Shown: positions 1 to 53,885 of the stretch, piece after piece | How positions within the stretch are numbered: the first letter of the stretch is position 1 | How the letters are laid out: each line of letters starts with the position of its first letter | NCBI GenBank assembly: GCA_012269745.1 | Contig: JAAXJR010000066.1 | Span: 1-53,885, forward strand | Source: Flavobacteriales bacterium | GTDB lineage: Bacteria; Bacteroidota; Bacteroidia; Flavobacteriales; Schleiferiaceae | Reading direction: 5' to 3' | Length of the DNA: 53,885 nucleotides | Made by a program: the position numbers and the translations under genes | The notes under the pieces: generated by a model | Database searches by the model: none | The model's input: only the letters and a program-made list of their open reading frames with translations | What the model was told of the DNA's origin: nothing

Positions 1-425
1 GGCAATGCTTCACCCCAATACTCCACTTCCTGCTCAAGTTTCTCTTGATCGGTAGTGTCTATTTTATTGATGATCAACAATACAGGGACCTTAGTTTTAA
101 GAAGCTTCTCAAAAAAACCTTGATCCTTGAGGGCTCTATCTCCAGGCTCCACTAAGTAGAGAAACACATCCGCATCGTCGAAGGCGTCCGAGACAAATTT
201 CATCATGTGCTCCTGCATTTTGTAAGCAGGCTGGATAACACCCGGAGTATCAGAAAAAACAATCTGGTATTCCGGCTCGTTCAGAATGCCAAAAATACGG
301 TGACGGGTAGTTTGTGCTTTTGGCGTAATTATAGATAGGCGTTCACCCACTAAGGCATTCATTAGCGTGCTTTTCCCTACATTAGGATTCCCTATGATAT
401 TAACAAAGCCACTCTTGTGTTCCAT
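1..425 (-). CDS. era: GTPase Era, C-terminal part beyond the window edge
   Basis: Era is a GTPase that binds 16S rRNA and helps assemble the small ribosomal subunit. The visible 141 codons, read from the ATG at 425, show all main GTPase motifs: G1 GNPNVGKST near residue 12, the effector-loop QTTRHR, G3 DTPG and G4 NKID. The KH RNA-binding domain would lie past base 1 and cannot be seen, so the gene is partial because of the window, not broken. It is divergent from a histidine kinase-like gene, with 44 bases between the two starts. QTTRHR is typical of Era and separates it from the related GTPase Der. Confidence 0.93.
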   Translation of the reverse strand, partial: MEHKSGFVNIIGNPNVGKSTLMNALVGERLSIITPKAQTTRHRIFGILNEPEYQIVFSDTPGVIQPAYKMQEHMMKFVSDAFDDADVFLYLVEPGDRALKDQGFFEKLLKTKVPVLLIINKIDTTDQEKLEQEVEYWGEAL

Positions 426-469
426 GGCGCAAAGATGAGGCTATATTTTGAATCCGTAACAAGGTCATC

Positions 470-1726
470 ATGCCGTTAACGAAAATCTCAAAACAAGTCG
501 TTTTGATGAAGAAATTCATTCGAATACTAGGCTTCATTTTGCTTATGATTCAAGTGGTTTTGACTTATGTACTCTATGCAAACCCCGAGCTCACTCCCAT
601 TGGAGGAACATGGTTCTTTCTAGTTTTTTCAGGGTTGGCAGTATTTCAATTCTACTATCATTTAATCGTACAGAAAAACGTCAATACTCGATTATTGAAT
701 GCGGTAACAATAGTAATACTTGCGTTATGGTTCAGCGCTAGTGTTTTGCTACTTTTCAAACCTGCAAAGTACATTCCTGCCTCTCAAATAGCGGTGATGA
801 CATCATTTCTTGTTGTTAACTACCGACTGCATAGACATCTGACCAAACAGATTGATTTATTCATTAAAGCTAGTCTATTGGCTATCTCCGGAATCTTCAT
901 AATCAGCACAATTCTGCTCATTCAATCGGAGTCTTTGCCTGAACTACTCGATTTTGTTCGATTGAAAACGACCATCCATTCTATATTGATATTGGTGTTT
1001 ATTGGCTTAGACCGCTACATTATTGATTTACTTCACGCAGAAAAAGATGTCTTGTTAGAGATCGCAAATGAAAAAACTATTGCGCTAAAATCTGAATTAT
1101 TGGACGAAGTTGAACATCGCGTTCACAAGCCAATTAATCAGTTGAAGGCTTCCTTAGAATCTGTTAGAATCAATGTATATGGCGAATCAAAAGAAATTAC
1201 CGAGAACAGTATCCGACAATTAAACACTATTGATAAATATCTCAATTCGATTACTAAGGCAAACAAAATTGAATCGAATAGAGATCTGCCGCTGACACAA
1301 GTGTTGAGAGAATTTGAGACAGTTTATAAAGACTGGGTTTCTTTCAATGTTGGCTACATAGTGCCTACGACTATTTTGAGCAGTAATGAAATCTTCGGGT
1401 TACGGACGTTACTAGATTTCGCAATTAACAACAAGAATAAATATTGCTCTCTTGATGTCGAAATGATCGATAACAAACCTTTCTTCGAAATCACCTTCGA
1501 CGGTTCAGGAATGACAGACTCCATACTCAAGGTAAATTATGATGTAGAAGCTCGTGGGCTCAATGAGAGCTATGACCTTAAACTTGCAGTTCGTGTACTT
1601 CAAAAAGAAGGCTACTCTATTATGCTTTCAAGCCAATTATTACAAGGCACTAGGTTTTTAGTAATCTCTGAAAAAGTGGATTTAAAAGAATACGAGCTTC
1701 CAGGAAAGACCAACCTCCTGTTATAA
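470..1726 (+). CDS. Degenerate membrane histidine kinase-like protein, orphan
   Basis: A 418-residue protein with about six hydrophobic segments in the first 185 residues, then a dimerisation-like helix and a weak ATPase domain. H216 sits in HRVHKPI, which lines up with the H-box HNIRTPI of the better preserved kinase at 36402. A DGSG motif near 344-347 resembles the G1 box, but no glycine-rich G2 box is visible, so it may be a pseudokinase. No response regulator is nearby. ATG at 470 is used here; ATG at 506 (MKKFIRILG) is an equally good start. The sequence TATATTTTG at 442-450 resembles a Bacteroidota -7 box. It ends two bases before the convergent stop of the next gene. Function unknown; a sensory role is inferred. 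Confidence 0.7.
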   Translation: MPLTKISKQVVLMKKFIRILGFILLMIQVVLTYVLYANPELTPIGGTWFFLVFSGLAVFQFYYHLIVQKNVNTRLLNAVTIVILALWFSASVLLLFKPAKYIPASQIAVMTSFLVVNYRLHRHLTKQIDLFIKASLLAISGIFIISTILLIQSESLPELLDFVRLKTTIHSILILVFIGLDRYIIDLLHAEKDVLLEIANEKTIALKSELLDEVEHRVHKPINQLKASLESVRINVYGESKEITENSIRQLNTIDKYLNSITKANKIESNRDLPLTQVLREFETVYKDWVSFNVGYIVPTTILSSNEIFGLRTLLDFAINNKNKYCSLDVEMIDNKPFFEITFDGSGMTDSILKVNYDVEARGLNESYDLKLAVRVLQKEGYSIMLSSQLLQGTRFLVISEKVDLKEYELPGKTNLLL

Positions 1727-1728
1727 CA

Positions 1729-3078
1729 TTAAGGAGCCCAAAACTGATCGGCAATGGGCACACTTTTCTTTCTACCTTGGAATAACGGGTTATGACGGAA
1801 GGAAGCCATTAAATACCACGCAGTGGAACTCACGCAAGGCTCAGTGTCAGCCGCCGTCCAAAGTGGATCGGCGCCATAAGAAGTACCTTGATTGGCAGTG
1901 TAAGGTAGACCTTCTCCACTAGATCCAACGATCCATCCTTTACCCAGTTCTGAAAGAACATCATTTGCGGATTGACGATCGCCAGCTACCCAGTGCATTA
2001 CGGCTACTTGGCCCGTTCCTTCAAACCAAAGTGCATCTTTATCCTCATCAAAACAATAGCCAGAAATTTGCTCAGCAGTCTTAGTACTTGTAACCGTTAA
2101 AGCGTATTTGCTGATGGCCTGGCGGGAAGCATCGTCAAAATTTGGAAAAGCACAATAGCCCCAAGTATTACAATCCAAGGCAAAATTGTATGAAGGATTA
2201 GTAGGCCATGCAACAAAATTACCATCAATGTCGTCCCATTTTTCTGATTCAAGGTGGTTTATAATGCTGCGGTGAATGTTGGTGTAGCCATCTAGTGCCG
2301 CAAAGGCATCAATATTCCCTTCAGTAATCTTGTGAATGGTATCCCCATTGGCTTCGAATCCGCCCCATAAACCGTGATTCACAGGGTCGTTCAGGCTGAT
2401 AAGCCAATTCTCCAATGAAGCTATTAACGTCGAGTATTTATCTGTTCCGGTGGCTTCTTCATAGTTTTTCAGAGCAATCAATAGCCAAGCATTATCACCC
2501 ATCCAGCGACGTCCAGTTGGGGCACCATCTACTGAGCGAAATTGATGAAATCCACCAGGACCATTTTCAAGTTCAGATGTTCTCTTCGAATCGAAAAAAT
2601 CAAAGATTCTCTCAGCACTTTGTGTTTCACCAGCGAGTGTTAATGCGATTGCCGCTAAGGCTTGATCGTAGGTACTCACCAATGTTCCATAAGGCACCGT
2701 CGGCAGTAAACCAAAGACGTTTTGTAGATCCAGCAATAGCGCAACAGCAAGGCTATCCTTCTCACTAGCTTTCTTGGTTGCCCAATAGGTAGTATTGAGC
2801 TGAGTTCCCGTTTCGATTTGAGTGACCAATGTGTATTCAAAGCCTGGCTCAACAGGAATTAAGGTGTCTGACGAAGTAAGTTGTAAAGCACTTACATAGC
2901 CTTGCTCGTCAGTGTATCCCTGAAATTGGCCGTTTAAAGCCACCTCAATACTAGGTAAGGGTTGCCCTGACGTTCTGCTAATAACCAGTACCTGCCGATC
3001 TTTTGGAGTTTCAACCTCCTTTTGGCATGAGGTAAATAGCGCTAAAAGCGCGAATAGACTAAAACTTAAGTTTCTCAT
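1729..3078 (-). CDS. Lipoprotein of six-hairpin (alpha/alpha toroid) glycosidase type, family not assigned
   Basis: The start chosen is the ATG at 3078 (MRNLSFSLFALLALFTSC), because it gives a clean lipoprotein signal with lipid-bearing C18; an upstream in-frame start would add 30 hydrophilic residues and overlap the next gene by over 100 bases. About 449 residues. Residues 30-75 resemble a carboxypeptidase-regulatory-like beta domain (SGQPLPSIEVALNG). The rest is helix-rich with repeated motifs such as WMGDNAWLLIALKNYEE and WFEGTGQVAVMHW, as in alpha/alpha-barrel glycosidases. I cannot place it in a named GH family. It is the last gene of the glucan operon and overlaps the GH17 gene by 20 bases, which ties it to beta-glucan breakdown. 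The activity is inferred from context only. Confidence 0.6.
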   Translation of the reverse strand: MRNLSFSLFALLALFTSCQKEVETPKDRQVLVISRTSGQPLPSIEVALNGQFQGYTDEQGYVSALQLTSSDTLIPVEPGFEYTLVTQIETGTQLNTTYWATKKASEKDSLAVALLLDLQNVFGLLPTVPYGTLVSTYDQALAAIALTLAGETQSAERIFDFFDSKRTSELENGPGGFHQFRSVDGAPTGRRWMGDNAWLLIALKNYEEATGTDKYSTLIASLENWLISLNDPVNHGLWGGFEANGDTIHKITEGNIDAFAALDGYTNIHRSIINHLESEKWDDIDGNFVAWPTNPSYNFALDCNTWGYCAFPNFDDASRQAISKYALTVTSTKTAEQISGYCFDEDKDALWFEGTGQVAVMHWVAGDRQSANDVLSELGKGWIVGSSGEGLPYTANQGTSYGADPLWTAADTEPCVSSTAWYLMASFRHNPLFQGRKKSVPIADQFWAP

Positions 3079-3946
3079 TCTTGTCCCAAAGACCCCATGC
3101 AGCTCCAACATCACCTTCTTTTTCAACTTTCCAACTTTCATCGAAGGACGAAAAATAGAACATTTCAATGCCGCTCTCGTTCGACCACTGCAAGGAATTG
3201 ATAAAATACTTTAAGCTGTTCTCAAAAGAGGCATGTGCCCCGCCTATGCTTTGTCCGCTAGAAGGCCAGCCAGTTTCGGTAATAATCACGCGTTTCTGTC
3301 CGCGACCGGCATCCTTTGCTTCCTGGTACATTTGTTTCATGTACATCAGAGAGTATTCTAATGAACATCCTTCCCAATAAGGGTAACAATTGGCCAAGAT
3401 GATATCACAAGCATCTGCGATGGTAGGATAATCGGTAAATTCATAATAGGCATCAACGTAGCCAACTGGAACACCTTCAACTTGAGCTTTTACTCTATTG
3501 ATATAATCAAGCAGCTGATCCGATTCTAAATCTTCACGATAAAGGACTTCATTACCAACTGCAGCGACATCAACAACACCTTCAGCGCACAAGGCAATGA
3601 GCCCAGCAATCTCGTCTTCGTTTTTTGAAAGGTCGTCTCCAAGCCAAGCACCTACGAGGGTCTTTATTCCCAACTCATGAGCCACACGTGCAATGATTTC
3701 ATTCCCTTCCGTACAAGAGAAGGTGCGCACCCAGTTAATGTGTGGTTTCAGTATCTCAAGCTTACGACGGATTTGACCTTCAGACAGCTGGTCACCAGGC
3801 TTTTGCCCCTCATCGTAAGCACTGAAACAAATGCCGTGGATACCAGCTTCTAAGAGCTTTCGCGCTTCAGCTTTTAGCTGATCTGTTGTCATCGCAAGAG
3901 AAGGACCACCTGCAAGCGACATAAATTTATCTCCTCTAAAAGACAT
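3059..3946 (-). CDS. GH17 beta-1,3-glucanase-like enzyme without signal peptide
   Basis: GH17 enzymes cut or rearrange beta-1,3-glucan by a retaining mechanism. This 295-residue protein has the family TIM-barrel signatures: AVGNEV with the acid/base E133 and ITETGWPSS with the nucleophile E224, plus FYFSSFDESWK near the end. The N-terminus (MSFRGDKFMSLAGG) has no signal peptide or lipobox, so it is probably cytoplasmic, unlike the GH17 lipoprotein at 7851. It lies 21 bases after the symporter gene, which fits processing of imported laminari-oligosaccharides before phosphorolysis. A transglycosylase role is possible. Family call is firm; exact specificity is not. Confidence 0.85.
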   Translation of the reverse strand: MSFRGDKFMSLAGGPSLAMTTDQLKAEARKLLEAGIHGICFSAYDEGQKPGDQLSEGQIRRKLEILKPHINWVRTFSCTEGNEIIARVAHELGIKTLVGAWLGDDLSKNEDEIAGLIALCAEGVVDVAAVGNEVLYREDLESDQLLDYINRVKAQVEGVPVGYVDAYYEFTDYPTIADACDIILANCYPYWEGCSLEYSLMYMKQMYQEAKDAGRGQKRVIITETGWPSSGQSIGGAHASFENSLKYFINSLQWSNESGIEMFYFSSFDESWKVEKEGDVGAAWGLWDKNEKLKF

Positions 3947-3967
3947 ATTGATTGGTTTGGTTAGTTG

Positions 3968-5377
3968 TTAGGCTTCAGCGGCTTTTCTAGCGTCCAATTG
4001 GGCACGGACTTCTTTCGCATAATTCTCGTCCACTTTATAGTTCCACATCACAGCAATAGCGATGAGTGTACAGATGATAGGAAGTCCTGAGAACACCAAA
4101 CGAAGACCGGTAACAGCGCCTGCTGGCTGTACCTCAGCACCACTTTGGTAATTCACCAAAGTCAGTATGAGTCCACTCAAGGCACCTGCAAAGGCGAAAC
4201 CAAGCTTCACCATCCACCAGTAGATAGCACCAAATACACCTTCGCGGCGCTTGCCAGTGTTAAGCTCATCAATATCTAAAACATCTGAAGTCATCGACAT
4301 CATGATGGTAAACAATCCACCAATACCAAATGAGTGGAATGGCAATGCGAACAAGAACATGTACGGCTTACCAGGGATCATCAGGAACCACAACAACGTG
4401 TATCCCACAATTGAGATTGACTGCGACAAAATAAAGGCACGCTTCTTACCTAAAGTCTTTGCCATTCGTGCGACAATTGGGATAACAATAAACGTGGTTA
4501 CAATAGCTCCCACAGAACCAAACAATGTTGGCCATACGCCAGGGGCAGCACCATTAAAGAGGTGCGAGCGGATAACGAAATAAGTAAAGCTCGCTACGGT
4601 ATTAAAGCCGTTGAAAATCAAAAAGGTAGCAATACAAAGCTTTCTAAACGGCGGCGAAGAAAACGCCTCCACGAAGTTTTGAGCAATCTTCCTAATACTG
4701 CCCAAAATTCCTTTGAAATCTAGAGGCTCGTAATCGTTTCTGTCCTTAGTGCTTTCCCCTTTGATGAAAACCGCTGGTGCAATGGCACATAGCGTAAAAA
4801 CTACAGCTACCCAGATGGATAATGAACGCGTAGCCTCGTCTGCCGAAGGGAACCAAGCTGGATCGTACATAATAACCCAGAACCATGGTGCAATGACCCA
4901 AGCCCATTGACCGATCCATTGAGAGATGGCCATGACGCTAGTTCGCTCGTGGTAATCATCACTCATCTCGTAACCCATACTTACGTACGGCACACCGAAT
5001 ATGGTCAGGCCTAAATAGAACACAAATGACCAAACCATCACATAGGTGAAGTTATACATCACGCTATTTTCACGGTACAACTGCCACAACATGGCAAAGG
5101 CAAATCCCATCAGTAAGGCGCCCCAGAAAACGTATTGGCGGCGACGGCCCCACTTACTTCTGGTGTTATCTGAAATGAAGCCCATGATTGGGTCAAGAAT
5201 GCTATCAAATGCACGTGGCGCAAAGAAAATTACTCCCCACATCCATCCTGGGAAGCCTAAATCTTGCACCAACACAACCATGAAAATGCTCATGGCTGCA
5301 GGAAACATTTGATTGGCCAACATACCAACACCGAAGGCGATCTTTTTTCCCATAGGGACTACGCTGGTCGTACTCAT
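3968..5377 (-). CDS. GPH-family (MelB-like) sugar:cation symporter
   Basis: An inner-membrane major facilitator protein of about 469 residues with around 12 hydrophobic segments. Residues 62-80 carry the glycoside-pentoside-hexuronide signature DPIMGFISDNTRSKWGRRR. The ATG at 5377 (MSTTSVVPMGKK) is chosen because it leaves one base after the upstream GH30 stop; the longer reading from 5455 would overlap that gene by 77 bases with no family support. Within this operon it is the only transporter and very likely brings glucose or short beta-glucan oligosaccharides into the cytoplasm, where the GH17 and GH149 enzymes act. The substrate is inferred from neighbours. Confidence 0.85.
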   Translation of the reverse strand: MSTTSVVPMGKKIAFGVGMLANQMFPAAMSIFMVVLVQDLGFPGWMWGVIFFAPRAFDSILDPIMGFISDNTRSKWGRRRQYVFWGALLMGFAFAMLWQLYRENSVMYNFTYVMVWSFVFYLGLTIFGVPYVSMGYEMSDDYHERTSVMAISQWIGQWAWVIAPWFWVIMYDPAWFPSADEATRSLSIWVAVVFTLCAIAPAVFIKGESTKDRNDYEPLDFKGILGSIRKIAQNFVEAFSSPPFRKLCIATFLIFNGFNTVASFTYFVIRSHLFNGAAPGVWPTLFGSVGAIVTTFIVIPIVARMAKTLGKKRAFILSQSISIVGYTLLWFLMIPGKPYMFLFALPFHSFGIGGLFTIMMSMTSDVLDIDELNTGKRREGVFGAIYWWMVKLGFAFAGALSGLILTLVNYQSGAEVQPAGAVTGLRLVFSGLPIICTLIAIAVMWNYKVDENYAKEVRAQLDARKAAEA

Positions 5378-5378
5378 T

Positions 5379-6875
5379 TTATTCTGCTTTAGGTTTTGTA
5401 ACAATGGTTTGAAGGGCCTGAGGCTCGATGGAAACCAATAGCTTGTCGCCATCAATCTCTAATTCAAAACTTCTCGCTTGGTCGCCTTCGTTGAAGACCA
5501 CCACAGCGATGGACCCGTCTGTGTTTTGTGCCGCTGCGACCATTAAGTCTTCGTCGCTTTTTTGAGTTTCAAGAATGGTTGCGCCTGGGCGAATGAATTT
5601 ACTGAAATGCTGCAAGACGTAGAACAAGGGTGTGTAGTAGACCTCATCGTTCTCAGTATCTACAATCACAGGGGCAATACACCAATTCTTTGCCCAGTTG
5701 GGTCCACCTTGGCGGTCGAGCACCATGTTCCAATCCACCCAACCTTGCACCCAGTGGTTCAAACAACCGATAATGTCGCGGGCGTACCTGTTTACTGGGG
5801 CATATTTTGGGTGTAAATAGCGGTTCTCTTCTTCGCGCCAGTAATAGCCCCAATCAGTCGCCTCCTTCTCCCAGTACCAATGATCGTTTTTCCACTCTGG
5901 CACTTGATTGTCTATACATGCTTCCGTCTGCAAAAGGAGCATTTCTGGGGCCGATTTATAGGCGTACTCGAGCTCCTCTGGGAAATAGTCATAGGTGCTT
6001 TCGTACCAGTGCACGGCCATGCCGTCGTAGTATTTCTTTGACTCCTCGTCCTTGTACATCACATCCGCCCATTCCTGTATACCTTGACGGTTTTGATCGT
6101 ATCCTAGAATTTTTAAATCGCCTTTCCCGTCTTTTTCCAACTGTGGACCGAGGTGCTCATTCACAAATCGCGTCATTTCTTCTGGCGAGTAATGCATGCT
6201 CTCCCAATTACCACCATTGCCGTGCGGCTCATTTTCAACTGTGAAGCCCCAAAGGTCGATACCCTCAGCGTTGTACGCATCTACATACTTACTAAAGAAC
6301 AAGGCCCAAGTGGCGTAGTATTCCTCCTTGAGTTTCCCAGCGCGCCATTCGTTGTTGTCCTTCATCCAAGGGGCAGCTGACCACGGTGAAGCAAATAATT
6401 TGAAACCGTCTTCGCTGATATCTTGTGCATCCTTAATCATTGGAATTAAATCATCCATATCCTCCTCAATGGTAAAGTGCTCCAGTTCAACGTCTCCTTC
6501 AATAGGAGTATAAGAATAGTTGCTTACCGAAAAATCACAGGAATTCATGTGTGTGCGAGTGAGGCTGTAATTAGACCCTTCTTTGGAAAAGTAGGCCTTT
6601 AAGACCTCTATTCTGTTCTCAGGACTGAGCAAATTCAGGTTGTACGCTGAAGCCTCGGTAAAGGCACCTCCGAAACCAACAATCTGTTGTTTCTTGGCAT
6701 TGAGGTCCACCTTAAGGGTTGAGTGATTTTCAGTCTCGACAAAGTCATTTACTTGCTCTAAATTCTTCCCACTAGCAGAGGTTTCAAATACATTCACTTC
6801 CATAGTTGGTTCTGGGCTGCAGGCTAGTGTTATCAAGCCAATTAAAAGAGCGGGTAAGACGTTGCGTTGTATCAT
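5379..6875 (-). CDS. GH30 family glucosidase/beta-1,6-glucanase, lipoprotein
   Basis: GH30 enzymes are retaining clan GH-A hydrolases. The 498-residue product has a lipoprotein signal with C19 (LLIGLITLAC), a barrel with the acid/base E216 in FTVENEP and nucleophile E318 in LLQTEAC, and a C-terminal beta-sandwich (about 425-495) usual for the family. WVDWNMVLDRQGGPNW is also typical. In marine flavobacterial laminarin loci GH30 members remove beta-1,6 glucose branches; that role fits here but other GH30 specificities (beta-glucosidase, glucosylceramidase) cannot be excluded. Start ATG 6875 overlaps the stop of the preceding gene by four bases, so the two are translationally coupled. Confidence 0.88.
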   Translation of the reverse strand: MIQRNVLPALLIGLITLACSPEPTMEVNVFETSASGKNLEQVNDFVETENHSTLKVDLNAKKQQIVGFGGAFTEASAYNLNLLSPENRIEVLKAYFSKEGSNYSLTRTHMNSCDFSVSNYSYTPIEGDVELEHFTIEEDMDDLIPMIKDAQDISEDGFKLFASPWSAAPWMKDNNEWRAGKLKEEYYATWALFFSKYVDAYNAEGIDLWGFTVENEPHGNGGNWESMHYSPEEMTRFVNEHLGPQLEKDGKGDLKILGYDQNRQGIQEWADVMYKDEESKKYYDGMAVHWYESTYDYFPEELEYAYKSAPEMLLLQTEACIDNQVPEWKNDHWYWEKEATDWGYYWREEENRYLHPKYAPVNRYARDIIGCLNHWVQGWVDWNMVLDRQGGPNWAKNWCIAPVIVDTENDEVYYTPLFYVLQHFSKFIRPGATILETQKSDEDLMVAAAQNTDGSIAVVVFNEGDQARSFELEIDGDKLLVSIEPQALQTIVTKPKAE

Positions 6876-7849
6876 TCTTTAAGGAATCGGTCCTGCACGG
6901 TGGAGAAGACCTCTTTTTTGGTTCTGTCAATATTTACAATTCCCCAAAATTCTTCATTTGGAGATCCGTCGTAAGGCACACCGCTACTGTTCGGTGCCCA
7001 CCCGCCAATATCTTGAATATCTGGGTTTCCTGCTTTCCACCATCCGTCAGTAAAGGAGAAAAGAGTCATTCCTTCAAATTCATTTGCCAGCGGTGTAAGC
7101 TGGTCGATAATATGTCCGACTGCTAGTGCTTGAGCGCGCTCATTCACGCCCTGCTCTAGACTGTCTTTTTTAATGGTCATGTAACTATCCGCGCCCAACT
7201 CAGAGAAGTAAAAAGGCTTATTACTCTTACTACGCCAATCGGCCACAAAAGATGCAGGAAGGTCCCAGCGGTAGACGTTAAAACCCCACATATCAAGATT
7301 TCTACCGTGGTAAAGCGCTATCGAATCTGGCACCTCACCGTGTGCCGTGGTCACCAGGTGATTCGTATCAATAGCGTGGATAGCATCTGTAGCTGATTCG
7401 AGCGTTTTGTACCAATTCATTAAATCGCCACCAAACCACTCTGGATGATAGTTGTATTCATTACCCAGCTCCCATAAGTAGATGGCAGGATGATCTTTGT
7501 ACTTTCTCACGTAATCGAGGTAGGTACCAGAGTGTAGATCGTAAATACTGTCTTGATTGTACCCAAAACTGGTAATAACCTTCATGCCGCGCGCTGCAAA
7601 TTTGTCCAGCACTTCTTCTTCAGCAATAGGCACATAAACGCGAACCACACCTATACCCGCCTCTTGCATCAGATCGATATCCTGGTCTAGAAATTCCCAG
7701 CTACGCTGCGTATTCCCAACACTAACAGGATGGTAGCAAATTGCCTTGAAGTGGTCCGCTTGCGCAAACTCTTCCTGAGGATTTAAGGCAGGTTCAGTAG
7801 CGCAAGACGCGATAAACACTAAAGAGAATAAAGCCTGTATTTTTTTCAT
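6872..7849 (-). CDS. Clan GH-A glycoside hydrolase-like lipoprotein (GH2/GH5-type barrel)
   Basis: A 325-residue lipoprotein: MKKIQALFSLVFIASC gives lipidation at C16. A single TIM barrel carries LWELGNEYNYHP with putative acid/base E131 and FYFSELGAD with putative nucleophile E217, the arrangement of clan GH-A enzymes that resemble the catalytic domain of GH2 but lack its beta-sandwiches. I cannot give a family number. The ATG at 7849 is preferred because it leaves one base after the upstream stop and starts directly with a signal peptide. Position between GH17 and GH30 genes makes a beta-glucan substrate likely, by context. Confidence 0.75.
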   Translation of the reverse strand: MKKIQALFSLVFIASCATEPALNPQEEFAQADHFKAICYHPVSVGNTQRSWEFLDQDIDLMQEAGIGVVRVYVPIAEEEVLDKFAARGMKVITSFGYNQDSIYDLHSGTYLDYVRKYKDHPAIYLWELGNEYNYHPEWFGGDLMNWYKTLESATDAIHAIDTNHLVTTAHGEVPDSIALYHGRNLDMWGFNVYRWDLPASFVADWRSKSNKPFYFSELGADSYMTIKKDSLEQGVNERAQALAVGHIIDQLTPLANEFEGMTLFSFTDGWWKAGNPDIQDIGGWAPNSSGVPYDGSPNEEFWGIVNIDRTKKEVFSTVQDRFLKE

Positions 7850-7850
7850 C

Positions 7851-9119
7851 TTAACGTCTTCTTTTTGGAGCACTCACCGTCTGTAAAAGAGCAGTTGTAT
7901 CACCCTCGAAAGTTTTTGTTATTCCGTTTCCACCTCTTGTCAAGCCTTCAAAAGCACCTTCATCGACCAAATCCCAAAGGCCATATTTCGCTTGGCCGTC
8001 CAAAGTGATTAATCCAAAATAATTCTCTGAACCCTCCGGATGATTCGGGTCCTTCCATTGCTCATCGAAGGCTTCAAAATAGAAACAACTAATACCTTCA
8101 GCATCCGTCCACTCACGCATTGCATTGTGATACAGTGCTTGCTTGTATTCGTCTGCCGCAAAGGAGCCATTGTTCCCGTAAAAACCCACACTAGTGCTCG
8201 ACCAGCCTGTTTCACCTATATGAATAGGTTTTCCTGGTGCAATTCCATGTACATAGGCCTTCACACTCTCGTATTGACCTTGGGCATAGAACGCAGCACG
8301 TTGCATAGCCATTAAAACTCGATCATGGTCGGAGAATCCGTTAGCTTCATCCGCCGGACTCTCCCAGAAAGCGCTGTTATAATGTGTATCGTGGAAAGGA
8401 TAAGTATGCATACTTACGTAATCCACGGCCATGATGAGCTCTTCTAACTCGCGCAGGTGGTAGGCTTCTTCGCCACCGCCCCATGAAGCAAAATTATCTG
8501 AAGAGGTTACCCAAAGATCTGCCGGTAATTTGCCCATGCGTTTTAGCTCTTGGAGGTAATTTACATACTTCAAGATGACTGATGGATGAACGAAATAGCT
8601 CGTTGCCCAATGCACCATAGCTTCGTTTCCTACAGCAATGATTTTGACAATATCCGGGTATTCATTGGCATAGCGGACTGCCTTTTGAATCTCACTAGTG
8701 TTGTTCTCCTCACTCTCTCTGCTGTGATCAGGAGCTTCAGTGGTCCATGCATTGTGACAATCCATCCATGCACCTAGCATTACGTACATCTCGAAGGAAG
8801 GGTCTTCCTTTTTGAGTTCACGAATGGCTTTGAGCACGTTGGGTGCATGCGGAAGCTGTAGGTTGTATGTTCTAAGCAATCGGACCCCCATAGCTGACAT
8901 GATCTTCAGATCTTCTTTCAGCTCTTCGATGGTGGGCTGCTCGTCTCTCGTTTTTCCTCTGTATCCTCCGTATGAAATAGCTTGGTACTCAGGGTTGCCA
9001 AGTATTTCTCTTGCACTCTTACTCTTTGCCATAGGCTCGCTGCTTGAGGCACAAGAATTCAGCATCAGCATTGCTGCCAATGCACAATAACTTAGAATTC
9101 TTTTACCTACTCCTTTCAT
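7851..9119 (-). CDS. GH17 beta-1,3-glucanase lipoprotein
   Basis: A 422-residue member of GH17, with lipoprotein signal ending LMLNSC (C23). Catalytic residues are visible as E166 in IAVGNEAMV and E303 in HIGETGWSS; CFYFEAFDEQWK near the C-terminal end is also family-typical. As a surface or periplasmic lipoprotein it probably cuts laminarin or its oligosaccharides outside the cytoplasm. It starts six bases after the GH149 stop and is followed with a one-base gap by the next lipoprotein gene, so it belongs to the same transcript. It differs clearly from the exportless GH17 at 3059, suggesting division of labour. Confidence 0.88.
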   Translation of the reverse strand: MKGVGKRILSYCALAAMLMLNSCASSSEPMAKSKSAREILGNPEYQAISYGGYRGKTRDEQPTIEELKEDLKIMSAMGVRLLRTYNLQLPHAPNVLKAIRELKKEDPSFEMYVMLGAWMDCHNAWTTEAPDHSRESEENNTSEIQKAVRYANEYPDIVKIIAVGNEAMVHWATSYFVHPSVILKYVNYLQELKRMGKLPADLWVTSSDNFASWGGGEEAYHLRELEELIMAVDYVSMHTYPFHDTHYNSAFWESPADEANGFSDHDRVLMAMQRAAFYAQGQYESVKAYVHGIAPGKPIHIGETGWSSTSVGFYGNNGSFAADEYKQALYHNAMREWTDAEGISCFYFEAFDEQWKDPNHPEGSENYFGLITLDGQAKYGLWDLVDEGAFEGLTRGGNGITKTFEGDTTALLQTVSAPKRRR

Positions 9120-9125
9120 TCTATC

Positions 9126-12100
9126 TTATTTCACAACAGATACAGTGATCTGCTTGATAATTCCTGTTCTACGGAACAATTCCGAGGTCAATTCCTTGGT
9201 CAAGGCTACCCCATCAATTTGCTCAGAGCCTTCTTGTGTTTCCACGACCAGTTTCGCTTCCGAAGCTCTTTCATAAACCACCGGAACCTGACAATATGTA
9301 AAGGCCAGACCGCCAGAAGGCACTGTAACCTTGGCTACCTCATTGTTCAAATTCACGTACTCAAATACACTGTGGTTATCCAAGAACTCTTCATTGCGTA
9401 GAATTTTCGGCTCGAAACTTAGTTGGCCGTTTTTAACCGATACACCAAGCTCGCCGAATCGGCTGATTAAGTCCTCCTTAACCTGACCTGTCATTCCTGG
9501 CTGCTGTGCACCTTTACCGCCCGGTGTATGCGAGTATGGATCTGTTGGGAAGGCACCGTATAACTCTGGACTCTTGTGCGCTCCAATACCGGCCAAGATT
9601 TCGAAATAGTGATCGTACATGCGTCCAATCAATGTTCCGTCTTCGCTCTGTAATGCAGCGTTCGTGTTTTCGTAAGCCGCCAACAGGAGCTTACTCACCA
9701 TGTGCCAGTAGATGGATCCCAAACCTTCGTAACCGAAGAATGTACCCGAGCGACCTGTAAACGACTTGTGGTCGAACACCTCTTCAAAGATTGCTGCTAG
9801 AAGACCTCGGTCGGCTGCCACAAGCTCTGCATATTTCCCAGGCAATGCATCTAAAGCAGCGTGTAAACTGTTCACGTTGTTAAACATGCCGTTGAAGTGG
9901 TATACGCCATTTCTGTCCTTAAGCACGACAGTTTTATCACCTGCCTCAAGAAGTGCTGCCACTAAAGTTGAAGCTTCAGCACGAGCCGTAGGAATGCAGT
10001 TTTTCGCTGTGAATCTAGGTAAGTCTTTGTTTGGATATAGAATGTAGCTATACTGGTCTTCACGGAACAATGCGCTCGCTTTCAAAGCATCCAATACATC
10101 CGCGCTCTGCGCCGCCGATAAGTACTTCGAACTCAATACCGCAACCTGACCTTCTAGCATTTCTGATAGGTAGCTCACTTTAACAGTATCGCCGTCGACA
10201 GTCATCAAATTGTACGCGTGATACAACCCGTCCTCACGCTTGTTCGCGCGAATACTTTGTTCCATATACGCTTTGGCCAATGCTGCAAAGCTGCGAATCT
10301 CTTCCGCGCCTACAGTTTCAAAACCACCCGAGAAGCCACTTTCATAAATAGCCAAGCGGTAGGCACTTGCCGGTTCGCCCAAAGCATCTAGTACTGCCTT
10401 GCGCTGAACATCATCAAAGCCCGATTCTATCAATCCTTCATTGTCCTTTAATGCGGCTACTACGCCACGGAAGAAGGTAGCTAGCTCAGCACTAAGCTTC
10501 ACATCACCGTTCTCTCCCTCAAGCATGCCCTCGAAGAAACCCAAGAATCTGCGTAAGTAATACAACGTCACCATACTCACCCCGTTACCTACAAGTGCAT
10601 TGTTGGCATCGTTCCATTCCGGACGCTGTGTATTCATCCAAATACCGCCTTCTGGGATAAAGTTGCTCACTTTAGCAAGGACGGTAGCGAGAATCTTCTC
10701 AATGAAATTCACCTTGTGAATCTCTGATTTACCGTTCAATAGCAAGGCACCATCTACCCCTACAGAAGCGCGACGCTCTTGAATCGCCTCTTCTTCCTTG
10801 TGGTCGAAATCAATCGTGTTCTTTGGATCCTTGAGAAGGTCTTGGTATTCCTTAATACGGTAAGGAACGTTCGCATACACGAAGTGCTCCTGTCCAAAAT
10901 ACTCCTTCAAGGTACCCGGATAATAAGCCTCAATGAACTCCAAGAATTTCAACAAGTAGATGATCTGGTGATCACCCCAGTACCCAATGTACGACCATGG
11001 GTTGTCCGGCTCAATTGTTTCCCAATCGAAACCGTCTTTTACCACGCGGTACGGGTTATATCCGTCAAACGTAGTTGCGTTCAAGAATTTGTGGATCATA
11101 CCCTCCATAAATTCAGGGTATGAATGTGCCAGCGCTTCCCAGTTCTGGAAGATATCACGCCAGTTCCCTTGGTAATCGAGAATTTTCTCTCCCGTCACCT
11201 CATCACGCGTATTAATAGAGAATTTGTTCCAAGGACGTGAAGGATCCCCGTGACGACGGCTAAACTTCAACGGCAAATATTCTAAGGCAAGACGCTTGAA
11301 GTCTTCGTCTGGTGTAGCCTCAGCGAGAGCCTTCAATGTCTGTAGGTCAAATACATCATCTAACTGACCAATAATGCCTGATGTACGAGCATATACTTGC
11401 TTGTTCGCCTTGGCCATGTATTTGTCAAAATCGGCCTTTTCAATATTGTAGTTATCATCGAAAATCCCACCACGCATGATGTTGAACATGGTATTTGCGA
11501 AATGACGAATGTTGAGCAATCTGTCGTTCGTAAGCTGCAAACCGTCTGAAGCCGCAACCAATTCTACTAAATGCTTAGACCCCGCTTCAACATCAGCGAA
11601 TACCTCAGCTTTCAATGTTGTTGGATCGCTTAGCGCAGCCATAAGATCAGCCACTTCTACAGGTCCTTTATTTACATCTGCAACAATGCTCCAAGCTTCA
11701 GAGGCGCCGGCTCCTAGAACCACCTCGTCGCATACAAAGTACGCGCCGCGTTCTGCTTTAACATCTATCTCCTCGGTAGGAACGGCTCCTTTGCGGAACG
11801 CATCAAGCTGCTTTGAACACAACAGTTTTGTTGAATTTGGACGATCAAGCGACCAGGCAACGTTAACACGCAACGCCTCACTAGGCTCTGCCTTATCTAC
11901 GATTACTGCACTCAGAGAGAACAAGCCAAGTCCACTTTCCTTCTCTAGCTCACATTTTTTGTAAGCATCTACAAGGTTGGAAGATGCTTGCTGCAAGGCT
12001 GTCTCCACGCCGTAAGGCATCAAATTCTGAAGACCGTCTGCAAAACGCACGCGCACAGCATCAGCACCGAGATTCATTAACTCAGATTTACGAACGTAGC

Positions 12101-12575
12101 CGTATTTATCGCTCGAATTCCAATCGTAGGTAAACGATAAGCCCAAATCATGGTTGATTTCTTCAAAGCGAATCTTGTTACCGTAGGCATTCTTGTACAG
12201 GTTTCTGCTCACCTTGTACACTCCATCGTACTTCGATGAAAACGGCTCCCAAAGGCTTACTTTGTCGCCTCGCTCTACCAAGCAAATCGTTTTTGAGCCG
12301 GTAAATTCTGCGCTCTCTGTAATCTTATCGTCCGTGTAGTAGGGAAACAATGCGAATTCGCTGTTTTTTCTACCTGCAGATAATCCACCAGTGCTCGAAA
12401 GGAACATCCAGTGATTGGAATCGCTAACGATGCTCATGAAGAACGGACGCATGGCATCGTAGTTGGAAATTTTATAGTAAGATTCAGCGTCAATTTTGAC
12501 TTCCTCTCCTTTGACCACAACGTCGTGGCCTTGCATCAGTTGATCGCCTAGAAAAATAATTTTCTCTTCTTTCAT
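9126..12575 (-). CDS. GH149-type beta-1,3-glucan phosphorylase (GH94-like)
   Basis: A very large cytoplasmic protein (1149 residues, no signal peptide). The N-terminal third (GGLSAGRKNSEFALFPYYTDDKITESAEFTG region) is a beta-sandwich like that of GH94-related phosphorylases and the C-terminal two thirds an alpha/alpha barrel, including YPNKDLPRFTAKNCIPT and FFGYEGLGSIYWHMVSKLLLAAYE. Length and content match the beta-1,3-glucan phosphorylases of GH149, known from Euglena and Bacteroidota; GH161 is the nearest alternative. Such enzymes use phosphate to release glucose 1-phosphate from beta-1,3-gluco-oligosaccharides, saving ATP. It leads an operon of GH17, GH30 and a symporter, which supports the call. 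Its promoter is far upstream, leaving a leader of about 185 bases. Confidence 0.8.
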   Translation of the reverse strand: MKEEKIIFLGDQLMQGHDVVVKGEEVKIDAESYYKISNYDAMRPFFMSIVSDSNHWMFLSSTGGLSAGRKNSEFALFPYYTDDKITESAEFTGSKTICLVERGDKVSLWEPFSSKYDGVYKVSRNLYKNAYGNKIRFEEINHDLGLSFTYDWNSSDKYGYVRKSELMNLGADAVRVRFADGLQNLMPYGVETALQQASSNLVDAYKKCELEKESGLGLFSLSAVIVDKAEPSEALRVNVAWSLDRPNSTKLLCSKQLDAFRKGAVPTEEIDVKAERGAYFVCDEVVLGAGASEAWSIVADVNKGPVEVADLMAALSDPTTLKAEVFADVEAGSKHLVELVAASDGLQLTNDRLLNIRHFANTMFNIMRGGIFDDNYNIEKADFDKYMAKANKQVYARTSGIIGQLDDVFDLQTLKALAEATPDEDFKRLALEYLPLKFSRRHGDPSRPWNKFSINTRDEVTGEKILDYQGNWRDIFQNWEALAHSYPEFMEGMIHKFLNATTFDGYNPYRVVKDGFDWETIEPDNPWSYIGYWGDHQIIYLLKFLEFIEAYYPGTLKEYFGQEHFVYANVPYRIKEYQDLLKDPKNTIDFDHKEEEAIQERRASVGVDGALLLNGKSEIHKVNFIEKILATVLAKVSNFIPEGGIWMNTQRPEWNDANNALVGNGVSMVTLYYLRRFLGFFEGMLEGENGDVKLSAELATFFRGVVAALKDNEGLIESGFDDVQRKAVLDALGEPASAYRLAIYESGFSGGFETVGAEEIRSFAALAKAYMEQSIRANKREDGLYHAYNLMTVDGDTVKVSYLSEMLEGQVAVLSSKYLSAAQSADVLDALKASALFREDQYSYILYPNKDLPRFTAKNCIPTARAEASTLVAALLEAGDKTVVLKDRNGVYHFNGMFNNVNSLHAALDALPGKYAELVAADRGLLAAIFEEVFDHKSFTGRSGTFFGYEGLGSIYWHMVSKLLLAAYENTNAALQSEDGTLIGRMYDHYFEILAGIGAHKSPELYGAFPTDPYSHTPGGKGAQQPGMTGQVKEDLISRFGELGVSVKNGQLSFEPKILRNEEFLDNHSVFEYVNLNNEVAKVTVPSGGLAFTYCQVPVVYERASEAKLVVETQEGSEQIDGVALTKELTSELFRRTGIIKQITVSVVK

Positions 12576-12765
12576 AGTGTTTGTTATACCCCCTATTTCA
12601 GGACATGTTTCATTTTAACGGGTTAGTGATACACTTAATCTGGCTCAGGCTCAGCATCTTTTCTGGGCCAATTCAATTCAAGGCATTCTCACGGCCTGAG
12701 TTGAGCCCTAAATGCCAGTATTTTTGGCATGTCAAGGCATAATTTCCCCTAAAAATTTGCTTAAA

Positions 12766-12794
12766 CAAGTATAAAAACTAGAATTGACCTGCAA
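12766..12794 (-). promoter_or_regulatory. Promoter of the GH149 operon
   Basis: On the minus strand TTG (12794-12792) is followed by 18 bases and TATACTTG (12773-12766), one mismatch from the Bacteroidota -7 consensus TAnnTTTG. Predicted start of transcription is near 12760. Confidence 0.55.
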
Positions 12795-12810
12795 TCCGGA
12801 CAATTGCAGG
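12788..12810. promoter_or_regulatory. Perfect inverted repeat, candidate operator
   Basis: CCTGCAAT, seven bases, ATTGCAGG: both 8-base arms match perfectly. Each arm contains the TTG of a -33 element, one per strand, so a dimeric protein bound here would cover both promoters. No regulator gene is encoded in the locus. Confidence 0.65.
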
Positions 12811-12832
12811 ACAAAACAAATTTCTACATTTT
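12804..12832 (+). promoter_or_regulatory. Promoter of the SGNH/DUF1684 gene
   Basis: TTG (12804-12806), 18 bases, TACATTTT (12825-12832), one mismatch from TAnnTTTG. Transcription would start near 12838, giving a leader of about 60 bases. Confidence 0.55.
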
Positions 12833-12899
12833 ATGCTCCAGAGTGCCCTTTAATACTACCTAGACTAGTGTATCTTCACCTATATCAACATCTTGGACC

Positions 12900-14519
12900 A
12901 TGAACAAAGCCTTAACAATAACCCTCATCCTTTCATTCACATATCTCCTACCCTCAAGACTAAGTGCACAATGCGGTCAAAACTACGATCGAGATGTTCG
13001 CCAGATAGTGAGGTCCGTAGAGAAGCTACCTCACGAAAAAACAAGGATTGTTTTTGCCGGAAGCTCCACCTTTAGGTTATGGGACAACATGGCTGAAAGT
13101 TTCCCGGAATATGAGGTGGTCAACGCCGGCATCGGAGGTTCTTGTTTCGATGATCTTTACCGTTATAAAGAAGGGCTTATTTCAGGTACCGAGCCAGATA
13201 TCCTCGTCATCTACGAAGGAGATAATGATATCCTACACACAGAGGAAAATAGCAAGCAAAGAGAAGTATTTACTATTCACTCGGATGCTTGGAAACTTAT
13301 GAATTGGATCCAGCATACACACCCTGATCTCCCAGTGTTCATTCTTTCACCAAAACCGTCTCCTTCGAGATGGGAGCATCTAGCTAGATACAAGGCACTA
13401 AACAGCCGACTTAAAGAGGGAGCAGAAGCATACAGCTATCACTTCATGGATTGCTGGCCGTGGCTCACCGACAATAACGGACAAGTCGACTCCAATCTTT
13501 TCATCTCTGACATGCTTCATCTAAATTCCGAGGGAAATGGACGACTAGGCTATCATATTTCGGAAATAATTCGCAACGCTCACCCCGAAGAAAAAACACT
13601 TAATGTATTTATTGACCAATGGCACCTAGCCGCTGCTACGGCAGATTCGGCCAGTTATTTCGGAGCCTTTTATAATGATGAAAGCATCTTCCAAGGCACC
13701 GACGGCGGTGAGTATTGGACCGCCGGAAAGTTTAAAGCGTGGGCAGCGCCTTATTTCCGACGAGAAAGCGCTTGGACCTTCGAGGCCTTCGAACGCCATT
13801 GGTACAGAAAGGGAAACACGCTATGGTTCAATGAACGGTTAGATTCACCGCACATGGGCAAATGCCGCGGTGTTGGCGTTGTACGCGCCACAAGTGATGG
13901 CTTGAAAATAGACCATTATAGCTTGAGCTTTGAAGTTCCGAATGAAGTTGTAGGAGAGTTAGTTCCATTAGCCACACCACAGCGCATAGAGCTATTGAAA
14001 TACCAACAAGAATTGGACGATTTTTATACCGATTCCACAACCAGTCCTTTAACCCCTGAAGAACGGGCCGCCTTCCACGGACATGAATTCTTTAGCTATA
14101 ATCCGGAGATGGCCGTTGAGGCGAACATTGAAGTGCTCGAAAATGAAGCGTGGTTCGATATGGCCACTAGCTCAGGCGTGAGTAGAGAGTACCGCCGCTA
14201 TGCCAGGGCCACTTTCGAGGTGCGCGGACAAACTTTGGAATTGTTCCTCTACCAAAGCAAAAGGTTGATGGCCATGGAAGAATATCAGGACCACCTGTTC
14301 CTTCCTTTCATGGATAAAACTACGGGGGTGAGCACCTACGGCACGGGCCGATTCATGGACATCACCAAACCCGAGGGAAGCACGATGATCTTAGATTTTA
14401 ACTACGCATACAACCCCTATTGCGCTTACACGGACGGGTACTCATGTCCCATCACACCTCAAGAAAACTACATCAACATTGAAATAAACGCAGGAATCAA
14501 GGGACCGGAAGGGCATTAA
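12900..14519 (+). CDS. Secreted three-domain fusion: SGNH hydrolase, SnoaL-like domain, DUF1684
   Basis: A 539-residue exported protein (signal peptide to about 23, LSAQ). Residues 48-225 form an SGNH esterase-like domain: block I FAGSS with putative nucleophile S56, AGIGGS at 76-81, GDND at 107-110, and D204/H207 in DMLHLN. Residues 232-350 resemble the SnoaL/DUF4440 (NTF2-like) fold, with a FQGTDGGEYWTAGKFKAW core. Residues 366-535 are a DUF1684 domain, shown by GVSTYGTGRF, LDFNYAYNPYCAY, SCP and QENYINIEINAG. DUF1684 usually stands alone. Divergent from the glucan phosphorylase operon and 72 bases upstream of the GH16 gene, probably co-transcribed with it. Substrate unknown; removal of an ester group from a glycan is one possibility. 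Confidence 0.8.
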   Translation: MNKALTITLILSFTYLLPSRLSAQCGQNYDRDVRQIVRSVEKLPHEKTRIVFAGSSTFRLWDNMAESFPEYEVVNAGIGGSCFDDLYRYKEGLISGTEPDILVIYEGDNDILHTEENSKQREVFTIHSDAWKLMNWIQHTHPDLPVFILSPKPSPSRWEHLARYKALNSRLKEGAEAYSYHFMDCWPWLTDNNGQVDSNLFISDMLHLNSEGNGRLGYHISEIIRNAHPEEKTLNVFIDQWHLAAATADSASYFGAFYNDESIFQGTDGGEYWTAGKFKAWAAPYFRRESAWTFEAFERHWYRKGNTLWFNERLDSPHMGKCRGVGVVRATSDGLKIDHYSLSFEVPNEVVGELVPLATPQRIELLKYQQELDDFYTDSTTSPLTPEERAAFHGHEFFSYNPEMAVEANIEVLENEAWFDMATSSGVSREYRRYARATFEVRGQTLELFLYQSKRLMAMEEYQDHLFLPFMDKTTGVSTYGTGRFMDITKPEGSTMILDFNYAYNPYCAYTDGYSCPITPQENYINIEINAGIKGPEGH

Positions 14520-14591
14520 CAGCCCACAGTCCGGTCTTTGTCTATTTCAGAGTTCTGACTGGTAGCTTATATTGCAGCAAACACACATCAC

Positions 14592-15662
14592 ATGAAACGA
14601 ATTGTATCCCTATTTCTTCTCACGCTCTCCCTGCCTGTAAATGCGCAGGTCTTTGACACCCTCGTTTGGGCCGATGAATTCGACGTAGACGGACCGCTAG
14701 ACACTGCGAAATGGTGGCACCAAACTATCCTGCCAAACAATGGACAAAGCTGGTGGAACGGGGAAATCCAACATTATACCAATAGAGACACCAATTCATA
14801 TTGCGACAGCGGCTTCATGTATTTAACCGCTAGAAAGGAAACCTTCACTGACCAGAATGTCACCAAAGACTACACCTCAGCGAGACTAAATTCAAAGTTT
14901 GCTTTTACCTACGGAAGAGTTGAAGTGCGTGCTCAAATGCCTACCGGTGCGGGAACATGGCCTGCCATATGGATGCTTGGTCAAAATATTTATGAGATAG
15001 GCGCGTGGTGGAACCTTCAAGGATATGCAACGACCGGTTGGCCGGCATGTGGCGAGATTGATATCATGGAGCACTGGGGTACAAACCAGAATTGGATCCA
15101 AAGTGCGATGCATACGCCGTCAAGTTTCGGAAACACCCAAAACAAAGGAGGAAGACTCATCTCTGGGGTGAGTGATAATATGCATACCTACGCACTAGAG
15201 TGGACGCCAACTAAAATGGTCTTTAGCGTTGATAGCATCGTTCACTACACCTACGAACCTGCTACAAGGGACGCCAATACATGGCCCTTTGACAATCCAC
15301 AATATATTTTGATGAACATCGCCATTCAGTCAAGCATTGATACAGCTTTTACCGAAAGCCCAATGATTGTAGACTATATCCGCATATACCAAAGCAGTAC
15401 GTTATCTAACGAGGAATTAGAGCAAGGAAGTATTGAGATTTATCCTAATCCAGCTCAAGATGTAATTAACATTCGTCAACCGTGGAATAAGGCAAAGGCA
15501 AGACTATACACTATCAACGGAGAATTAGTCGCTGAGAAAGATCTTGAATTTGGAAATGCCACGATGGATATTTCAACATTACCTACGGGCACCTATATCT
15601 GTAGAGTGAAGAACGAAGAATCTGGCTTATTCGCAGAAGAGAAAATTCTAAAGTCGAACTAA
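14592..15662 (+). CDS. GH16 laminarinase with type IX secretion sorting domain
   Basis: A 356-residue endo-beta-1,3-glucanase. Signal peptide to about residue 19 (LPVNAQ). The GH16 jelly roll spans about 22-265, with the active-site motif GEIDIMEHWG (nucleophile E155, D157, acid/base E160) and the GRVEVRAQMPTGAGTWPAIWML strand pair region. Residues 278-356 are a type A C-terminal sorting domain (IEIYPNPAQD, LPTGTYICRV), so the enzyme should leave the cell or attach to its surface by the type IX system. GH16 members of this kind start laminarin breakdown. It lies 72 bases downstream of the SGNH fusion gene. Confidence 0.93.
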   Translation: MKRIVSLFLLTLSLPVNAQVFDTLVWADEFDVDGPLDTAKWWHQTILPNNGQSWWNGEIQHYTNRDTNSYCDSGFMYLTARKETFTDQNVTKDYTSARLNSKFAFTYGRVEVRAQMPTGAGTWPAIWMLGQNIYEIGAWWNLQGYATTGWPACGEIDIMEHWGTNQNWIQSAMHTPSSFGNTQNKGGRLISGVSDNMHTYALEWTPTKMVFSVDSIVHYTYEPATRDANTWPFDNPQYILMNIAIQSSIDTAFTESPMIVDYIRIYQSSTLSNEELEQGSIEIYPNPAQDVINIRQPWNKAKARLYTINGELVAEKDLEFGNATMDISTLPTGTYICRVKNEESGLFAEEKILKSN

Positions 15663-15672
15663 ACCCACCTGC

Positions 15673-15728
15673 GCATAAAAAAAGCCTTGATGCTGGGCAT
15701 CAAGGCTTTCCTTGTAGCGGAGGCAGGA
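15673..15728 (-). repeat. Duplicated terminator plus tRNA-fMet 3' tail (copy 1)
   Basis: This stretch repeats 15857-15913 with one substitution and one indel. It contains a terminator hairpin (arms at about 15684-15706, A-run on the plus strand) and the last 14 bases of the initiator tRNA (TCCTGCCTCCGCTA on the minus strand). The tRNA part is not a whole gene: the homology stops inside the T arm, where a dispersed palindrome begins. Confidence 0.85.
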
Positions 15729-15823
15729 TTGCCAACCTTGCTCCGCAAGGATTGGCGGACCTGTAGGGGGTGCTGAACAATGAAAAGAAAACCTTCGAGC
15801 GCATAGCGCTCGTTGTCTTTTTT
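15725..15823 (-). repeat. Palindromic element next to tRNA-fMet (copy A)
   Basis: Bases 15725-15762 match 35673-35710 in inverted orientation over 38 bases with two differences, both in the hairpin loop (arms CCAACCTTGC and GCAAGGATTGG). Further out both copies share an ACCCC block, a GC-rich hairpin (here CGAGCGC/GCGCTCG, 15796-15812) and AAAAAAGAC (15823-15815 minus strand). The element ends in the copied tRNA tail. Confidence 0.7.
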
Positions 15824-15829
15824 ATGCCA

Positions 15830-15854
15830 TGCACTTTTGTGCGAGCACAAGTGC
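15830..15854. repeat. Stem-loop between the duplicated terminators
   Basis: GCACTTTTGTGC and GCACAAGTGC form a hairpin around GAG. It lies between the terminator of tRNA-fMet and the palindromic element. Its role is unknown. Confidence 0.5.
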
Positions 15855-15860
15855 GGGCAT

Positions 15861-15894
15861 AAAAAAAGCCCTGATGCTGGGCATCAAGGCTTTT
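15861..15894 (-). terminator. Terminator of tRNA-fMet
   Basis: On the minus strand GCCTTGATGC, CCA, GCATCAGGGC is followed by a run of T. It begins six bases after the tRNA 3' end. A second copy with the same hairpin is at 15677-15709. Confidence 0.85.
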
Positions 15895-15899
15895 CCTTG

Positions 15900-15972
<73 letters not shown>

Positions 15973-15983
15973 CTAGAGTGGGG

Positions 15984-16014
15984 CAAATATAGGTTGAGAA
16001 TTAGAACTGCGCAA
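15984..16014 (-). promoter_or_regulatory. Promoter of tRNA-fMet
   Basis: Minus strand TTG (16014-16012), 20 bases, TATATTTG (15991-15984), a perfect match to the -7 consensus, 12 bases before the tRNA 5' end. The tRNA-Leu gene has the identical -7 box. Confidence 0.75.
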
Positions 16015-16022
16015 CCTTTAGG

Positions 16023-16718
16023 CTAAGCGATTAAAGAAGAAAATTGGTCCTCAAGAGCCGATGAACCTCTTTCAATCTCATTTCTAGTCAATTGCTTTTT
16101 GATCTGTCCCTTACTTAAAAAGATACATTCAGAACAAAGCTCCACGACTTCCTGCATGATGTGGGTAGAAAACAAGACCGTTTTCTCTTGAGCAACTTCC
16201 CGAAGAAGTGCACGGATTTCTACTAATTGTGCCGGATCTAAGCCCGTGGTAGGCTCATCAAGAATCAAAATATCTGGGTCGGGAATAAGCGCCGCAGCAA
16301 GCCCTACACGTTGGCGATATCCTTTAGATAGCGCTCCAATCTTTTTGTGCTGCTCTGGACCTAAGACGACCATATCAATGACTTGGCTCACTCTGGATTT
16401 TTCTACTTTATAGATGGAAGCGACATATTCGAGGTACTCCTTGATGTACAATTCTAAATATTGGGGATTGTGTTCGGGCAGGTACCCTAATACACGTTGC
16501 ACCTTCAGGGGTTCTTTAAGTACGTCCACACCGTTGACCGTCACGCTTCCTGCATCCGGAATGACAGATCCTGTGATGATCTTCATGAGGGTACTTTTAC
16601 CGGCACCATTTGGGCCTAGAAGACCTGTGATTTGGCCCGATTTTATTTCAAGGCTCACATCATCTAGCGCTTTCTGGCTGCCGTAGGATTTGGTGAGATT
16701 TTCAATAACTATACTCAT
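16023..16718 (-). CDS. ABC transporter ATP-binding protein, GldA-like
   Basis: An ATPase subunit of 231 residues with Walker A GPNGAGKS (35-42), signature LSKGYRQR (130-137), Walker B ILILDEPT (150-157) and H-loop H186. GYLPEHNPQYLELYIKEYL is highly reminiscent of the gliding-motility ATPase GldA. It is shorter at the C-terminus than classical GldA (about 300 residues), and no GldF/GldG membrane partners lie in the window, so a more general export ATPase of the same subfamily remains possible. Start ATG overlaps the stop of the peptidase gene by four bases. Confidence 0.75.
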   Translation of the reverse strand: MSIVIENLTKSYGSQKALDDVSLEIKSGQITGLLGPNGAGKSTLMKIITGSVIPDAGSVTVNGVDVLKEPLKVQRVLGYLPEHNPQYLELYIKEYLEYVASIYKVEKSRVSQVIDMVVLGPEQHKKIGALSKGYRQRVGLAAALIPDPDILILDEPTTGLDPAQLVEIRALLREVAQEKTVLFSTHIMQEVVELCSECIFLSKGQIKKQLTRNEIERGSSALEDQFSSLIA

Positions 16719-18832
16719 GATTTAATCCCCATTAAGTCTAGGAAGAATGCATATTCCATAGCGGTCTCTTTGAGCGCTTCGAATCGGCCCGAAGCACCGC
16801 CGTGACCCGTCTCCATATTACAATACATGAGCAAAACCTCATCCTTGTTGGTACGCTTTTTACGCAGGCGCGCGATCCACTTCGCCGGCTCCCAATACTG
16901 CACTTGGCTGTCATGCAAGCCAGTAGTGATAAGCAGCGCAGGATAATCTTGCGCCTTTACTTGATCGTAAGGACTGTAGGAAAGCATGTAGTCGTAACTG
17001 TCTTTGTTCTTTGGGTTTCCCCATTCGTCGAACTCTCCAGTAGTAAGCGGGATCGATTCATCCAACATCGTCGTCACCACATCCACAAACGGAACCGCAG
17101 CGATCACTCCTCGGAACAAATCTGGACGCATATTTACTACAGCACCCATCAATAAACCGCCGGCAGAACCGCCCATGGCCATAAGCGTTTCCGGCGTTGC
17201 ATATCCCTGCTCTACGAGCGCATCGCCACAAGCAATAAAGTCAGTGAAGGTGTTGATCTTATTGAACATCTTACCGTCCTCGTACCACGGTCTGCCCATG
17301 TACTGCGAACCGCGGATGTGTGCAATGGCGTATACAAAGCCTCGATCCAACAGACTCAGACGTACCGTAGAGAATGAAGGATCAATAGTATAACCATAAG
17401 ATCCGTAGCCATAGAGCAATGTTGGATTAGGACCATCCTTGCGGATTAAATCCTTTCTATAAACTATAGACATGGCCACTTTCTTGCCGTCATCAGCGGT
17501 AGCCCATATGCGCTTGGTTTCATATTTCGACTTGTCATAGCCACCCAACACCTCCTGCTCCTTGCGAACCGTTTTCTCACCTGTGGCAAAATCATAGTCA
17601 ATTACACTACCCGGAGTGGTTAGCGAAGTGTAGCCGTAGCGCAGGTGCTTCTGGTCGAAGCTAGGGTTGTTGCCCACATAGGCAGTATAAGTTTCCTCCT
17701 CGAAAGGCAGGTAATAAGCCTCACCGCCCCAAGGTTGTATACGAATGCGAACCAAGCCGTTTGAACGCTCCTCGGTAACAAGATACTCTTCAAACAGCTC
17801 CATATCTGTGAAAAGCACATTCTCATCGTGTGGAAGCACATCGGTCCAATTCTCTTTTGACGGCGCCTCTACCGGTGCCTTCATCAACTTAAAATTAGTC
17901 GCCTCATCCGCATTAGTACGGATGTAAAAATGATCCCCAAAGTGACTAGTGCTGTACTCAAGACCACGCTCACGGGGCTGAATGATCTGAAACTCCCCTG
18001 TTGGGTTATCGGCGGCTAAAAATCTGTGTTCGTCCGCCATTGTCGAGGACGAACCAATCATTAAATATTTACGGCTCTTGCTCTTGTATACAAAACAAGT
18101 GAAGGTCTCGTCTTCTTCTTCAAAAATGAGCTCATGTGATCCACTTTGCGCATCCCAACGCTTGATTTTATTGCTGCGAAGCGTCTCTAAATCCTTTACT
18201 GTGTAGAACAAGTAATTACCGTCCGCACTCCAAGTAGACCCCCCAGTACACTCGTTTTCCGTTACAATGTCAATGGCACCCGTAACTAAATCCTTAGTAT
18301 AGATGGTGTAAATACGACGACTGACTGTATCTACCCCGAAGGCAATCTTTTGGTTGTTCGGATGTATCGCTAAACCGGCAACCTGATAATACGAATGACC
18401 TTCGGCCAATTCATTCACGTTCAGCAACACCTCTTCTTCAGCTTCCAAAGAACCTTTCTTACGACAATAGAGCGGGTACTCCTTTTCACCTTCAAATCGC
18501 GTGTAGTAGTAATAGCCGTCCAACAGGTACGGCACCGAGCTGTCGTCTTTTTTGATTCGACCCACGATTTCCTCATAGAGTCGCTCTTGAAGCTTCTCTG
18601 TGCCCTTCATGATTTGCTCACGGTAGGCATTCTCCTGATTCAAATAGTCAATGACCTCTGGATTCTCGCGATCACGCATCCAGTAATACTCGTCATTGCG
18701 GGTATCGCCGTGAATGGTCATTTCGTGAGCTACCTCTTTTGCAATAGGCTCACCAGTGTTCGGGGTTTCATTCATGGTACATTGTGTCATAAAGGCTACA
18801 AAACTAAGGCCAAGTATTACCTTTTGTTGCAT
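16715..18832 (-). CDS. Prolyl oligopeptidase family (S9A) oligopeptidase B-like lipoprotein
   Basis: A 705-residue serine peptidase that cuts short peptides. A beta-propeller (about 60-430) is followed by an alpha/beta hydrolase domain with catalytic S556 (GGSAGG), D641 (GLHDSQVQYWEPAKW) and H677 (ETGHGGASGR), all of which match oligopeptidase B (PtrB). The N-terminus MQQKVILGLSFVAFMTQC suggests lipidation at C18, so it is probably exported. The next gene downstream (ABC ATPase) overlaps by four bases. 34 bases separate its start from the divergent glycerophosphodiesterase. Confidence 0.9.
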   Translation of the reverse strand: MQQKVILGLSFVAFMTQCTMNETPNTGEPIAKEVAHEMTIHGDTRNDEYYWMRDRENPEVIDYLNQENAYREQIMKGTEKLQERLYEEIVGRIKKDDSSVPYLLDGYYYYTRFEGEKEYPLYCRKKGSLEAEEEVLLNVNELAEGHSYYQVAGLAIHPNNQKIAFGVDTVSRRIYTIYTKDLVTGAIDIVTENECTGGSTWSADGNYLFYTVKDLETLRSNKIKRWDAQSGSHELIFEEEDETFTCFVYKSKSRKYLMIGSSSTMADEHRFLAADNPTGEFQIIQPRERGLEYSTSHFGDHFYIRTNADEATNFKLMKAPVEAPSKENWTDVLPHDENVLFTDMELFEEYLVTEERSNGLVRIRIQPWGGEAYYLPFEEETYTAYVGNNPSFDQKHLRYGYTSLTTPGSVIDYDFATGEKTVRKEQEVLGGYDKSKYETKRIWATADDGKKVAMSIVYRKDLIRKDGPNPTLLYGYGSYGYTIDPSFSTVRLSLLDRGFVYAIAHIRGSQYMGRPWYEDGKMFNKINTFTDFIACGDALVEQGYATPETLMAMGGSAGGLLMGAVVNMRPDLFRGVIAAVPFVDVVTTMLDESIPLTTGEFDEWGNPKNKDSYDYMLSYSPYDQVKAQDYPALLITTGLHDSQVQYWEPAKWIARLRKKRTNKDEVLLMYCNMETGHGGASGRFEALKETAMEYAFFLDLMGIKS

Positions 18833-18866
18833 GGGAAGGGTTATTTTAGAGACTCACTTAAGGCCT

Positions 18867-19775
18867 ATGAAATTACTGAATTCCAACTATAACAGCACAC
18901 TTCTTCTAATTGTGCTAAGCCTAACCATTATGAGTTGTTCCAAACCGATAAGAAAAGTAGATTTCCAAGGTCATCGAGGTGCCCGAGGATTGTATCCAGA
19001 AAACAGCTTGGCAGGATTTGAATATGCCTTGAGCATAGAGGAAGTGACCACGCTAGAACTGGACATTGTCGTGAGTGCGGACAAGAACCTGATCATCTCC
19101 CACGAGCCTTGGCTCAATCCTGAGATTTGCACGTTAGACTCGGCAGTAATCGCTGACAATCCGATGGCATACAACCTTTATCAGATGACTACAGAGGAAA
19201 TTCAGGCGTTCGATTGTGGAAGCAAGGGTAACCCAAGATTTCCTGAGCAGAAGGCCATGGCGACTTACAAGCCGGCATTGAGTGAACTGTTCAACATGCT
19301 CAGTCGCACGGGCAACTGGCGCAAACTGAACATTGAGACAAAATCTAGACCTATTGGAGACGGTGTATACCACCCAAAGCCCAAGGAATTTGCACGGCTC
19401 ATCGCAACCTTTCTAGAACGCTACGATGCTTTAAATCCAGACTTTAATTTGTACGATTTAGTGACAATACAGAGCTTTGATGTCCGCACCCTCCAAGAGC
19501 TGCGAAAGCTGCACACCGGAGTTAAACTATGCCTGCTTACTGAAGATGAAACCGATCCTGCAGCGGCCATGGACAAGCTAGGATTCCCTGCGGATGTGTA
19601 CAGTCCAAATTTTCAAACGGTCACTCCTGAGATTGTGAATTGGTGCCACTTTAGACGCATTGATATCATCCCCTGGACGGTAAATGAAGTCGCGGATATG
19701 CAGCGATTGCTCGATATGGGTGTCGATGGATTGATCTCCGACTACCCCAATAAGTACAAGGAACTGGTCTATTAA
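18867..19775 (+). CDS. Glycerophosphodiester phosphodiesterase lipoprotein
   Basis: Hydrolyses glycerophosphodiesters to glycerol 3-phosphate and an alcohol. The ATG at 18867 is chosen since it yields a lipoprotein signal (LIVLSLTIMSC, C24) and avoids running into the divergent peptidase gene. GDPD motifs: GHRGARGLYPENS (H36, R37, E45), LELDIVVS (E64, D66), H79 in ISHEPW, and IPWTVNE near the C-terminus. About 302 residues, full length. It converges on the TPR gene with a four-base overlap of the stops. Confidence 0.9.
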   Translation: MKLLNSNYNSTLLLIVLSLTIMSCSKPIRKVDFQGHRGARGLYPENSLAGFEYALSIEEVTTLELDIVVSADKNLIISHEPWLNPEICTLDSAVIADNPMAYNLYQMTTEEIQAFDCGSKGNPRFPEQKAMATYKPALSELFNMLSRTGNWRKLNIETKSRPIGDGVYHPKPKEFARLIATFLERYDALNPDFNLYDLVTIQSFDVRTLQELRKLHTGVKLCLLTEDETDPAAAMDKLGFPADVYSPNFQTVTPEIVNWCHFRRIDIIPWTVNEVADMQRLLDMGVDGLISDYPNKYKELVY

Positions 19776-20839
19776 TTCACACCTGCCTGAGCCTTGGCTC
19801 GCTGGATGCGCATCACGCCTTGACGAGAACCCTCATGATCAGGGTTATAACTCAACGCCTCACGATAGTCATTTTCAGCATTTGGCATATCACCTAAAAG
19901 CTCATAGCTGTAACCGCGGCCGTATAATGCTCTGTGGTTGATTGGCTGGATGGCCAACGCTTGATTAAAGTAGCCAATAGCTTCCCGCGGCAGCTGCAAC
20001 TGAAGGTGGATGTATCCAAGATTAAAGAAGCTTTCAAGATCTGCTGGGTCCAATTTTGTACAGGTCGTAAAATCTTCCAAGGCACCGTTCCAATCCTGCT
20101 GACCTAGATAAAACATCCCTCTATTGTAAAAACTCAGCTTGTTTTCAGGATCCAATTCAATCAACCTATTGAAATAGGCCAATGCCAATGGGTTGCCCTG
20201 AGCGCTATAAAGCACCCCACACATATCGATAGCCTCCACATAATCTGGCGCAATATCAATGGCCTTCTGAAACCATTGCAACGCACGTGCTGTATCTCCA
20301 ATAGCATCCCTCATCAATAAGCCCTTCAAGAAATGTGCTTCGGGATTCTGAGGCTCTAGGTTGAGCACGATATCTACAAGCTCCGCACTTTTCTCAAATT
20401 CTGTAACCACATGATAGAGCTGCGCCATTTTAAGACGACAGGGCACATATTCCGGATCCAGACGCATACACTTTTGCCATGCGTCCCTGCTCTCACGCGT
20501 TTTGTTTGAAGCAAACCCTAAATCTCCCAAAATCTCCAAGGCTCCTACTCTATTGCTATCCGCTGCTAGAACTGCATTAATATCTGCTTGTGCATAGGCA
20601 AGGTTTCGAGCACCTAGATACAGGCGCGCTCTAGATTCAAGTACTTCAATGTCATTCGGATTCTCTACGATCAAAGCATTCAAACTGTCTAATGCAGTCC
20701 GGCCTTTGTTCACCGGAGCCAATTCCTCCTTAGGAGCTTCCAAAGTAGCAGGCTCTTGCTCTTGCGGCTCACTACAGCTGTAGGTCATTCCAAAGGCAAG
20801 GACAAAAAGGGCGGCAGATCGTAGTTGGGTCATTTTCAT
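19772..20839 (-). CDS. TPR-repeat lipoprotein
   Basis: A 355-residue protein with a lipoprotein signal (LAFGMTYSC) and about eight tetratricopeptide repeats from residue 50 to the end, for example NPEAHFLKGLLMRD, ALQWFQKAIDIAPDYVEAI and REAIGYFNQALAIQPINHRALYGRGYSYELLG. Such proteins are scaffolds for protein contacts in the cell envelope; no catalytic residue is expected. It lies downstream of the TonB-dependent receptor gene but a strong terminator (20855-20885) separates them, so it probably has its own promoter. Partner unknown. Confidence 0.88.
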   Translation of the reverse strand: MKMTQLRSAALFVLAFGMTYSCSEPQEQEPATLEAPKEELAPVNKGRTALDSLNALIVENPNDIEVLESRARLYLGARNLAYAQADINAVLAADSNRVGALEILGDLGFASNKTRESRDAWQKCMRLDPEYVPCRLKMAQLYHVVTEFEKSAELVDIVLNLEPQNPEAHFLKGLLMRDAIGDTARALQWFQKAIDIAPDYVEAIDMCGVLYSAQGNPLALAYFNRLIELDPENKLSFYNRGMFYLGQQDWNGALEDFTTCTKLDPADLESFFNLGYIHLQLQLPREAIGYFNQALAIQPINHRALYGRGYSYELLGDMPNAENDYREALSYNPDHEGSRQGVMRIQRAKAQAGVN

Positions 20840-20854
20840 ATTTCAAAAATGAGG

Positions 20855-20885
20855 CAAAAAAAAAGCCCCGCCAAGTGGCGGGGCT
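20855..20885 (-). terminator. Terminator of the TonB-dependent receptor gene
   Basis: Minus strand AGCCCCGCCA, CTT, GGCGGGGCT followed by nine T. It starts 23 bases after the receptor stop codon. Confidence 0.9.
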
Positions 20886-20907
20886 GTGAATCAAATAAAA
20901 TTGACTC

Positions 20908-23457
20908 TTAGAAGTTGTAACGCAATGTAGCGTTCCACGTACGACCGAAACCGAACCATACAGAGTTTGCAGTGTGTACGCCGTTCCAAGTTGGATCGCC
21001 TTCACCTGCGTGAATGTTGGTGTTAGATTCAGCAATGTATACTGTGTTCAACAAGTTGTTCACGTTGAAGCGGAATGAAGCGCTGTTACCGAACAAATCG
21101 AAACGAGTAGTAACACCCATATCAATTAGGTTGTACGAAGGAAGCTTCAATGCACCGTTGTTGTCTTCGTTTTTAAAGTCAGAATCTACAACACCCCAAT
21201 CAGCGTATAGACCGTCAACGTAACGGAAGTTCATATCCAAGCTTGTCTTCTTACCTACTTTGTAATCAGCGTTCAATACGGCAGTAGTTTGAGCTGCATC
21301 ACCTACGCGAGCACCTTCTACGTAAAGTACACCTGTACCAATCTCGTTTTGGTTGTCGTCAAACAAAACAGATTCGAAGTTCTTAGTGTATCTCCAGTCA
21401 CCCAAAGACAACATACCCTTAACTGTCAAGTTGTTTGTAGCGAAGTAAGTACCTTCAAATTCGATACCGTTGTGTTGTACGTCGATATCACGGAACTGTG
21501 CAGTACCTTCTGCACCGTTCGCGTTCAAGAAAGACTGAGAGATGAAACGGTTACCCCAGTTAGTAGCGTAAGCGTTCACGTTCAATACCAAGTTGCTCGT
21601 ACGGTAACCGTAACCCAATTCGAATGAAATGATTTCTTCGTTCTGTAGGTCAGGGTTTACATCGTTACGGTAACCTGGGAATACACCGTCGAAGTTTGCT
21701 TGACGTGAAATGTAACCAGCGTTAGCAAATACGTTAGATTGGTCGTCGATGTTGAAGTTAGCACCACCTTTCGCGTAACCACCTAGTTGGCTAACTACGT
21801 CAGAAATAGGGTTGTTTGCTTGATCAAAGTAATCGATACGTTGGAAGCTCTGGTTACTTACACCAGCTTGAACTACTGCAGTCAAACGACCGTTGTCGTT
21901 GTATTCAGCCATACCGTTCAAACCTTGCCATCCTACTTTACCGATGTTGTAGTAATCGATTTTTGGACCAGCCAAACCAGTATTGTTAAATGGTGAAGCT
22001 TCGATAGTCGTGTTTACGATACGACCGTTCTCGTTGTCGTTACCCGTTGAGTAGTATCCGTCAAGACCCATCAAGTTGTTCATTGCACGGTAGTGGTAAC
22101 CAGTGTAGTTACGAAGATCTACACCGATAGAGTAAGTCATCTTACCTTGAGTGATCTCCAAGTTAGAGATAGCACCAATCCAGTTGTGCGAGTTCATAGA
22201 AGCACGACGTACCATTACAGCACGGTTTACATTGCTATCACGGAAACCGTTTGAACCGATCAATTGACCGTTGAAATCTGAGATCTCACCAGTGTAAGGA
22301 TCAGTTGTGCTTTGGTTCAAAGCAACAACGTTATCGTAGTTGATAGTACCATCAGCATTACGAGAAGCAATACCAGTGCTATCCTCGTACCAGTGCTCGT
22401 ACAAGTCCTTACGGTAAGGAAGAACGTTCATATCGCTGTTGCGGAAGTAGTTACCACGTGGACCAGTACCACCACCACGACCCGCAGAGCCGTAGAAAGA
22501 AGTAGCCAATTTTACGTTCTCAGCGATATCCCAATCCCAGTTGAACGTAGCTAGCGGTTTGTTGTAGAAGTTACGACGCATAGAGAATTCTTCGCCGTTC
22601 AAAGTACCACCGTTTGTGTTCCAACGACGGTTGATATCGCCACCGTCACCTTTGAAACCGTTATCAGCAGTAAAGTGCTGGTAGTCGCGGATACTCACCC
22701 ACACATCACGTTGGTGGTGCCATTGACCTGCACCAATGATGCTCAAGTTCATGCTGTGGTCAGAACCTTCTGGGTTATATCCTACAGCTGCGAAGTAGTT
22801 GTATCCTTCACCTTGAGTTTGGTTGATGTAACCGTTACCCATCCAACGAGAGATAAGTACAGAAGAAGCCCAACCGTTAGCATCCTTACCAGAGTTGTAA
22901 GAAGCAGTTGTTTTGAAGTAACCGTCGTTACCAGCAGATTGAGCGAAAGATCCACCCTGCTTCAACTCAGCAGCTTTTGTGAAGATACTTACAGTACCAC
23001 CCACAGAAGGAACTGCCAAACGTGAAGCACCAAGACCACGCTGAATCTGGATACCTGAAGCTACGTCAGATAGACCTTGCCAGTTTGACCAGTATACCCA
23101 ACCGTTCTCCATATCGTTAACAGGCTGACCGTTGATCAAGAAAGAAGTGTTGCGCTGATCGAAACCACGAAGAGATAGACGTGAATCTCCGTATCCACCA
23201 CCTTGCTTAGTAGCGTAAACACCAGGAGTGTTGTTCATTACCTCAACGAATTCGAGGTTACCTACCTTTAGAGAAATCTCTGCAGGTGAGATAGTAGAGA
23301 CAGCGATTGGAGTCTCACGCTCCTTAGCGATGTCAATTACGTTAGAAGTTACCGTGATCTCGTCCAACATGTTGAACAAAGAATCAGCTGCAGCTTCTTG
23401 AGCATATGCAGATACACCTGTGAACAATGCACCTACAATTAATAAAGCCTTTTTCAT
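20908..23457 (-). CDS. TonB-dependent outer membrane receptor
   Basis: An 849-residue outer-membrane transporter powered by TonB. Signal peptide to about 19 (GVSAYAQ). The plug domain follows (DEITVTSNVIDIAKERETPIAV, then TPGVYATKQGGG and SLRGFDQRNTSFLINGQPVND), then a long beta-barrel ending in the outer-membrane signature ATLRYNF. It lacks the carboxypeptidase-like N-terminal domain of SusC proteins and has no SusD partner, so it is not a typical glycan importer. Codon use is strongly biased (CGT, GGT, GTA, AAC), and the gene has its own terminator, pointing to high expression. Substrate cannot be told from sequence; a metal chelate or small nutrient is usual for this class. Confidence 0.92.
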   Translation of the reverse strand: MKKALLIVGALFTGVSAYAQEAAADSLFNMLDEITVTSNVIDIAKERETPIAVSTISPAEISLKVGNLEFVEVMNNTPGVYATKQGGGYGDSRLSLRGFDQRNTSFLINGQPVNDMENGWVYWSNWQGLSDVASGIQIQRGLGASRLAVPSVGGTVSIFTKAAELKQGGSFAQSAGNDGYFKTTASYNSGKDANGWASSVLISRWMGNGYINQTQGEGYNYFAAVGYNPEGSDHSMNLSIIGAGQWHHQRDVWVSIRDYQHFTADNGFKGDGGDINRRWNTNGGTLNGEEFSMRRNFYNKPLATFNWDWDIAENVKLATSFYGSAGRGGGTGPRGNYFRNSDMNVLPYRKDLYEHWYEDSTGIASRNADGTINYDNVVALNQSTTDPYTGEISDFNGQLIGSNGFRDSNVNRAVMVRRASMNSHNWIGAISNLEITQGKMTYSIGVDLRNYTGYHYRAMNNLMGLDGYYSTGNDNENGRIVNTTIEASPFNNTGLAGPKIDYYNIGKVGWQGLNGMAEYNDNGRLTAVVQAGVSNQSFQRIDYFDQANNPISDVVSQLGGYAKGGANFNIDDQSNVFANAGYISRQANFDGVFPGYRNDVNPDLQNEEIISFELGYGYRTSNLVLNVNAYATNWGNRFISQSFLNANGAEGTAQFRDIDVQHNGIEFEGTYFATNNLTVKGMLSLGDWRYTKNFESVLFDDNQNEIGTGVLYVEGARVGDAAQTTAVLNADYKVGKKTSLDMNFRYVDGLYADWGVVDSDFKNEDNNGALKLPSYNLIDMGVTTRFDLFGNSASFRFNVNNLLNTVYIAESNTNIHAGEGDPTWNGVHTANSVWFGFGRTWNATLRYNF

Positions 23458-23486
23458 TGTTTGTTTTTGAAATGGTTATTCAGCCA

Positions 23487-23494
23487 CAAATTTA
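23487..23494 (-). promoter_or_regulatory. -7 box of the TonB-dependent receptor gene
   Basis: Minus strand TAAATTTG, a perfect TAnnTTTG, 30 bases before the start codon. No good -33 partner is seen, which may mean an activator is needed. Confidence 0.5.
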
Positions 23495-23553
23495 ACAAGG
23501 CTTTCACCTTTGCCCTTTTCGGTATGTTAAGTTTATATGAACACGTTAATAAC

Positions 23554-23580
23554 AAAAGGCGCTGGAAATCAGCGCCTTTT
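23554..23580 (-). terminator. Terminator of recA
   Basis: AAAAGGCGCTG, five bases, CAGCGCCTTTT: a perfect 11-base stem with T-run on either strand, 26 bases after the recA stop. Confidence 0.88.
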
Positions 23581-23606
23581 GAGTTTTCTATGTATTAAAT
23601 ACTACG

Positions 23607-24608
23607 TTATTCTTTCTCTGATAACGCCGCTTTTATCTTAGCTTCTACCTCCTCAGCGAGCTCAGGGTTATCAATGAAAAGCTGCTTCACAGTATCACGA
23701 CCTTGCCCCAAACGGGTTTCACCGTAGCTGAACCAAGAACCACTTTTCGTTAAGATATCATGAAGAACACCCAGATCAATAAGCTCTCCTGCTTTCGAGA
23801 TTCCTTGACCGTACATGATGTCGAACTCTGCCAAACGGAATGGAGGAGCTACTTTGTTTTTAACCACCTTCACTCTTGTTCGGTTACCGATTACTCTATC
23901 ACCGTCTTTGATTTGAGTTGAACGACGAATGTCAATACGTACAGAGCTGTAGAATTTCAATGCATTACCACCGGTTGTCGTCTCAGGGTTTCCGAACATC
24001 ACACCAATCTTCTCACGCAACTGGTTAATGAAAATACAGGTACAATTTGTTTTGCTAATGGTACCGGTAAGCTTTCTAAGTGCTTGGGACATCAAACGTG
24101 CTTGCAGACCTACACGTGCATCGCCCATCTCACCTTCAATCTCAGCCTTTGGGGTTAGCGCAGCCACAGAATCAATGATAAGGATATCAATAGCGCCTGA
24201 ACGGACAAGGTTATCAGCAATTTCTAGAGCCTGCTCACCGTTATCTGGCTGAGAGACGATAAGCTCATCTGTATTTACTCCTAATTTTTCAGCATAAAAA
24301 CGGTCAAAAGCATGCTCTGCATCAATGAAGGCAGCAATACCTCCTTTGCGCTGACATTCGGCAATGGCGTGGAGAGTCAATGTTGTTTTACCAGAACTCT
24401 CAGGCCCATAGATTTCAACCACACGACCTGTAGGGTAGCCACCTACACCTAGCGCGACATCGAGCGTCAATGACCCAGTAGGAATAGAATCTACTTCTAT
24501 AACCGGCGCGTCGCCCATTTTCATTACTGTTCCTTTACCGTAGGCCTTGTCCATACGGTCCATCGTGAGTTTCAGTGCCTTTAATTTGGCGTCTTTGTCT
24601 GCGCTCAT
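23607..24608 (-). CDS. recA: Recombinase RecA
   Basis: RecA forms filaments on single-stranded DNA, pairs homologous DNA and triggers LexA cleavage. The 333-residue product is full length with Walker A GPESSGKT (68-75), catalytic E98 in IDAEHAFD, Walker [11 protein letters not shown], the L1/L2 regions ([36 protein letters not shown]) and KVKNK-type motif [12 protein letters not shown]. It stands alone with its own consensus promoter and terminator. Confidence 0.98.
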
Positions 24609-24634
24609 AATCTTAGAATGCTAAAAATATTAGA

Positions 24635-24646
24635 ATTTGTACAAAT
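24635..24646. promoter_or_regulatory. Palindrome at the recA promoter, candidate SOS operator
   Basis: ATTTGTACAAAT is a perfect 12-base palindrome covering the end of the -7 box and the predicted transcription start, where a repressor would block initiation. LexA is the obvious candidate but the binding site in this lineage is not known to me. Confidence 0.45.
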
Positions 24647-24671
24647 GTAGGACTTTGATTCAAACTGCAAA
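24642..24671 (-). promoter_or_regulatory. recA promoter (full consensus)
   Basis: Minus strand TTTG (24671-24668), 18 bases, TACATTTG (24649-24642). Both boxes match the Bacteroidota consensus. Transcription should start near 24635, giving a leader of about 27 bases. Confidence 0.8.
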
Positions 24672-24699
24672 GCCTTTCTAATAATTTATGGCAAGAATT

Positions 24700-25161
24700 T
24701 TAATTTTCGAAAAGCGCGAGGACCTGCTCAGTCGCTTCTTTGGTTTTTACTTTTTCTAAAACTTGTTCGATTACACCCTCCTCGTTGATCACATACGTGT
24801 GTCTATAGATACCTTCATATTCCTTGCCCATGAACTTCTTCCAGCCCCAAGCTTCGAAGGCCATTATGATTGATTTTTCTTCATCGGCAATAAGATTGTA
24901 ATTGAGTTCTTGCTTTACAGCAAAATTGCTCTGACGCTTGACTGAATCCGCGCTCACGCCTACAACCTCGAATCCTTTCGCCGCTAAATCTGCGTAGTTA
25001 TCGCGAAAGTTACAGGCCTCTACTGTACACCCTGGAGTGCTCGCTTTTGGGTAGAAGAAAAGGATGACTTTCTTGCCTAGGAACTGCTCTGAAGAGATGG
25101 TTTCTCCGTTTTGATTTACACCGCTCCATGCCGGTGCTTTTTGTCCAATTTTTAATGCCAT
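24700..25161 (-). CDS. bcp: Peroxiredoxin Bcp (thioredoxin-dependent thiol peroxidase)
   Basis: Reduces hydrogen peroxide and organic hydroperoxides with electrons from thioredoxin. 153 residues, thioredoxin fold, with FFYPKASTPGCTVEACNFRD holding the peroxidatic C45 and the resolving C50 five residues on, the atypical two-cysteine layout of the Bcp/PrxQ group. GVSADSVKRQSNFAVKQ also matches. Divergent from nth with 85 bases between. Confidence 0.95.
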   Translation of the reverse strand: MALKIGQKAPAWSGVNQNGETISSEQFLGKKVILFFYPKASTPGCTVEACNFRDNYADLAAKGFEVVGVSADSVKRQSNFAVKQELNYNLIADEEKSIIMAFEAWGWKKFMGKEYEGIYRHTYVINEEGVIEQVLEKVKTKEATEQVLALFEN

Positions 25162-25246
25162 TGTGAATTGATTTTATTTCTCAACAACTCGAAGTTAGCT
25201 TTGTTTTGTTCCTTAGAACCCTTGTTAGCAATAAATAGTTTTCCAC

Positions 25247-25942
25247 ATGACTAAAGCAGAAAAAGTACAATACGTCGTCGATGAACTGGAACGATTGTAT
25301 CCTGAAACTCCGGTGCCGTTGGACCATAAAGACCCCTTTACGCTGCTCGTTGCAGTGGTACTAAGTGCGCAGTGTACTGACGAGCGTGTGAATCAGATTA
25401 CGCCCAAGCTCTTCGCCGTGGCAGATAATCCATATGATATGGCTAAAATGACTGTGGAGGAGATTGCTGCGATCATTCGTCCATGTGGTCTAGTACCAAT
25501 GAAGAGCAAAGGCATCCACGCCTTCTCGAATACTATTGTTAATGAATACAACGGAGAAGTACCAGCGAGTTTTGAAGCCTTGGAAGCCATGCCCAGTGTT
25601 GGTCACAAAACCGCTAGCGTAGTAATGAGTCAAGCTTTTGGGGTGCCTGCATTCCCTGTAGACACGCATATTCAGCGTTTGATGTTCCGTTGGGGATTTT
25701 CTAACGGTAAATCGGTAGATCAGACCGAGAAAGATGCCAAGCGATTGTTTGCTCGAGAACTTTGGAATAAGCTACACCTACAGATCATTTTCTATGGCCG
25801 CGAGTACAGCCCGGCGAGGGGGTGGGATTTGGAAAAGGACTATATCACAAGTAGAATTGGCCGCAGAAGTGAGATCAATAAGTGGGAAGCAGAGCAGGAA
25901 AGAAAAGCTAAAAAGGCCGGGGCTAAAAAAGCTCGCCGATAG
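25247..25942 (+). CDS. nth: Endonuclease III-like DNA glycosylase lacking the 4Fe-4S cysteines
   Basis: Removes oxidised pyrimidines from DNA and nicks the abasic site. 231 residues with the helix-hairpin-helix motif LEAMPSVGHKTA, catalytic K121 and D139 (VDTHIQRLM). The usual C-terminal four-cysteine iron-sulfur loop is absent: the region reads FYGREYSPARGWDLEKDYITS and has no cysteine. The rest of the family core is intact, so the protein should still act. A basic lysine-rich tail follows. Only 38 bases separate its stop from the YebC gene on the same strand. Confidence 0.92.
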   Translation: MTKAEKVQYVVDELERLYPETPVPLDHKDPFTLLVAVVLSAQCTDERVNQITPKLFAVADNPYDMAKMTVEEIAAIIRPCGLVPMKSKGIHAFSNTIVNEYNGEVPASFEALEAMPSVGHKTASVVMSQAFGVPAFPVDTHIQRLMFRWGFSNGKSVDQTEKDAKRLFARELWNKLHLQIIFYGREYSPARGWDLEKDYITSRIGRRSEINKWEAEQERKAKKAGAKKARR

Positions 25943-25980
25943 TTGTTATTTTTGGGCTGCATTAAAAGAAATTGACCTTT

Positions 25981-26712
25981 ATGGGACGCGCATTTGAATT
26001 TAGAAAAGAACGCAAGTTTAAGCGTTGGGCAGGGATGGCGAAGACCTTCTCGAGAATAAGTAAGGATATTATCATGGCCGTAAAAGAAGGCGGTGATAAC
26101 CCGGATTCTAACTACCGCCTGCGTATGCTTCTTCAAAATGCCAAGGCTGCCAACATGCCGAAGGACAATGTCGAGCGTGCCATTAAAAAGGCTATGTCTA
26201 AAGACCAAAGCGATTACAAGACCATTATCTATGAAGGATACGGTCAGCACGGTATCGCTGTTTTGGTCGAGACTGCGACAGACAACAACACGCGTACCGT
26301 TGCCAATGTGCGTTCGTACTTTAATAAGTGTGACGGCTCACTAGGGACATCAGGTTCAGTGGAGTTCATGTTCGAACATAAGTGCCACGTGAAAATTGCT
26401 GCTGGCGATATCGACGTGGAAGAGCTCGAATTTGAGATGATTGACCACGGCGCCGAAGATGTGTTTAAGGACACTGAAGAGAAAGACGGCGAAGAAACTG
26501 AAATCATCATGATCTATGGCCAATTCGCGGATTACGGAAACATCGCTAAAGGTTTAGAGGAATTGGGCCACGAGATCGTAGAATCTGGCTTTGAGTATAT
26601 CCCAACCACAACGAAAGAGCTGGACGAGGCACAAACCAAGGACATCGAAAAACTCATTGAGAAATTAGAAGAGGACGACGATGTGCAGAATGTGTACACG
26701 ACAATGCGTTAA
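25981..26712 (+). CDS. YebC/TACO1-family translation factor
   Basis: A 243-residue member of the YebC/PmpR family, long labelled transcriptional regulators but more recently linked to relief of ribosome stalling. The start MGRAFEFRKERKFKRWAGMAKTFSRI is the conserved N-terminus; three codons further upstream are possible but not conserved. Typical blocks: GGDNPDSNYRLRM, AKAANMPKDNVERAIKKA, YEGYGQHGIAVLVE and the acidic middle domain. Follows nth closely, so the two may be co-transcribed, and ends before a bidirectional terminator. Confidence 0.92.
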   Translation: MGRAFEFRKERKFKRWAGMAKTFSRISKDIIMAVKEGGDNPDSNYRLRMLLQNAKAANMPKDNVERAIKKAMSKDQSDYKTIIYEGYGQHGIAVLVETATDNNTRTVANVRSYFNKCDGSLGTSGSVEFMFEHKCHVKIAAGDIDVEELEFEMIDHGAEDVFKDTEEKDGEETEIIMIYGQFADYGNIAKGLEELGHEIVESGFEYIPTTTKELDEAQTKDIEKLIEKLEEDDDVQNVYTTMR

Positions 26713-26735
26713 TCGCACTGCATTTTAATATAAGA

Positions 26736-26763
26736 AACGCTCGGGCCTTGCTCGGGCGTTTTT
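26736..26763 (+). terminator. Terminator after the YebC gene
   Basis: AACGCTCGGG, eight bases or fewer in the loop, CTCGGGCGTT then TTT; ten pairs including G:U. Confidence 0.65.
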
Positions 26764-26823
26764 GTTTATATAAACTGAGCTCTAGGCACGTTTCAAGGCT
26801 GCGCCGCCGGCGAGCTAAAGCAT

Positions 26824-26853
26824 AAAAAAGCCGCCCGATGGGCGGCTTTTTTT
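26824..26853. terminator. Bidirectional terminator between the YebC gene and clpX
   Basis: AAAAAAGCCGCCC, GAT, GGGCGGCTTTTTT: perfect stem with a T-run on both strands, six bases from the clpX stop codon. Confidence 0.92.
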
Positions 26854-26858
26854 AGTCA

Positions 26859-28097
26859 TTAAGCTGAAATTTTCCGCAGCGAACTTCGCTCGATCTGCGC
26901 CTTCGCATATTCTTTGGTAATGTGTAAGGTCTTCTCCTCCATCCCAGGTGCATCAAACATATGATCCGTGAGAATGGCCTCACAAACACTGCGCAATCCA
27001 CGAGCACCTAGACTATAGTCGAGTGCGACCTCAACAATGTAATCATAGACCTCTTCGTCGAAAGTCAGATCTATCTCATCCATGTGGAAGAGGTGCTGGT
27101 ACTGCTTGATCAATGCATTCTTCGGCAAAGTCAAAATGGCGCGCAGGGCCTTCTTATCCAATGGAGACATGAAGGTCACGATAGGCATACGACCGATGAG
27201 CTCAGGGATGAGCCCAAAGCTCTTCAAATCTGAAGGGGTGATGTAACTCAATACCTCGTCCTCTTCTACGTGCTGACGACTTTCCTTAGAATAACCCAGC
27301 GTTGCCGAATTTAGGCGTGAACCAATCTTCTTTTCAATCCCCACGAAGGCGCCTCCTGCAATGAAGAGGATGTTCGTGGTATCCACTTCGATGTACTTTT
27401 GGTCGGGGTGCTTACGACCACCTTTTGGCGGTACATTCACTTTGGAGCCTTCAAGTAGTTTAAGTAGACCTTGCTGAACACCTTCCCCACTCACATCACG
27501 AGTGATGGACGGGTTATCACCTTTGCGAGCAATCTTATCAATCTCATCGATAAATACGATACCCACCTGAGCACGATTCAAATCATAATCGGCCGCCTGT
27601 AATAAACGCGTCAAAATGCTTTCAACGTCTTCACCCACGTACCCTGCTTCTGTCAAGACCGTCGCATCAACGATGGTGAAAGGCACATTGAGCATCTTCG
27701 CGATAGTACGCGCTAGAAGGGTCTTACCTGTACCTGTATTTCCTACAAGAACAATGTTTGACTTATCCACCTCTGGCGCATCCGGAAGTGGCACTAGACC
27801 AATACGCTTGTAATGGTTGTACACTGCTACAGCGAGGGTGCGCTTGGCCGGTTCCTGACCAATAATATATTCGTCGAGGTGCTCTTTGATTTGCCTTGGC
27901 GTAAAATCAAATTCAGGCTTAGCAGCGACATCCAATGGATTCGTTTGCGGTTTTTCGCCCAATTCAGCATGAAGGATTCCACCCGCTTGGCCAACACAAC
28001 GGTCACAGATGTGGGCATCCACACCAGCAATCATCATCTCCGCCTCATCCTTACTGCGACCGCAGAAGGAACAGTGGATATTTTTATCCTCGCTCAT
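26859..28097 (-). CDS. clpX: ATP-dependent protease unfoldase ClpX
   Basis: ClpX unfolds proteins and feeds them into the ClpP chamber. 412 residues: zinc-binding domain with CSFCGRS and CDRC pairs (residues 10-36), Walker A GNTGTGKT, pore loop GYVG, Walker B VFIDEIDK, sensor II region SLGARGLRS. Start codon overlaps the clpP stop by one base (TAATG), the usual clpP-clpX order. Confidence 0.97.
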
Positions 28098-28771
28098 TAT
28101 CTAGCTTGATTCTTACCTAGCAAAATTTCATCCACCATACCGTAGGCCTTCGCTTCTTCCGAAGTCATCCAGTAATCGCGGTCAGAATCTGCCTCTACTT
28201 TATCGAAAGGCTGACCACTGTGGTGAGAAATGATTGAATACAACTCCTTCTTCAGTTTAAGGATCTCTTGCAAGGTGATCTCCATATCTGAAGCTTGTCC
28301 CTGAGCACCGCCCATAGGCTGGTGAATCATGATACGGCTGTGCTTCAATGCCGAACGCTTGCCCTCTGCACCTGCACACATAAGTACAGCACCCATTGAA
28401 GCCGCCATACCCGTACAGATAGTAGCAACGTCTGGGTTGACTACCTGCATGGTATCATAAATACCAAGGCCTGCATATACAGAACCGCCTGGCGAGTTGA
28501 TGTAAATCTGAATGTCTTTCTTCGCATCAGCACTCTCCAAAAAGAGCAACTGCGCTTGAACGATGTTGGCTACTTGATCGTTGATGCCCGTTCCCAAGAA
28601 GATGATGCGGTCCATCATCAAACGCGAGAATACGTCCATCTGTGCAACATTCATTTGACGTTCCTCTATAATGTAAGGAGTCAAAGATGCGTCTACGTAC
28701 TGATCAACATACATGCTCTGAATACCGGCATGCTGGGTAGCGTACTTTTTAAATTCTTTTCCTAAGTCCAT
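28097..28771 (-). CDS. clpP: ATP-dependent protease proteolytic subunit ClpP
   Basis: Serine protease that forms the double heptameric chamber. 224 residues, with catalytic S125 in GMAASMGA, H150 in RIMIHQPMGG and an aspartate in the SDRDYWM block near residue 198; NSPGGSVYAGLGIYDTM is also conserved. Lies between tig and clpX; 52 bases separate it from tig, with a small inverted repeat (CTTAGA/TCTAAG, 28806-28823) but no T-run, so read-through from tig is likely. Confidence 0.97.
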   Translation of the reverse strand: MDLGKEFKKYATQHAGIQSMYVDQYVDASLTPYIIEERQMNVAQMDVFSRLMMDRIIFLGTGINDQVANIVQAQLLFLESADAKKDIQIYINSPGGSVYAGLGIYDTMQVVNPDVATICTGMAASMGAVLMCAGAEGKRSALKHSRIMIHQPMGGAQGQASDMEITLQEILKLKKELYSIISHHSGQPFDKVEADSDRDYWMTSEEAKAYGMVDEILLGKNQAR

Positions 28772-28823
28772 GTATCAAAGTTGGTTTGAGGGTTAAGGCT
28801 TAAATCTTAGATTTTGTTCTAAG

Positions 28824-30179
28824 TTATGCCTTTTCCGTGACCAATTTGATGAATTCATCATAAGTCACCTCTTTCTCCTCAACTTTGAAAGATTCTTTGT
28901 AGTGTGCGAGAAGCTTCGCATTGTATACTTGGTCGCTGATACGACGAACTTCTTCCTCATTTTTCAGTGCATTCTCAGCAATGCCTTTCAACATTTCGTC
29001 GTCCATCACTTGCTGACCGTACTGTTGGAACTGAGCTTTCACCATACCTACGGTGTGGTCGAGAAGATCCTCGCGGCTTACCTTGATTTCAGCAGCTGTG
29101 ATCACTGCATTCTCGATCAATTGGTAACGCAAACCTTTTTCTGTTTTTTCCCAATCAGCCTCTACCTCTTCAGCAGTCAATGGCTTCTCACCTGAAGTCT
29201 GCATCCACTTTTTCAAGAATGCGATAGGTAGGTCAAATTTGGTTTTATCAAGCAAGTACTCTGCAACGTTGTTCAAGAAGTATTGATCCGCTTCGTTTTG
29301 GTACATGCGCTCCGCTTCCTCTTTCATGCGCGCACGCATTTCTTCCTCTGAAGTCACTGCACCTTCACCGTATACCTTGTCGAAGAACTCTTGGTTCAAT
29401 TCTGCAGGCTCCATACGGCTGATGTTCGTTAGTTTGAATTCGAAAGATCCAGTAGAAGCTTCCAATTGTGCATCAGTCACACCGAGTAAACCTGCTACGT
29501 TGTAATCTTTACCGAACGATTTCTTAGCATCATAAGTAACCGTGGAACCCATGGCAGTTTTAGCCAATTCGCCTTGCGCTTTCTTCGTCTTCAAATTGGT
29601 CCCCAAGAACTGTGCATCTTCCTTAACGATACCGCCTTCTACAGCGTTGCCTTCTGCATCAACTTCTGTAAATGAACCGTGGTACATGTCGTCAGCTGCC
29701 GGCTTCTCTGGAGTAGACATCTTGCCGTAACGGCCACGGATATCTTCCATGTAAGTATCTAGCACCTTGTCGTCTGCAACGACCTTGACGCCTTTTACTT
29801 TATTCTTTTTGGTGATTTTAACATCAACCTCAGGGCTCAAACCAAGCTCGAAACCGAAGTTGTATGTTCCTGGAGTATCGAAATCTAGTTCCTCTTGCTC
29901 TACTGGAAGTGGGTTACCTAGAATGTTCAACTTCTCCTCTTGGATGTAGTTGTAGATAGAATCTTGAAGCATCTTGTTGATCTCGTCAATCAATACCGCT
30001 TTACCGTATTGCTTCTTGATCAAACCCATTGGCACTTTACCTGGACGGAATCCTGGGATGTTAGCGCTCTTGCGGTAATTCTGTAGCACAGAGTTCACTT
30101 TGTCCTGGTAATCTTCAGGAGTGATTTCAATGTTTACCGTTAGGTTTAGTGCATCTACTTCGTTCTTGCTAATGTTCAT
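28824..30179 (-). CDS. tig: Trigger factor chaperone
   Basis: Ribosome-bound chaperone that meets nascent chains at the tunnel exit. 451 residues with the ribosome-docking signature GFRPGKVP near residue 44, a divergent central peptidyl-prolyl isomerase-like part (about 150-260) and a long helical C-terminal arm region. Gene order tig-clpP-clpX is widely conserved and joins folding with proteolysis. Confidence 0.95.
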   Translation of the reverse strand: MNISKNEVDALNLTVNIEITPEDYQDKVNSVLQNYRKSANIPGFRPGKVPMGLIKKQYGKAVLIDEINKMLQDSIYNYIQEEKLNILGNPLPVEQEELDFDTPGTYNFGFELGLSPEVDVKITKKNKVKGVKVVADDKVLDTYMEDIRGRYGKMSTPEKPAADDMYHGSFTEVDAEGNAVEGGIVKEDAQFLGTNLKTKKAQGELAKTAMGSTVTYDAKKSFGKDYNVAGLLGVTDAQLEASTGSFEFKLTNISRMEPAELNQEFFDKVYGEGAVTSEEEMRARMKEEAERMYQNEADQYFLNNVAEYLLDKTKFDLPIAFLKKWMQTSGEKPLTAEEVEADWEKTEKGLRYQLIENAVITAAEIKVSREDLLDHTVGMVKAQFQQYGQQVMDDEMLKGIAENALKNEEEVRRISDQVYNAKLLAHYKESFKVEEKEVTYDEFIKLVTEKA

Positions 30180-30221
30180 CTGCTTTCAATTAGATTAAAT
30201 ACATCCTTGTAATAAGGGGTG

Positions 30222-30229
30222 CAAAGGTA
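30222..30229 (-). promoter_or_regulatory. -7 box of the tig-clpP-clpX group
   Basis: Minus strand TACCTTTG, perfect TAnnTTTG, about 43 bases before the tig start. No clear -33 box at the right distance. Confidence 0.5.
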
Positions 30230-30350
30230 CTAACAATTTGTGGTTTATGGCGTTATATAATGGAATGAGCTTTTGTATTCCTTTAACGGTTTCAGTGTGG
30301 TCCAATTCATTTAACATCGTACCTTGTCATTTCCTATGTATTCCAAGCTT

Positions 30351-32495
30351 ATGCAGCGTAAAAACCTCAAATACCTCCTGCCACTTTTAGGTGTGGCCCT
30401 AATCATTTTTGGATTCAACAAATACGGCACAGAAGAAGATAAAGAGGCCGTGATTTTCGCCCTAGTTCGCGACGCGTTGACAAATGTGCACTTGCAGCCC
30501 AAGGAAATGAATGACGAGCTGAGTGCGGAGATCTTCGACGCTTACATTGAAGCTATTGACTACAACAAGCTCTTTTTGACGAAGGCAGAGGTGGATGAAT
30601 TGGCCAAGGACAGAAACAATCTTGACCAAGCTTTTTACACGACTAATACAGCATTCTTTGACAAGAGTTACGGCTTAATCGTCCAAGGCATAGACCGTTC
30701 GAAGGAGATTTACACGCGCCTACTTGCCGCCCCCTTCGATTATACTGAGGATGAAAGCATTTATTCAGACGCAGAAGAGCGCCCATTTGCAAGCGATGTA
30801 GCAGCATTGGAAAATAGCTGGAAGCAACACCTGAAATGGCGCATCCTGAACCGCATCTACGAGAAGGACAATGCCCAAAAAGAGGATGCTGAAACCGACG
30901 AAGAGGTAGAACTCAAAGATTTTACAACGCTAGAAAAAGAAGCGCGCGAAAAGGAATTGGAACTTCAAGAAGAATGGTACGAAGATTTGATGGATGTGAG
31001 CCGCATTGAATGGTTCGGGATGTACATGAACGCCTATTGTGAAACCTTTGACCCACATACCAGCTACTTGGCACCTCAGCAAAACGAGAACTTTGAACTG
31101 AGCATGACGGGGCAGTTTGAAGGAATTGGCGCCCAACTAAAACAAGAAGGCGATTACATCGGTATCGAACGCATTATCGCAGGATCTGCCTGTTGGAGAC
31201 AGGGCGACCTCGAGGTGGGTGATCGCATCATTGCTGTGGCGCAGGGTAGCGAAGAGCCCGTGGATGTCATTGGTTACAAAGTACGTGAAGCCATCAAGCT
31301 CATTCGCGGAAAAAAAGGCTCGGAAGTGCGTCTAACGGTAAAGAAGAAGGACGGCTCTCGTCAAATTATCCCCATCATTCGCGACGTTGTCGAGATCGAA
31401 AGCACCTTTGCTCGTAGCGCTGTATTGGATGGAAAAACCTACAAGAAAAAAGACGGAGAATATTCACTCACCGGTGAGCTTGGCACGAAAACAGGGTACA
31501 TTAAGCTCCCGAAATTCTATGTAGATTTCTACAACAAGAACAACCGCAATGCTGCCGAAGATGTAAAAGCGGAAATCATCAAGCTCAAGGAGCAAGATGT
31601 GGACGGCATCATTCTAGACCTTCGTAGCAATGGCGGGGGCTCGTTACAAGCCGCTACAGAGATCGCAGGGCTGTTCACTGAAAAAGGACCTCAAGTACAG
31701 GTGAAGAGCTTCCAGAACGGCACCCGTGCAAAAGGCAACAAAGACCCTAAAGTCTACTGGGACGGGCCGTTGGTCGTGTTGGTCAACAACTACAGCGCCT
31801 CTGCTTCAGAGATCGTAAGTGCTGCCTTACAGGATCGCGGTCGTGCACTTATCGTAGGCCCATCGAAAAGCACCTTCGGGAAAGGAACCGTTCAAAACAT
31901 GTTCGACCTAGATCGTGCTGTGAATGGCCCACTCAATGACCTGAAACCATTGGGAGCCATCAAAATAACTACAGAGAAATTCTACCGCATTTCTGGGGGT
32001 ACAACGCAGCTTCAAGGTGTTGTTCCAGACATTTCACTTCCAGGCGCCTACGACCTTATTGACATGGGTGAGAAAGAATACGACCATGCACTTCCGGTAG
32101 ATTACGTGGCGAAAGCAAATTACACCGAAGAAGAAGGGTGGTCGAAATCTTTCAAGAAGGCACAGAAAGCTTCCATGAAACGTGTAGAAGCAGATTCAGT
32201 CTTTATAAAATCGGCCGAGTATGCGAAATGGATTAAATCTGGTGAAGAAAACGCGTTCATACCGTTGGGTTACAATGCCTACGTGAGCTTCCAAGATTCC
32301 ATTAAAAAGGAGGGAGAAAGATTCAAAAATCTCTACAAATTGAAAGACAGTACCGGCGTAGTTCCTCTGCCTGATCATTTGGTGATGTTTGAAACTGACA
32401 GTGTTCAAAAGGACATCTACACCAAATGGTACCGCAACCTGGCCAAGGATGCTGTGCTCAGAGAAGGTGTTGAGATTATCGCTACACTGAAGTAA
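30351..32495 (+). CDS. Tail-specific C-terminal processing protease (S41A, Prc/Tsp)
   Basis: Periplasmic protease that cuts proteins from their C-terminal tails. From the ATG at 30351 (MQRKNLKYLLPLLG) it has 714 residues; ATG 30336 is an alternative. Order of parts: signal anchor (residues 7-22), Tsp N-terminal helical domain (about 30-235, DPHTSYLAPQQNENF), PDZ domain (about 250-345, GSACWRQGDLEVGDRIIAV), S41 core with NYSASASEI (nucleophile about S484) and TFGKGTVQ (general base about K511), then a Tsp-like C-terminal domain. The loop before the lysine (PSKSTFGK) is two residues longer than in E. coli Tsp. Stands alone before the permease gene. Confidence 0.93.
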   Translation: MQRKNLKYLLPLLGVALIIFGFNKYGTEEDKEAVIFALVRDALTNVHLQPKEMNDELSAEIFDAYIEAIDYNKLFLTKAEVDELAKDRNNLDQAFYTTNTAFFDKSYGLIVQGIDRSKEIYTRLLAAPFDYTEDESIYSDAEERPFASDVAALENSWKQHLKWRILNRIYEKDNAQKEDAETDEEVELKDFTTLEKEAREKELELQEEWYEDLMDVSRIEWFGMYMNAYCETFDPHTSYLAPQQNENFELSMTGQFEGIGAQLKQEGDYIGIERIIAGSACWRQGDLEVGDRIIAVAQGSEEPVDVIGYKVREAIKLIRGKKGSEVRLTVKKKDGSRQIIPIIRDVVEIESTFARSAVLDGKTYKKKDGEYSLTGELGTKTGYIKLPKFYVDFYNKNNRNAAEDVKAEIIKLKEQDVDGIILDLRSNGGGSLQAATEIAGLFTEKGPQVQVKSFQNGTRAKGNKDPKVYWDGPLVVLVNNYSASASEIVSAALQDRGRALIVGPSKSTFGKGTVQNMFDLDRAVNGPLNDLKPLGAIKITTEKFYRISGGTTQLQGVVPDISLPGAYDLIDMGEKEYDHALPVDYVAKANYTEEEGWSKSFKKAQKASMKRVEADSVFIKSAEYAKWIKSGEENAFIPLGYNAYVSFQDSIKKEGERFKNLYKLKDSTGVVPLPDHLVMFETDSVQKDIYTKWYRNLAKDAVLREGVEIIATLK

Positions 32496-32522
32496 TCCTT
32501 TTTTTGAGCTAGATTAGCTCCT

Positions 32523-33341
32523 GTGTTACGCACCTTTTCCATAGTTCAAAAACTAGCGCTCGGATGGCTTATAGCTTTGATTCTGGCTGCACTGCTGGCA
32601 GACTTCCTCGTCCTCGATACTGCGCCTCATGCCAACACGATGGATTTGAAGCATACTTTGCTCTCACCAGGGAGTAAAACGGTGAACGGCTTGCACCTCT
32701 TTGGCACCGATAAGTTTGGCCGTGATCACTTTTCGAGAGTGGTTCTTGGCAGTCGCATATCACTTAGTGTGGGTTTTATCGCCGTTCTAGTGAGCCTGCT
32801 TATTGGCATCCCCGTAGGAGCAGTTTCAGGCTATTTTGGAGGTAGAATAGACGCAATACTCAGCTGGCTCATGAATGTCCTCTGGTCCATACCCACCCTC
32901 CTGCTGGTCATTGCGCTGACCTTTGTTTTAGGCAAGGGACTGTTTCAAGTGTTCATCGCTGTAGGGCTTACCATGTGGGTGGAGGTTGCCCGCGTTATCC
33001 GTGGCCAATTCTTAGTGGAGAAAAACCAAGAATATGTCGAGGCCGCCAAGGTACTTGGCTTCAGCACCTCCCACATCTTGTTTAAAGAAATTCTACCCAA
33101 TACCATTGCACCACTCCTAGTGATTTGTGCGACGAATTTCGCAAGTGCGCTTCTTATTGAAAGTGGACTTAGTTTTCTGGGTATTGGTGCGCAGCCACCC
33201 CTGCCTTCTTGGGGCAGTATGATTCGCGATTATTACCCATATATCATTACTGGCAAGGGTTATCTCAGCCTTATCCCGGGGGTACTCATCGCACTTAGCG
33301 TACTTAGCTTGAATACGCTTTCTAGCGCCTTAAAGAGGTAG
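32523..33341 (+). CDS. OppC/DppC-type ABC transporter permease, no partner genes nearby
   Basis: An inner-membrane permease of 272 residues starting with GTG; six hydrophobic segments. The coupling loop is EYVEAAKVLGFSTSHILFKEILPNTIAPLL, the EAA motif of peptide/nickel importers, and FGTDKFGRDHFSRVVLGSRISL and GLSFLGIGAQPPLPSWG are also OppC-typical. Neither ATPase, binding protein nor OppB partner lies in the window; in Bacteroidota these subunits are often scattered. Its stop overlaps the convergent aat stop region by 12 bases. Substrate unknown. Confidence 0.85.
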   Translation: MLRTFSIVQKLALGWLIALILAALLADFLVLDTAPHANTMDLKHTLLSPGSKTVNGLHLFGTDKFGRDHFSRVVLGSRISLSVGFIAVLVSLLIGIPVGAVSGYFGGRIDAILSWLMNVLWSIPTLLLVIALTFVLGKGLFQVFIAVGLTMWVEVARVIRGQFLVEKNQEYVEAAKVLGFSTSHILFKEILPNTIAPLLVICATNFASALLIESGLSFLGIGAQPPLPSWGSMIRDYYPYIITGKGYLSLIPGVLIALSVLSLNTLSSALKR

Positions 33342-34052
33342 AGTGGTTTTAGGCAGTGCTTCGAGAATGACACGCTCTCGACCTTCTGAATGGACATCCA
33401 AGAGCTCCAAAAATTCACTCCGCTCAATATTCCAGGCTCCAAGGCTGTCTAAGTGGTCAGTAGGTAACTGATTGTCGACAAATTCTATCCCGTTTTTACT
33501 CAAGTGCTGACACATTCCTATATAGGCAAACTTACTTGCGTTTGAGCGCGTATGAAACATGCTCTCACCGACAAATACACCGCCTGTCATCACACCAAAA
33601 GTTCCACCAATGAGCTCATCTTCTTCCCAAACTTCAAAGCTGTGAGCCATGCCTAGCTGGTGCATATGCAAAAAGTTCACCTGAAATTTCTCACTAATCC
33701 ACGTACCACCCTGACCTGGACGAGGGATCTCACTGCACTTTTCAATGACCTTTTCAAAGACTGTATTGACAGAAAAGCGCCATTTCTTTTTATTCAAGTG
33801 CGGGCGCATACTCTTGGAGATTTTCACCGCAGAGGTAGGTGTTACAGACCGCACTTCCGGAGAAAACCAAAAAACTACCCCCTCTTGCTCGAACCAAGGG
33901 AAGATGCCCTTGTGGTAGCACCTATCATATAGCTCAGGAGCAAGGTCCCAAGACAAAGCAATTAACCCTTCACTGTTCGCAGAACTATTTGGATCGGGAA
34001 CTTCCCAACCATCCTGGCCTATGAAGTGCAAAGGGTTAATTGATCTTCCCAT
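33330..34052 (-). CDS. aat: Leucyl/phenylalanyl-tRNA--protein transferase
   Basis: Adds leucine or phenylalanine to proteins with N-terminal lysine or arginine, marking them for ClpS/ClpAP. 240 residues with family blocks GLIALSWDLAPELYDRCYHKGIFPWF, VVFWFSPEVRSV, GTWISEKF, GMAHSFEVWEEDELIGGTFG and GESMFHTRSNASKFA. Follows the DUF3127 gene by five bases, so probably the last gene of a three-gene unit. Confidence 0.95.
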   Translation of the reverse strand: MGRSINPLHFIGQDGWEVPDPNSSANSEGLIALSWDLAPELYDRCYHKGIFPWFEQEGVVFWFSPEVRSVTPTSAVKISKSMRPHLNKKKWRFSVNTVFEKVIEKCSEIPRPGQGGTWISEKFQVNFLHMHQLGMAHSFEVWEEDELIGGTFGVMTGGVFVGESMFHTRSNASKFAYIGMCQHLSKNGIEFVDNQLPTDHLDSLGAWNIERSEFLELLDVHSEGRERVILEALPKTTLPL

Positions 34053-34057
34053 TTAAA

Positions 34058-34441
34058 TCAGAATGGTAAATCGTCGTCTAATACGCTATCATCTCCTCCT
34101 GCAGGTGTTGTAAACGGAGTTCCTGCTGGCGGTAAATCTGATGGTGGAGCTGGTGCAGCGGCCTGTTGTAGCGGAGACATTCTCCAAGCTTGAAGCGTGG
34201 TATAGTAGCGCGTAGCACCACCCTGAGGAGGTGTCCACTCGCGACCGCGAATATTGAACTCTACGTTCACTTCTTGCCCCGCTTGGTATGCATCCAAAAC
34301 TGAAGTCTTATCCTGAGTAAATTCAAAACACAAGGTTTGTGGATACTGCTCTTTCGTTTGTACTACGAATTCGCGCTTTCTGAATCGGTCAGAAATCACC
34401 TGCTCATCCATTATTTTCTCAATTCTCGCTTCAATGTTCAT
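34058..34441 (-). CDS. DUF3127 protein with SSB-like acidic tail
   Basis: A 127-residue protein of the DUF3127 family, an OB-fold-like domain of about 85 residues (FRKREFVVQTKEQYPQTLCFEF, NIRGREWTPPQGGATRYYTTLQAW). A proline-, alanine- and glycine-rich linker leads to the last residues DSVLDDDLPF, which closely mimic the acidic tip of single-stranded DNA-binding protein that recruits repair and replication partners. A DNA-related role is therefore possible though the family is uncharacterised as far as I know. Located 13 bases after the flavin reductase-like gene and five before aat. Confidence 0.85.
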   Translation of the reverse strand: MNIEARIEKIMDEQVISDRFRKREFVVQTKEQYPQTLCFEFTQDKTSVLDAYQAGQEVNVEFNIRGREWTPPQGGATRYYTTLQAWRMSPLQQAAAPAPPSDLPPAGTPFTTPAGGDDSVLDDDLPF

Positions 34442-34454
34442 CTTCCTACCCTGT

Positions 34455-35348
34455 TTAACGGGCCGATTTATCTATTAATAATACTTTCCAAGCCTCGTGA
34501 ACCTGCCCATTTTCAAGCAGTTCCCTTGCTACTTCGTGCAAGGCTTCGCGACGTTCAATTCCATCTGCATAATTCTGCAATAATCTCCGGATATCAAAGT
34601 CATTTTTCTTTTGTTCTATTTCCTCTTCCGTAGGCAACACCGTAACCCCACCTAAGAGTCCAAGATCATTACCTGTTAAAACGGTAGAATTACGAATAAC
34701 CATTGGAACCTGATCAACACCAATGCCTACCTGTGGAGCTCCTACAGTGAAAAGCGCATCGCCCGAAGCACGTACCCACCAGTTCTTGCCCATGCGGCCA
34801 ACTAAATCGAGTGCCTCTTGGTCCAAACCACCTTCATCAGACATCACGTGATCCACACAATGAATCTTCTTGATTTCACAAATGACCAAATTACCAGCAC
34901 CCCCTTCTTCACCCAGAGCCACAACATCTTTAACAATACATTCAAGACTTACTGGACTTTCAGCCACTCTCGGTGGCGCTACTAGCTCTGAAGGAACGGG
35001 CGTCAACCCACTCTTCACAAATTCATCCACATGAGACGGATACTCTGCCGAGCTCAAATTCACCTGCTGAACGAGATCATAATTCACCACATTGACTACC
35101 ACCTCCTGCTCACGCAGCGCATTGTGCAGCGTATCCTTGGTGGTATTGTCCCTAACGCGCCTAGCTGGCGAAAAAATCAACGTCGGCGGATTGGAAGAAA
35201 AGATGTTGAAGAAGCTGTACGGACTCAAATTTGGCGTACCAAATTCATCCACCGTACTGACTAACGCAATGGGCCTAGGACCTACTGCGCCTAGCAAAAT
35301 TCTATGTCTATCTCTAGTAATTAGATCTTCTGGAGAGAATGAAGGCAT
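34455..35348 (-). CDS. Flavin reductase-like, FMN-binding split-barrel protein
   Basis: A 297-residue protein whose first 200 residues match the flavin-reductase-like split barrel that binds FMN: LLGAVGPRPIALVSTVDEFGTPNLSPYSFFNIFSSNPP and RDNTTKDTLHNALREQEVVVNVV. The C-terminal 90 residues are helical and may be specific to this group. Members reduce flavins or act as oxidoreductases; the substrate here is not known. First gene of a likely unit with DUF3127 and aat. Confidence 0.85.
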   Translation of the reverse strand: MPSFSPEDLITRDRHRILLGAVGPRPIALVSTVDEFGTPNLSPYSFFNIFSSNPPTLIFSPARRVRDNTTKDTLHNALREQEVVVNVVNYDLVQQVNLSSAEYPSHVDEFVKSGLTPVPSELVAPPRVAESPVSLECIVKDVVALGEEGGAGNLVICEIKKIHCVDHVMSDEGGLDQEALDLVGRMGKNWWVRASGDALFTVGAPQVGIGVDQVPMVIRNSTVLTGNDLGLLGGVTVLPTEEEIEQKKNDFDIRRLLQNYADGIERREALHEVARELLENGQVHEAWKVLLIDKSAR

Positions 35349-35412
35349 ATATTCGGGTTTGTATCAAAATTACTCTTTTCAAGCGGGCAGCAGAAATTTA
35401 TTTAAAAGTCGA

Positions 35413-35441
35413 TTTGATTTTCTAGAATCTACTTATATTTG
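35413..35441 (+). promoter_or_regulatory. Promoter of tRNA-Leu (full consensus)
   Basis: TTTG (35413-35416), 17 bases, TATATTTG (35434-35441). Transcription would start near 35448, nine bases before the tRNA. Confidence 0.8.
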
Positions 35442-35456
35442 CCGTCCAATTTTGAT

Positions 35457-35538
35457 GCGGATGTGGTGAAATTGGTAGACACGCTAGTTTTAGGCACTAG
35501 TGCTTTATCGCGTGAAGGTTCGAGTCCTTTCATCCGCA
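35457..35538 (+). tRNA. tRNA-Leu (UAG)
   Basis: An 82-base class II tRNA with a long variable arm (GCTTTATCGCG region). Acceptor stem GCGGATG/CATCCGC is perfect, anticodon loop TTTAGGC gives anticodon UAG, T arm GAAGGTTCGAGTCCTTT, discriminator A. CCA is not encoded. Confidence 0.96.
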
Positions 35539-35545
35539 CAACAAG

Positions 35546-35575
35546 AATCCCAACCTGAACAGGTTGGGATTTTTT
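35546..35575 (+). terminator. Terminator of tRNA-Leu
   Basis: AATCCCAACCT, GAAC, AGGTTGGGATT, then T-run; seven bases after the tRNA. Confidence 0.92.
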
Positions 35576-35615
35576 GTTTCTACCGAACTGTGTTTACTCA
35601 GGTGAGTGTAGAAGC

Positions 35616-35716
35616 AAAAAAGACTAAGACCGCGAAGCGGTATGGGATTCTAGTTGAATGCAACCCCACTTAAGGTCCGCCAATCCTTGCAAAGCAAGGT
35701 TGGCAATCCTTTCATC
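35616..35716 (+). repeat. Palindromic element next to tRNA-Leu (copy B)
   Basis: Core 35673-35710 is the inverted twin of 15725-15762 (36 of 38 bases equal). Before it come AAAAAAGAC (35616-35624), a small hairpin ACCGC-GAA-GCGGT and an ACCCCAC block, in the same order as in copy A. The element runs into TCCTTTCATC (35707-35716), identical to bases 35525-35534 of tRNA-Leu. The rest of 35717-35827 is AT-rich with no recognised feature. Confidence 0.65.
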
Positions 35717-35863
35717 TTCCGGACAATTTCTGTATTTGTTAAAATCACTGTGAGTCTAAAATCTTATGCTTTAGAACGTATAATCAATTTTTGGCAAAAC
35801 GATAGTTTCTCTAATTGAGAATGAAGATTGATTCACTATTTTAATTATAAAAAAAGAATTAAA

Positions 35864-36412
35864 GTGTCTGTAAGATTCACTGCAAACGAAATAAAAAGCA
35901 ACCTGAAGTTTCTCTTCACAGCGGCATTAATTATCTCCTTTATAACTTTCGTCTTGCAGATAGTTCTGATAAAGTATGAAAAGAAGTCAGAGCAAATATA
36001 TAATGAACTGAATAAGGCTGAATCAGAAATTAGCCAGTACAGGAATTTGATCTGGCTAACCCATAACTACTCCAACTCGTATTCTTCATCCTTTGCTAGT
36101 GAATACCAAGAGGTTTTGGAGTCTTTTTCCTCATCAAAAATTGACTTAATCCAGGAAGATTTCCCAAGAGTTCGTGCAGCCGTTGAAGGAATTGGCCTTG
36201 AAGAATACTTGATGAGACATGACCACAACACTTGTGTTTCTTTAATGTCAGATGCACGAAGATTTATTGAAGATTACAGGATAGCCAATAGAACTGAATC
36301 TATTGAGCTCCAAGCGAAGGTAGATGCAATCAACATGACTATCCTCGTGCTTCTATTAGTAATGACATTCTTCTTTGTGTACGTAATGATTTACGCATTG
36401 TATGGAAAATAG
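35864..36412 (+). CDS. Two-pass membrane protein, candidate sensor partner of the next kinase
   Basis: GTG at 35864 (182 residues) is used; TTG at 35828 in the same frame is possible. The protein has a membrane segment near residues 17-36, an extracytoplasmic helical part of about 115 residues with coiled-coil character (EQIYNELNKAESEISQYRNL), and a second membrane segment near 155-178, ending six residues later. This is the layout of a receptor's sensor module without any signalling domain. It overlaps the histidine kinase gene by 11 bases, so it probably works with it as a split sensor. Not a recognised family. Confidence 0.65.
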   Translation: MSVRFTANEIKSNLKFLFTAALIISFITFVLQIVLIKYEKKSEQIYNELNKAESEISQYRNLIWLTHNYSNSYSSSFASEYQEVLESFSSSKIDLIQEDFPRVRAAVEGIGLEEYLMRHDHNTCVSLMSDARRFIEDYRIANRTESIELQAKVDAINMTILVLLLVMTFFFVYVMIYALYGK

Positions 36413-37574
36413 ACTGAGGAAACTGACAATATCACTGATCGGTAGCTGCGCATTAATTCTCTTGTACGCCCTATACGAATCAGAAGCATTTGCTTGGGTA
36501 GTCCTCATAATTCCAGTGTCCATAACCTCGCATATGATAGCTCTTAGAAGCAATTATGGCAATTTAGTTCATACGGTCGCTGCAATACTCCTTGGGCTAA
36601 TAATCTTTATATCGTTTTCAGGTTATTTATGCGCAGCTCTATTATCCTTGTTCGCGGTAAAATTTAACTTCAACTATCGCCCAAGCTCCGTTCATCCGAG
36701 ATTGTTAATTGATAGAAGCCTTGGTCCCTTAATATTTACATTACTTCTGGTAGTTAAATTTGTTCTAATCTGGATGAATATTTCTTACGCTCATTATGAA
36801 GACAATATGAGCAATGAATCTATAATATTCTGGAGTTCAATTATATCCCTCGGGTTTTTCCATCATATTATTGTTGAATCAAAAAGAAATTATAATCATC
36901 TGAAGTATGAACTAGCGACCAAAGAAAAAAATTGGACCAACAACGTGATGACCTTGTTATCTCACAACATCAGAACACCCATTGCTTCAATGGGTAATAG
37001 AGTGGACATTATCAAACTCAAAAAAAGCGAGGGTATTGCAATTTCAGAGGAAGATATCGAATCACTAGTTGATGATAGGGAACGCATTAACAGTATTGTA
37101 CACGGTTTGCTGTCCAAGTCTAGTCGCAATATCATCTCTTCCAAAAACGTATCGGAATTATCAATTAATCAAGCGATTAATGAGTATGCCGACAGGGTGA
37201 AAATCACAAAGCCTGAAGGCATTGACTTTAATCTTAGCTCAAATGACAAGATTGCTCTTGATCTAGCTTTAGAATCTGTGATTAGTAATTCCGAAAAATA
37301 CGGTGCCTCTCACATTCAGATTACTTTGCGCGACAATGAAAACGAAGTTTCAATATCTGTCATTGACAATGGCGAAGGCATGAACTCTGAAACACTGGAG
37401 CGCTATGGCACTCCTTTTAATTCCTCTCAATCGAAAAAAGGAGGCTCGGGATTAGGGGTATATTTTGCCTTGCAGCTCGTAAAAGATGCAGGATGGCAAT
37501 GGTCGGCTGAAAGCTCATTGGGTAAAGGAACGACAGTCACATTCTCTATACCTAAGCAACTCTTAGTCCTCTAA
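36402..37574 (+). CDS. Membrane histidine kinase, orphan
   Basis: 390 residues: about five or six membrane segments to residue 157, then a HisKA-like helix pair with H188 in LLSHNIRTPIASM, N-box N296 (ESVISNSEKYG), G1 box DNGEG (322-326) and G2 box KGGSGLGVYFA (346-356). All elements needed for autophosphorylation are visible. The membrane part has no extracytoplasmic domain, which the overlapping upstream gene may supply. No response regulator is encoded in the window. Converges with the next gene, overlapping by 12 bases. Base composition is AT-richer than its neighbours, like the other two kinases here. Confidence 0.85.
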   Translation: MENRLRKLTISLIGSCALILLYALYESEAFAWVVLIIPVSITSHMIALRSNYGNLVHTVAAILLGLIIFISFSGYLCAALLSLFAVKFNFNYRPSSVHPRLLIDRSLGPLIFTLLLVVKFVLIWMNISYAHYEDNMSNESIIFWSSIISLGFFHHIIVESKRNYNHLKYELATKEKNWTNNVMTLLSHNIRTPIASMGNRVDIIKLKKSEGIAISEEDIESLVDDRERINSIVHGLLSKSSRNIISSKNVSELSINQAINEYADRVKITKPEGIDFNLSSNDKIALDLALESVISNSEKYGASHIQITLRDNENEVSISVIDNGEGMNSETLERYGTPFNSSQSKKGGSGLGVYFALQLVKDAGWQWSAESSLGKGTTVTFSIPKQLLVL

Positions 37575-38327
37575 CACTTCATCAGTCAGCTGGGCGAAGA
37601 TGTCGTAAGCCAACAGTTGTACAAGCGGCACAATCACTAGCAATCCTAATCCCAAGGTCATTACCGTTACTGGTATCGCAATGAGCGTTATAAGCAGTAG
37701 CGCAAAGAAAATCTGAAAGAAATTTGGAAAGGCGAGCTTGATGGATTCCGCCAAAGATTCTAATCCATCCTTACCGTTGAGTGATGCAAAATAGGGCGCA
37801 AACATTAGAACGATGCTCAATAGAATCTGAAGTCCAATGAATAGATAAAAGTTGCCCATGTTTGCTTGCAAGACCTCACTCAAATCTTCAAAGGCCATCA
37901 TCATCAATTCAAAGTCTTGGCTTTGCTCCTCGGTGAGCTGGAAAGTCATCAGCTCCTGCGGCATCAAAAGCGATGACAGTTGTGAAAGCACCACAGTGGC
38001 CACCATTACTACCACTACAGATTTTATATTAATTCTGAATCCATCTAGGAAGTTGCCAAACTCGACCTCTTGACCTGCTTCGTCTTTACGTGCAAAATGA
38101 GCGAACCCGACATTCAAAAGGCCGCTACCTATACCGGCAATGATCGCAATAATCGTCGTTTGAATGAATGTATTGAAGGAAAATAGTCCGCCAATGCCCC
38201 CTGCAACCGTGGCGAACACCACCGAAACTACTAAGCTAAAGACCGTGTAGGCAGTGTACATACCTGCCTTGTTCTTATATCTAATCCATCCTGCTTGAAC
38301 TGCTTGGGTAGGTGAAATCTTTCTCAT
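37563..38327 (-). CDS. Multi-pass membrane protein of unknown function
   Basis: A 254-residue protein with about six hydrophobic segments (near 22-50, 53-75, 103-125, 160-180, 205-225 and 225-245). An acidic loop (MTFQLTEEQSQDFELMMMAFEDLSEVL) lies between segments three and four. It resembles the glycerophosphoryl-diester-type or DUF4013-like bundles of paired helices found widely in bacteria, but I cannot name the family. Divergent from ribF with 48 bases between. Confidence 0.75.
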   Translation of the reverse strand: MRKISPTQAVQAGWIRYKNKAGMYTAYTVFSLVVSVVFATVAGGIGGLFSFNTFIQTTIIAIIAGIGSGLLNVGFAHFARKDEAGQEVEFGNFLDGFRINIKSVVVVMVATVVLSQLSSLLMPQELMTFQLTEEQSQDFELMMMAFEDLSEVLQANMGNFYLFIGLQILLSIVLMFAPYFASLNGKDGLESLAESIKLAFPNFFQIFFALLLITLIAIPVTVMTLGLGLLVIVPLVQLLAYDIFAQLTDEVLED

Positions 38328-38375
38328 TGGGATGCGGTTTGCAATGCTTAATTTTGAAGCAAATTACAACAGACG

Positions 38376-39305
38376 TTGAAAGTAACTTACGGTTTAGAGA
38401 ATTTTCAGACACTTTCTTGTGCGGTGGCAACCACTGGGACCTTTGATGGGGTACATCTGGGCCACAGGAAAATTTTGAACCAATTAGTCACCAAGGCCCG
38501 TGAAGTGGATGGAGAGAGCGTTCTGTTGACCTTCTCCCCGCACCCAAGATTAGTCTTACAGCCTGATGTGGAGCTTCAGTTACTCTCTAGTGAAAAAGAG
38601 AAAATTGCTCTTTTAGAAAAAACAGGGCTGGACCATTTGATCATCCATCCCTTTACGAAGGAGTTTTCGAGAACGCAGTCGTTAGACTTTGTTCGGGAGT
38701 ATTTGGTGAATACCATTGGCGTAAAGCACCTCGTCATAGGGTATGATCACCATTTTGGTAGAAACAGAGAGGGAAGCTTTGAGCATTTAAAGGAGTTTGG
38801 CCCCATCTACGGTTTTGAAGTAGAGGAGATCACCGCCTTGGATATTGACCAAGTCAACGTCAGCAGCACTAAGATTCGAAATGCACTTGGAGCGGGAAAT
38901 GTGGAATTGGCCAACAATTACCTAGGTTCTAATTATAGTGTCTCGGGTAAAGTTGTCAAAGGCGACCAGATCGGCCGAACCATTGGTTTTCCCACCGCAA
39001 ACATCGAATGCGACTTTAGTCATAAACTATTGCCCACTGATGGAGTATATGCCGGACGGCTACATGTGAACGGAGAACTTTATGATGCCATGGCCAACCT
39101 TGGCGCTAGACCCACAGTAAAGAGTGCTCAGCGAAAGCTTGAGGTGCATTGCATTGGCATTGAGATTGAGCTCTATGGCGCGAATGTGAGATTTGAATTG
39201 ACGCATCATCTTCGTGCTATTCAAGAATTTGATAACTTGGAAGGGCTTAAAAATCAATTGGCCACAGATAAAGCTAAAGCCACGGCCCTTTTGGCACAGA
39301 AATAG
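38376..39305 (+). CDS. ribF: Bifunctional riboflavin kinase / FAD synthetase
   Basis: Turns riboflavin into FMN and FMN into FAD. 309 residues starting with TTG (no ATG in frame upstream of the conserved part). N-terminal adenylyltransferase domain with TTGTFDGVHLGHRKIL and YDHHFGRNREGS; C-terminal kinase domain with KGDQIGRTIGFPTANIE (about 190-206). No FMN riboswitch is present in the short upstream gap. Confidence 0.95.
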   Translation: MKVTYGLENFQTLSCAVATTGTFDGVHLGHRKILNQLVTKAREVDGESVLLTFSPHPRLVLQPDVELQLLSSEKEKIALLEKTGLDHLIIHPFTKEFSRTQSLDFVREYLVNTIGVKHLVIGYDHHFGRNREGSFEHLKEFGPIYGFEVEEITALDIDQVNVSSTKIRNALGAGNVELANNYLGSNYSVSGKVVKGDQIGRTIGFPTANIECDFSHKLLPTDGVYAGRLHVNGELYDAMANLGARPTVKSAQRKLEVHCIGIEIELYGANVRFELTHHLRAIQEFDNLEGLKNQLATDKAKATALLAQK

Positions 39306-39335
39306 ATTAGAAAGAACAAACATTAATACAACCTC

Positions 39336-39812
39336 ATGAAAAAAATCGCCCTTTTAGCAGCCGTTGGAGTATTGGCAGTAGCATGTACGAAATGGGAAAA
39401 CAAGAGCACCGAATTTAAAGTGACTGGACTTTGGACTGGTGTTAACCAAGAAGTCTCTATTGAAGCACTCCCATTCTTAGATTCTAATGAAGTAATGCCT
39501 TCCACATATATGGAAGCCAACTTTATGGAAGATGGCGGTTTAACCATCGATTCTGCTGGCGTACGTTTAGACAGTATGGGTTGGTCTATTGAAAATGATA
39601 CTATTCTGGTACTTAACGGTATCGATTTAGGATTTGAAGACCCAATCAATGGTGGCGGCGCACTCGTTCCAAGTAAATTGAAATTTGACATCCGAACATT
39701 GACTCAGGAGCAGTTCAACTTCAGATACGATACGACCATCACTTTGACGGTTCCACAAATCCCTATCCCGGTGAACATTACCGTAAAGCAAATCCAACGC
39801 TGGGCGAGATAA
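39336..39812 (+). CDS. Small lipoprotein, lipocalin-like beta-rich
   Basis: 158 residues with a lipoprotein signal (AAVGVLAVAC, C17). The mature part is predicted beta-rich, beginning KVTGLWTG, and resembles the small lipocalin-like lipoproteins common in Bacteroidota. No catalytic motif. 30 bases downstream of ribF on the same strand and followed by a strong terminator. Function unknown. Confidence 0.75.
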   Translation: MKKIALLAAVGVLAVACTKWENKSTEFKVTGLWTGVNQEVSIEALPFLDSNEVMPSTYMEANFMEDGGLTIDSAGVRLDSMGWSIENDTILVLNGIDLGFEDPINGGGALVPSKLKFDIRTLTQEQFNFRYDTTITLTVPQIPIPVNITVKQIQRWAR

Positions 39813-39840
39813 TTTTCCGAACCTAGCTACACTTAATTCT

Positions 39841-39867
39841 ACCCGCGCCTTCGGCGCGGGTTTTTTA
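39841..39867 (+). terminator. Terminator of the ribF-lipoprotein unit
   Basis: ACCCGCGCC, TTC, GGCGCGGGT then six T. It touches the cutC stop codon, so it serves the plus strand only. Confidence 0.9.
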
Positions 39868-40584
39868 TGCGCTTATGTAGCGCGCTGCAGCTGCAAGAGC
39901 GCTAATTTTTTCGTTGTCTCTCTTCCACTCTCCTTCGAAGCCGAAGGGATTTTTTTCTGGGGCAGACCAATATCTAGCTGTACAATGAAAGGCTCTCACC
40001 CCTACCTCTTTGAGACTAGGAACAACCTCAGCGTTCACGCCACTACCCGCTTGAATTTGGATGCGATTTTTAGCCCAGCTCATTATTTGCGCTAACCCCT
40101 GCGGATCAACTTTTGGCTGAAAACCACTGGTTAAGATTCGTTCTACACCTATGTCAATAAGAGTTTGTAGCACTGCCTCTGGGTCCTTACATACATCAAA
40201 GGCACGATGAAAAGTGATGCCCAGATTGTGTTGTTTCGCCTTATGAGTAACGAGAGTCATGAAGCGCTCATCCAACAAGCCTTCCCCAGTCAATGCGCCA
40301 ACGACAATACCTCGAATCCCCGTCCTCGAAAGTATTTCAAGATCCAGCAACATTTGGTGTTGTTCACTGGAGGAATAATGGAAATTCCCTGCCCTGGGAC
40401 GCAGCATGGCATATACTGGAAGGGACGTAGCAGCAACTACTTCCCGTGCCCTACCAAAAGACGGGGTAAGGCCTCCTTCTGCCAAATTCTCGCACAATTC
40501 AATACGATCCACACCTAAGGCATGAAGCCCTTCTACATGCCTTGCTTCTTCTAAGGCAATCTCAATCTCTATACGGTCGGCCAT
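39865..40584 (-). CDS. cutC: CutC family TIM-barrel protein
   Basis: 239 residues with the CutC signatures RIELCENLAEGGLTPSFG, VYAMLRPRAGNF, GIVVGALTGEG, TFHRAFDVCKDP, ILTSGFQP and IQAGSGVNAEVV. The family was named for copper homeostasis in E. coli, but that role has been questioned. Here the start codon lies 23 bases inside the end of a hexosaminidase gene, followed upstream by a glycosylasparaginase, with no copper gene around. That placement argues for a part in glycan breakdown, which is inference. Confidence 0.9.
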   Translation of the reverse strand: MADRIEIEIALEEARHVEGLHALGVDRIELCENLAEGGLTPSFGRAREVVAATSLPVYAMLRPRAGNFHYSSSEQHQMLLDLEILSRTGIRGIVVGALTGEGLLDERFMTLVTHKAKQHNLGITFHRAFDVCKDPEAVLQTLIDIGVERILTSGFQPKVDPQGLAQIMSWAKNRIQIQAGSGVNAEVVPSLKEVGVRAFHCTARYWSAPEKNPFGFEGEWKRDNEKISALAAAARYISA

Positions 40585-42742
40585 AGATCTGTACTTCGTC
40601 CAAAAAATGCCATACAGGCTGTCCTGCAGCAGGATGATTGTCGGGCAGTTTTTCAGTATTTGGAATTTCGAAATTAATAGAATTTGTAGGTGGAAAACCG
40701 CCCTCTGGAGCCAAGGTCATGGTATGTATGAAAGTGCCTTCCTCGTCCACACTCACATCTCTGTCCCACTGGTACCTTTCGATCACATCGTTCTCCACGT
40801 AGATGTCAGCATAGACCATTTCGGGAACGAGAATCCAAGATAATCGGCTCTGCAAAAAATTAATTTTCACTGAATCTATGATGTATTTCTCCTTCCATCC
40901 AAAGTGGCCGCCAAAGTGATCTGGACCAAAATAACCTACCCAGTTTCCGTCTCTAAAATTAGTAGAGCCCAACACACCGTTTGCCATAGGTATGTCGTTT
41001 GTGCCTGTATATGGAGGCGTGGAGGGAGAGGTTAAACAACTGTGTGTTAAAAGCCCCTGGTGCACGGCAAAATCGTAGGTCAATACCGGCCCCATGCTAC
41101 GCCCATCGCGCTGAGGCTGAACCTGCATCGAATGGAGTCCGAGATTGGAAAAAGTCGCTGTGGTATCCGATAATATGCCTGTTGATGAACGTAGTTCGAG
41201 TTGCAGATTGGGGAACGCTGGGGTTGCTGTTGCTCTAAGCTCAAGCTTGCCATTATAGCTTTCATTGGAAGACGACAATGCGACCGGTACCTGTTCAACA
41301 TCGTAACTGTACCCTAAAGCATCTAACATTGGGTAATGAAGTTGAAGCCTTTGCCAGAAAGCATCATAATCACGCTTAGCTGGGTGGGACCAAAAGACCT
41401 CTGCCATAGCTATACCTCGTGGCAAAAATCTTCGGTCAAGGGTTTCTATATCAGGAATGCGTTCCGACCATAAGTTGCACTCACCGCCAATGATGTGATG
41501 ACCGTGGGTGAATCGGTCCAATTTTTCAGGATACAAGTTGAAATCGTAGACCTTCGGTACGTCTATACTGCTCACTGGATAGTCAAAATAAGCATGTGAG
41601 GTAGGACTCACAATGGCATCGTGGCCTTGCTCTGCAGCGTGCTGCGCACCTTCAAATCCGCGCCAACTCTGAACGGTTGCGTTCGGACTCAAACCGCCCT
41701 CTAATATTTCATCCCAACCAATGATTTGCTTGCCCTTGGCAGCCAAGTAATTTTCAATTCTAGTATTGAACCAACCTTGCAAGGCTTCTTCGTCCTGCAA
41801 GTCTTCCTCCTTCATACGCTGCTGGCATTTAGGACAATGCTCCCACCGGTACTTTGGCGCTTCGTCCCCACCAATGTGTATGTATTTCGAAGGGAAGATT
41901 TCACAGACATAGTCGAGCACATCCTCCAAAAATTCGAAGGTCCGCTCATTTCCTGCACAATATATCTCTTTGAAAACGCCCCATTCGGTGGCCACCGCTA
42001 TTGACTCCCCGCTGCAGCCTAAATGAGGGTAGGCTGCTAAGGCCGCCTGACTGTGTCCGGGCAATTCTATTTCAGGAATGACCTCAATACCATAACCGGC
42101 CGCATAGGCCACCACCTCCTCCAAATCTTCTCGGGTGTAGAAGCCTCCGTAAACGCTGTCGCCGTGCGATCTATAAGCAGCTACCTCGGCCAACTTTGGA
42201 TAGTCATTCATGGCAATGCGCCACCCTTGGTCCTCAGTTAAATGCCAGTGCAACACATTGAATTTATACAGGGCCATGATGTCCAATTGACGCTTGACCT
42301 GTTCGACCGTAAAGAAATGACGACAAACATCCATAAGTACACCACGGTGTGCAAATACCGGTTCGTCAGAAATTTGACCCCAGGGTAAAGCAACCTCATT
42401 TCCCAACATGCCTAATTGACCCAACGTGCTCTGTGCACGATGGTCGCCCTCTGCGCCGTGGAAAACCATAATGCCATTTTCATCGGAAACGATACGATAG
42501 GCTTCCTCATTTAAATTCGAGTCCAATTCAAACACAGGTGCCTCCAACGTATTCCAAGCAGAACTGTCAAAATCATAAGAACGTACAGGCGGAATTAGGG
42601 CATCCACGGCCGCCCATTCTTTGCAAACTTGGCCTTCGTTAAAATCGGATACAGACCTTGTAAAAAGAACTACAACCACACTAATGACCACTGCGAATAC
42701 ACCTGTAATCCAGCGGCGGTTCTGTCTGTTTTTTACTCCCAT
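40562..42742 (-). CDS. GH20 beta-N-acetylhexosaminidase
   Basis: 726 residues. Signal anchor or signal peptide at 11-28, a GH20b-type N-terminal domain, then the catalytic barrel with HWHLTEDQGWR and the catalytic pair D293-E294 in HIGGDEAPK (substrate-assisted mechanism using the N-acetyl group). From about 510 on come a chitobiase-type C-terminal segment and a discoidin-like beta-sandwich with GVLGSTNFRDGNWVGYFG. It releases terminal N-acetylglucosamine or galactosamine; exported. Overlaps the glycosylasparaginase gene by ten bases and cutC by 23. Confidence 0.93.
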   Translation of the reverse strand: MGVKNRQNRRWITGVFAVVISVVVVLFTRSVSDFNEGQVCKEWAAVDALIPPVRSYDFDSSAWNTLEAPVFELDSNLNEEAYRIVSDENGIMVFHGAEGDHRAQSTLGQLGMLGNEVALPWGQISDEPVFAHRGVLMDVCRHFFTVEQVKRQLDIMALYKFNVLHWHLTEDQGWRIAMNDYPKLAEVAAYRSHGDSVYGGFYTREDLEEVVAYAAGYGIEVIPEIELPGHSQAALAAYPHLGCSGESIAVATEWGVFKEIYCAGNERTFEFLEDVLDYVCEIFPSKYIHIGGDEAPKYRWEHCPKCQQRMKEEDLQDEEALQGWFNTRIENYLAAKGKQIIGWDEILEGGLSPNATVQSWRGFEGAQHAAEQGHDAIVSPTSHAYFDYPVSSIDVPKVYDFNLYPEKLDRFTHGHHIIGGECNLWSERIPDIETLDRRFLPRGIAMAEVFWSHPAKRDYDAFWQRLQLHYPMLDALGYSYDVEQVPVALSSSNESYNGKLELRATATPAFPNLQLELRSSTGILSDTTATFSNLGLHSMQVQPQRDGRSMGPVLTYDFAVHQGLLTHSCLTSPSTPPYTGTNDIPMANGVLGSTNFRDGNWVGYFGPDHFGGHFGWKEKYIIDSVKINFLQSRLSWILVPEMVYADIYVENDVIERYQWDRDVSVDEEGTFIHTMTLAPEGGFPPTNSINFEIPNTEKLPDNHPAAGQPVWHFLDEVQIYGRPYRD

Positions 42743-43722
42743 GTTCTCATGTATTTGGCATCCACCATCTCATTGTGATCTTGCGAGCGCAGCGCATAAT
42801 TGAATCCGTTGTAGACACTGTATCCGCCGTATTCACCTTGAACATTCATAGCTAAAAAACCCACCTGCATTCCTTCCACGCCCGGATGTTTTTTCAAAAT
42901 TCGCTGCACGATATCATAACAAGCTTCCTCCGGTGAAGCTCCACGTCGCATGGATTCCACTACAGCAGAAGCGCCTGCCGTCCTAATCATCGCCTCGCCT
43001 ACACCCGTGGCTGTCGCACCACCGACATCTCCGTCAATGAACAACCCTGCGCCAATAATGGGACTATCGCCTACGCGACCTCTAATCTTATAAGCCATAC
43101 CCGAAGTGGTACAGGCACCTGCCATCCTCCCGCTGGCATCCAAGGCTAGCATGCCAATGGTATCGTGATTCTCGACGTTGACGCCTGTTTTATATTCTGA
43201 CTTTATGAGCCACTCTTCATAGTCCTTCTGAACCTGCGGCAGCGGTACCTGGTAATCCACTTTTGAGAACCCGTTTTCTAATGCCCATTTCTGGGCGCCC
43301 TCACCCACCAACATGACGTGCGGTGTCTTGTCCATAACGGCACGAGCGACATCAATAGGGTGCTGAATATCCTCCAAGAAAGCCACGGATCCGCATCGGC
43401 TATCATGGTCCATGATACAAGCATCGAGCGTCACGTATCCGTCGCGGTCTGGCCTTCCACCGAGCCCGACACTCCTGTTGGTCATATCACTTTCCGTAAC
43501 CGCTACACCTTTTTGAACAGCATCTAAAGCATCTCCTCCAGCTCCTAATATTTCCCACGCCCCAGCATTGGCTTCCATACCGTGAATCCAAGTACTTATA
43601 ACAACGGGACTGTTCTTTTTTGGTGGAAGTGAAGAAGACGAATGTGTCTGAGCGGCGAGCGGTGAGAGGACGGTTCCGGCACCTAGGGCACCGAGATTTT
43701 TCAGAAATTTTCTGCGAGACAT
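42733..43722 (-). CDS. N4-(beta-N-acetylglucosaminyl)-L-asparaginase, Tat-exported
   Basis: Cuts the bond between asparagine and the first N-acetylglucosamine of N-glycans. 329 residues; an Ntn hydrolase that cleaves itself before T188 (NHDTIGMLALD), with downstream RVGDSPIIGAGLFIDGDVGGATATGVGE forming the substrate loop. The N-terminus MSRRKFLKNLGALGAGT is a twin-arginine (Tat) signal, so it is exported folded. First gene of the unit with GH20 and cutC; divergent from the GH92 gene with 49 bases between. Confidence 0.93.
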   Translation of the reverse strand: MSRRKFLKNLGALGAGTVLSPLAAQTHSSSSLPPKKNSPVVISTWIHGMEANAGAWEILGAGGDALDAVQKGVAVTESDMTNRSVGLGGRPDRDGYVTLDACIMDHDSRCGSVAFLEDIQHPIDVARAVMDKTPHVMLVGEGAQKWALENGFSKVDYQVPLPQVQKDYEEWLIKSEYKTGVNVENHDTIGMLALDASGRMAGACTTSGMAYKIRGRVGDSPIIGAGLFIDGDVGGATATGVGEAMIRTAGASAVVESMRRGASPEEACYDIVQRILKKHPGVEGMQVGFLAMNVQGEYGGYSVYNGFNYALRSQDHNEMVDAKYMRTWE

Positions 43723-43754
43723 GGGTTCTGTGTTTGCTTAAACTTACTGCTTAT

Positions 43755-43770
43755 TTCCCTAATTTGGGAA
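43755..43770. promoter_or_regulatory. Near-perfect palindrome between the glycan genes, candidate operator
   Basis: TTCCCTAATTTGGGAA has arms TTCCC/GGGAA and one mismatched pair. It ends one base before the GH92 start codon and sits in the only gap between the two divergent transcripts, so a bound protein could affect both. Confidence 0.4.
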
Positions 43771-43771
43771 G

Positions 43772-46714
43772 ATGCGAAACACTCTGCTTATCACCGCCTT
43801 GCTTTTCGGTCTTACCACCACGGCCCAAGAAGCACAATGGACCTCAATCAAAGACATTAATCCATTTATCGGAACCGGCGGTCACGGCCATACACACCCT
43901 AGCGCGCAGGCGCCGTTTGGAATGATACAATTGGGCCCTAATACACGCTACGACGGATGGGACGGCTGTGGAGGCTACCACTATACCGACAGTGCGATGT
44001 ACGGCTTTACTTGCACGCACCTTAGCGGAACGGGAGTGAGTGATTATGGTGATCTGTTGATGCTGCCCTATTCTTCACCTACGAAGGAAGGGGATCATAT
44101 TAAATTCTTCAAAGAAGACGAACATGCGCAGGCAGGCTACTATGCTTGTATTCTTGACGATGGAACTCGTATCGAAGCAACAGCTGGAGATCGTACAGGC
44201 ATCTTGAGAGTCCGATTTGGTGAAGGCAGCGCACCAGGCATTATGGTCGATTTGAATTTCCGAGACCGCGTACTTAAAAAGTCATTCGAAGCCACTGGAA
44301 TTGGTGAATGGCAAGGAAGTAGGGTTTCCGAAGGCTGGGCGAGAGAACAGCATTTTTATTTTGGAATGGACATCACCGCAAGGCCTGATACCGCTATAGA
44401 GATCAGCGATGGTGTTTATTGGATTCCCATGCCAGAGGGCGTAAAAGAAACCACAATTCGCATCGGGATCAGCGGTACTTCAGAGAAGGGAGCGTGGACA
44501 AATTATGTTTCAGAATTGACGGGTAAAAACTTTGAAGACGTATTTGCTGAAACGCAAGAGAAATGGGCAAAAGAATTGGCCAAAAGCAAGGTGAAAAGTG
44601 CCTCTGCAGATGACCGAGCAATTTTTGCTACAGCGCTATATCATGCCTACTCTGTACCCAATTTATGGAGTGATGTGGACGGCAGCTACCGCGGTGCAGA
44701 CGGCAAAATCTACACCGATACCGAGCATGCACATTATACGGTCTATTCACTCTGGGACACCTATAGAACAGCACACCCTCTGTACACCATTACCCAACCT
44801 AAGCGTACGCAAGAATTTGTTTACGGTATGCTCGACATGTACAAGCAGCGCGGGCGTTTGCCGATATGGGAATTGGCCGGCAATGAAACCGATTGTATGA
44901 TCGGATACCACAGTGTGAGTGTGCTTGCCGATGCCATTGCTAAAGGCTACCATACCGATACTGCCCTGACGCTCGAAGCCATGCGATCGACGGCTGAGAT
45001 GGACGTGTTCGGATTGGGCGCCTATCAGGAATCTGGATTTTTAAGTATTGAGGACGAAAGTGAATCGGTTAGTAAGACACTCGAATATGCGTATGACGAT
45101 GCATGTATCGCATGGACGGCCGAGCGACTAGGGAACCTTGGTATGATGAATGGCTACAAGCAACGGGCTTCTGCTTACCGCTCACTCATTGATCCGGAAA
45201 GCGGCTTTGTACGTCCGCGGACCAATGGAGATTTCTTATCGCCCTACGCCCCACAAGAAGTCAATAATCACTTCACCGAGGCCAACGCTTATCAATACAG
45301 CTTTTCCCCAGTTCATGATATAGAGGGTTGGATGGAAGTATTGACCAATTTTAGAGCAGCCCGCGAAAATTGGAATGCTCTGCCGCGTAAAAAGCAAGCA
45401 ATGGTTGTTAAAAGCAGGCACGATGTACTTGAGGATTTGCTTGACGAGCTGTTTACCGCACCAAGCGAAACTACGGGCAGAGAGCAAGCCGATATCACAG
45501 GACTGATCGGTCAATACGCACACGGTAATGAACCTTCACACCACATTGCCTACCTCTACAATGCCACCAACAACCCAGGCAAAACGAGCTATTGGGTCAA
45601 TGAAATTTTGAATTCACAATATCAAAATGCCCCAGATGGGTTGAGTGGTAATGAAGATTGTGGACAGATGAGTGCCTGGTACGTGATGGCCTCCATGGGA
45701 CTCTACCCATTGGTACCCGGTCAGCCACATTACCAGCTGAGCACACCCAAATGGGACGCCATTCACCTTGAATTGGCCAGTGGAAAATCATTGGACATAG
45801 CGGCTAAGGGAACGGGGGCTTACCTAAGAAGTTACAATCTGGGTGAAGACGTTTTGGCCCACAAACAGAAGCGCTACGTCACTCATGAACAACTGCTTGA
45901 AGGAGGTTCTTGGGATGTGGAACGCGGCACCGACGAAGGTTCCTGGAAGATCACACAACGCTATACAACAAGCCTCAATAATCCGACGCCTCCTGCACCC
46001 ATCATTCGTGTAAACAGAACCTTCTCCGGGAAAACCCCGGTGGAAATTATACCCACGGGCAGCTACGATTTATGGCGCTACGACCGCTACGAAAACGTAA
46101 AATGGAAAAAAGACCGCAAGGGCCGCGAACGTGTTGGAACGGCCTACGATAATGGTTTTGTTACCGCCATTACTCCGCATTACGGATACGGCAATCACAT
46201 CGCGAAGGCGGTGTTCACTAAGAGAGATGATAACTATAGTGCTCGCTGGATACAAGGAACCCCTACCTCACAATATACCGCAGGTGGTGCGGGTGCCGCG
46301 GTTGACGGTATTCAGGGAGATACCGATTGGCGCAAAGGCCACTGGATTGGCATCCAAGGAGAAGATGCGGTGCTAGAAATAAGTTTAGAAAGGCCGAAAG
46401 CAATGAGAAGCATAAGTGTTGGCGTCTTAAAAGATATTCGCGCTTGGATTGCGTTGCCTAAGGCACTTGAAATAAGTATTTGGTACGAGGGAAGTACCGC
46501 GTGGAAGACCATTGATATGCTGCCTATGGAGAATCCATTGGGTGAGGAAGAGGCCACAAGAAAGGAGGTCATTTTCGCCCATGATTCGCAGCGCCCAGTG
46601 CAGAAAGTACGCGTGAAATTTACCAATGCTGGAAAACTCCAAGACTGGCACCCTGGAGCAGGGTACCCGAGCTACTTATTTGTTGATGAAGTACATCTAG
46701 ATGGGCAGAATTAA
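43772..46714 (+). CDS. GH92 alpha-mannosidase with C-terminal discoidin-like module
   Basis: GH92 enzymes are calcium-dependent inverting exo-alpha-mannosidases acting on N-glycans. 980 residues; signal peptide to about 19 (TTTAQ). Family blocks: NPFIGTGGHGHTHPSAQAPFGM, GGYHYTDS, FTCTHLSGTGVSDYGD, YSLWDTYRTAHPLYT, GNEPSHHIAYLYN and GNEDCGQMSAWYVMASMGLYPLVPG. Beyond the catalytic domain (about residue 750) come a short beta-rich link and a discoidin-like sandwich with GIQGDTDWRKGHWIGIQG, matching the tail of the neighbouring GH20. Together with GH20 and the glycosylasparaginase it makes a small N-glycan degradation locus. Confidence 0.93.
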   Translation: MRNTLLITALLFGLTTTAQEAQWTSIKDINPFIGTGGHGHTHPSAQAPFGMIQLGPNTRYDGWDGCGGYHYTDSAMYGFTCTHLSGTGVSDYGDLLMLPYSSPTKEGDHIKFFKEDEHAQAGYYACILDDGTRIEATAGDRTGILRVRFGEGSAPGIMVDLNFRDRVLKKSFEATGIGEWQGSRVSEGWAREQHFYFGMDITARPDTAIEISDGVYWIPMPEGVKETTIRIGISGTSEKGAWTNYVSELTGKNFEDVFAETQEKWAKELAKSKVKSASADDRAIFATALYHAYSVPNLWSDVDGSYRGADGKIYTDTEHAHYTVYSLWDTYRTAHPLYTITQPKRTQEFVYGMLDMYKQRGRLPIWELAGNETDCMIGYHSVSVLADAIAKGYHTDTALTLEAMRSTAEMDVFGLGAYQESGFLSIEDESESVSKTLEYAYDDACIAWTAERLGNLGMMNGYKQRASAYRSLIDPESGFVRPRTNGDFLSPYAPQEVNNHFTEANAYQYSFSPVHDIEGWMEVLTNFRAARENWNALPRKKQAMVVKSRHDVLEDLLDELFTAPSETTGREQADITGLIGQYAHGNEPSHHIAYLYNATNNPGKTSYWVNEILNSQYQNAPDGLSGNEDCGQMSAWYVMASMGLYPLVPGQPHYQLSTPKWDAIHLELASGKSLDIAAKGTGAYLRSYNLGEDVLAHKQKRYVTHEQLLEGGSWDVERGTDEGSWKITQRYTTSLNNPTPPAPIIRVNRTFSGKTPVEIIPTGSYDLWRYDRYENVKWKKDRKGRERVGTAYDNGFVTAITPHYGYGNHIAKAVFTKRDDNYSARWIQGTPTSQYTAGGAGAAVDGIQGDTDWRKGHWIGIQGEDAVLEISLERPKAMRSISVGVLKDIRAWIALPKALEISIWYEGSTAWKTIDMLPMENPLGEEEATRKEVIFAHDSQRPVQKVRVKFTNAGKLQDWHPGAGYPSYLFVDEVHLDGQN

Positions 46715-46764
46715 AATTAAAGGGAATTATACGAGTGTGTATCCAGGTCCATCCACGATATCCC

Positions 46765-46772
46765 TAACTTTG
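46765..46772 (+). promoter_or_regulatory. -7 box of the third histidine kinase gene
   Basis: TAACTTTG, perfect TAnnTTTG, 24 bases before the TTG start; no clear -33 box. Confidence 0.5.
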
Positions 46773-46795
46773 CCGTAGTAAAAGAGAAGAATACT

Positions 46796-47983
46796 TTGGA
46801 AACAGTTAAACGGGTCAAATCTCTATGGATGGTTTTCGGCGGAATTGCCTTTTTGATTGGAGATTATTTCGGTGCGAAAGGAACGAATTGGTTCAATTAC
46901 ATTGATAATGTCGCCATTTTATCGATGATCTTTCTTGGTGCAAATTATTTAAAGTGGCCTCAGCGCACCAATAAATGGTTTGATAAAGGTCTTCTTGTCC
47001 CCGTATTCCTGCTCAATATTAGTTTAGTATTTGTTAGCTATAACCATCCAGGACACACTTTCAACGCAATTAGTGGGATGCTCTTAGTACTAGCGATGCT
47101 CACACATCATGAAAACACATCGGCCTGGATTTTTAGATTTTTCTACTTGAGCTATTCCATTATCGTCTTGTATAATATCAGCCAAGAAAACATTCATTAT
47201 CAGCTATTAGAAACCAATCCACAAGCATTCTTTACGCAGAAGTATGTGAATTATATTTTCTTCAGTGCTGCAGTACTTTTTATCATTCAAGTTTCCACTG
47301 CTAAAGGCAAAGAGTTTAAGAGAATTAAGAATTCATTTGAATTGGTAAAGGAATACGATGTAAAACTTCTCAATGCCATTCTTCATAACATTAAGGCGCC
47401 GGCCGGTATCATATCTGCCCGATTAGATATCGCGAAGCTCAGCGAGGATAAGAAGTTAACTGCTGATTCTATTGATGCTTCAGTGGAGATTATGAATTCT
47501 CAGTTAAAACAGATTAAAGCGTTTACTGAAGTTATCAACGCTCAACATGAAATCTCTCTGAAAGAACTCTCGCTACACCTGAAAAAACTCACATTAAACA
47601 GGGTATCACCAACCATTGTCGGAAATGAAAATCATACGATTTCCGAATCAATTTTCTTTGCACTAGAGTCTATTTTGAATAATGCGATGAATCACAGCAG
47701 ATTATCAAAAATTCAAATTAAGGAAGCCTCTGGTGTCGTTAGCATCACAATCAAAGATGAAGGCCCTGGCATTGCTCCTGAGATTTTCGAGAAAATGGGC
47801 TTTGAACTAATTGAAAAGCCAGAATCATTCGGCATTAGCCTGCTTTTAGGAAGATTCATCCTAAAGAGAAGTCAATGGTTCATCGAAGTAGGCAGCAAAT
47901 TCAAAGCAGGAAGTAGCTTTACCATCAGTAATCGTCCCATAGAGTATCGAGCCGAACAGTTTGACCTCTACAAAAACATTTAA
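46796..47983 (+). CDS. Membrane histidine kinase-like protein, orphan
   Basis: 395 residues from a TTG start, about six membrane segments to residue 166, then H197 in ILHNIKAPAGII, N-box-like ESILNNAMNHS, G1 DEGPG and a weak G2 (FGISLLLGRFIL lacking the glycine pair). It matches the kinase at 36402 in layout and H-box. No response regulator nearby. Activity as kinase is plausible; the weak G2 box leaves doubt. Overlaps the convergent nadE stop by four bases. Confidence 0.75.
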   Translation: METVKRVKSLWMVFGGIAFLIGDYFGAKGTNWFNYIDNVAILSMIFLGANYLKWPQRTNKWFDKGLLVPVFLLNISLVFVSYNHPGHTFNAISGMLLVLAMLTHHENTSAWIFRFFYLSYSIIVLYNISQENIHYQLLETNPQAFFTQKYVNYIFFSAAVLFIIQVSTAKGKEFKRIKNSFELVKEYDVKLLNAILHNIKAPAGIISARLDIAKLSEDKKLTADSIDASVEIMNSQLKQIKAFTEVINAQHEISLKELSLHLKKLTLNRVSPTIVGNENHTISESIFFALESILNNAMNHSRLSKIQIKEASGVVSITIKDEGPGIAPEIFEKMGFELIEKPESFGISLLLGRFILKRSQWFIEVGSKFKAGSSFTISNRPIEYRAEQFDLYKNI

Positions 47984-48765
47984 TCCTTCAAATCTGCCGG
48001 AACCACACACACCGGAATAGGCAGCATTTTGTGCTTGTTCGCAGTGTTGAATTTCAGATAAATGGTCATGACTTCTTCTTCGCGGCCCGAGAAATCTGCA
48101 GCGGACCTTCCTGCCTCTTGCTGCGCCATGGCCCATTCTAATTCTGGATAACTGGCCCCCAACTGGTCTTCGTCTGTGCGATCATCGCCCCACAGTCCGT
48201 CCGTAGGTTTTGCTTCCAAAATGCTATCAACAACACCGAGATGGCGTGCCAATGCGAATACTTCTGTTTTCAATAGATCCGCAATAGGACTGAGATCTAC
48301 CCCGCCGTCGCCGTATTTGGTGTAAAAGCCTACACCAAAATCTTCGACTTTATTGCCCGTACCAGCAACCAATAAACCGTTGGCTTGACCGTGGTAAAAG
48401 AGCGTTGTCATGCGTAGGCGCGCACGGGAGTTGGCCAGAGAGAGCTCGTGGTCCGCGCCGTCTGGAGTCATTGCAGCGACAAAGTGGTCGTAAACAGGAG
48501 TTAGGTCTATCTGGATGTGACGAGTATTCGAGAAGTTGGATGCTAGCCATGCCTGGTGCTCCTGACCGCGCGAAGCTTGATCCGGGTGCTGGTGGATGGG
48601 CATCTCAAGGGTGAGCACTTCGAGGCCGGTGCGAGCACAGAGTGTAGAGGTGAGCGCGGAATCGATCCCGCCACTAACACCTACAACAAAACCCTTTACG
48701 CCAGCGTTCTCTGCATAGCTTTTCAACCAATTCGTAATATGATCTGCCGTTTCCTGTAATTTCAT
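47980..48765 (-). CDS. nadE: NAD(+) synthetase, ammonia-dependent type
   Basis: Last step of NAD synthesis: amidation of deamido-NAD. 261 residues with the PP-loop SGGIDSA (31-37), ANSRARLRMTTLFYHGQ, GTGNKVEDFGVGFYTKYGDGGVDLSPI and KPTDGLWGDDRTDEDQLG. No glutaminase domain, so free ammonia is the nitrogen source. Its place beside gldB-gldC is the arrangement seen in gliding flavobacteria. Confidence 0.95.
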   Translation of the reverse strand: MKLQETADHITNWLKSYAENAGVKGFVVGVSGGIDSALTSTLCARTGLEVLTLEMPIHQHPDQASRGQEHQAWLASNFSNTRHIQIDLTPVYDHFVAAMTPDGADHELSLANSRARLRMTTLFYHGQANGLLVAGTGNKVEDFGVGFYTKYGDGGVDLSPIADLLKTEVFALARHLGVVDSILEAKPTDGLWGDDRTDEDQLGASYPELEWAMAQQEAGRSAADFSGREEEVMTIYLKFNTANKHKMLPIPVCVVPADLKD

Positions 48766-48776
48766 TGCCTAGCACT

Positions 48777-48784
48777 TAATTTTG
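48777..48784 (+). promoter_or_regulatory. -7 box of gldB, possibly leaderless
   Basis: TAATTTTG, perfect TAnnTTTG, only five bases before the gldB ATG, so transcription may begin at or next to the start codon. Confidence 0.45.
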
Positions 48785-48789
48785 ACCCG

Positions 48790-49788
48790 ATGAAAGGAGT
48801 TCACCAAATATACCTCTTCGCTGCAGCAGTTTTGATTGCTGGCTTCTACTTTATTCAACGTGGGGGCGGAACGGATGGTTCACTGTTTGAAGTGCGAAAT
48901 GACGGTCAGGTAGATTGGCAAGTGCACGACTTTGGCGAGGTACTCTTCGGGCGGGACAGCTTGCCTTGGGAGGAGATGCAGAAAGTATATTGGCCTTTTG
49001 TGATGAATCAGCCGGAGCGATTCTTTTGGGCAAACGAGCGTAAGAATCAGGTGCTCATCGACCATTATACGAACGTTCAGAATTTGTTTGATCAGAATAA
49101 GGTCACTGAGACGCTGGCAAAGATTAGCGCCAATACCAATGAGCTGTTGGGTGTTGCACTGCCGGATGAGCTGTTCTATTACATCAGCGGGATTGATCTA
49201 GAGAACCCTTGTTTGTATTTCCCAGGCGGTCAGGATTCTGTCATTGCGTTTGTGGGCTTGGATAATTTCTTGGGTGCTGGATATCCAGGGTATAATGCTA
49301 TACCGGGATACCAGAGAGTATTGATGGAGCAGCGCCAATTGGGCGTGAGCTATGCCAATGCTTTGGTGGAAGGACGCATTCTGCAAAATTTTAATGACCC
49401 TTCATTGCTCGGTCAGATGGTATATCACGGCAAGCGTCATCTAGCGGTTGAGGCTGTAATGGGTGATGTGCCTACACACGAGGTGTTGGGATACAGCTTA
49501 GAGGAATACAATTTCTTGGTCGAAAACGAACGACAAATCTGGGAGGTATTGGTGCGTGAAAAGCTCCTGTTTTCCACCGATATGATGGTGCGCCAAAGAT
49601 TGGTAGAACCGGCTCCTTTTTCCAAAATGGGCACTGCTATGGATGCAGAGATTCCAGGCAGGGTGGCTCAATTCATAGGGTATCGAATGATGCGCAGCTT
49701 TGCGAAGAAATCGGAATTGGCCCTCAAAGAACTTTTAAATATCCGCGATGCGCAACGAATTTTGCGTGACGCACAATACAAACCGTAA
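48790..49788 (+). CDS. gldB: Gliding motility protein GldB-like
   Basis: 332 residues, with the GldB-type C-terminal signature EIPGRVAQFIGYRMMRSFAKKS and an N-terminal hydrophobic anchor (QIYLFAAAVLIAGFYFI). GldB is needed for gliding and for the type IX secretion machinery in flavobacteria. Classical GldB is a lipoprotein; here there is no cysteine after the hydrophobic stretch, so it seems anchored by the membrane helix. Gene order nadE, gldB, gldC supports the call. Its stop shares one base with the gldC start. Confidence 0.85.
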   Translation: MKGVHQIYLFAAAVLIAGFYFIQRGGGTDGSLFEVRNDGQVDWQVHDFGEVLFGRDSLPWEEMQKVYWPFVMNQPERFFWANERKNQVLIDHYTNVQNLFDQNKVTETLAKISANTNELLGVALPDELFYYISGIDLENPCLYFPGGQDSVIAFVGLDNFLGAGYPGYNAIPGYQRVLMEQRQLGVSYANALVEGRILQNFNDPSLLGQMVYHGKRHLAVEAVMGDVPTHEVLGYSLEEYNFLVENERQIWEVLVREKLLFSTDMMVRQRLVEPAPFSKMGTAMDAEIPGRVAQFIGYRMMRSFAKKSELALKELLNIRDAQRILRDAQYKP

Positions 49789-50138
49789 TGGCAGTACAGA
49801 AAGAAAGCGAAATCAAGATCACCGTTGGATTGGATGAAAACCGCATCCCTGAAACTATAGTTTGGGACGCATCCGATGGCGGAGTGACCAATGAAGAAGC
49901 CAAGGCACTCATGATGGGTGTGTGGGACGAAAAAACTTCAGAATGTCTACGCATAGATCTATGGACCAAAGACATGCTCATGGACGACATGAAGCGCATG
50001 TTCCACCAAACGTTTATCTCTATGGCTGACGGTTACGAGCGTGCAACGGACGACACCGCATTGGCTGCCGACATGCGCGATTTCGCTCGCTACTTCGGTG
50101 AGAAATCAGGCATCATTGAGCCCGGAAAGGAGGCTTAA
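49788..50138 (+). CDS. gldC: Gliding motility protein GldC
   Basis: 116 residues, soluble and acidic, with the family N-terminal block SEIKITVGLDENRIPETIVWDASDGG and LRIDLWTKDMLMDDMKRMFHQTF. GldC supports gliding in flavobacteria without being strictly required; its mode of action is not known. Translationally coupled to gldB (TAATG). Confidence 0.92.
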   Translation: MAVQKESEIKITVGLDENRIPETIVWDASDGGVTNEEAKALMMGVWDEKTSECLRIDLWTKDMLMDDMKRMFHQTFISMADGYERATDDTALAADMRDFARYFGEKSGIIEPGKEA

Positions 50139-50281
50139 AGCTTAGGTCCTCTGTTGAGGTAATTTGCTGTAGCTAAGCCCAGGCCAAACATTAATCCGAA
50201 GGTAAGTCTGTTCAGGAGAATGCCTACGGCGATGCCTCCAATTAAAAATAGCAGGGAATTTCTCAGCCGTTTACTGACCAT
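50135..50281 (-). CDS. 48-residue membrane protein of unknown function
   Basis: A short gene between engB and gldC. It starts with ATG inside the last codons of engB (11-base overlap, other frame) and ends on a TAA overlapping the gldC stop by four bases on the opposite strand. The product begins MVSKRLRNSLLFLIGG, has glycine-rich hydrophobic stretches (residues 8-22 and 26-40) and ends YLNRGPKL, consistent with a small helical-hairpin membrane protein. It fills the gap exactly, which favours a real gene. Function unknown. Confidence 0.6.
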   Translation of the reverse strand: MVSKRLRNSLLFLIGGIAVGILLNRLTFGLMFGLGLATANYLNRGPKL

Positions 50282-50888
50282 ACATATCAGGGGTAATGCT
50301 CTGATGTACGGTGTCGATGTAACGCAATACTTCTTCGCGGCCGGTGCGGCCTTCTGCCGAGGTCATGAATACCGGTGGTAATTCCTCCCACTGCATGAGC
50401 AGTTTTTTCTTGTAGCGCGCGATCTGTTTCATGAGTGCAGAAGAACCCAGTTTATCAATCTTGGTGAAGACGATAGAAAAAGGAATGCCTTCCATACCGC
50501 ACCACTCCATGAATTCTAGATCAATCTTTTGCGGGTCGTGGCGACAATCCACCAAAACAAAGGTGTTGATCAGGTTCGGACGCTCTTTAATGTACGAGGT
50601 GATCATGCGCTGAAAAACCGCGCGGTTCTTCTTTGACGTCTTTGCATAACCGTAGCCAGGGAGATCGACCAAATACCAATCTTCATTAATCTCAAAGTGG
50701 TTAATGAGCTGGGTTTTTCCTGGTCGACCTGAGGTCTTCGCAAGGTCTTTTCGCTGCACCAACATATTGATGAGCGAGCTCTTTCCCACGTTTGATCTTC
50801 CGATAAACGCAAATTCATTTTTCGTCGGTTTTGGACACTCCTCGATGACGGAGGATGACTTTACGAAATCGGCACTAGTAATCTTCAT
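50271..50888 (-). CDS. engB: Ribosome biogenesis GTPase EngB (YihA/YsxC)
   Basis: GTPase for assembly of the large ribosomal subunit, essential in many bacteria. 205 residues with G1 GRSNVGKSS (30-38), G2 region RPGKTQLINHF, G3 DLPGYGYAK and G4 TKIDK. Divergent from mraZ. Confidence 0.96.
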   Translation of the reverse strand: MKITSADFVKSSSVIEECPKPTKNEFAFIGRSNVGKSSLINMLVQRKDLAKTSGRPGKTQLINHFEINEDWYLVDLPGYGYAKTSKKNRAVFQRMITSYIKERPNLINTFVLVDCRHDPQKIDLEFMEWCGMEGIPFSIVFTKIDKLGSSALMKQIARYKKKLLMQWEELPPVFMTSAEGRTGREEVLRYIDTVHQSITPDMYGQ

Positions 50889-50905
50889 GTTTCTCAGTAT
50901 TGGCG

Positions 50906-50913
50906 CAAAGTTA
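50906..50913 (-). promoter_or_regulatory. -7 box of engB
   Basis: Minus strand TAACTTTG, perfect TAnnTTTG, 18 bases before the ATG. A TTG lies 15 bases upstream (50931-50929), closer than usual. Confidence 0.5.
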
Positions 50914-50955
50914 GGTCATTTTTCGGGTCAATTCCGGCCGAGGTTATAAACGATG

Positions 50956-50964
50956 TTATCCACA
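50956..50964 (+). promoter_or_regulatory. DnaA box 1
   Basis: TTATCCACA, a perfect match to the high-affinity DnaA box, upstream of mraZ. Confidence 0.55.
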
Positions 50965-50980
50965 CCTTGTATTCACTCTT

Positions 50981-50995
50981 TCCCACTTCTTCCCA
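50981..50995 (-). promoter_or_regulatory. MraZ-type repeat pair, minus orientation
   Basis: TCCCA-CTTCT-TCCCA; on the minus strand two TGGGA units five bases apart, the spacing of MraZ sites. Confidence 0.5.
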
Positions 50996-51026
50996 CCGCT
51001 CTAAATAAGGGCTAGCGCACTTTTTG

Positions 51027-51041
51027 TGGAATCAAGTGGGA
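51027..51041 (+). promoter_or_regulatory. MraZ-type repeat pair 1
   Basis: TGGAA-TCAAG-TGGGA, five-base spacing; first unit has one change from TGGGN. Confidence 0.5.
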
Positions 51042-51045
51042 AAAG

Positions 51046-51054
51046 TTATCCACA
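51046..51054 (+). promoter_or_regulatory. DnaA box 2
   Basis: Second perfect TTATCCACA, same orientation, 90 bases from the first, between the two MraZ-type pairs. Confidence 0.55.
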
Positions 51055-51067
51055 ATGTGTACGTTTG

Positions 51068-51099
51068 TGGGAAATCGTGGGATGATAATTCTACTTTTG
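51068..51099 (+). promoter_or_regulatory. mraZ core promoter with MraZ boxes
   Basis: TGGGA-AATCG-TGGGA (51068-51082) is followed by the -7 box TACTTTTG (51092-51099), a perfect TAnnTTTG. The repeats sit directly upstream of the -7 box, suited to autorepression by MraZ. Confidence 0.75.
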
Positions 51100-51119
51100 T
51101 ATAGAGAGCAATAAGACAC

Positions 51120-51593
51120 ATGTTAAACCTCATTGGAGTTCACGAATGCAAGATGGATGCGAAGGGTCGCATCAGTCTCCCGGCTGCCCTAAAGAAGCAG
51201 TTGGCGCCCGCTATGGACGAAGCCTTCGTACTCAAGAGAAGCGTGTTTAGCAAGTGTCTGGAGTTGTACCCGATGCAAGAGTGGAATGAGGTCATGGGCA
51301 AGGTGAATACCTTGAACCGCTTCGTAAAGAAGAACAACGATTTTATTCGATTATTTACTGCAGGAGTCAAATTGGTCGAGCTTGACGGTGCTACCCGTAT
51401 AGGGATCAGCCCTGATTTAAAATCTTTCGCAAACCTCAGCCGCGAAGTAGTGCTTAGCGCACACAACGGCATTGTAGAGATTTGGGACAAGCAGGCTTAT
51501 GAAGATGCAGTTAATGTAGATGGTGATGACTTTGGATTGCTCGCTGAAGAAGTAATGGGCGGCATAAATCCAAGTCAGAATGAGCTATCATGA
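51120..51593 (+). CDS. mraZ: Transcriptional regulator MraZ
   Basis: First gene of the division and cell wall cluster; MraZ represses its own operon by binding TGGGN repeats. 157 residues with two AbrB/SpoVT-like halves: KMDAKGRISLPAALKKQL (12-29) and ELDGATRIGISPDLKSFANL (85-104). Matching repeats lie in its promoter. Overlaps rsmH by 14 bases. Confidence 0.96.
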   Translation: MLNLIGVHECKMDAKGRISLPAALKKQLAPAMDEAFVLKRSVFSKCLELYPMQEWNEVMGKVNTLNRFVKKNNDFIRLFTAGVKLVELDGATRIGISPDLKSFANLSREVVLSAHNGIVEIWDKQAYEDAVNVDGDDFGLLAEEVMGGINPSQNELS

Positions 51594-52500
51594 TCCAGTC
51601 CTTTTAGCGGAATGCCTTGAAGGCCTCAACATTGATCCAACAGGGTCTTATGTTGATGTGACCTTTGGCGGCGGTGGTCACAGTAAGGCCATCCTCGACA
51701 AACTTACCACCGGTAAGCTCTACGCCTTTGACCAAGACCCTGATGCTAAGGCCAACCTTCCTGAGCATCCCAACCTGGTATTCATCGCAGCCAATTTCCG
51801 CTACATCAAAAATCACCTTCGTCTGCACGGGGCAAGACAAGTGGATGGCATCCTCGGCGATCTAGGCGTGTCTTCACACCAGTTCGACATCGGTGAGCGC
51901 GGATTCTCCATCCGTTTTGATGGACCATTAGACATGCGTATGAATCCGAGCAGCGGAATCAGCGCCGCAGAGGTATTGGAAACCTACGAGGAACAAGCCC
52001 TCTACGACCTCTTTAGAAAGCACACCGACATCAAAGGATTGCGCTCCCTGATCAATGCGTTGCTCATGGCACGTGCTTCAAAGCCACTCACTACGACCGC
52101 AGAACTTCGCGAGCTGTGTGAACCCTTGGCACCCCGCGGGCAGTGGCACAAATACGTAGCACAGGTATTCCAAGGACTGCGCATGGAAGTGAACAGTGAG
52201 CTCGAGGTATTGGAGGACATGCTCTATGGAGCAATAGATGTACTCAAGCCAGGGGGCCGATTGGTCATCATGTCCTACCACAGCCTTGAGGACAGAATGG
52301 TAAAGAATTTCATCCGTGAAGGGAAAGCATCCGGTCAAACCGAGAGCGATTTCTACGGGGTGAAGCATGTGCCTTTAAAGGCCATAACGCGCAAGCCCAT
52401 AGTTGCGAGCGCAGAAGAGAATGAAAGAAATCCGCGCGCAACGAGCGCCAAGCTTCGCGTGGCGGAACGAACAGAAACAAAGTGGAACAGAGGTGAGTAA
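51580..52500 (+). CDS. rsmH: 16S rRNA (cytosine(1402)-N(4))-methyltransferase
   Basis: Methylates C1402 in the ribosomal P site. 306 residues with the SAM-binding DVTFGGGGHSKAIL, FDQDPDA, GILGDLGVSSHQFD, RGFSIRFDGPLDMRM, and the C-terminal SYHSLEDRMVKNFI and NPRATSAKLRVAER. Second gene of the cluster, overlapping both neighbours. Confidence 0.97.
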   Translation: MSYHDPVLLAECLEGLNIDPTGSYVDVTFGGGGHSKAILDKLTTGKLYAFDQDPDAKANLPEHPNLVFIAANFRYIKNHLRLHGARQVDGILGDLGVSSHQFDIGERGFSIRFDGPLDMRMNPSSGISAAEVLETYEEQALYDLFRKHTDIKGLRSLINALLMARASKPLTTTAELRELCEPLAPRGQWHKYVAQVFQGLRMEVNSELEVLEDMLYGAIDVLKPGGRLVIMSYHSLEDRMVKNFIREGKASGQTESDFYGVKHVPLKAITRKPIVASAEENERNPRATSAKLRVAERTETKWNRGE

Positions 52501-52813
52501 GGTGAAGGATTTTTTCGGTCGCCTTGGCGCTCGTCTGAAAATCACGGACGAAGCCGTCATCAAATTCCTGCCCTTCGCTGGCTGGCTGAGCCTTTTGGCA
52601 CTGATCAGCATTTACACTAGCCACAGCGCGGATAAGAAGGTGCATTTGATAGACAACCTCAGCAAAGAGCGTCAAACCTTGGAAGCTGAGCACACAGAAA
52701 CGAAAGAACGATTAACCAAGCTTTCCTTGGAGAGCAGAGTGATCAGCAAGGCATACAAGCTGGGGTTGAAGCAACCGGAGGTTCGGCCTGAGAAAATTGT
52801 GATTAAGGAGTGA
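52493..52813 (+). CDS. ftsL: FtsL-like cell division protein
   Basis: A bitopic division protein of 106 residues from GTG 52493 (MSKVKDFFGRLGARL); ATG 52421 would add 24 residues wholly inside rsmH, which looks less likely. One membrane segment at about 22-41 (FLPFAGWLSLLALISIYTSH), then a periplasmic coiled coil (KKVHLIDNLSKERQTLEAEHTETKERL). This is the Bacteroidota FtsL form with the SHSAxKK motif after the helix. It joins FtsB and FtsQ at the septum and activates the synthase. Its TGA overlaps the ftsI GTG. Confidence 0.85.
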   Translation: MSKVKDFFGRLGARLKITDEAVIKFLPFAGWLSLLALISIYTSHSADKKVHLIDNLSKERQTLEAEHTETKERLTKLSLESRVISKAYKLGLKQPEVRPEKIVIKE

Positions 52814-53885
52814 GTACAGACATCAAGAAAATAAAGAGCCGAGTGGCACTGGTGAGCGGAGGAATTTACCTCATGCTCGCTGTTGTTTTGGTCCGTCTGT
52901 ACTGGGTGAGTTTGGTGCAAGGCCCAGAGCTCCGCGCTAAGAGCCAGGAACGCTTGATCGAAAGACACACTATTGAGGCGAAGCGCGGGGACATTTACTC
53001 TGCGGATGGAATGACATTAGCGACCACTAAGCCCGTCTACAAGGTGCACTTTGATGCGGTAACCGTGGATGCTGAGGTATTTGCCGCTGAGGTGGATGCT
53101 TTGGGAGCGAAATTGGCCACTATTAATCCAAAATATAGCGCCGCAGGATGGGCTGCTTACCTCAAGGAGCAACGCAAACTTAAACGCAGGTACATCCCGT
53201 TAGCAAGCAAGCTGAATTTTAGTGAATTGCAGCGCATGCGTCAGTATCCTATTCTAAAAAGAGGCGCGAACCGAGGCGGGATCATCGTGGAGGAAGATTT
53301 GCAACGCATACAGATGGCGACCAATATTAAGATGCGTACCATCGGGTATGATCTCGAAGGAGCCAGTGCTGGCTTGGAAGGCTATTACAGCGAATACTTG
53401 AAGGGTAAACCTGGAAGCCGTTTGAAGCAAAAGATTGCCGGCGGGGATTGGAAGCCCATTGATGATCCAGAGGCTGTGGAGCCCGTGGACGGTTTTGATG
53501 TGTACACCACCATCGATACGCGCATCCAAGACGTTGCTCAACAGAGCCTGTTGACGCAATTGAAAAAATACAAGGCTGACCACGGCTGTGCGGTTGTCAT
53601 GGAAGTAGCCACGGGTAAAATTGTGGCGATGGCAAACCTGGGCCGCAATGAGGACAGTACCTACTCTGAGCTGAGAAACTACGCGGTGTGGGAAGCGACA
53701 GAACCGGGCTCGACTATGAAGCTGCTGTCGACGATGGCGCTTTTAGAATCCGGTAAGGTAGATACCAATGCTCGTGTGGATACAGAGAATGGTGTGATTA
53801 AGGTGTACGACCGCAAGGTGCGCGATTCACGCCGTGGCGGATATGGAGTAATTAGCCTTCGTCGTGCCTTTGAGGTGAGCTCGAA
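52810..53885 (+). CDS. ftsI: Penicillin-binding protein, FtsI/PBP3 type, C-terminal part beyond the window edge
   Basis: Transpeptidase of septal peptidoglycan synthesis. GTG start overlapping the ftsL stop (GTGA). Membrane anchor at about 16-36, then the pedestal (AKRGDIYSADGMTLATT, GLEGYYSEYLKGKPG) and the transpeptidase domain with the SxxK motif S301-T-M-K304 in EPGSTMKLLS. The last visible codons read VSS with the first two bases AA, so the SxN motif is cut exactly at the edge. 358 codons are visible. Partial only because of the window. Confidence 0.94.
   Translation, partial: MSTDIKKIKSRVALVSGGIYLMLAVVLVRLYWVSLVQGPELRAKSQERLIERHTIEAKRGDIYSADGMTLATTKPVYKVHFDAVTVDAEVFAAEVDALGAKLATINPKYSAAGWAAYLKEQRKLKRRYIPLASKLNFSELQRMRQYPILKRGANRGGIIVEEDLQRIQMATNIKMRTIGYDLEGASAGLEGYYSEYLKGKPGSRLKQKIAGGDWKPIDDPEAVEPVDGFDVYTTIDTRIQDVAQQSLLTQLKKYKADHGCAVVMEVATGKIVAMANLGRNEDSTYSELRNYAVWEATEPGSTMKLLSTMALLESGKVDTNARVDTENGVIKVYDRKVRDSRRGGYGVISLRRAFEVSS

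Follow-up and report, generated by a model that had tools for sequence, protein, structure and literature searches.

The tyrT repeats of Escherichia coli have been known since the 1970s, and we know of no settled explanation for them. They lie behind tRNA-Tyr (tyrV/tyrT) as units 178 bases apart (rtT RNA; Rfam RF00391, RtT), and each unit ends in GGTTC-hairpin-AATCCTTCCCCCACCACCA, the last 19 bases of which are the tRNA tail. The E. coli sequence is annotated as the ncRNA rttR, and excerpts of PMC4986893 report rttR as an RNA released from transcripts of tyrT and other tRNA operons. In the E. coli K-12 stretch (L223:2067-2237), the 3' end of rttR falls exactly at the CCA with which the tail copy finishes, and an upstream GGGGAAGGAT could pair with the tail's ATCCTTCCCC in a form that resembles an acceptor/T minihelix. 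More generally, tRNA genes are usual integration points in bacterial genomes. Excerpts of PMC4383910 and PMC1762012 describe tRNA and tmRNA targets and attB sites in the T-loop for integrative elements, and those of PMC4383910 (Islander) describe displaced tRNA tails as marks of island ends.

We analyzed a stretch of 53,885 nucleotides (the window), contig JAAXJR010000066.1 of the Flavobacteriales bacterium assembly GCA_012269745.1, in which an earlier note had described a palindromic element behind two tRNA genes. The 38-base cores are indeed equal in 36 of 38 positions, both mismatches being loop bases, and their orientation relative to their own tRNA is the same behind tRNA-Leu and tRNA-fMet. 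Both copies also share AAAAAAGAC (35616-35624), a GC hairpin (35629-35641) and an ACCCC block. Copies of the tRNA tails were confirmed as well: TCCTTTCATC at 35707-35716 for Leu, and 22 exact bases for fMet, followed by the terminator after one missing base. For the Leu tail, the last three bases (ATC) are absent in the relatives read, whose Leu copies retain TCCTTTC or less. The proposed extent of 101 bases proved too short. The palindromic core is the final part of an element of about 180 bases that begins at the tRNA 3' end and, at Leu, reaches the tail copy over about 178 bases. From tRNA end to tail copy, the folds are far more stable than those of shuffled sequences (z of -6.2 for Leu and -6.5 for fMet; 0 of 200 shuffles equal it). 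A strict two-arm pattern of the core occurs in this genome at these two places only (reversed-pattern controls gave 0), and each window copy is a single unit, no tandem array being found in the window. The parts of the two copies are as follows (R1 is a covariance model introduced below).

35457..35539, + strand: tRNA-Leu (TAG), the host gene (ARAGORN; Rfam RF00005)
35539..35552 (35539-35542 and 35544-35552), + strand: P1 5' strand, which pairs with 35653-35656 and 35643-35651 and covaries between relatives (fold)
35545..35580, + strand: tRNA-Leu's native intrinsic terminator, identified by eye; P2 is its apical part (sequence; folds)
35570..35621, + strand: P3, in which the T-run TTTTTTGTTTCTAC (35570-35583) pairs with GTAGAAGCAAAAAA (35608-35621) (fold; helix 3, 95.9% of cells paired)
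35629..35641, + strand: P4 hairpin, ACCGC-GAA-GCGGT, with a GNA triloop (fold; helix 5, double changes in 5/6 pairs)
35643..35656, + strand: P1 3' strand, complement of the bases behind tRNA-Leu (fold)
35657..35671, + strand: single-stranded linker AATGCAACCCCACTT (by eye)
35672..35711, + strand: T-arm mimic, AAGG-TCC-hairpin (35679-35704)-AAT-CCTT (fold; alignment A1)
35673-35710, + strand: 38-base core of the Leu copy, behind tRNA-Leu(TAG)
35707..35716, + strand: tRNA-Leu 3' tail copy TCCTTTCATC (sequence; tail matching)
15899..15972, - strand: tRNA-fMet, host gene of the second copy (ARAGORN)
15764..15898, - strand: P1-P4 and linker of the second copy, with trailer, terminator, T-run/A-run stem, GAGCGCTATGCGCTC hairpin and ACCCCC linker (sequence; R1 match 15720-15899, E 1.5e-14)
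15724..15763, - strand: T-arm mimic of the second copy, CAGG-TCC-hairpin (15756-15731)-AAT-CCTG (pattern search, sequence, fold)
15725-15762, - strand: 38-base core of the fMet copy, behind tRNA-fMet
15677..15728, - strand: complete tRNA-fMet tail copy and a second terminator copy (sequence; 22-base exact match)

The element thus consists, in this order, of the tRNA's own terminator, segments of P1 and P3 complementary to the sequence on either side of that terminator, P4, a linker, a split T-arm and the tail copy. In the Leu copies, the bases directly behind the tRNA pair with a segment about 110 bases downstream to form P1, which encloses P2, P3, and P4. P2 corresponds to the top of the native terminator. 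P3 pairs the T-run of the terminator and the bases that follow it with an A-run segment, and its loop is frequently G-CTTG-C. P4 is a small hairpin; an origin of P4 as an inverted, folded-back copy of P2 was rejected, the two having no resemblance by eye. An unrestrained fold of the fMet copy retains the terminator hairpin in place of P1, so P1 and the full terminator are alternatives at this locus. C-rich linkers are also seen at several other tRNAs, though not at all of them (by eye). The second T-arm reads GG-TYC-hairpin-AAT-CC and is followed by a copy of the own tRNA's tail that varies in length (up to 59 bases). Its stem is short, with a 3' strand identical to the 3' T-stem strand of the tRNA, and its loop is divided by a central hairpin into TYC (or ATC in some other copies) and AAT. 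Alignment A1 shows GTCC.CCA to be invariant and A.TCC almost so. We consider this anatomy well supported. The stem, the unpaired 3+3 spacer (TCC/AAT), the bulged base and the variable terminal hairpin seem to resemble a folded integron attC site, whose box consensus, however, does not fit the Bacteroidota element.

RNAalifold gave a poor consensus on the mixed alignment A1, so the covariance model (R1, 182 positions) was built from the seven tRNA-Leu copies of alignment A2. The sequences in A2 diverge while the pairs are kept: 93.2% of cells are paired versus 84.2% after shuffling, with a structure derived from folds of the same sequences, so that the slid control flatters it. Double changes were found in 19 of 55 pairs, against 9.9 ± 1.9 in shuffled alignments, and none of 500 shuffles reached this value; the weakest covariation measure (further pair types) was reached by 17 of 500.

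How does the element compare with tyrT/rttR? Both form tandem units directly behind a tRNA that carry its 3' part, and the E. coli units agree with the element in the split T-arm and in its AATCC boundary. They differ by a larger hairpin and, by eye at the single E. coli locus read, by having no P1/P3 complement wrapped around the terminator. RF00391 gave no match in the Bacteroidota sequences tested (including five element loci) and four matches in the E. coli K-12 stretch, where R1 scored at most 4.7 bits. We file the element as one that works like the tyrT repeats and has a defining part in common with them, by homology or convergence, RtT membership being unproven. The suggestion that the element is undescribed therefore stands only in part: the E. 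coli repeats have the same 3' end, while for Bacteroidota we found no description of such repeats in the titles and abstract openings that searches of an open-access collection brought up. Of Rfam 15, only tRNA scored above the gathering threshold in the window and ten element loci.

We then asked how widely the element occurs. Searched with the strict core arms, as the earlier note had proposed, relatives rarely have it (3 of 25 genus genomes and 3 of 88 family genomes). The structured element, however, is widespread across the class, and we reject the view of two isolated copies in one strain. R1 matched 23/25 genomes of the genus (E<=1), 58/88 of the family, in 14 of 19 genera (E<=0.01), 58/395 of an order draw (E<=1e-4), 80/395 of a class draw, in 51 of 197 genera (E<=1e-4), and 13/395 of a phylum draw, including four genomes of one family outside the class; the draws overlap, the filters are strict and the model narrow, and some share of the matches are terminator pairs. 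Indeed, R1 also picks up ordinary terminator pairs (L096) and its own palindromic shadow on the opposite strand.

Copies were expected behind tRNA genes, mostly with the tail of their own tRNA, and this is what most of them show. Among 84 genus entries (one place being listed twice, and shadows and most tandem neighbours inside fetched loci being left out), 68 lie directly behind a tRNA, two within 600 bases and five behind tmRNA. The other nine are behind neither by ARAGORN: five have a tRNA- or tmRNA-like 3' end by eye, and the remaining four are a displaced copy, a terminator pair, one entry after an apparent 5S rRNA and one core only. The class search added 19 new loci, 17 directly behind a tRNA and two within 400 bases of tRNA-Met, and all four loci outside the class are behind tRNA-Ser genes. 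Across the survey the hosts amount to some 18 tRNA types plus tmRNA, the element being seen behind tmRNA genes at L081, L131, L135, L138, and L097. In the genome of the window, inspection found it at six of 29 tRNAs (fMet, Leu-TAG, Gln-TTG, Cys-GCA, Ser-TGA, and Arg-ACG, the last missed by R1), with four of the 29 too close to a contig end (within ~100 bases) to be judged; its tmRNA gave a weak R1 match (E 0.1).

The elements are also tailored to their own tRNA. The comparison drew on every fetched stretch and covered 186 distinct tRNA loci, a set that model hits bias and in which related loci are unweighted; 115 were element-like and 71 other by fold energy, T-run and A-run only. The element-like class is crude and probably includes some wrongly assigned loci (e.g., a Gly-GCC locus before another tRNA). 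At the element-like loci, the match to the own tail averaged 6.05 bases versus 3.35 for the tails of other tRNA types, and it exceeded that mean at 94 of 115 loci; at the 71 other loci it averaged 3.48. The specificity of the tail is one of averages, since a mean of 28% of other tRNA types match the tail region as well as the own tRNA does. For the trailer, the longest Watson-Crick helix with P1b averaged 8.69 base pairs with the own trailer and 5.20 with those of other tRNAs (higher in 103/115), against 5.28 at the 71 other loci; at elements, 18.5% of other trailers pair equally well. An own anchor, A[AT]T plus two 3' T-stem bases, was present 125-230 bases downstream at 99 of 115 loci (18 tRNA types) versus 23 of 71 others. 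The longest tail copies include the trailer and measure 59 bases (Arg-TCT, L123), 58 (Arg-TCT, L083), and 55 (Gln, L106); others measure 22 (fMet, window), 18 (Ser-GGA, L091), 7-12 (most Gln), 10 (window Leu), and, in many cases, at most 7.

To follow one host gene through the genus, the orthologous tRNA-Leu locus was located via a neighbour gene, present in 22 of 25 genomes. By eye, a diverged element is found in 13 of these, a partial one at a contig end in three (L049, L050, and L059) and none in six (L045-L048, L055, and L057). The edges of the element-free Leu locus of G011 are blurred, and the fMet locus of G014 seems to retain part of P3; from their sequence, these absent sites look more like deletions than like clean pre-insertion sites. 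The element at a given tRNA is thus mostly inherited vertically, with compensatory changes that resemble long-term function. The earlier idea of a miniature element that targets tRNA tails is supported as far as the link to the tail goes; active movement is not, the copies being mostly inherited and no linked recombinase being seen.

Some loci carry several units. Tandem Repeats Finder reported 27 rows with periods of 115-181 at 25 of 196 distinct tRNA loci scanned. Four arrays with periods of 169-172 begin within the tRNA, 14-19 bases before its end (L210, L245, L252, and L266), at the AAT of the T-loop or three bases further on, one 172-bp array starting at the T-loop AATCC; of the other 23 rows, 15 start 35-87 bases behind the tRNA (P3 or P4) and eight further on, the phase of such start calls being arbitrary. 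In the genome of the window, a second unit begins at the Gln copy (L169, G000:C66) and then runs into an assembly gap of Ns. Several genus contigs also stop close to these tRNAs, which is what one would expect of assemblies broken by arrays.

The two window copies had been taken for independent cases, a claim that comparison with relatives calls into question. In its 5' part, the window Leu copy is like the G007 Leu copy (96/114), whereas its core is like the window fMet core (34/36) and less like the G007 Leu core (29/39); the G012 and G003 cores are of the G007 type (37/39). Because the 5' part is G007-like and the core fMet-like, the 36/38 identity looks like a core exchange between the Leu and fMet loci and not like unrelated insertions, in one case examined, where such short sequences may also have converged.

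Taken together, these results lead us to favor, tentatively, the view that the window Leu copy belongs to a family, spread across Bacteroidota, of palindromic DNA repeats that are linked and tailored to tRNAs, are multiplied and lost via exchange at the T-loop, and have a symmetry that matters at the DNA level. A full unit would have a T-loop at either end and would read, in order, AAT-CC, tail, trailer and terminator (P1a, P2, P3a), P3b, P4, P1b, linker, GG-TYC, and hairpin, and then the next AAT-CC. Units would multiply or be lost by recombination, or by copying with strand exchange, at the T-loop sequence that tRNA and hairpin-split T-arm have in common, much as a minimal repeat targeted to tRNAs would do (by Campbell-like insertion or by tandem duplication). 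The strong dyad symmetry would act in DNA, either through hairpins that form where single strands are exposed or through cruciforms. We infer that recombination is responsible, that the active form is a DNA hairpin and that the host may benefit. Several observations speak against this reading. Insertion of a ready-made unit would hardly produce P1 and P3 segments tailored to each tRNA's trailer. Moreover, we saw neither a recombinase nor a transposase linked to the units, inheritance at a given tRNA is mostly vertical, and absent sites are deletion-like.

It is possible, if doubtful, that these repeats are part of a general class of tRNA-parasitic or tRNA-guarding microrepeats of ~120-180 bp across Bacteroidota, which would replicate or recombine at the T-loop as folded single-stranded DNA, with inverted segments adapted to the host trailer and terminator and with hairpin cores exchanged, and of which E. 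coli tyrT would be a member. The same ending in a little understood E. coli repeat may point to a general, overlooked kind of tRNA-linked DNA. A widespread family with a tyrT-like split T-arm turns a one-locus curiosity into a question for comparative genomics and simple experiments: why does the T-loop bound the duplication, and why do hosts retain a second, hairpin-split T-arm? There is also a warning for annotation, as the tail copies of such elements can be mistaken for island ends.

Alternatively, the element may be a structured RNA: a readthrough transcript of the tRNA gene would fold into a four-way junction and a T-arm mimic, and would either influence how tRNA 3' ends are processed or be released as a small RNA, as with rttR. 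We consider this unlikely, although much is consistent with it: the element lies on the tRNA strand, mostly directly behind the tRNA, its folds are very stable (z to -9.9) and covary, and its E. coli counterpart is annotated as an ncRNA that excerpts of PMC4986893 report as a released RNA. However, the units sit behind the tRNA's intrinsic terminator, and the wobble pairs do not behave as in tRNAs. G-T pairs in elements numbered 484/7773 on the sense strand and 555/7853 on the antisense strand, whereas control tRNAs had 354/3089 versus 143/2791; another selection gave 203/3735 versus 228/3749. The sense-strand excess present in tRNAs is therefore absent from the elements, which favors a role at the DNA level over one in RNA. 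By tRNA type the picture in the latter selection is mixed: Cys favors sense, Leu-TAG and Ser-TGA antisense. A first wobble test had been positive for RNA function (101/2363 versus 47/2261; Wilcoxon p 1.6e-5), but it was biased because its elements had been chosen by a sense-strand pairing criterion that accepts G-T, and the signal was lost in independent selections; we rejected it. The loops are a further point against RNA, with GNA in 56 of 117 triloops and no UNCG among 108 tetraloops, though 22 of these are GNRA. GNA triloops are known from very stable DNA mini-hairpins (GCGAAGC hairpins). As evidence for DNA these loop types (GNA, G-CTTG-C) are weak, for they can also be stable in RNA.

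Could the element simply be a terminator or an insulator that serves as a fail-safe barrier, in both directions, between neighbouring genes and a highly transcribed tRNA gene, with the T-arm copy a by-product of tandem duplication? The element does wrap the native terminator, P3 pairs the T-run with an A-run, and an antisense T-run lies behind P4. Such a module nevertheless leaves unexplained the linker and a hairpin-split T-arm mimic, with the tRNA's own 3' stem strand, that is kept after the remaining tail has decayed, and tRNAs of the same genome such as Val, Lys, Ala, Asp, and His have terminator-like hairpins without the element, so we hold this explanation to be distinctly unlikely.

It is quite improbable that the units are what remains of tRNA-targeted integrase islands after shrinkage, with the tail copy as the displaced tRNA fragment. 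Like tRNA- and tmRNA-targeted integrative elements, the unit has a duplicated tRNA 3' fragment that starts in the T-loop, and displaced tails mark island ends in the excerpts of PMC4383910. Unlike them, it is ~180 bp long, too short to hold a gene, has no integrase (none by eye in the ORF lists around both window copies), is tailored to the trailer, forms tandem arrays and a covarying fold, and carries a hairpin inside the second T-loop. Independent remnants would hardly have one folded architecture at ~18 tRNA types in many families. A phage or plasmid origin was rejected: the strict core was not found in viral contigs, and the Leu copy, the only query, had no match in phages and plasmids at blastn sensitivity. 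In G022, an apparent serine recombinase fragment does overlap tRNA-fMet, with a core and fMet tail farther downstream. In G019, however, a complete element comes after an end sequence that G022 also has, so the island appears to be distinct from the element.

In more detail, the G022 locus (L010:2531-3040) carries behind tRNA-fMet a 169-aa fragment that resembles the C-terminus of a large serine recombinase (by eye) and ends in the tRNA-derived AEAGLEPTTFGL. Further downstream, several ORFs, including one that looks like a beta-lactamase (by eye), lie between two hairpin cores that carry fMet tails. The end sequence that G019 has in common with G022 (GGCCTTACCGG..TTCGACCTTTTC; L009:58-330) is followed by a complete fMet-type element that lacks a tRNA, which suggests from the sequence that an island was inserted between tRNA and element in G019. 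A serine recombinase island as the cause of the element was rejected, the G022 fragment looking like a separate island at the same tRNA.

Movement of the element by a RAYT (Y1) transposase is hardly credible: as with REP/REPIN sequences, these are short palindromes in several copies per genome, but they are bound to tRNA genes and not scattered, and RAYT (PF01797) is found in only 1/25 genus genomes, being absent from 24, the genome of the window included, against R1 matches (E<=1) in 23/25.

Two ORFs of 194 and 390 aa follow the Leu element in the window (35828-37574), the latter resembling a histidine kinase. The sequence directly behind the element in G007 and G012 differs from that of the window, so the downstream side of tRNA-Leu varies between these genomes.
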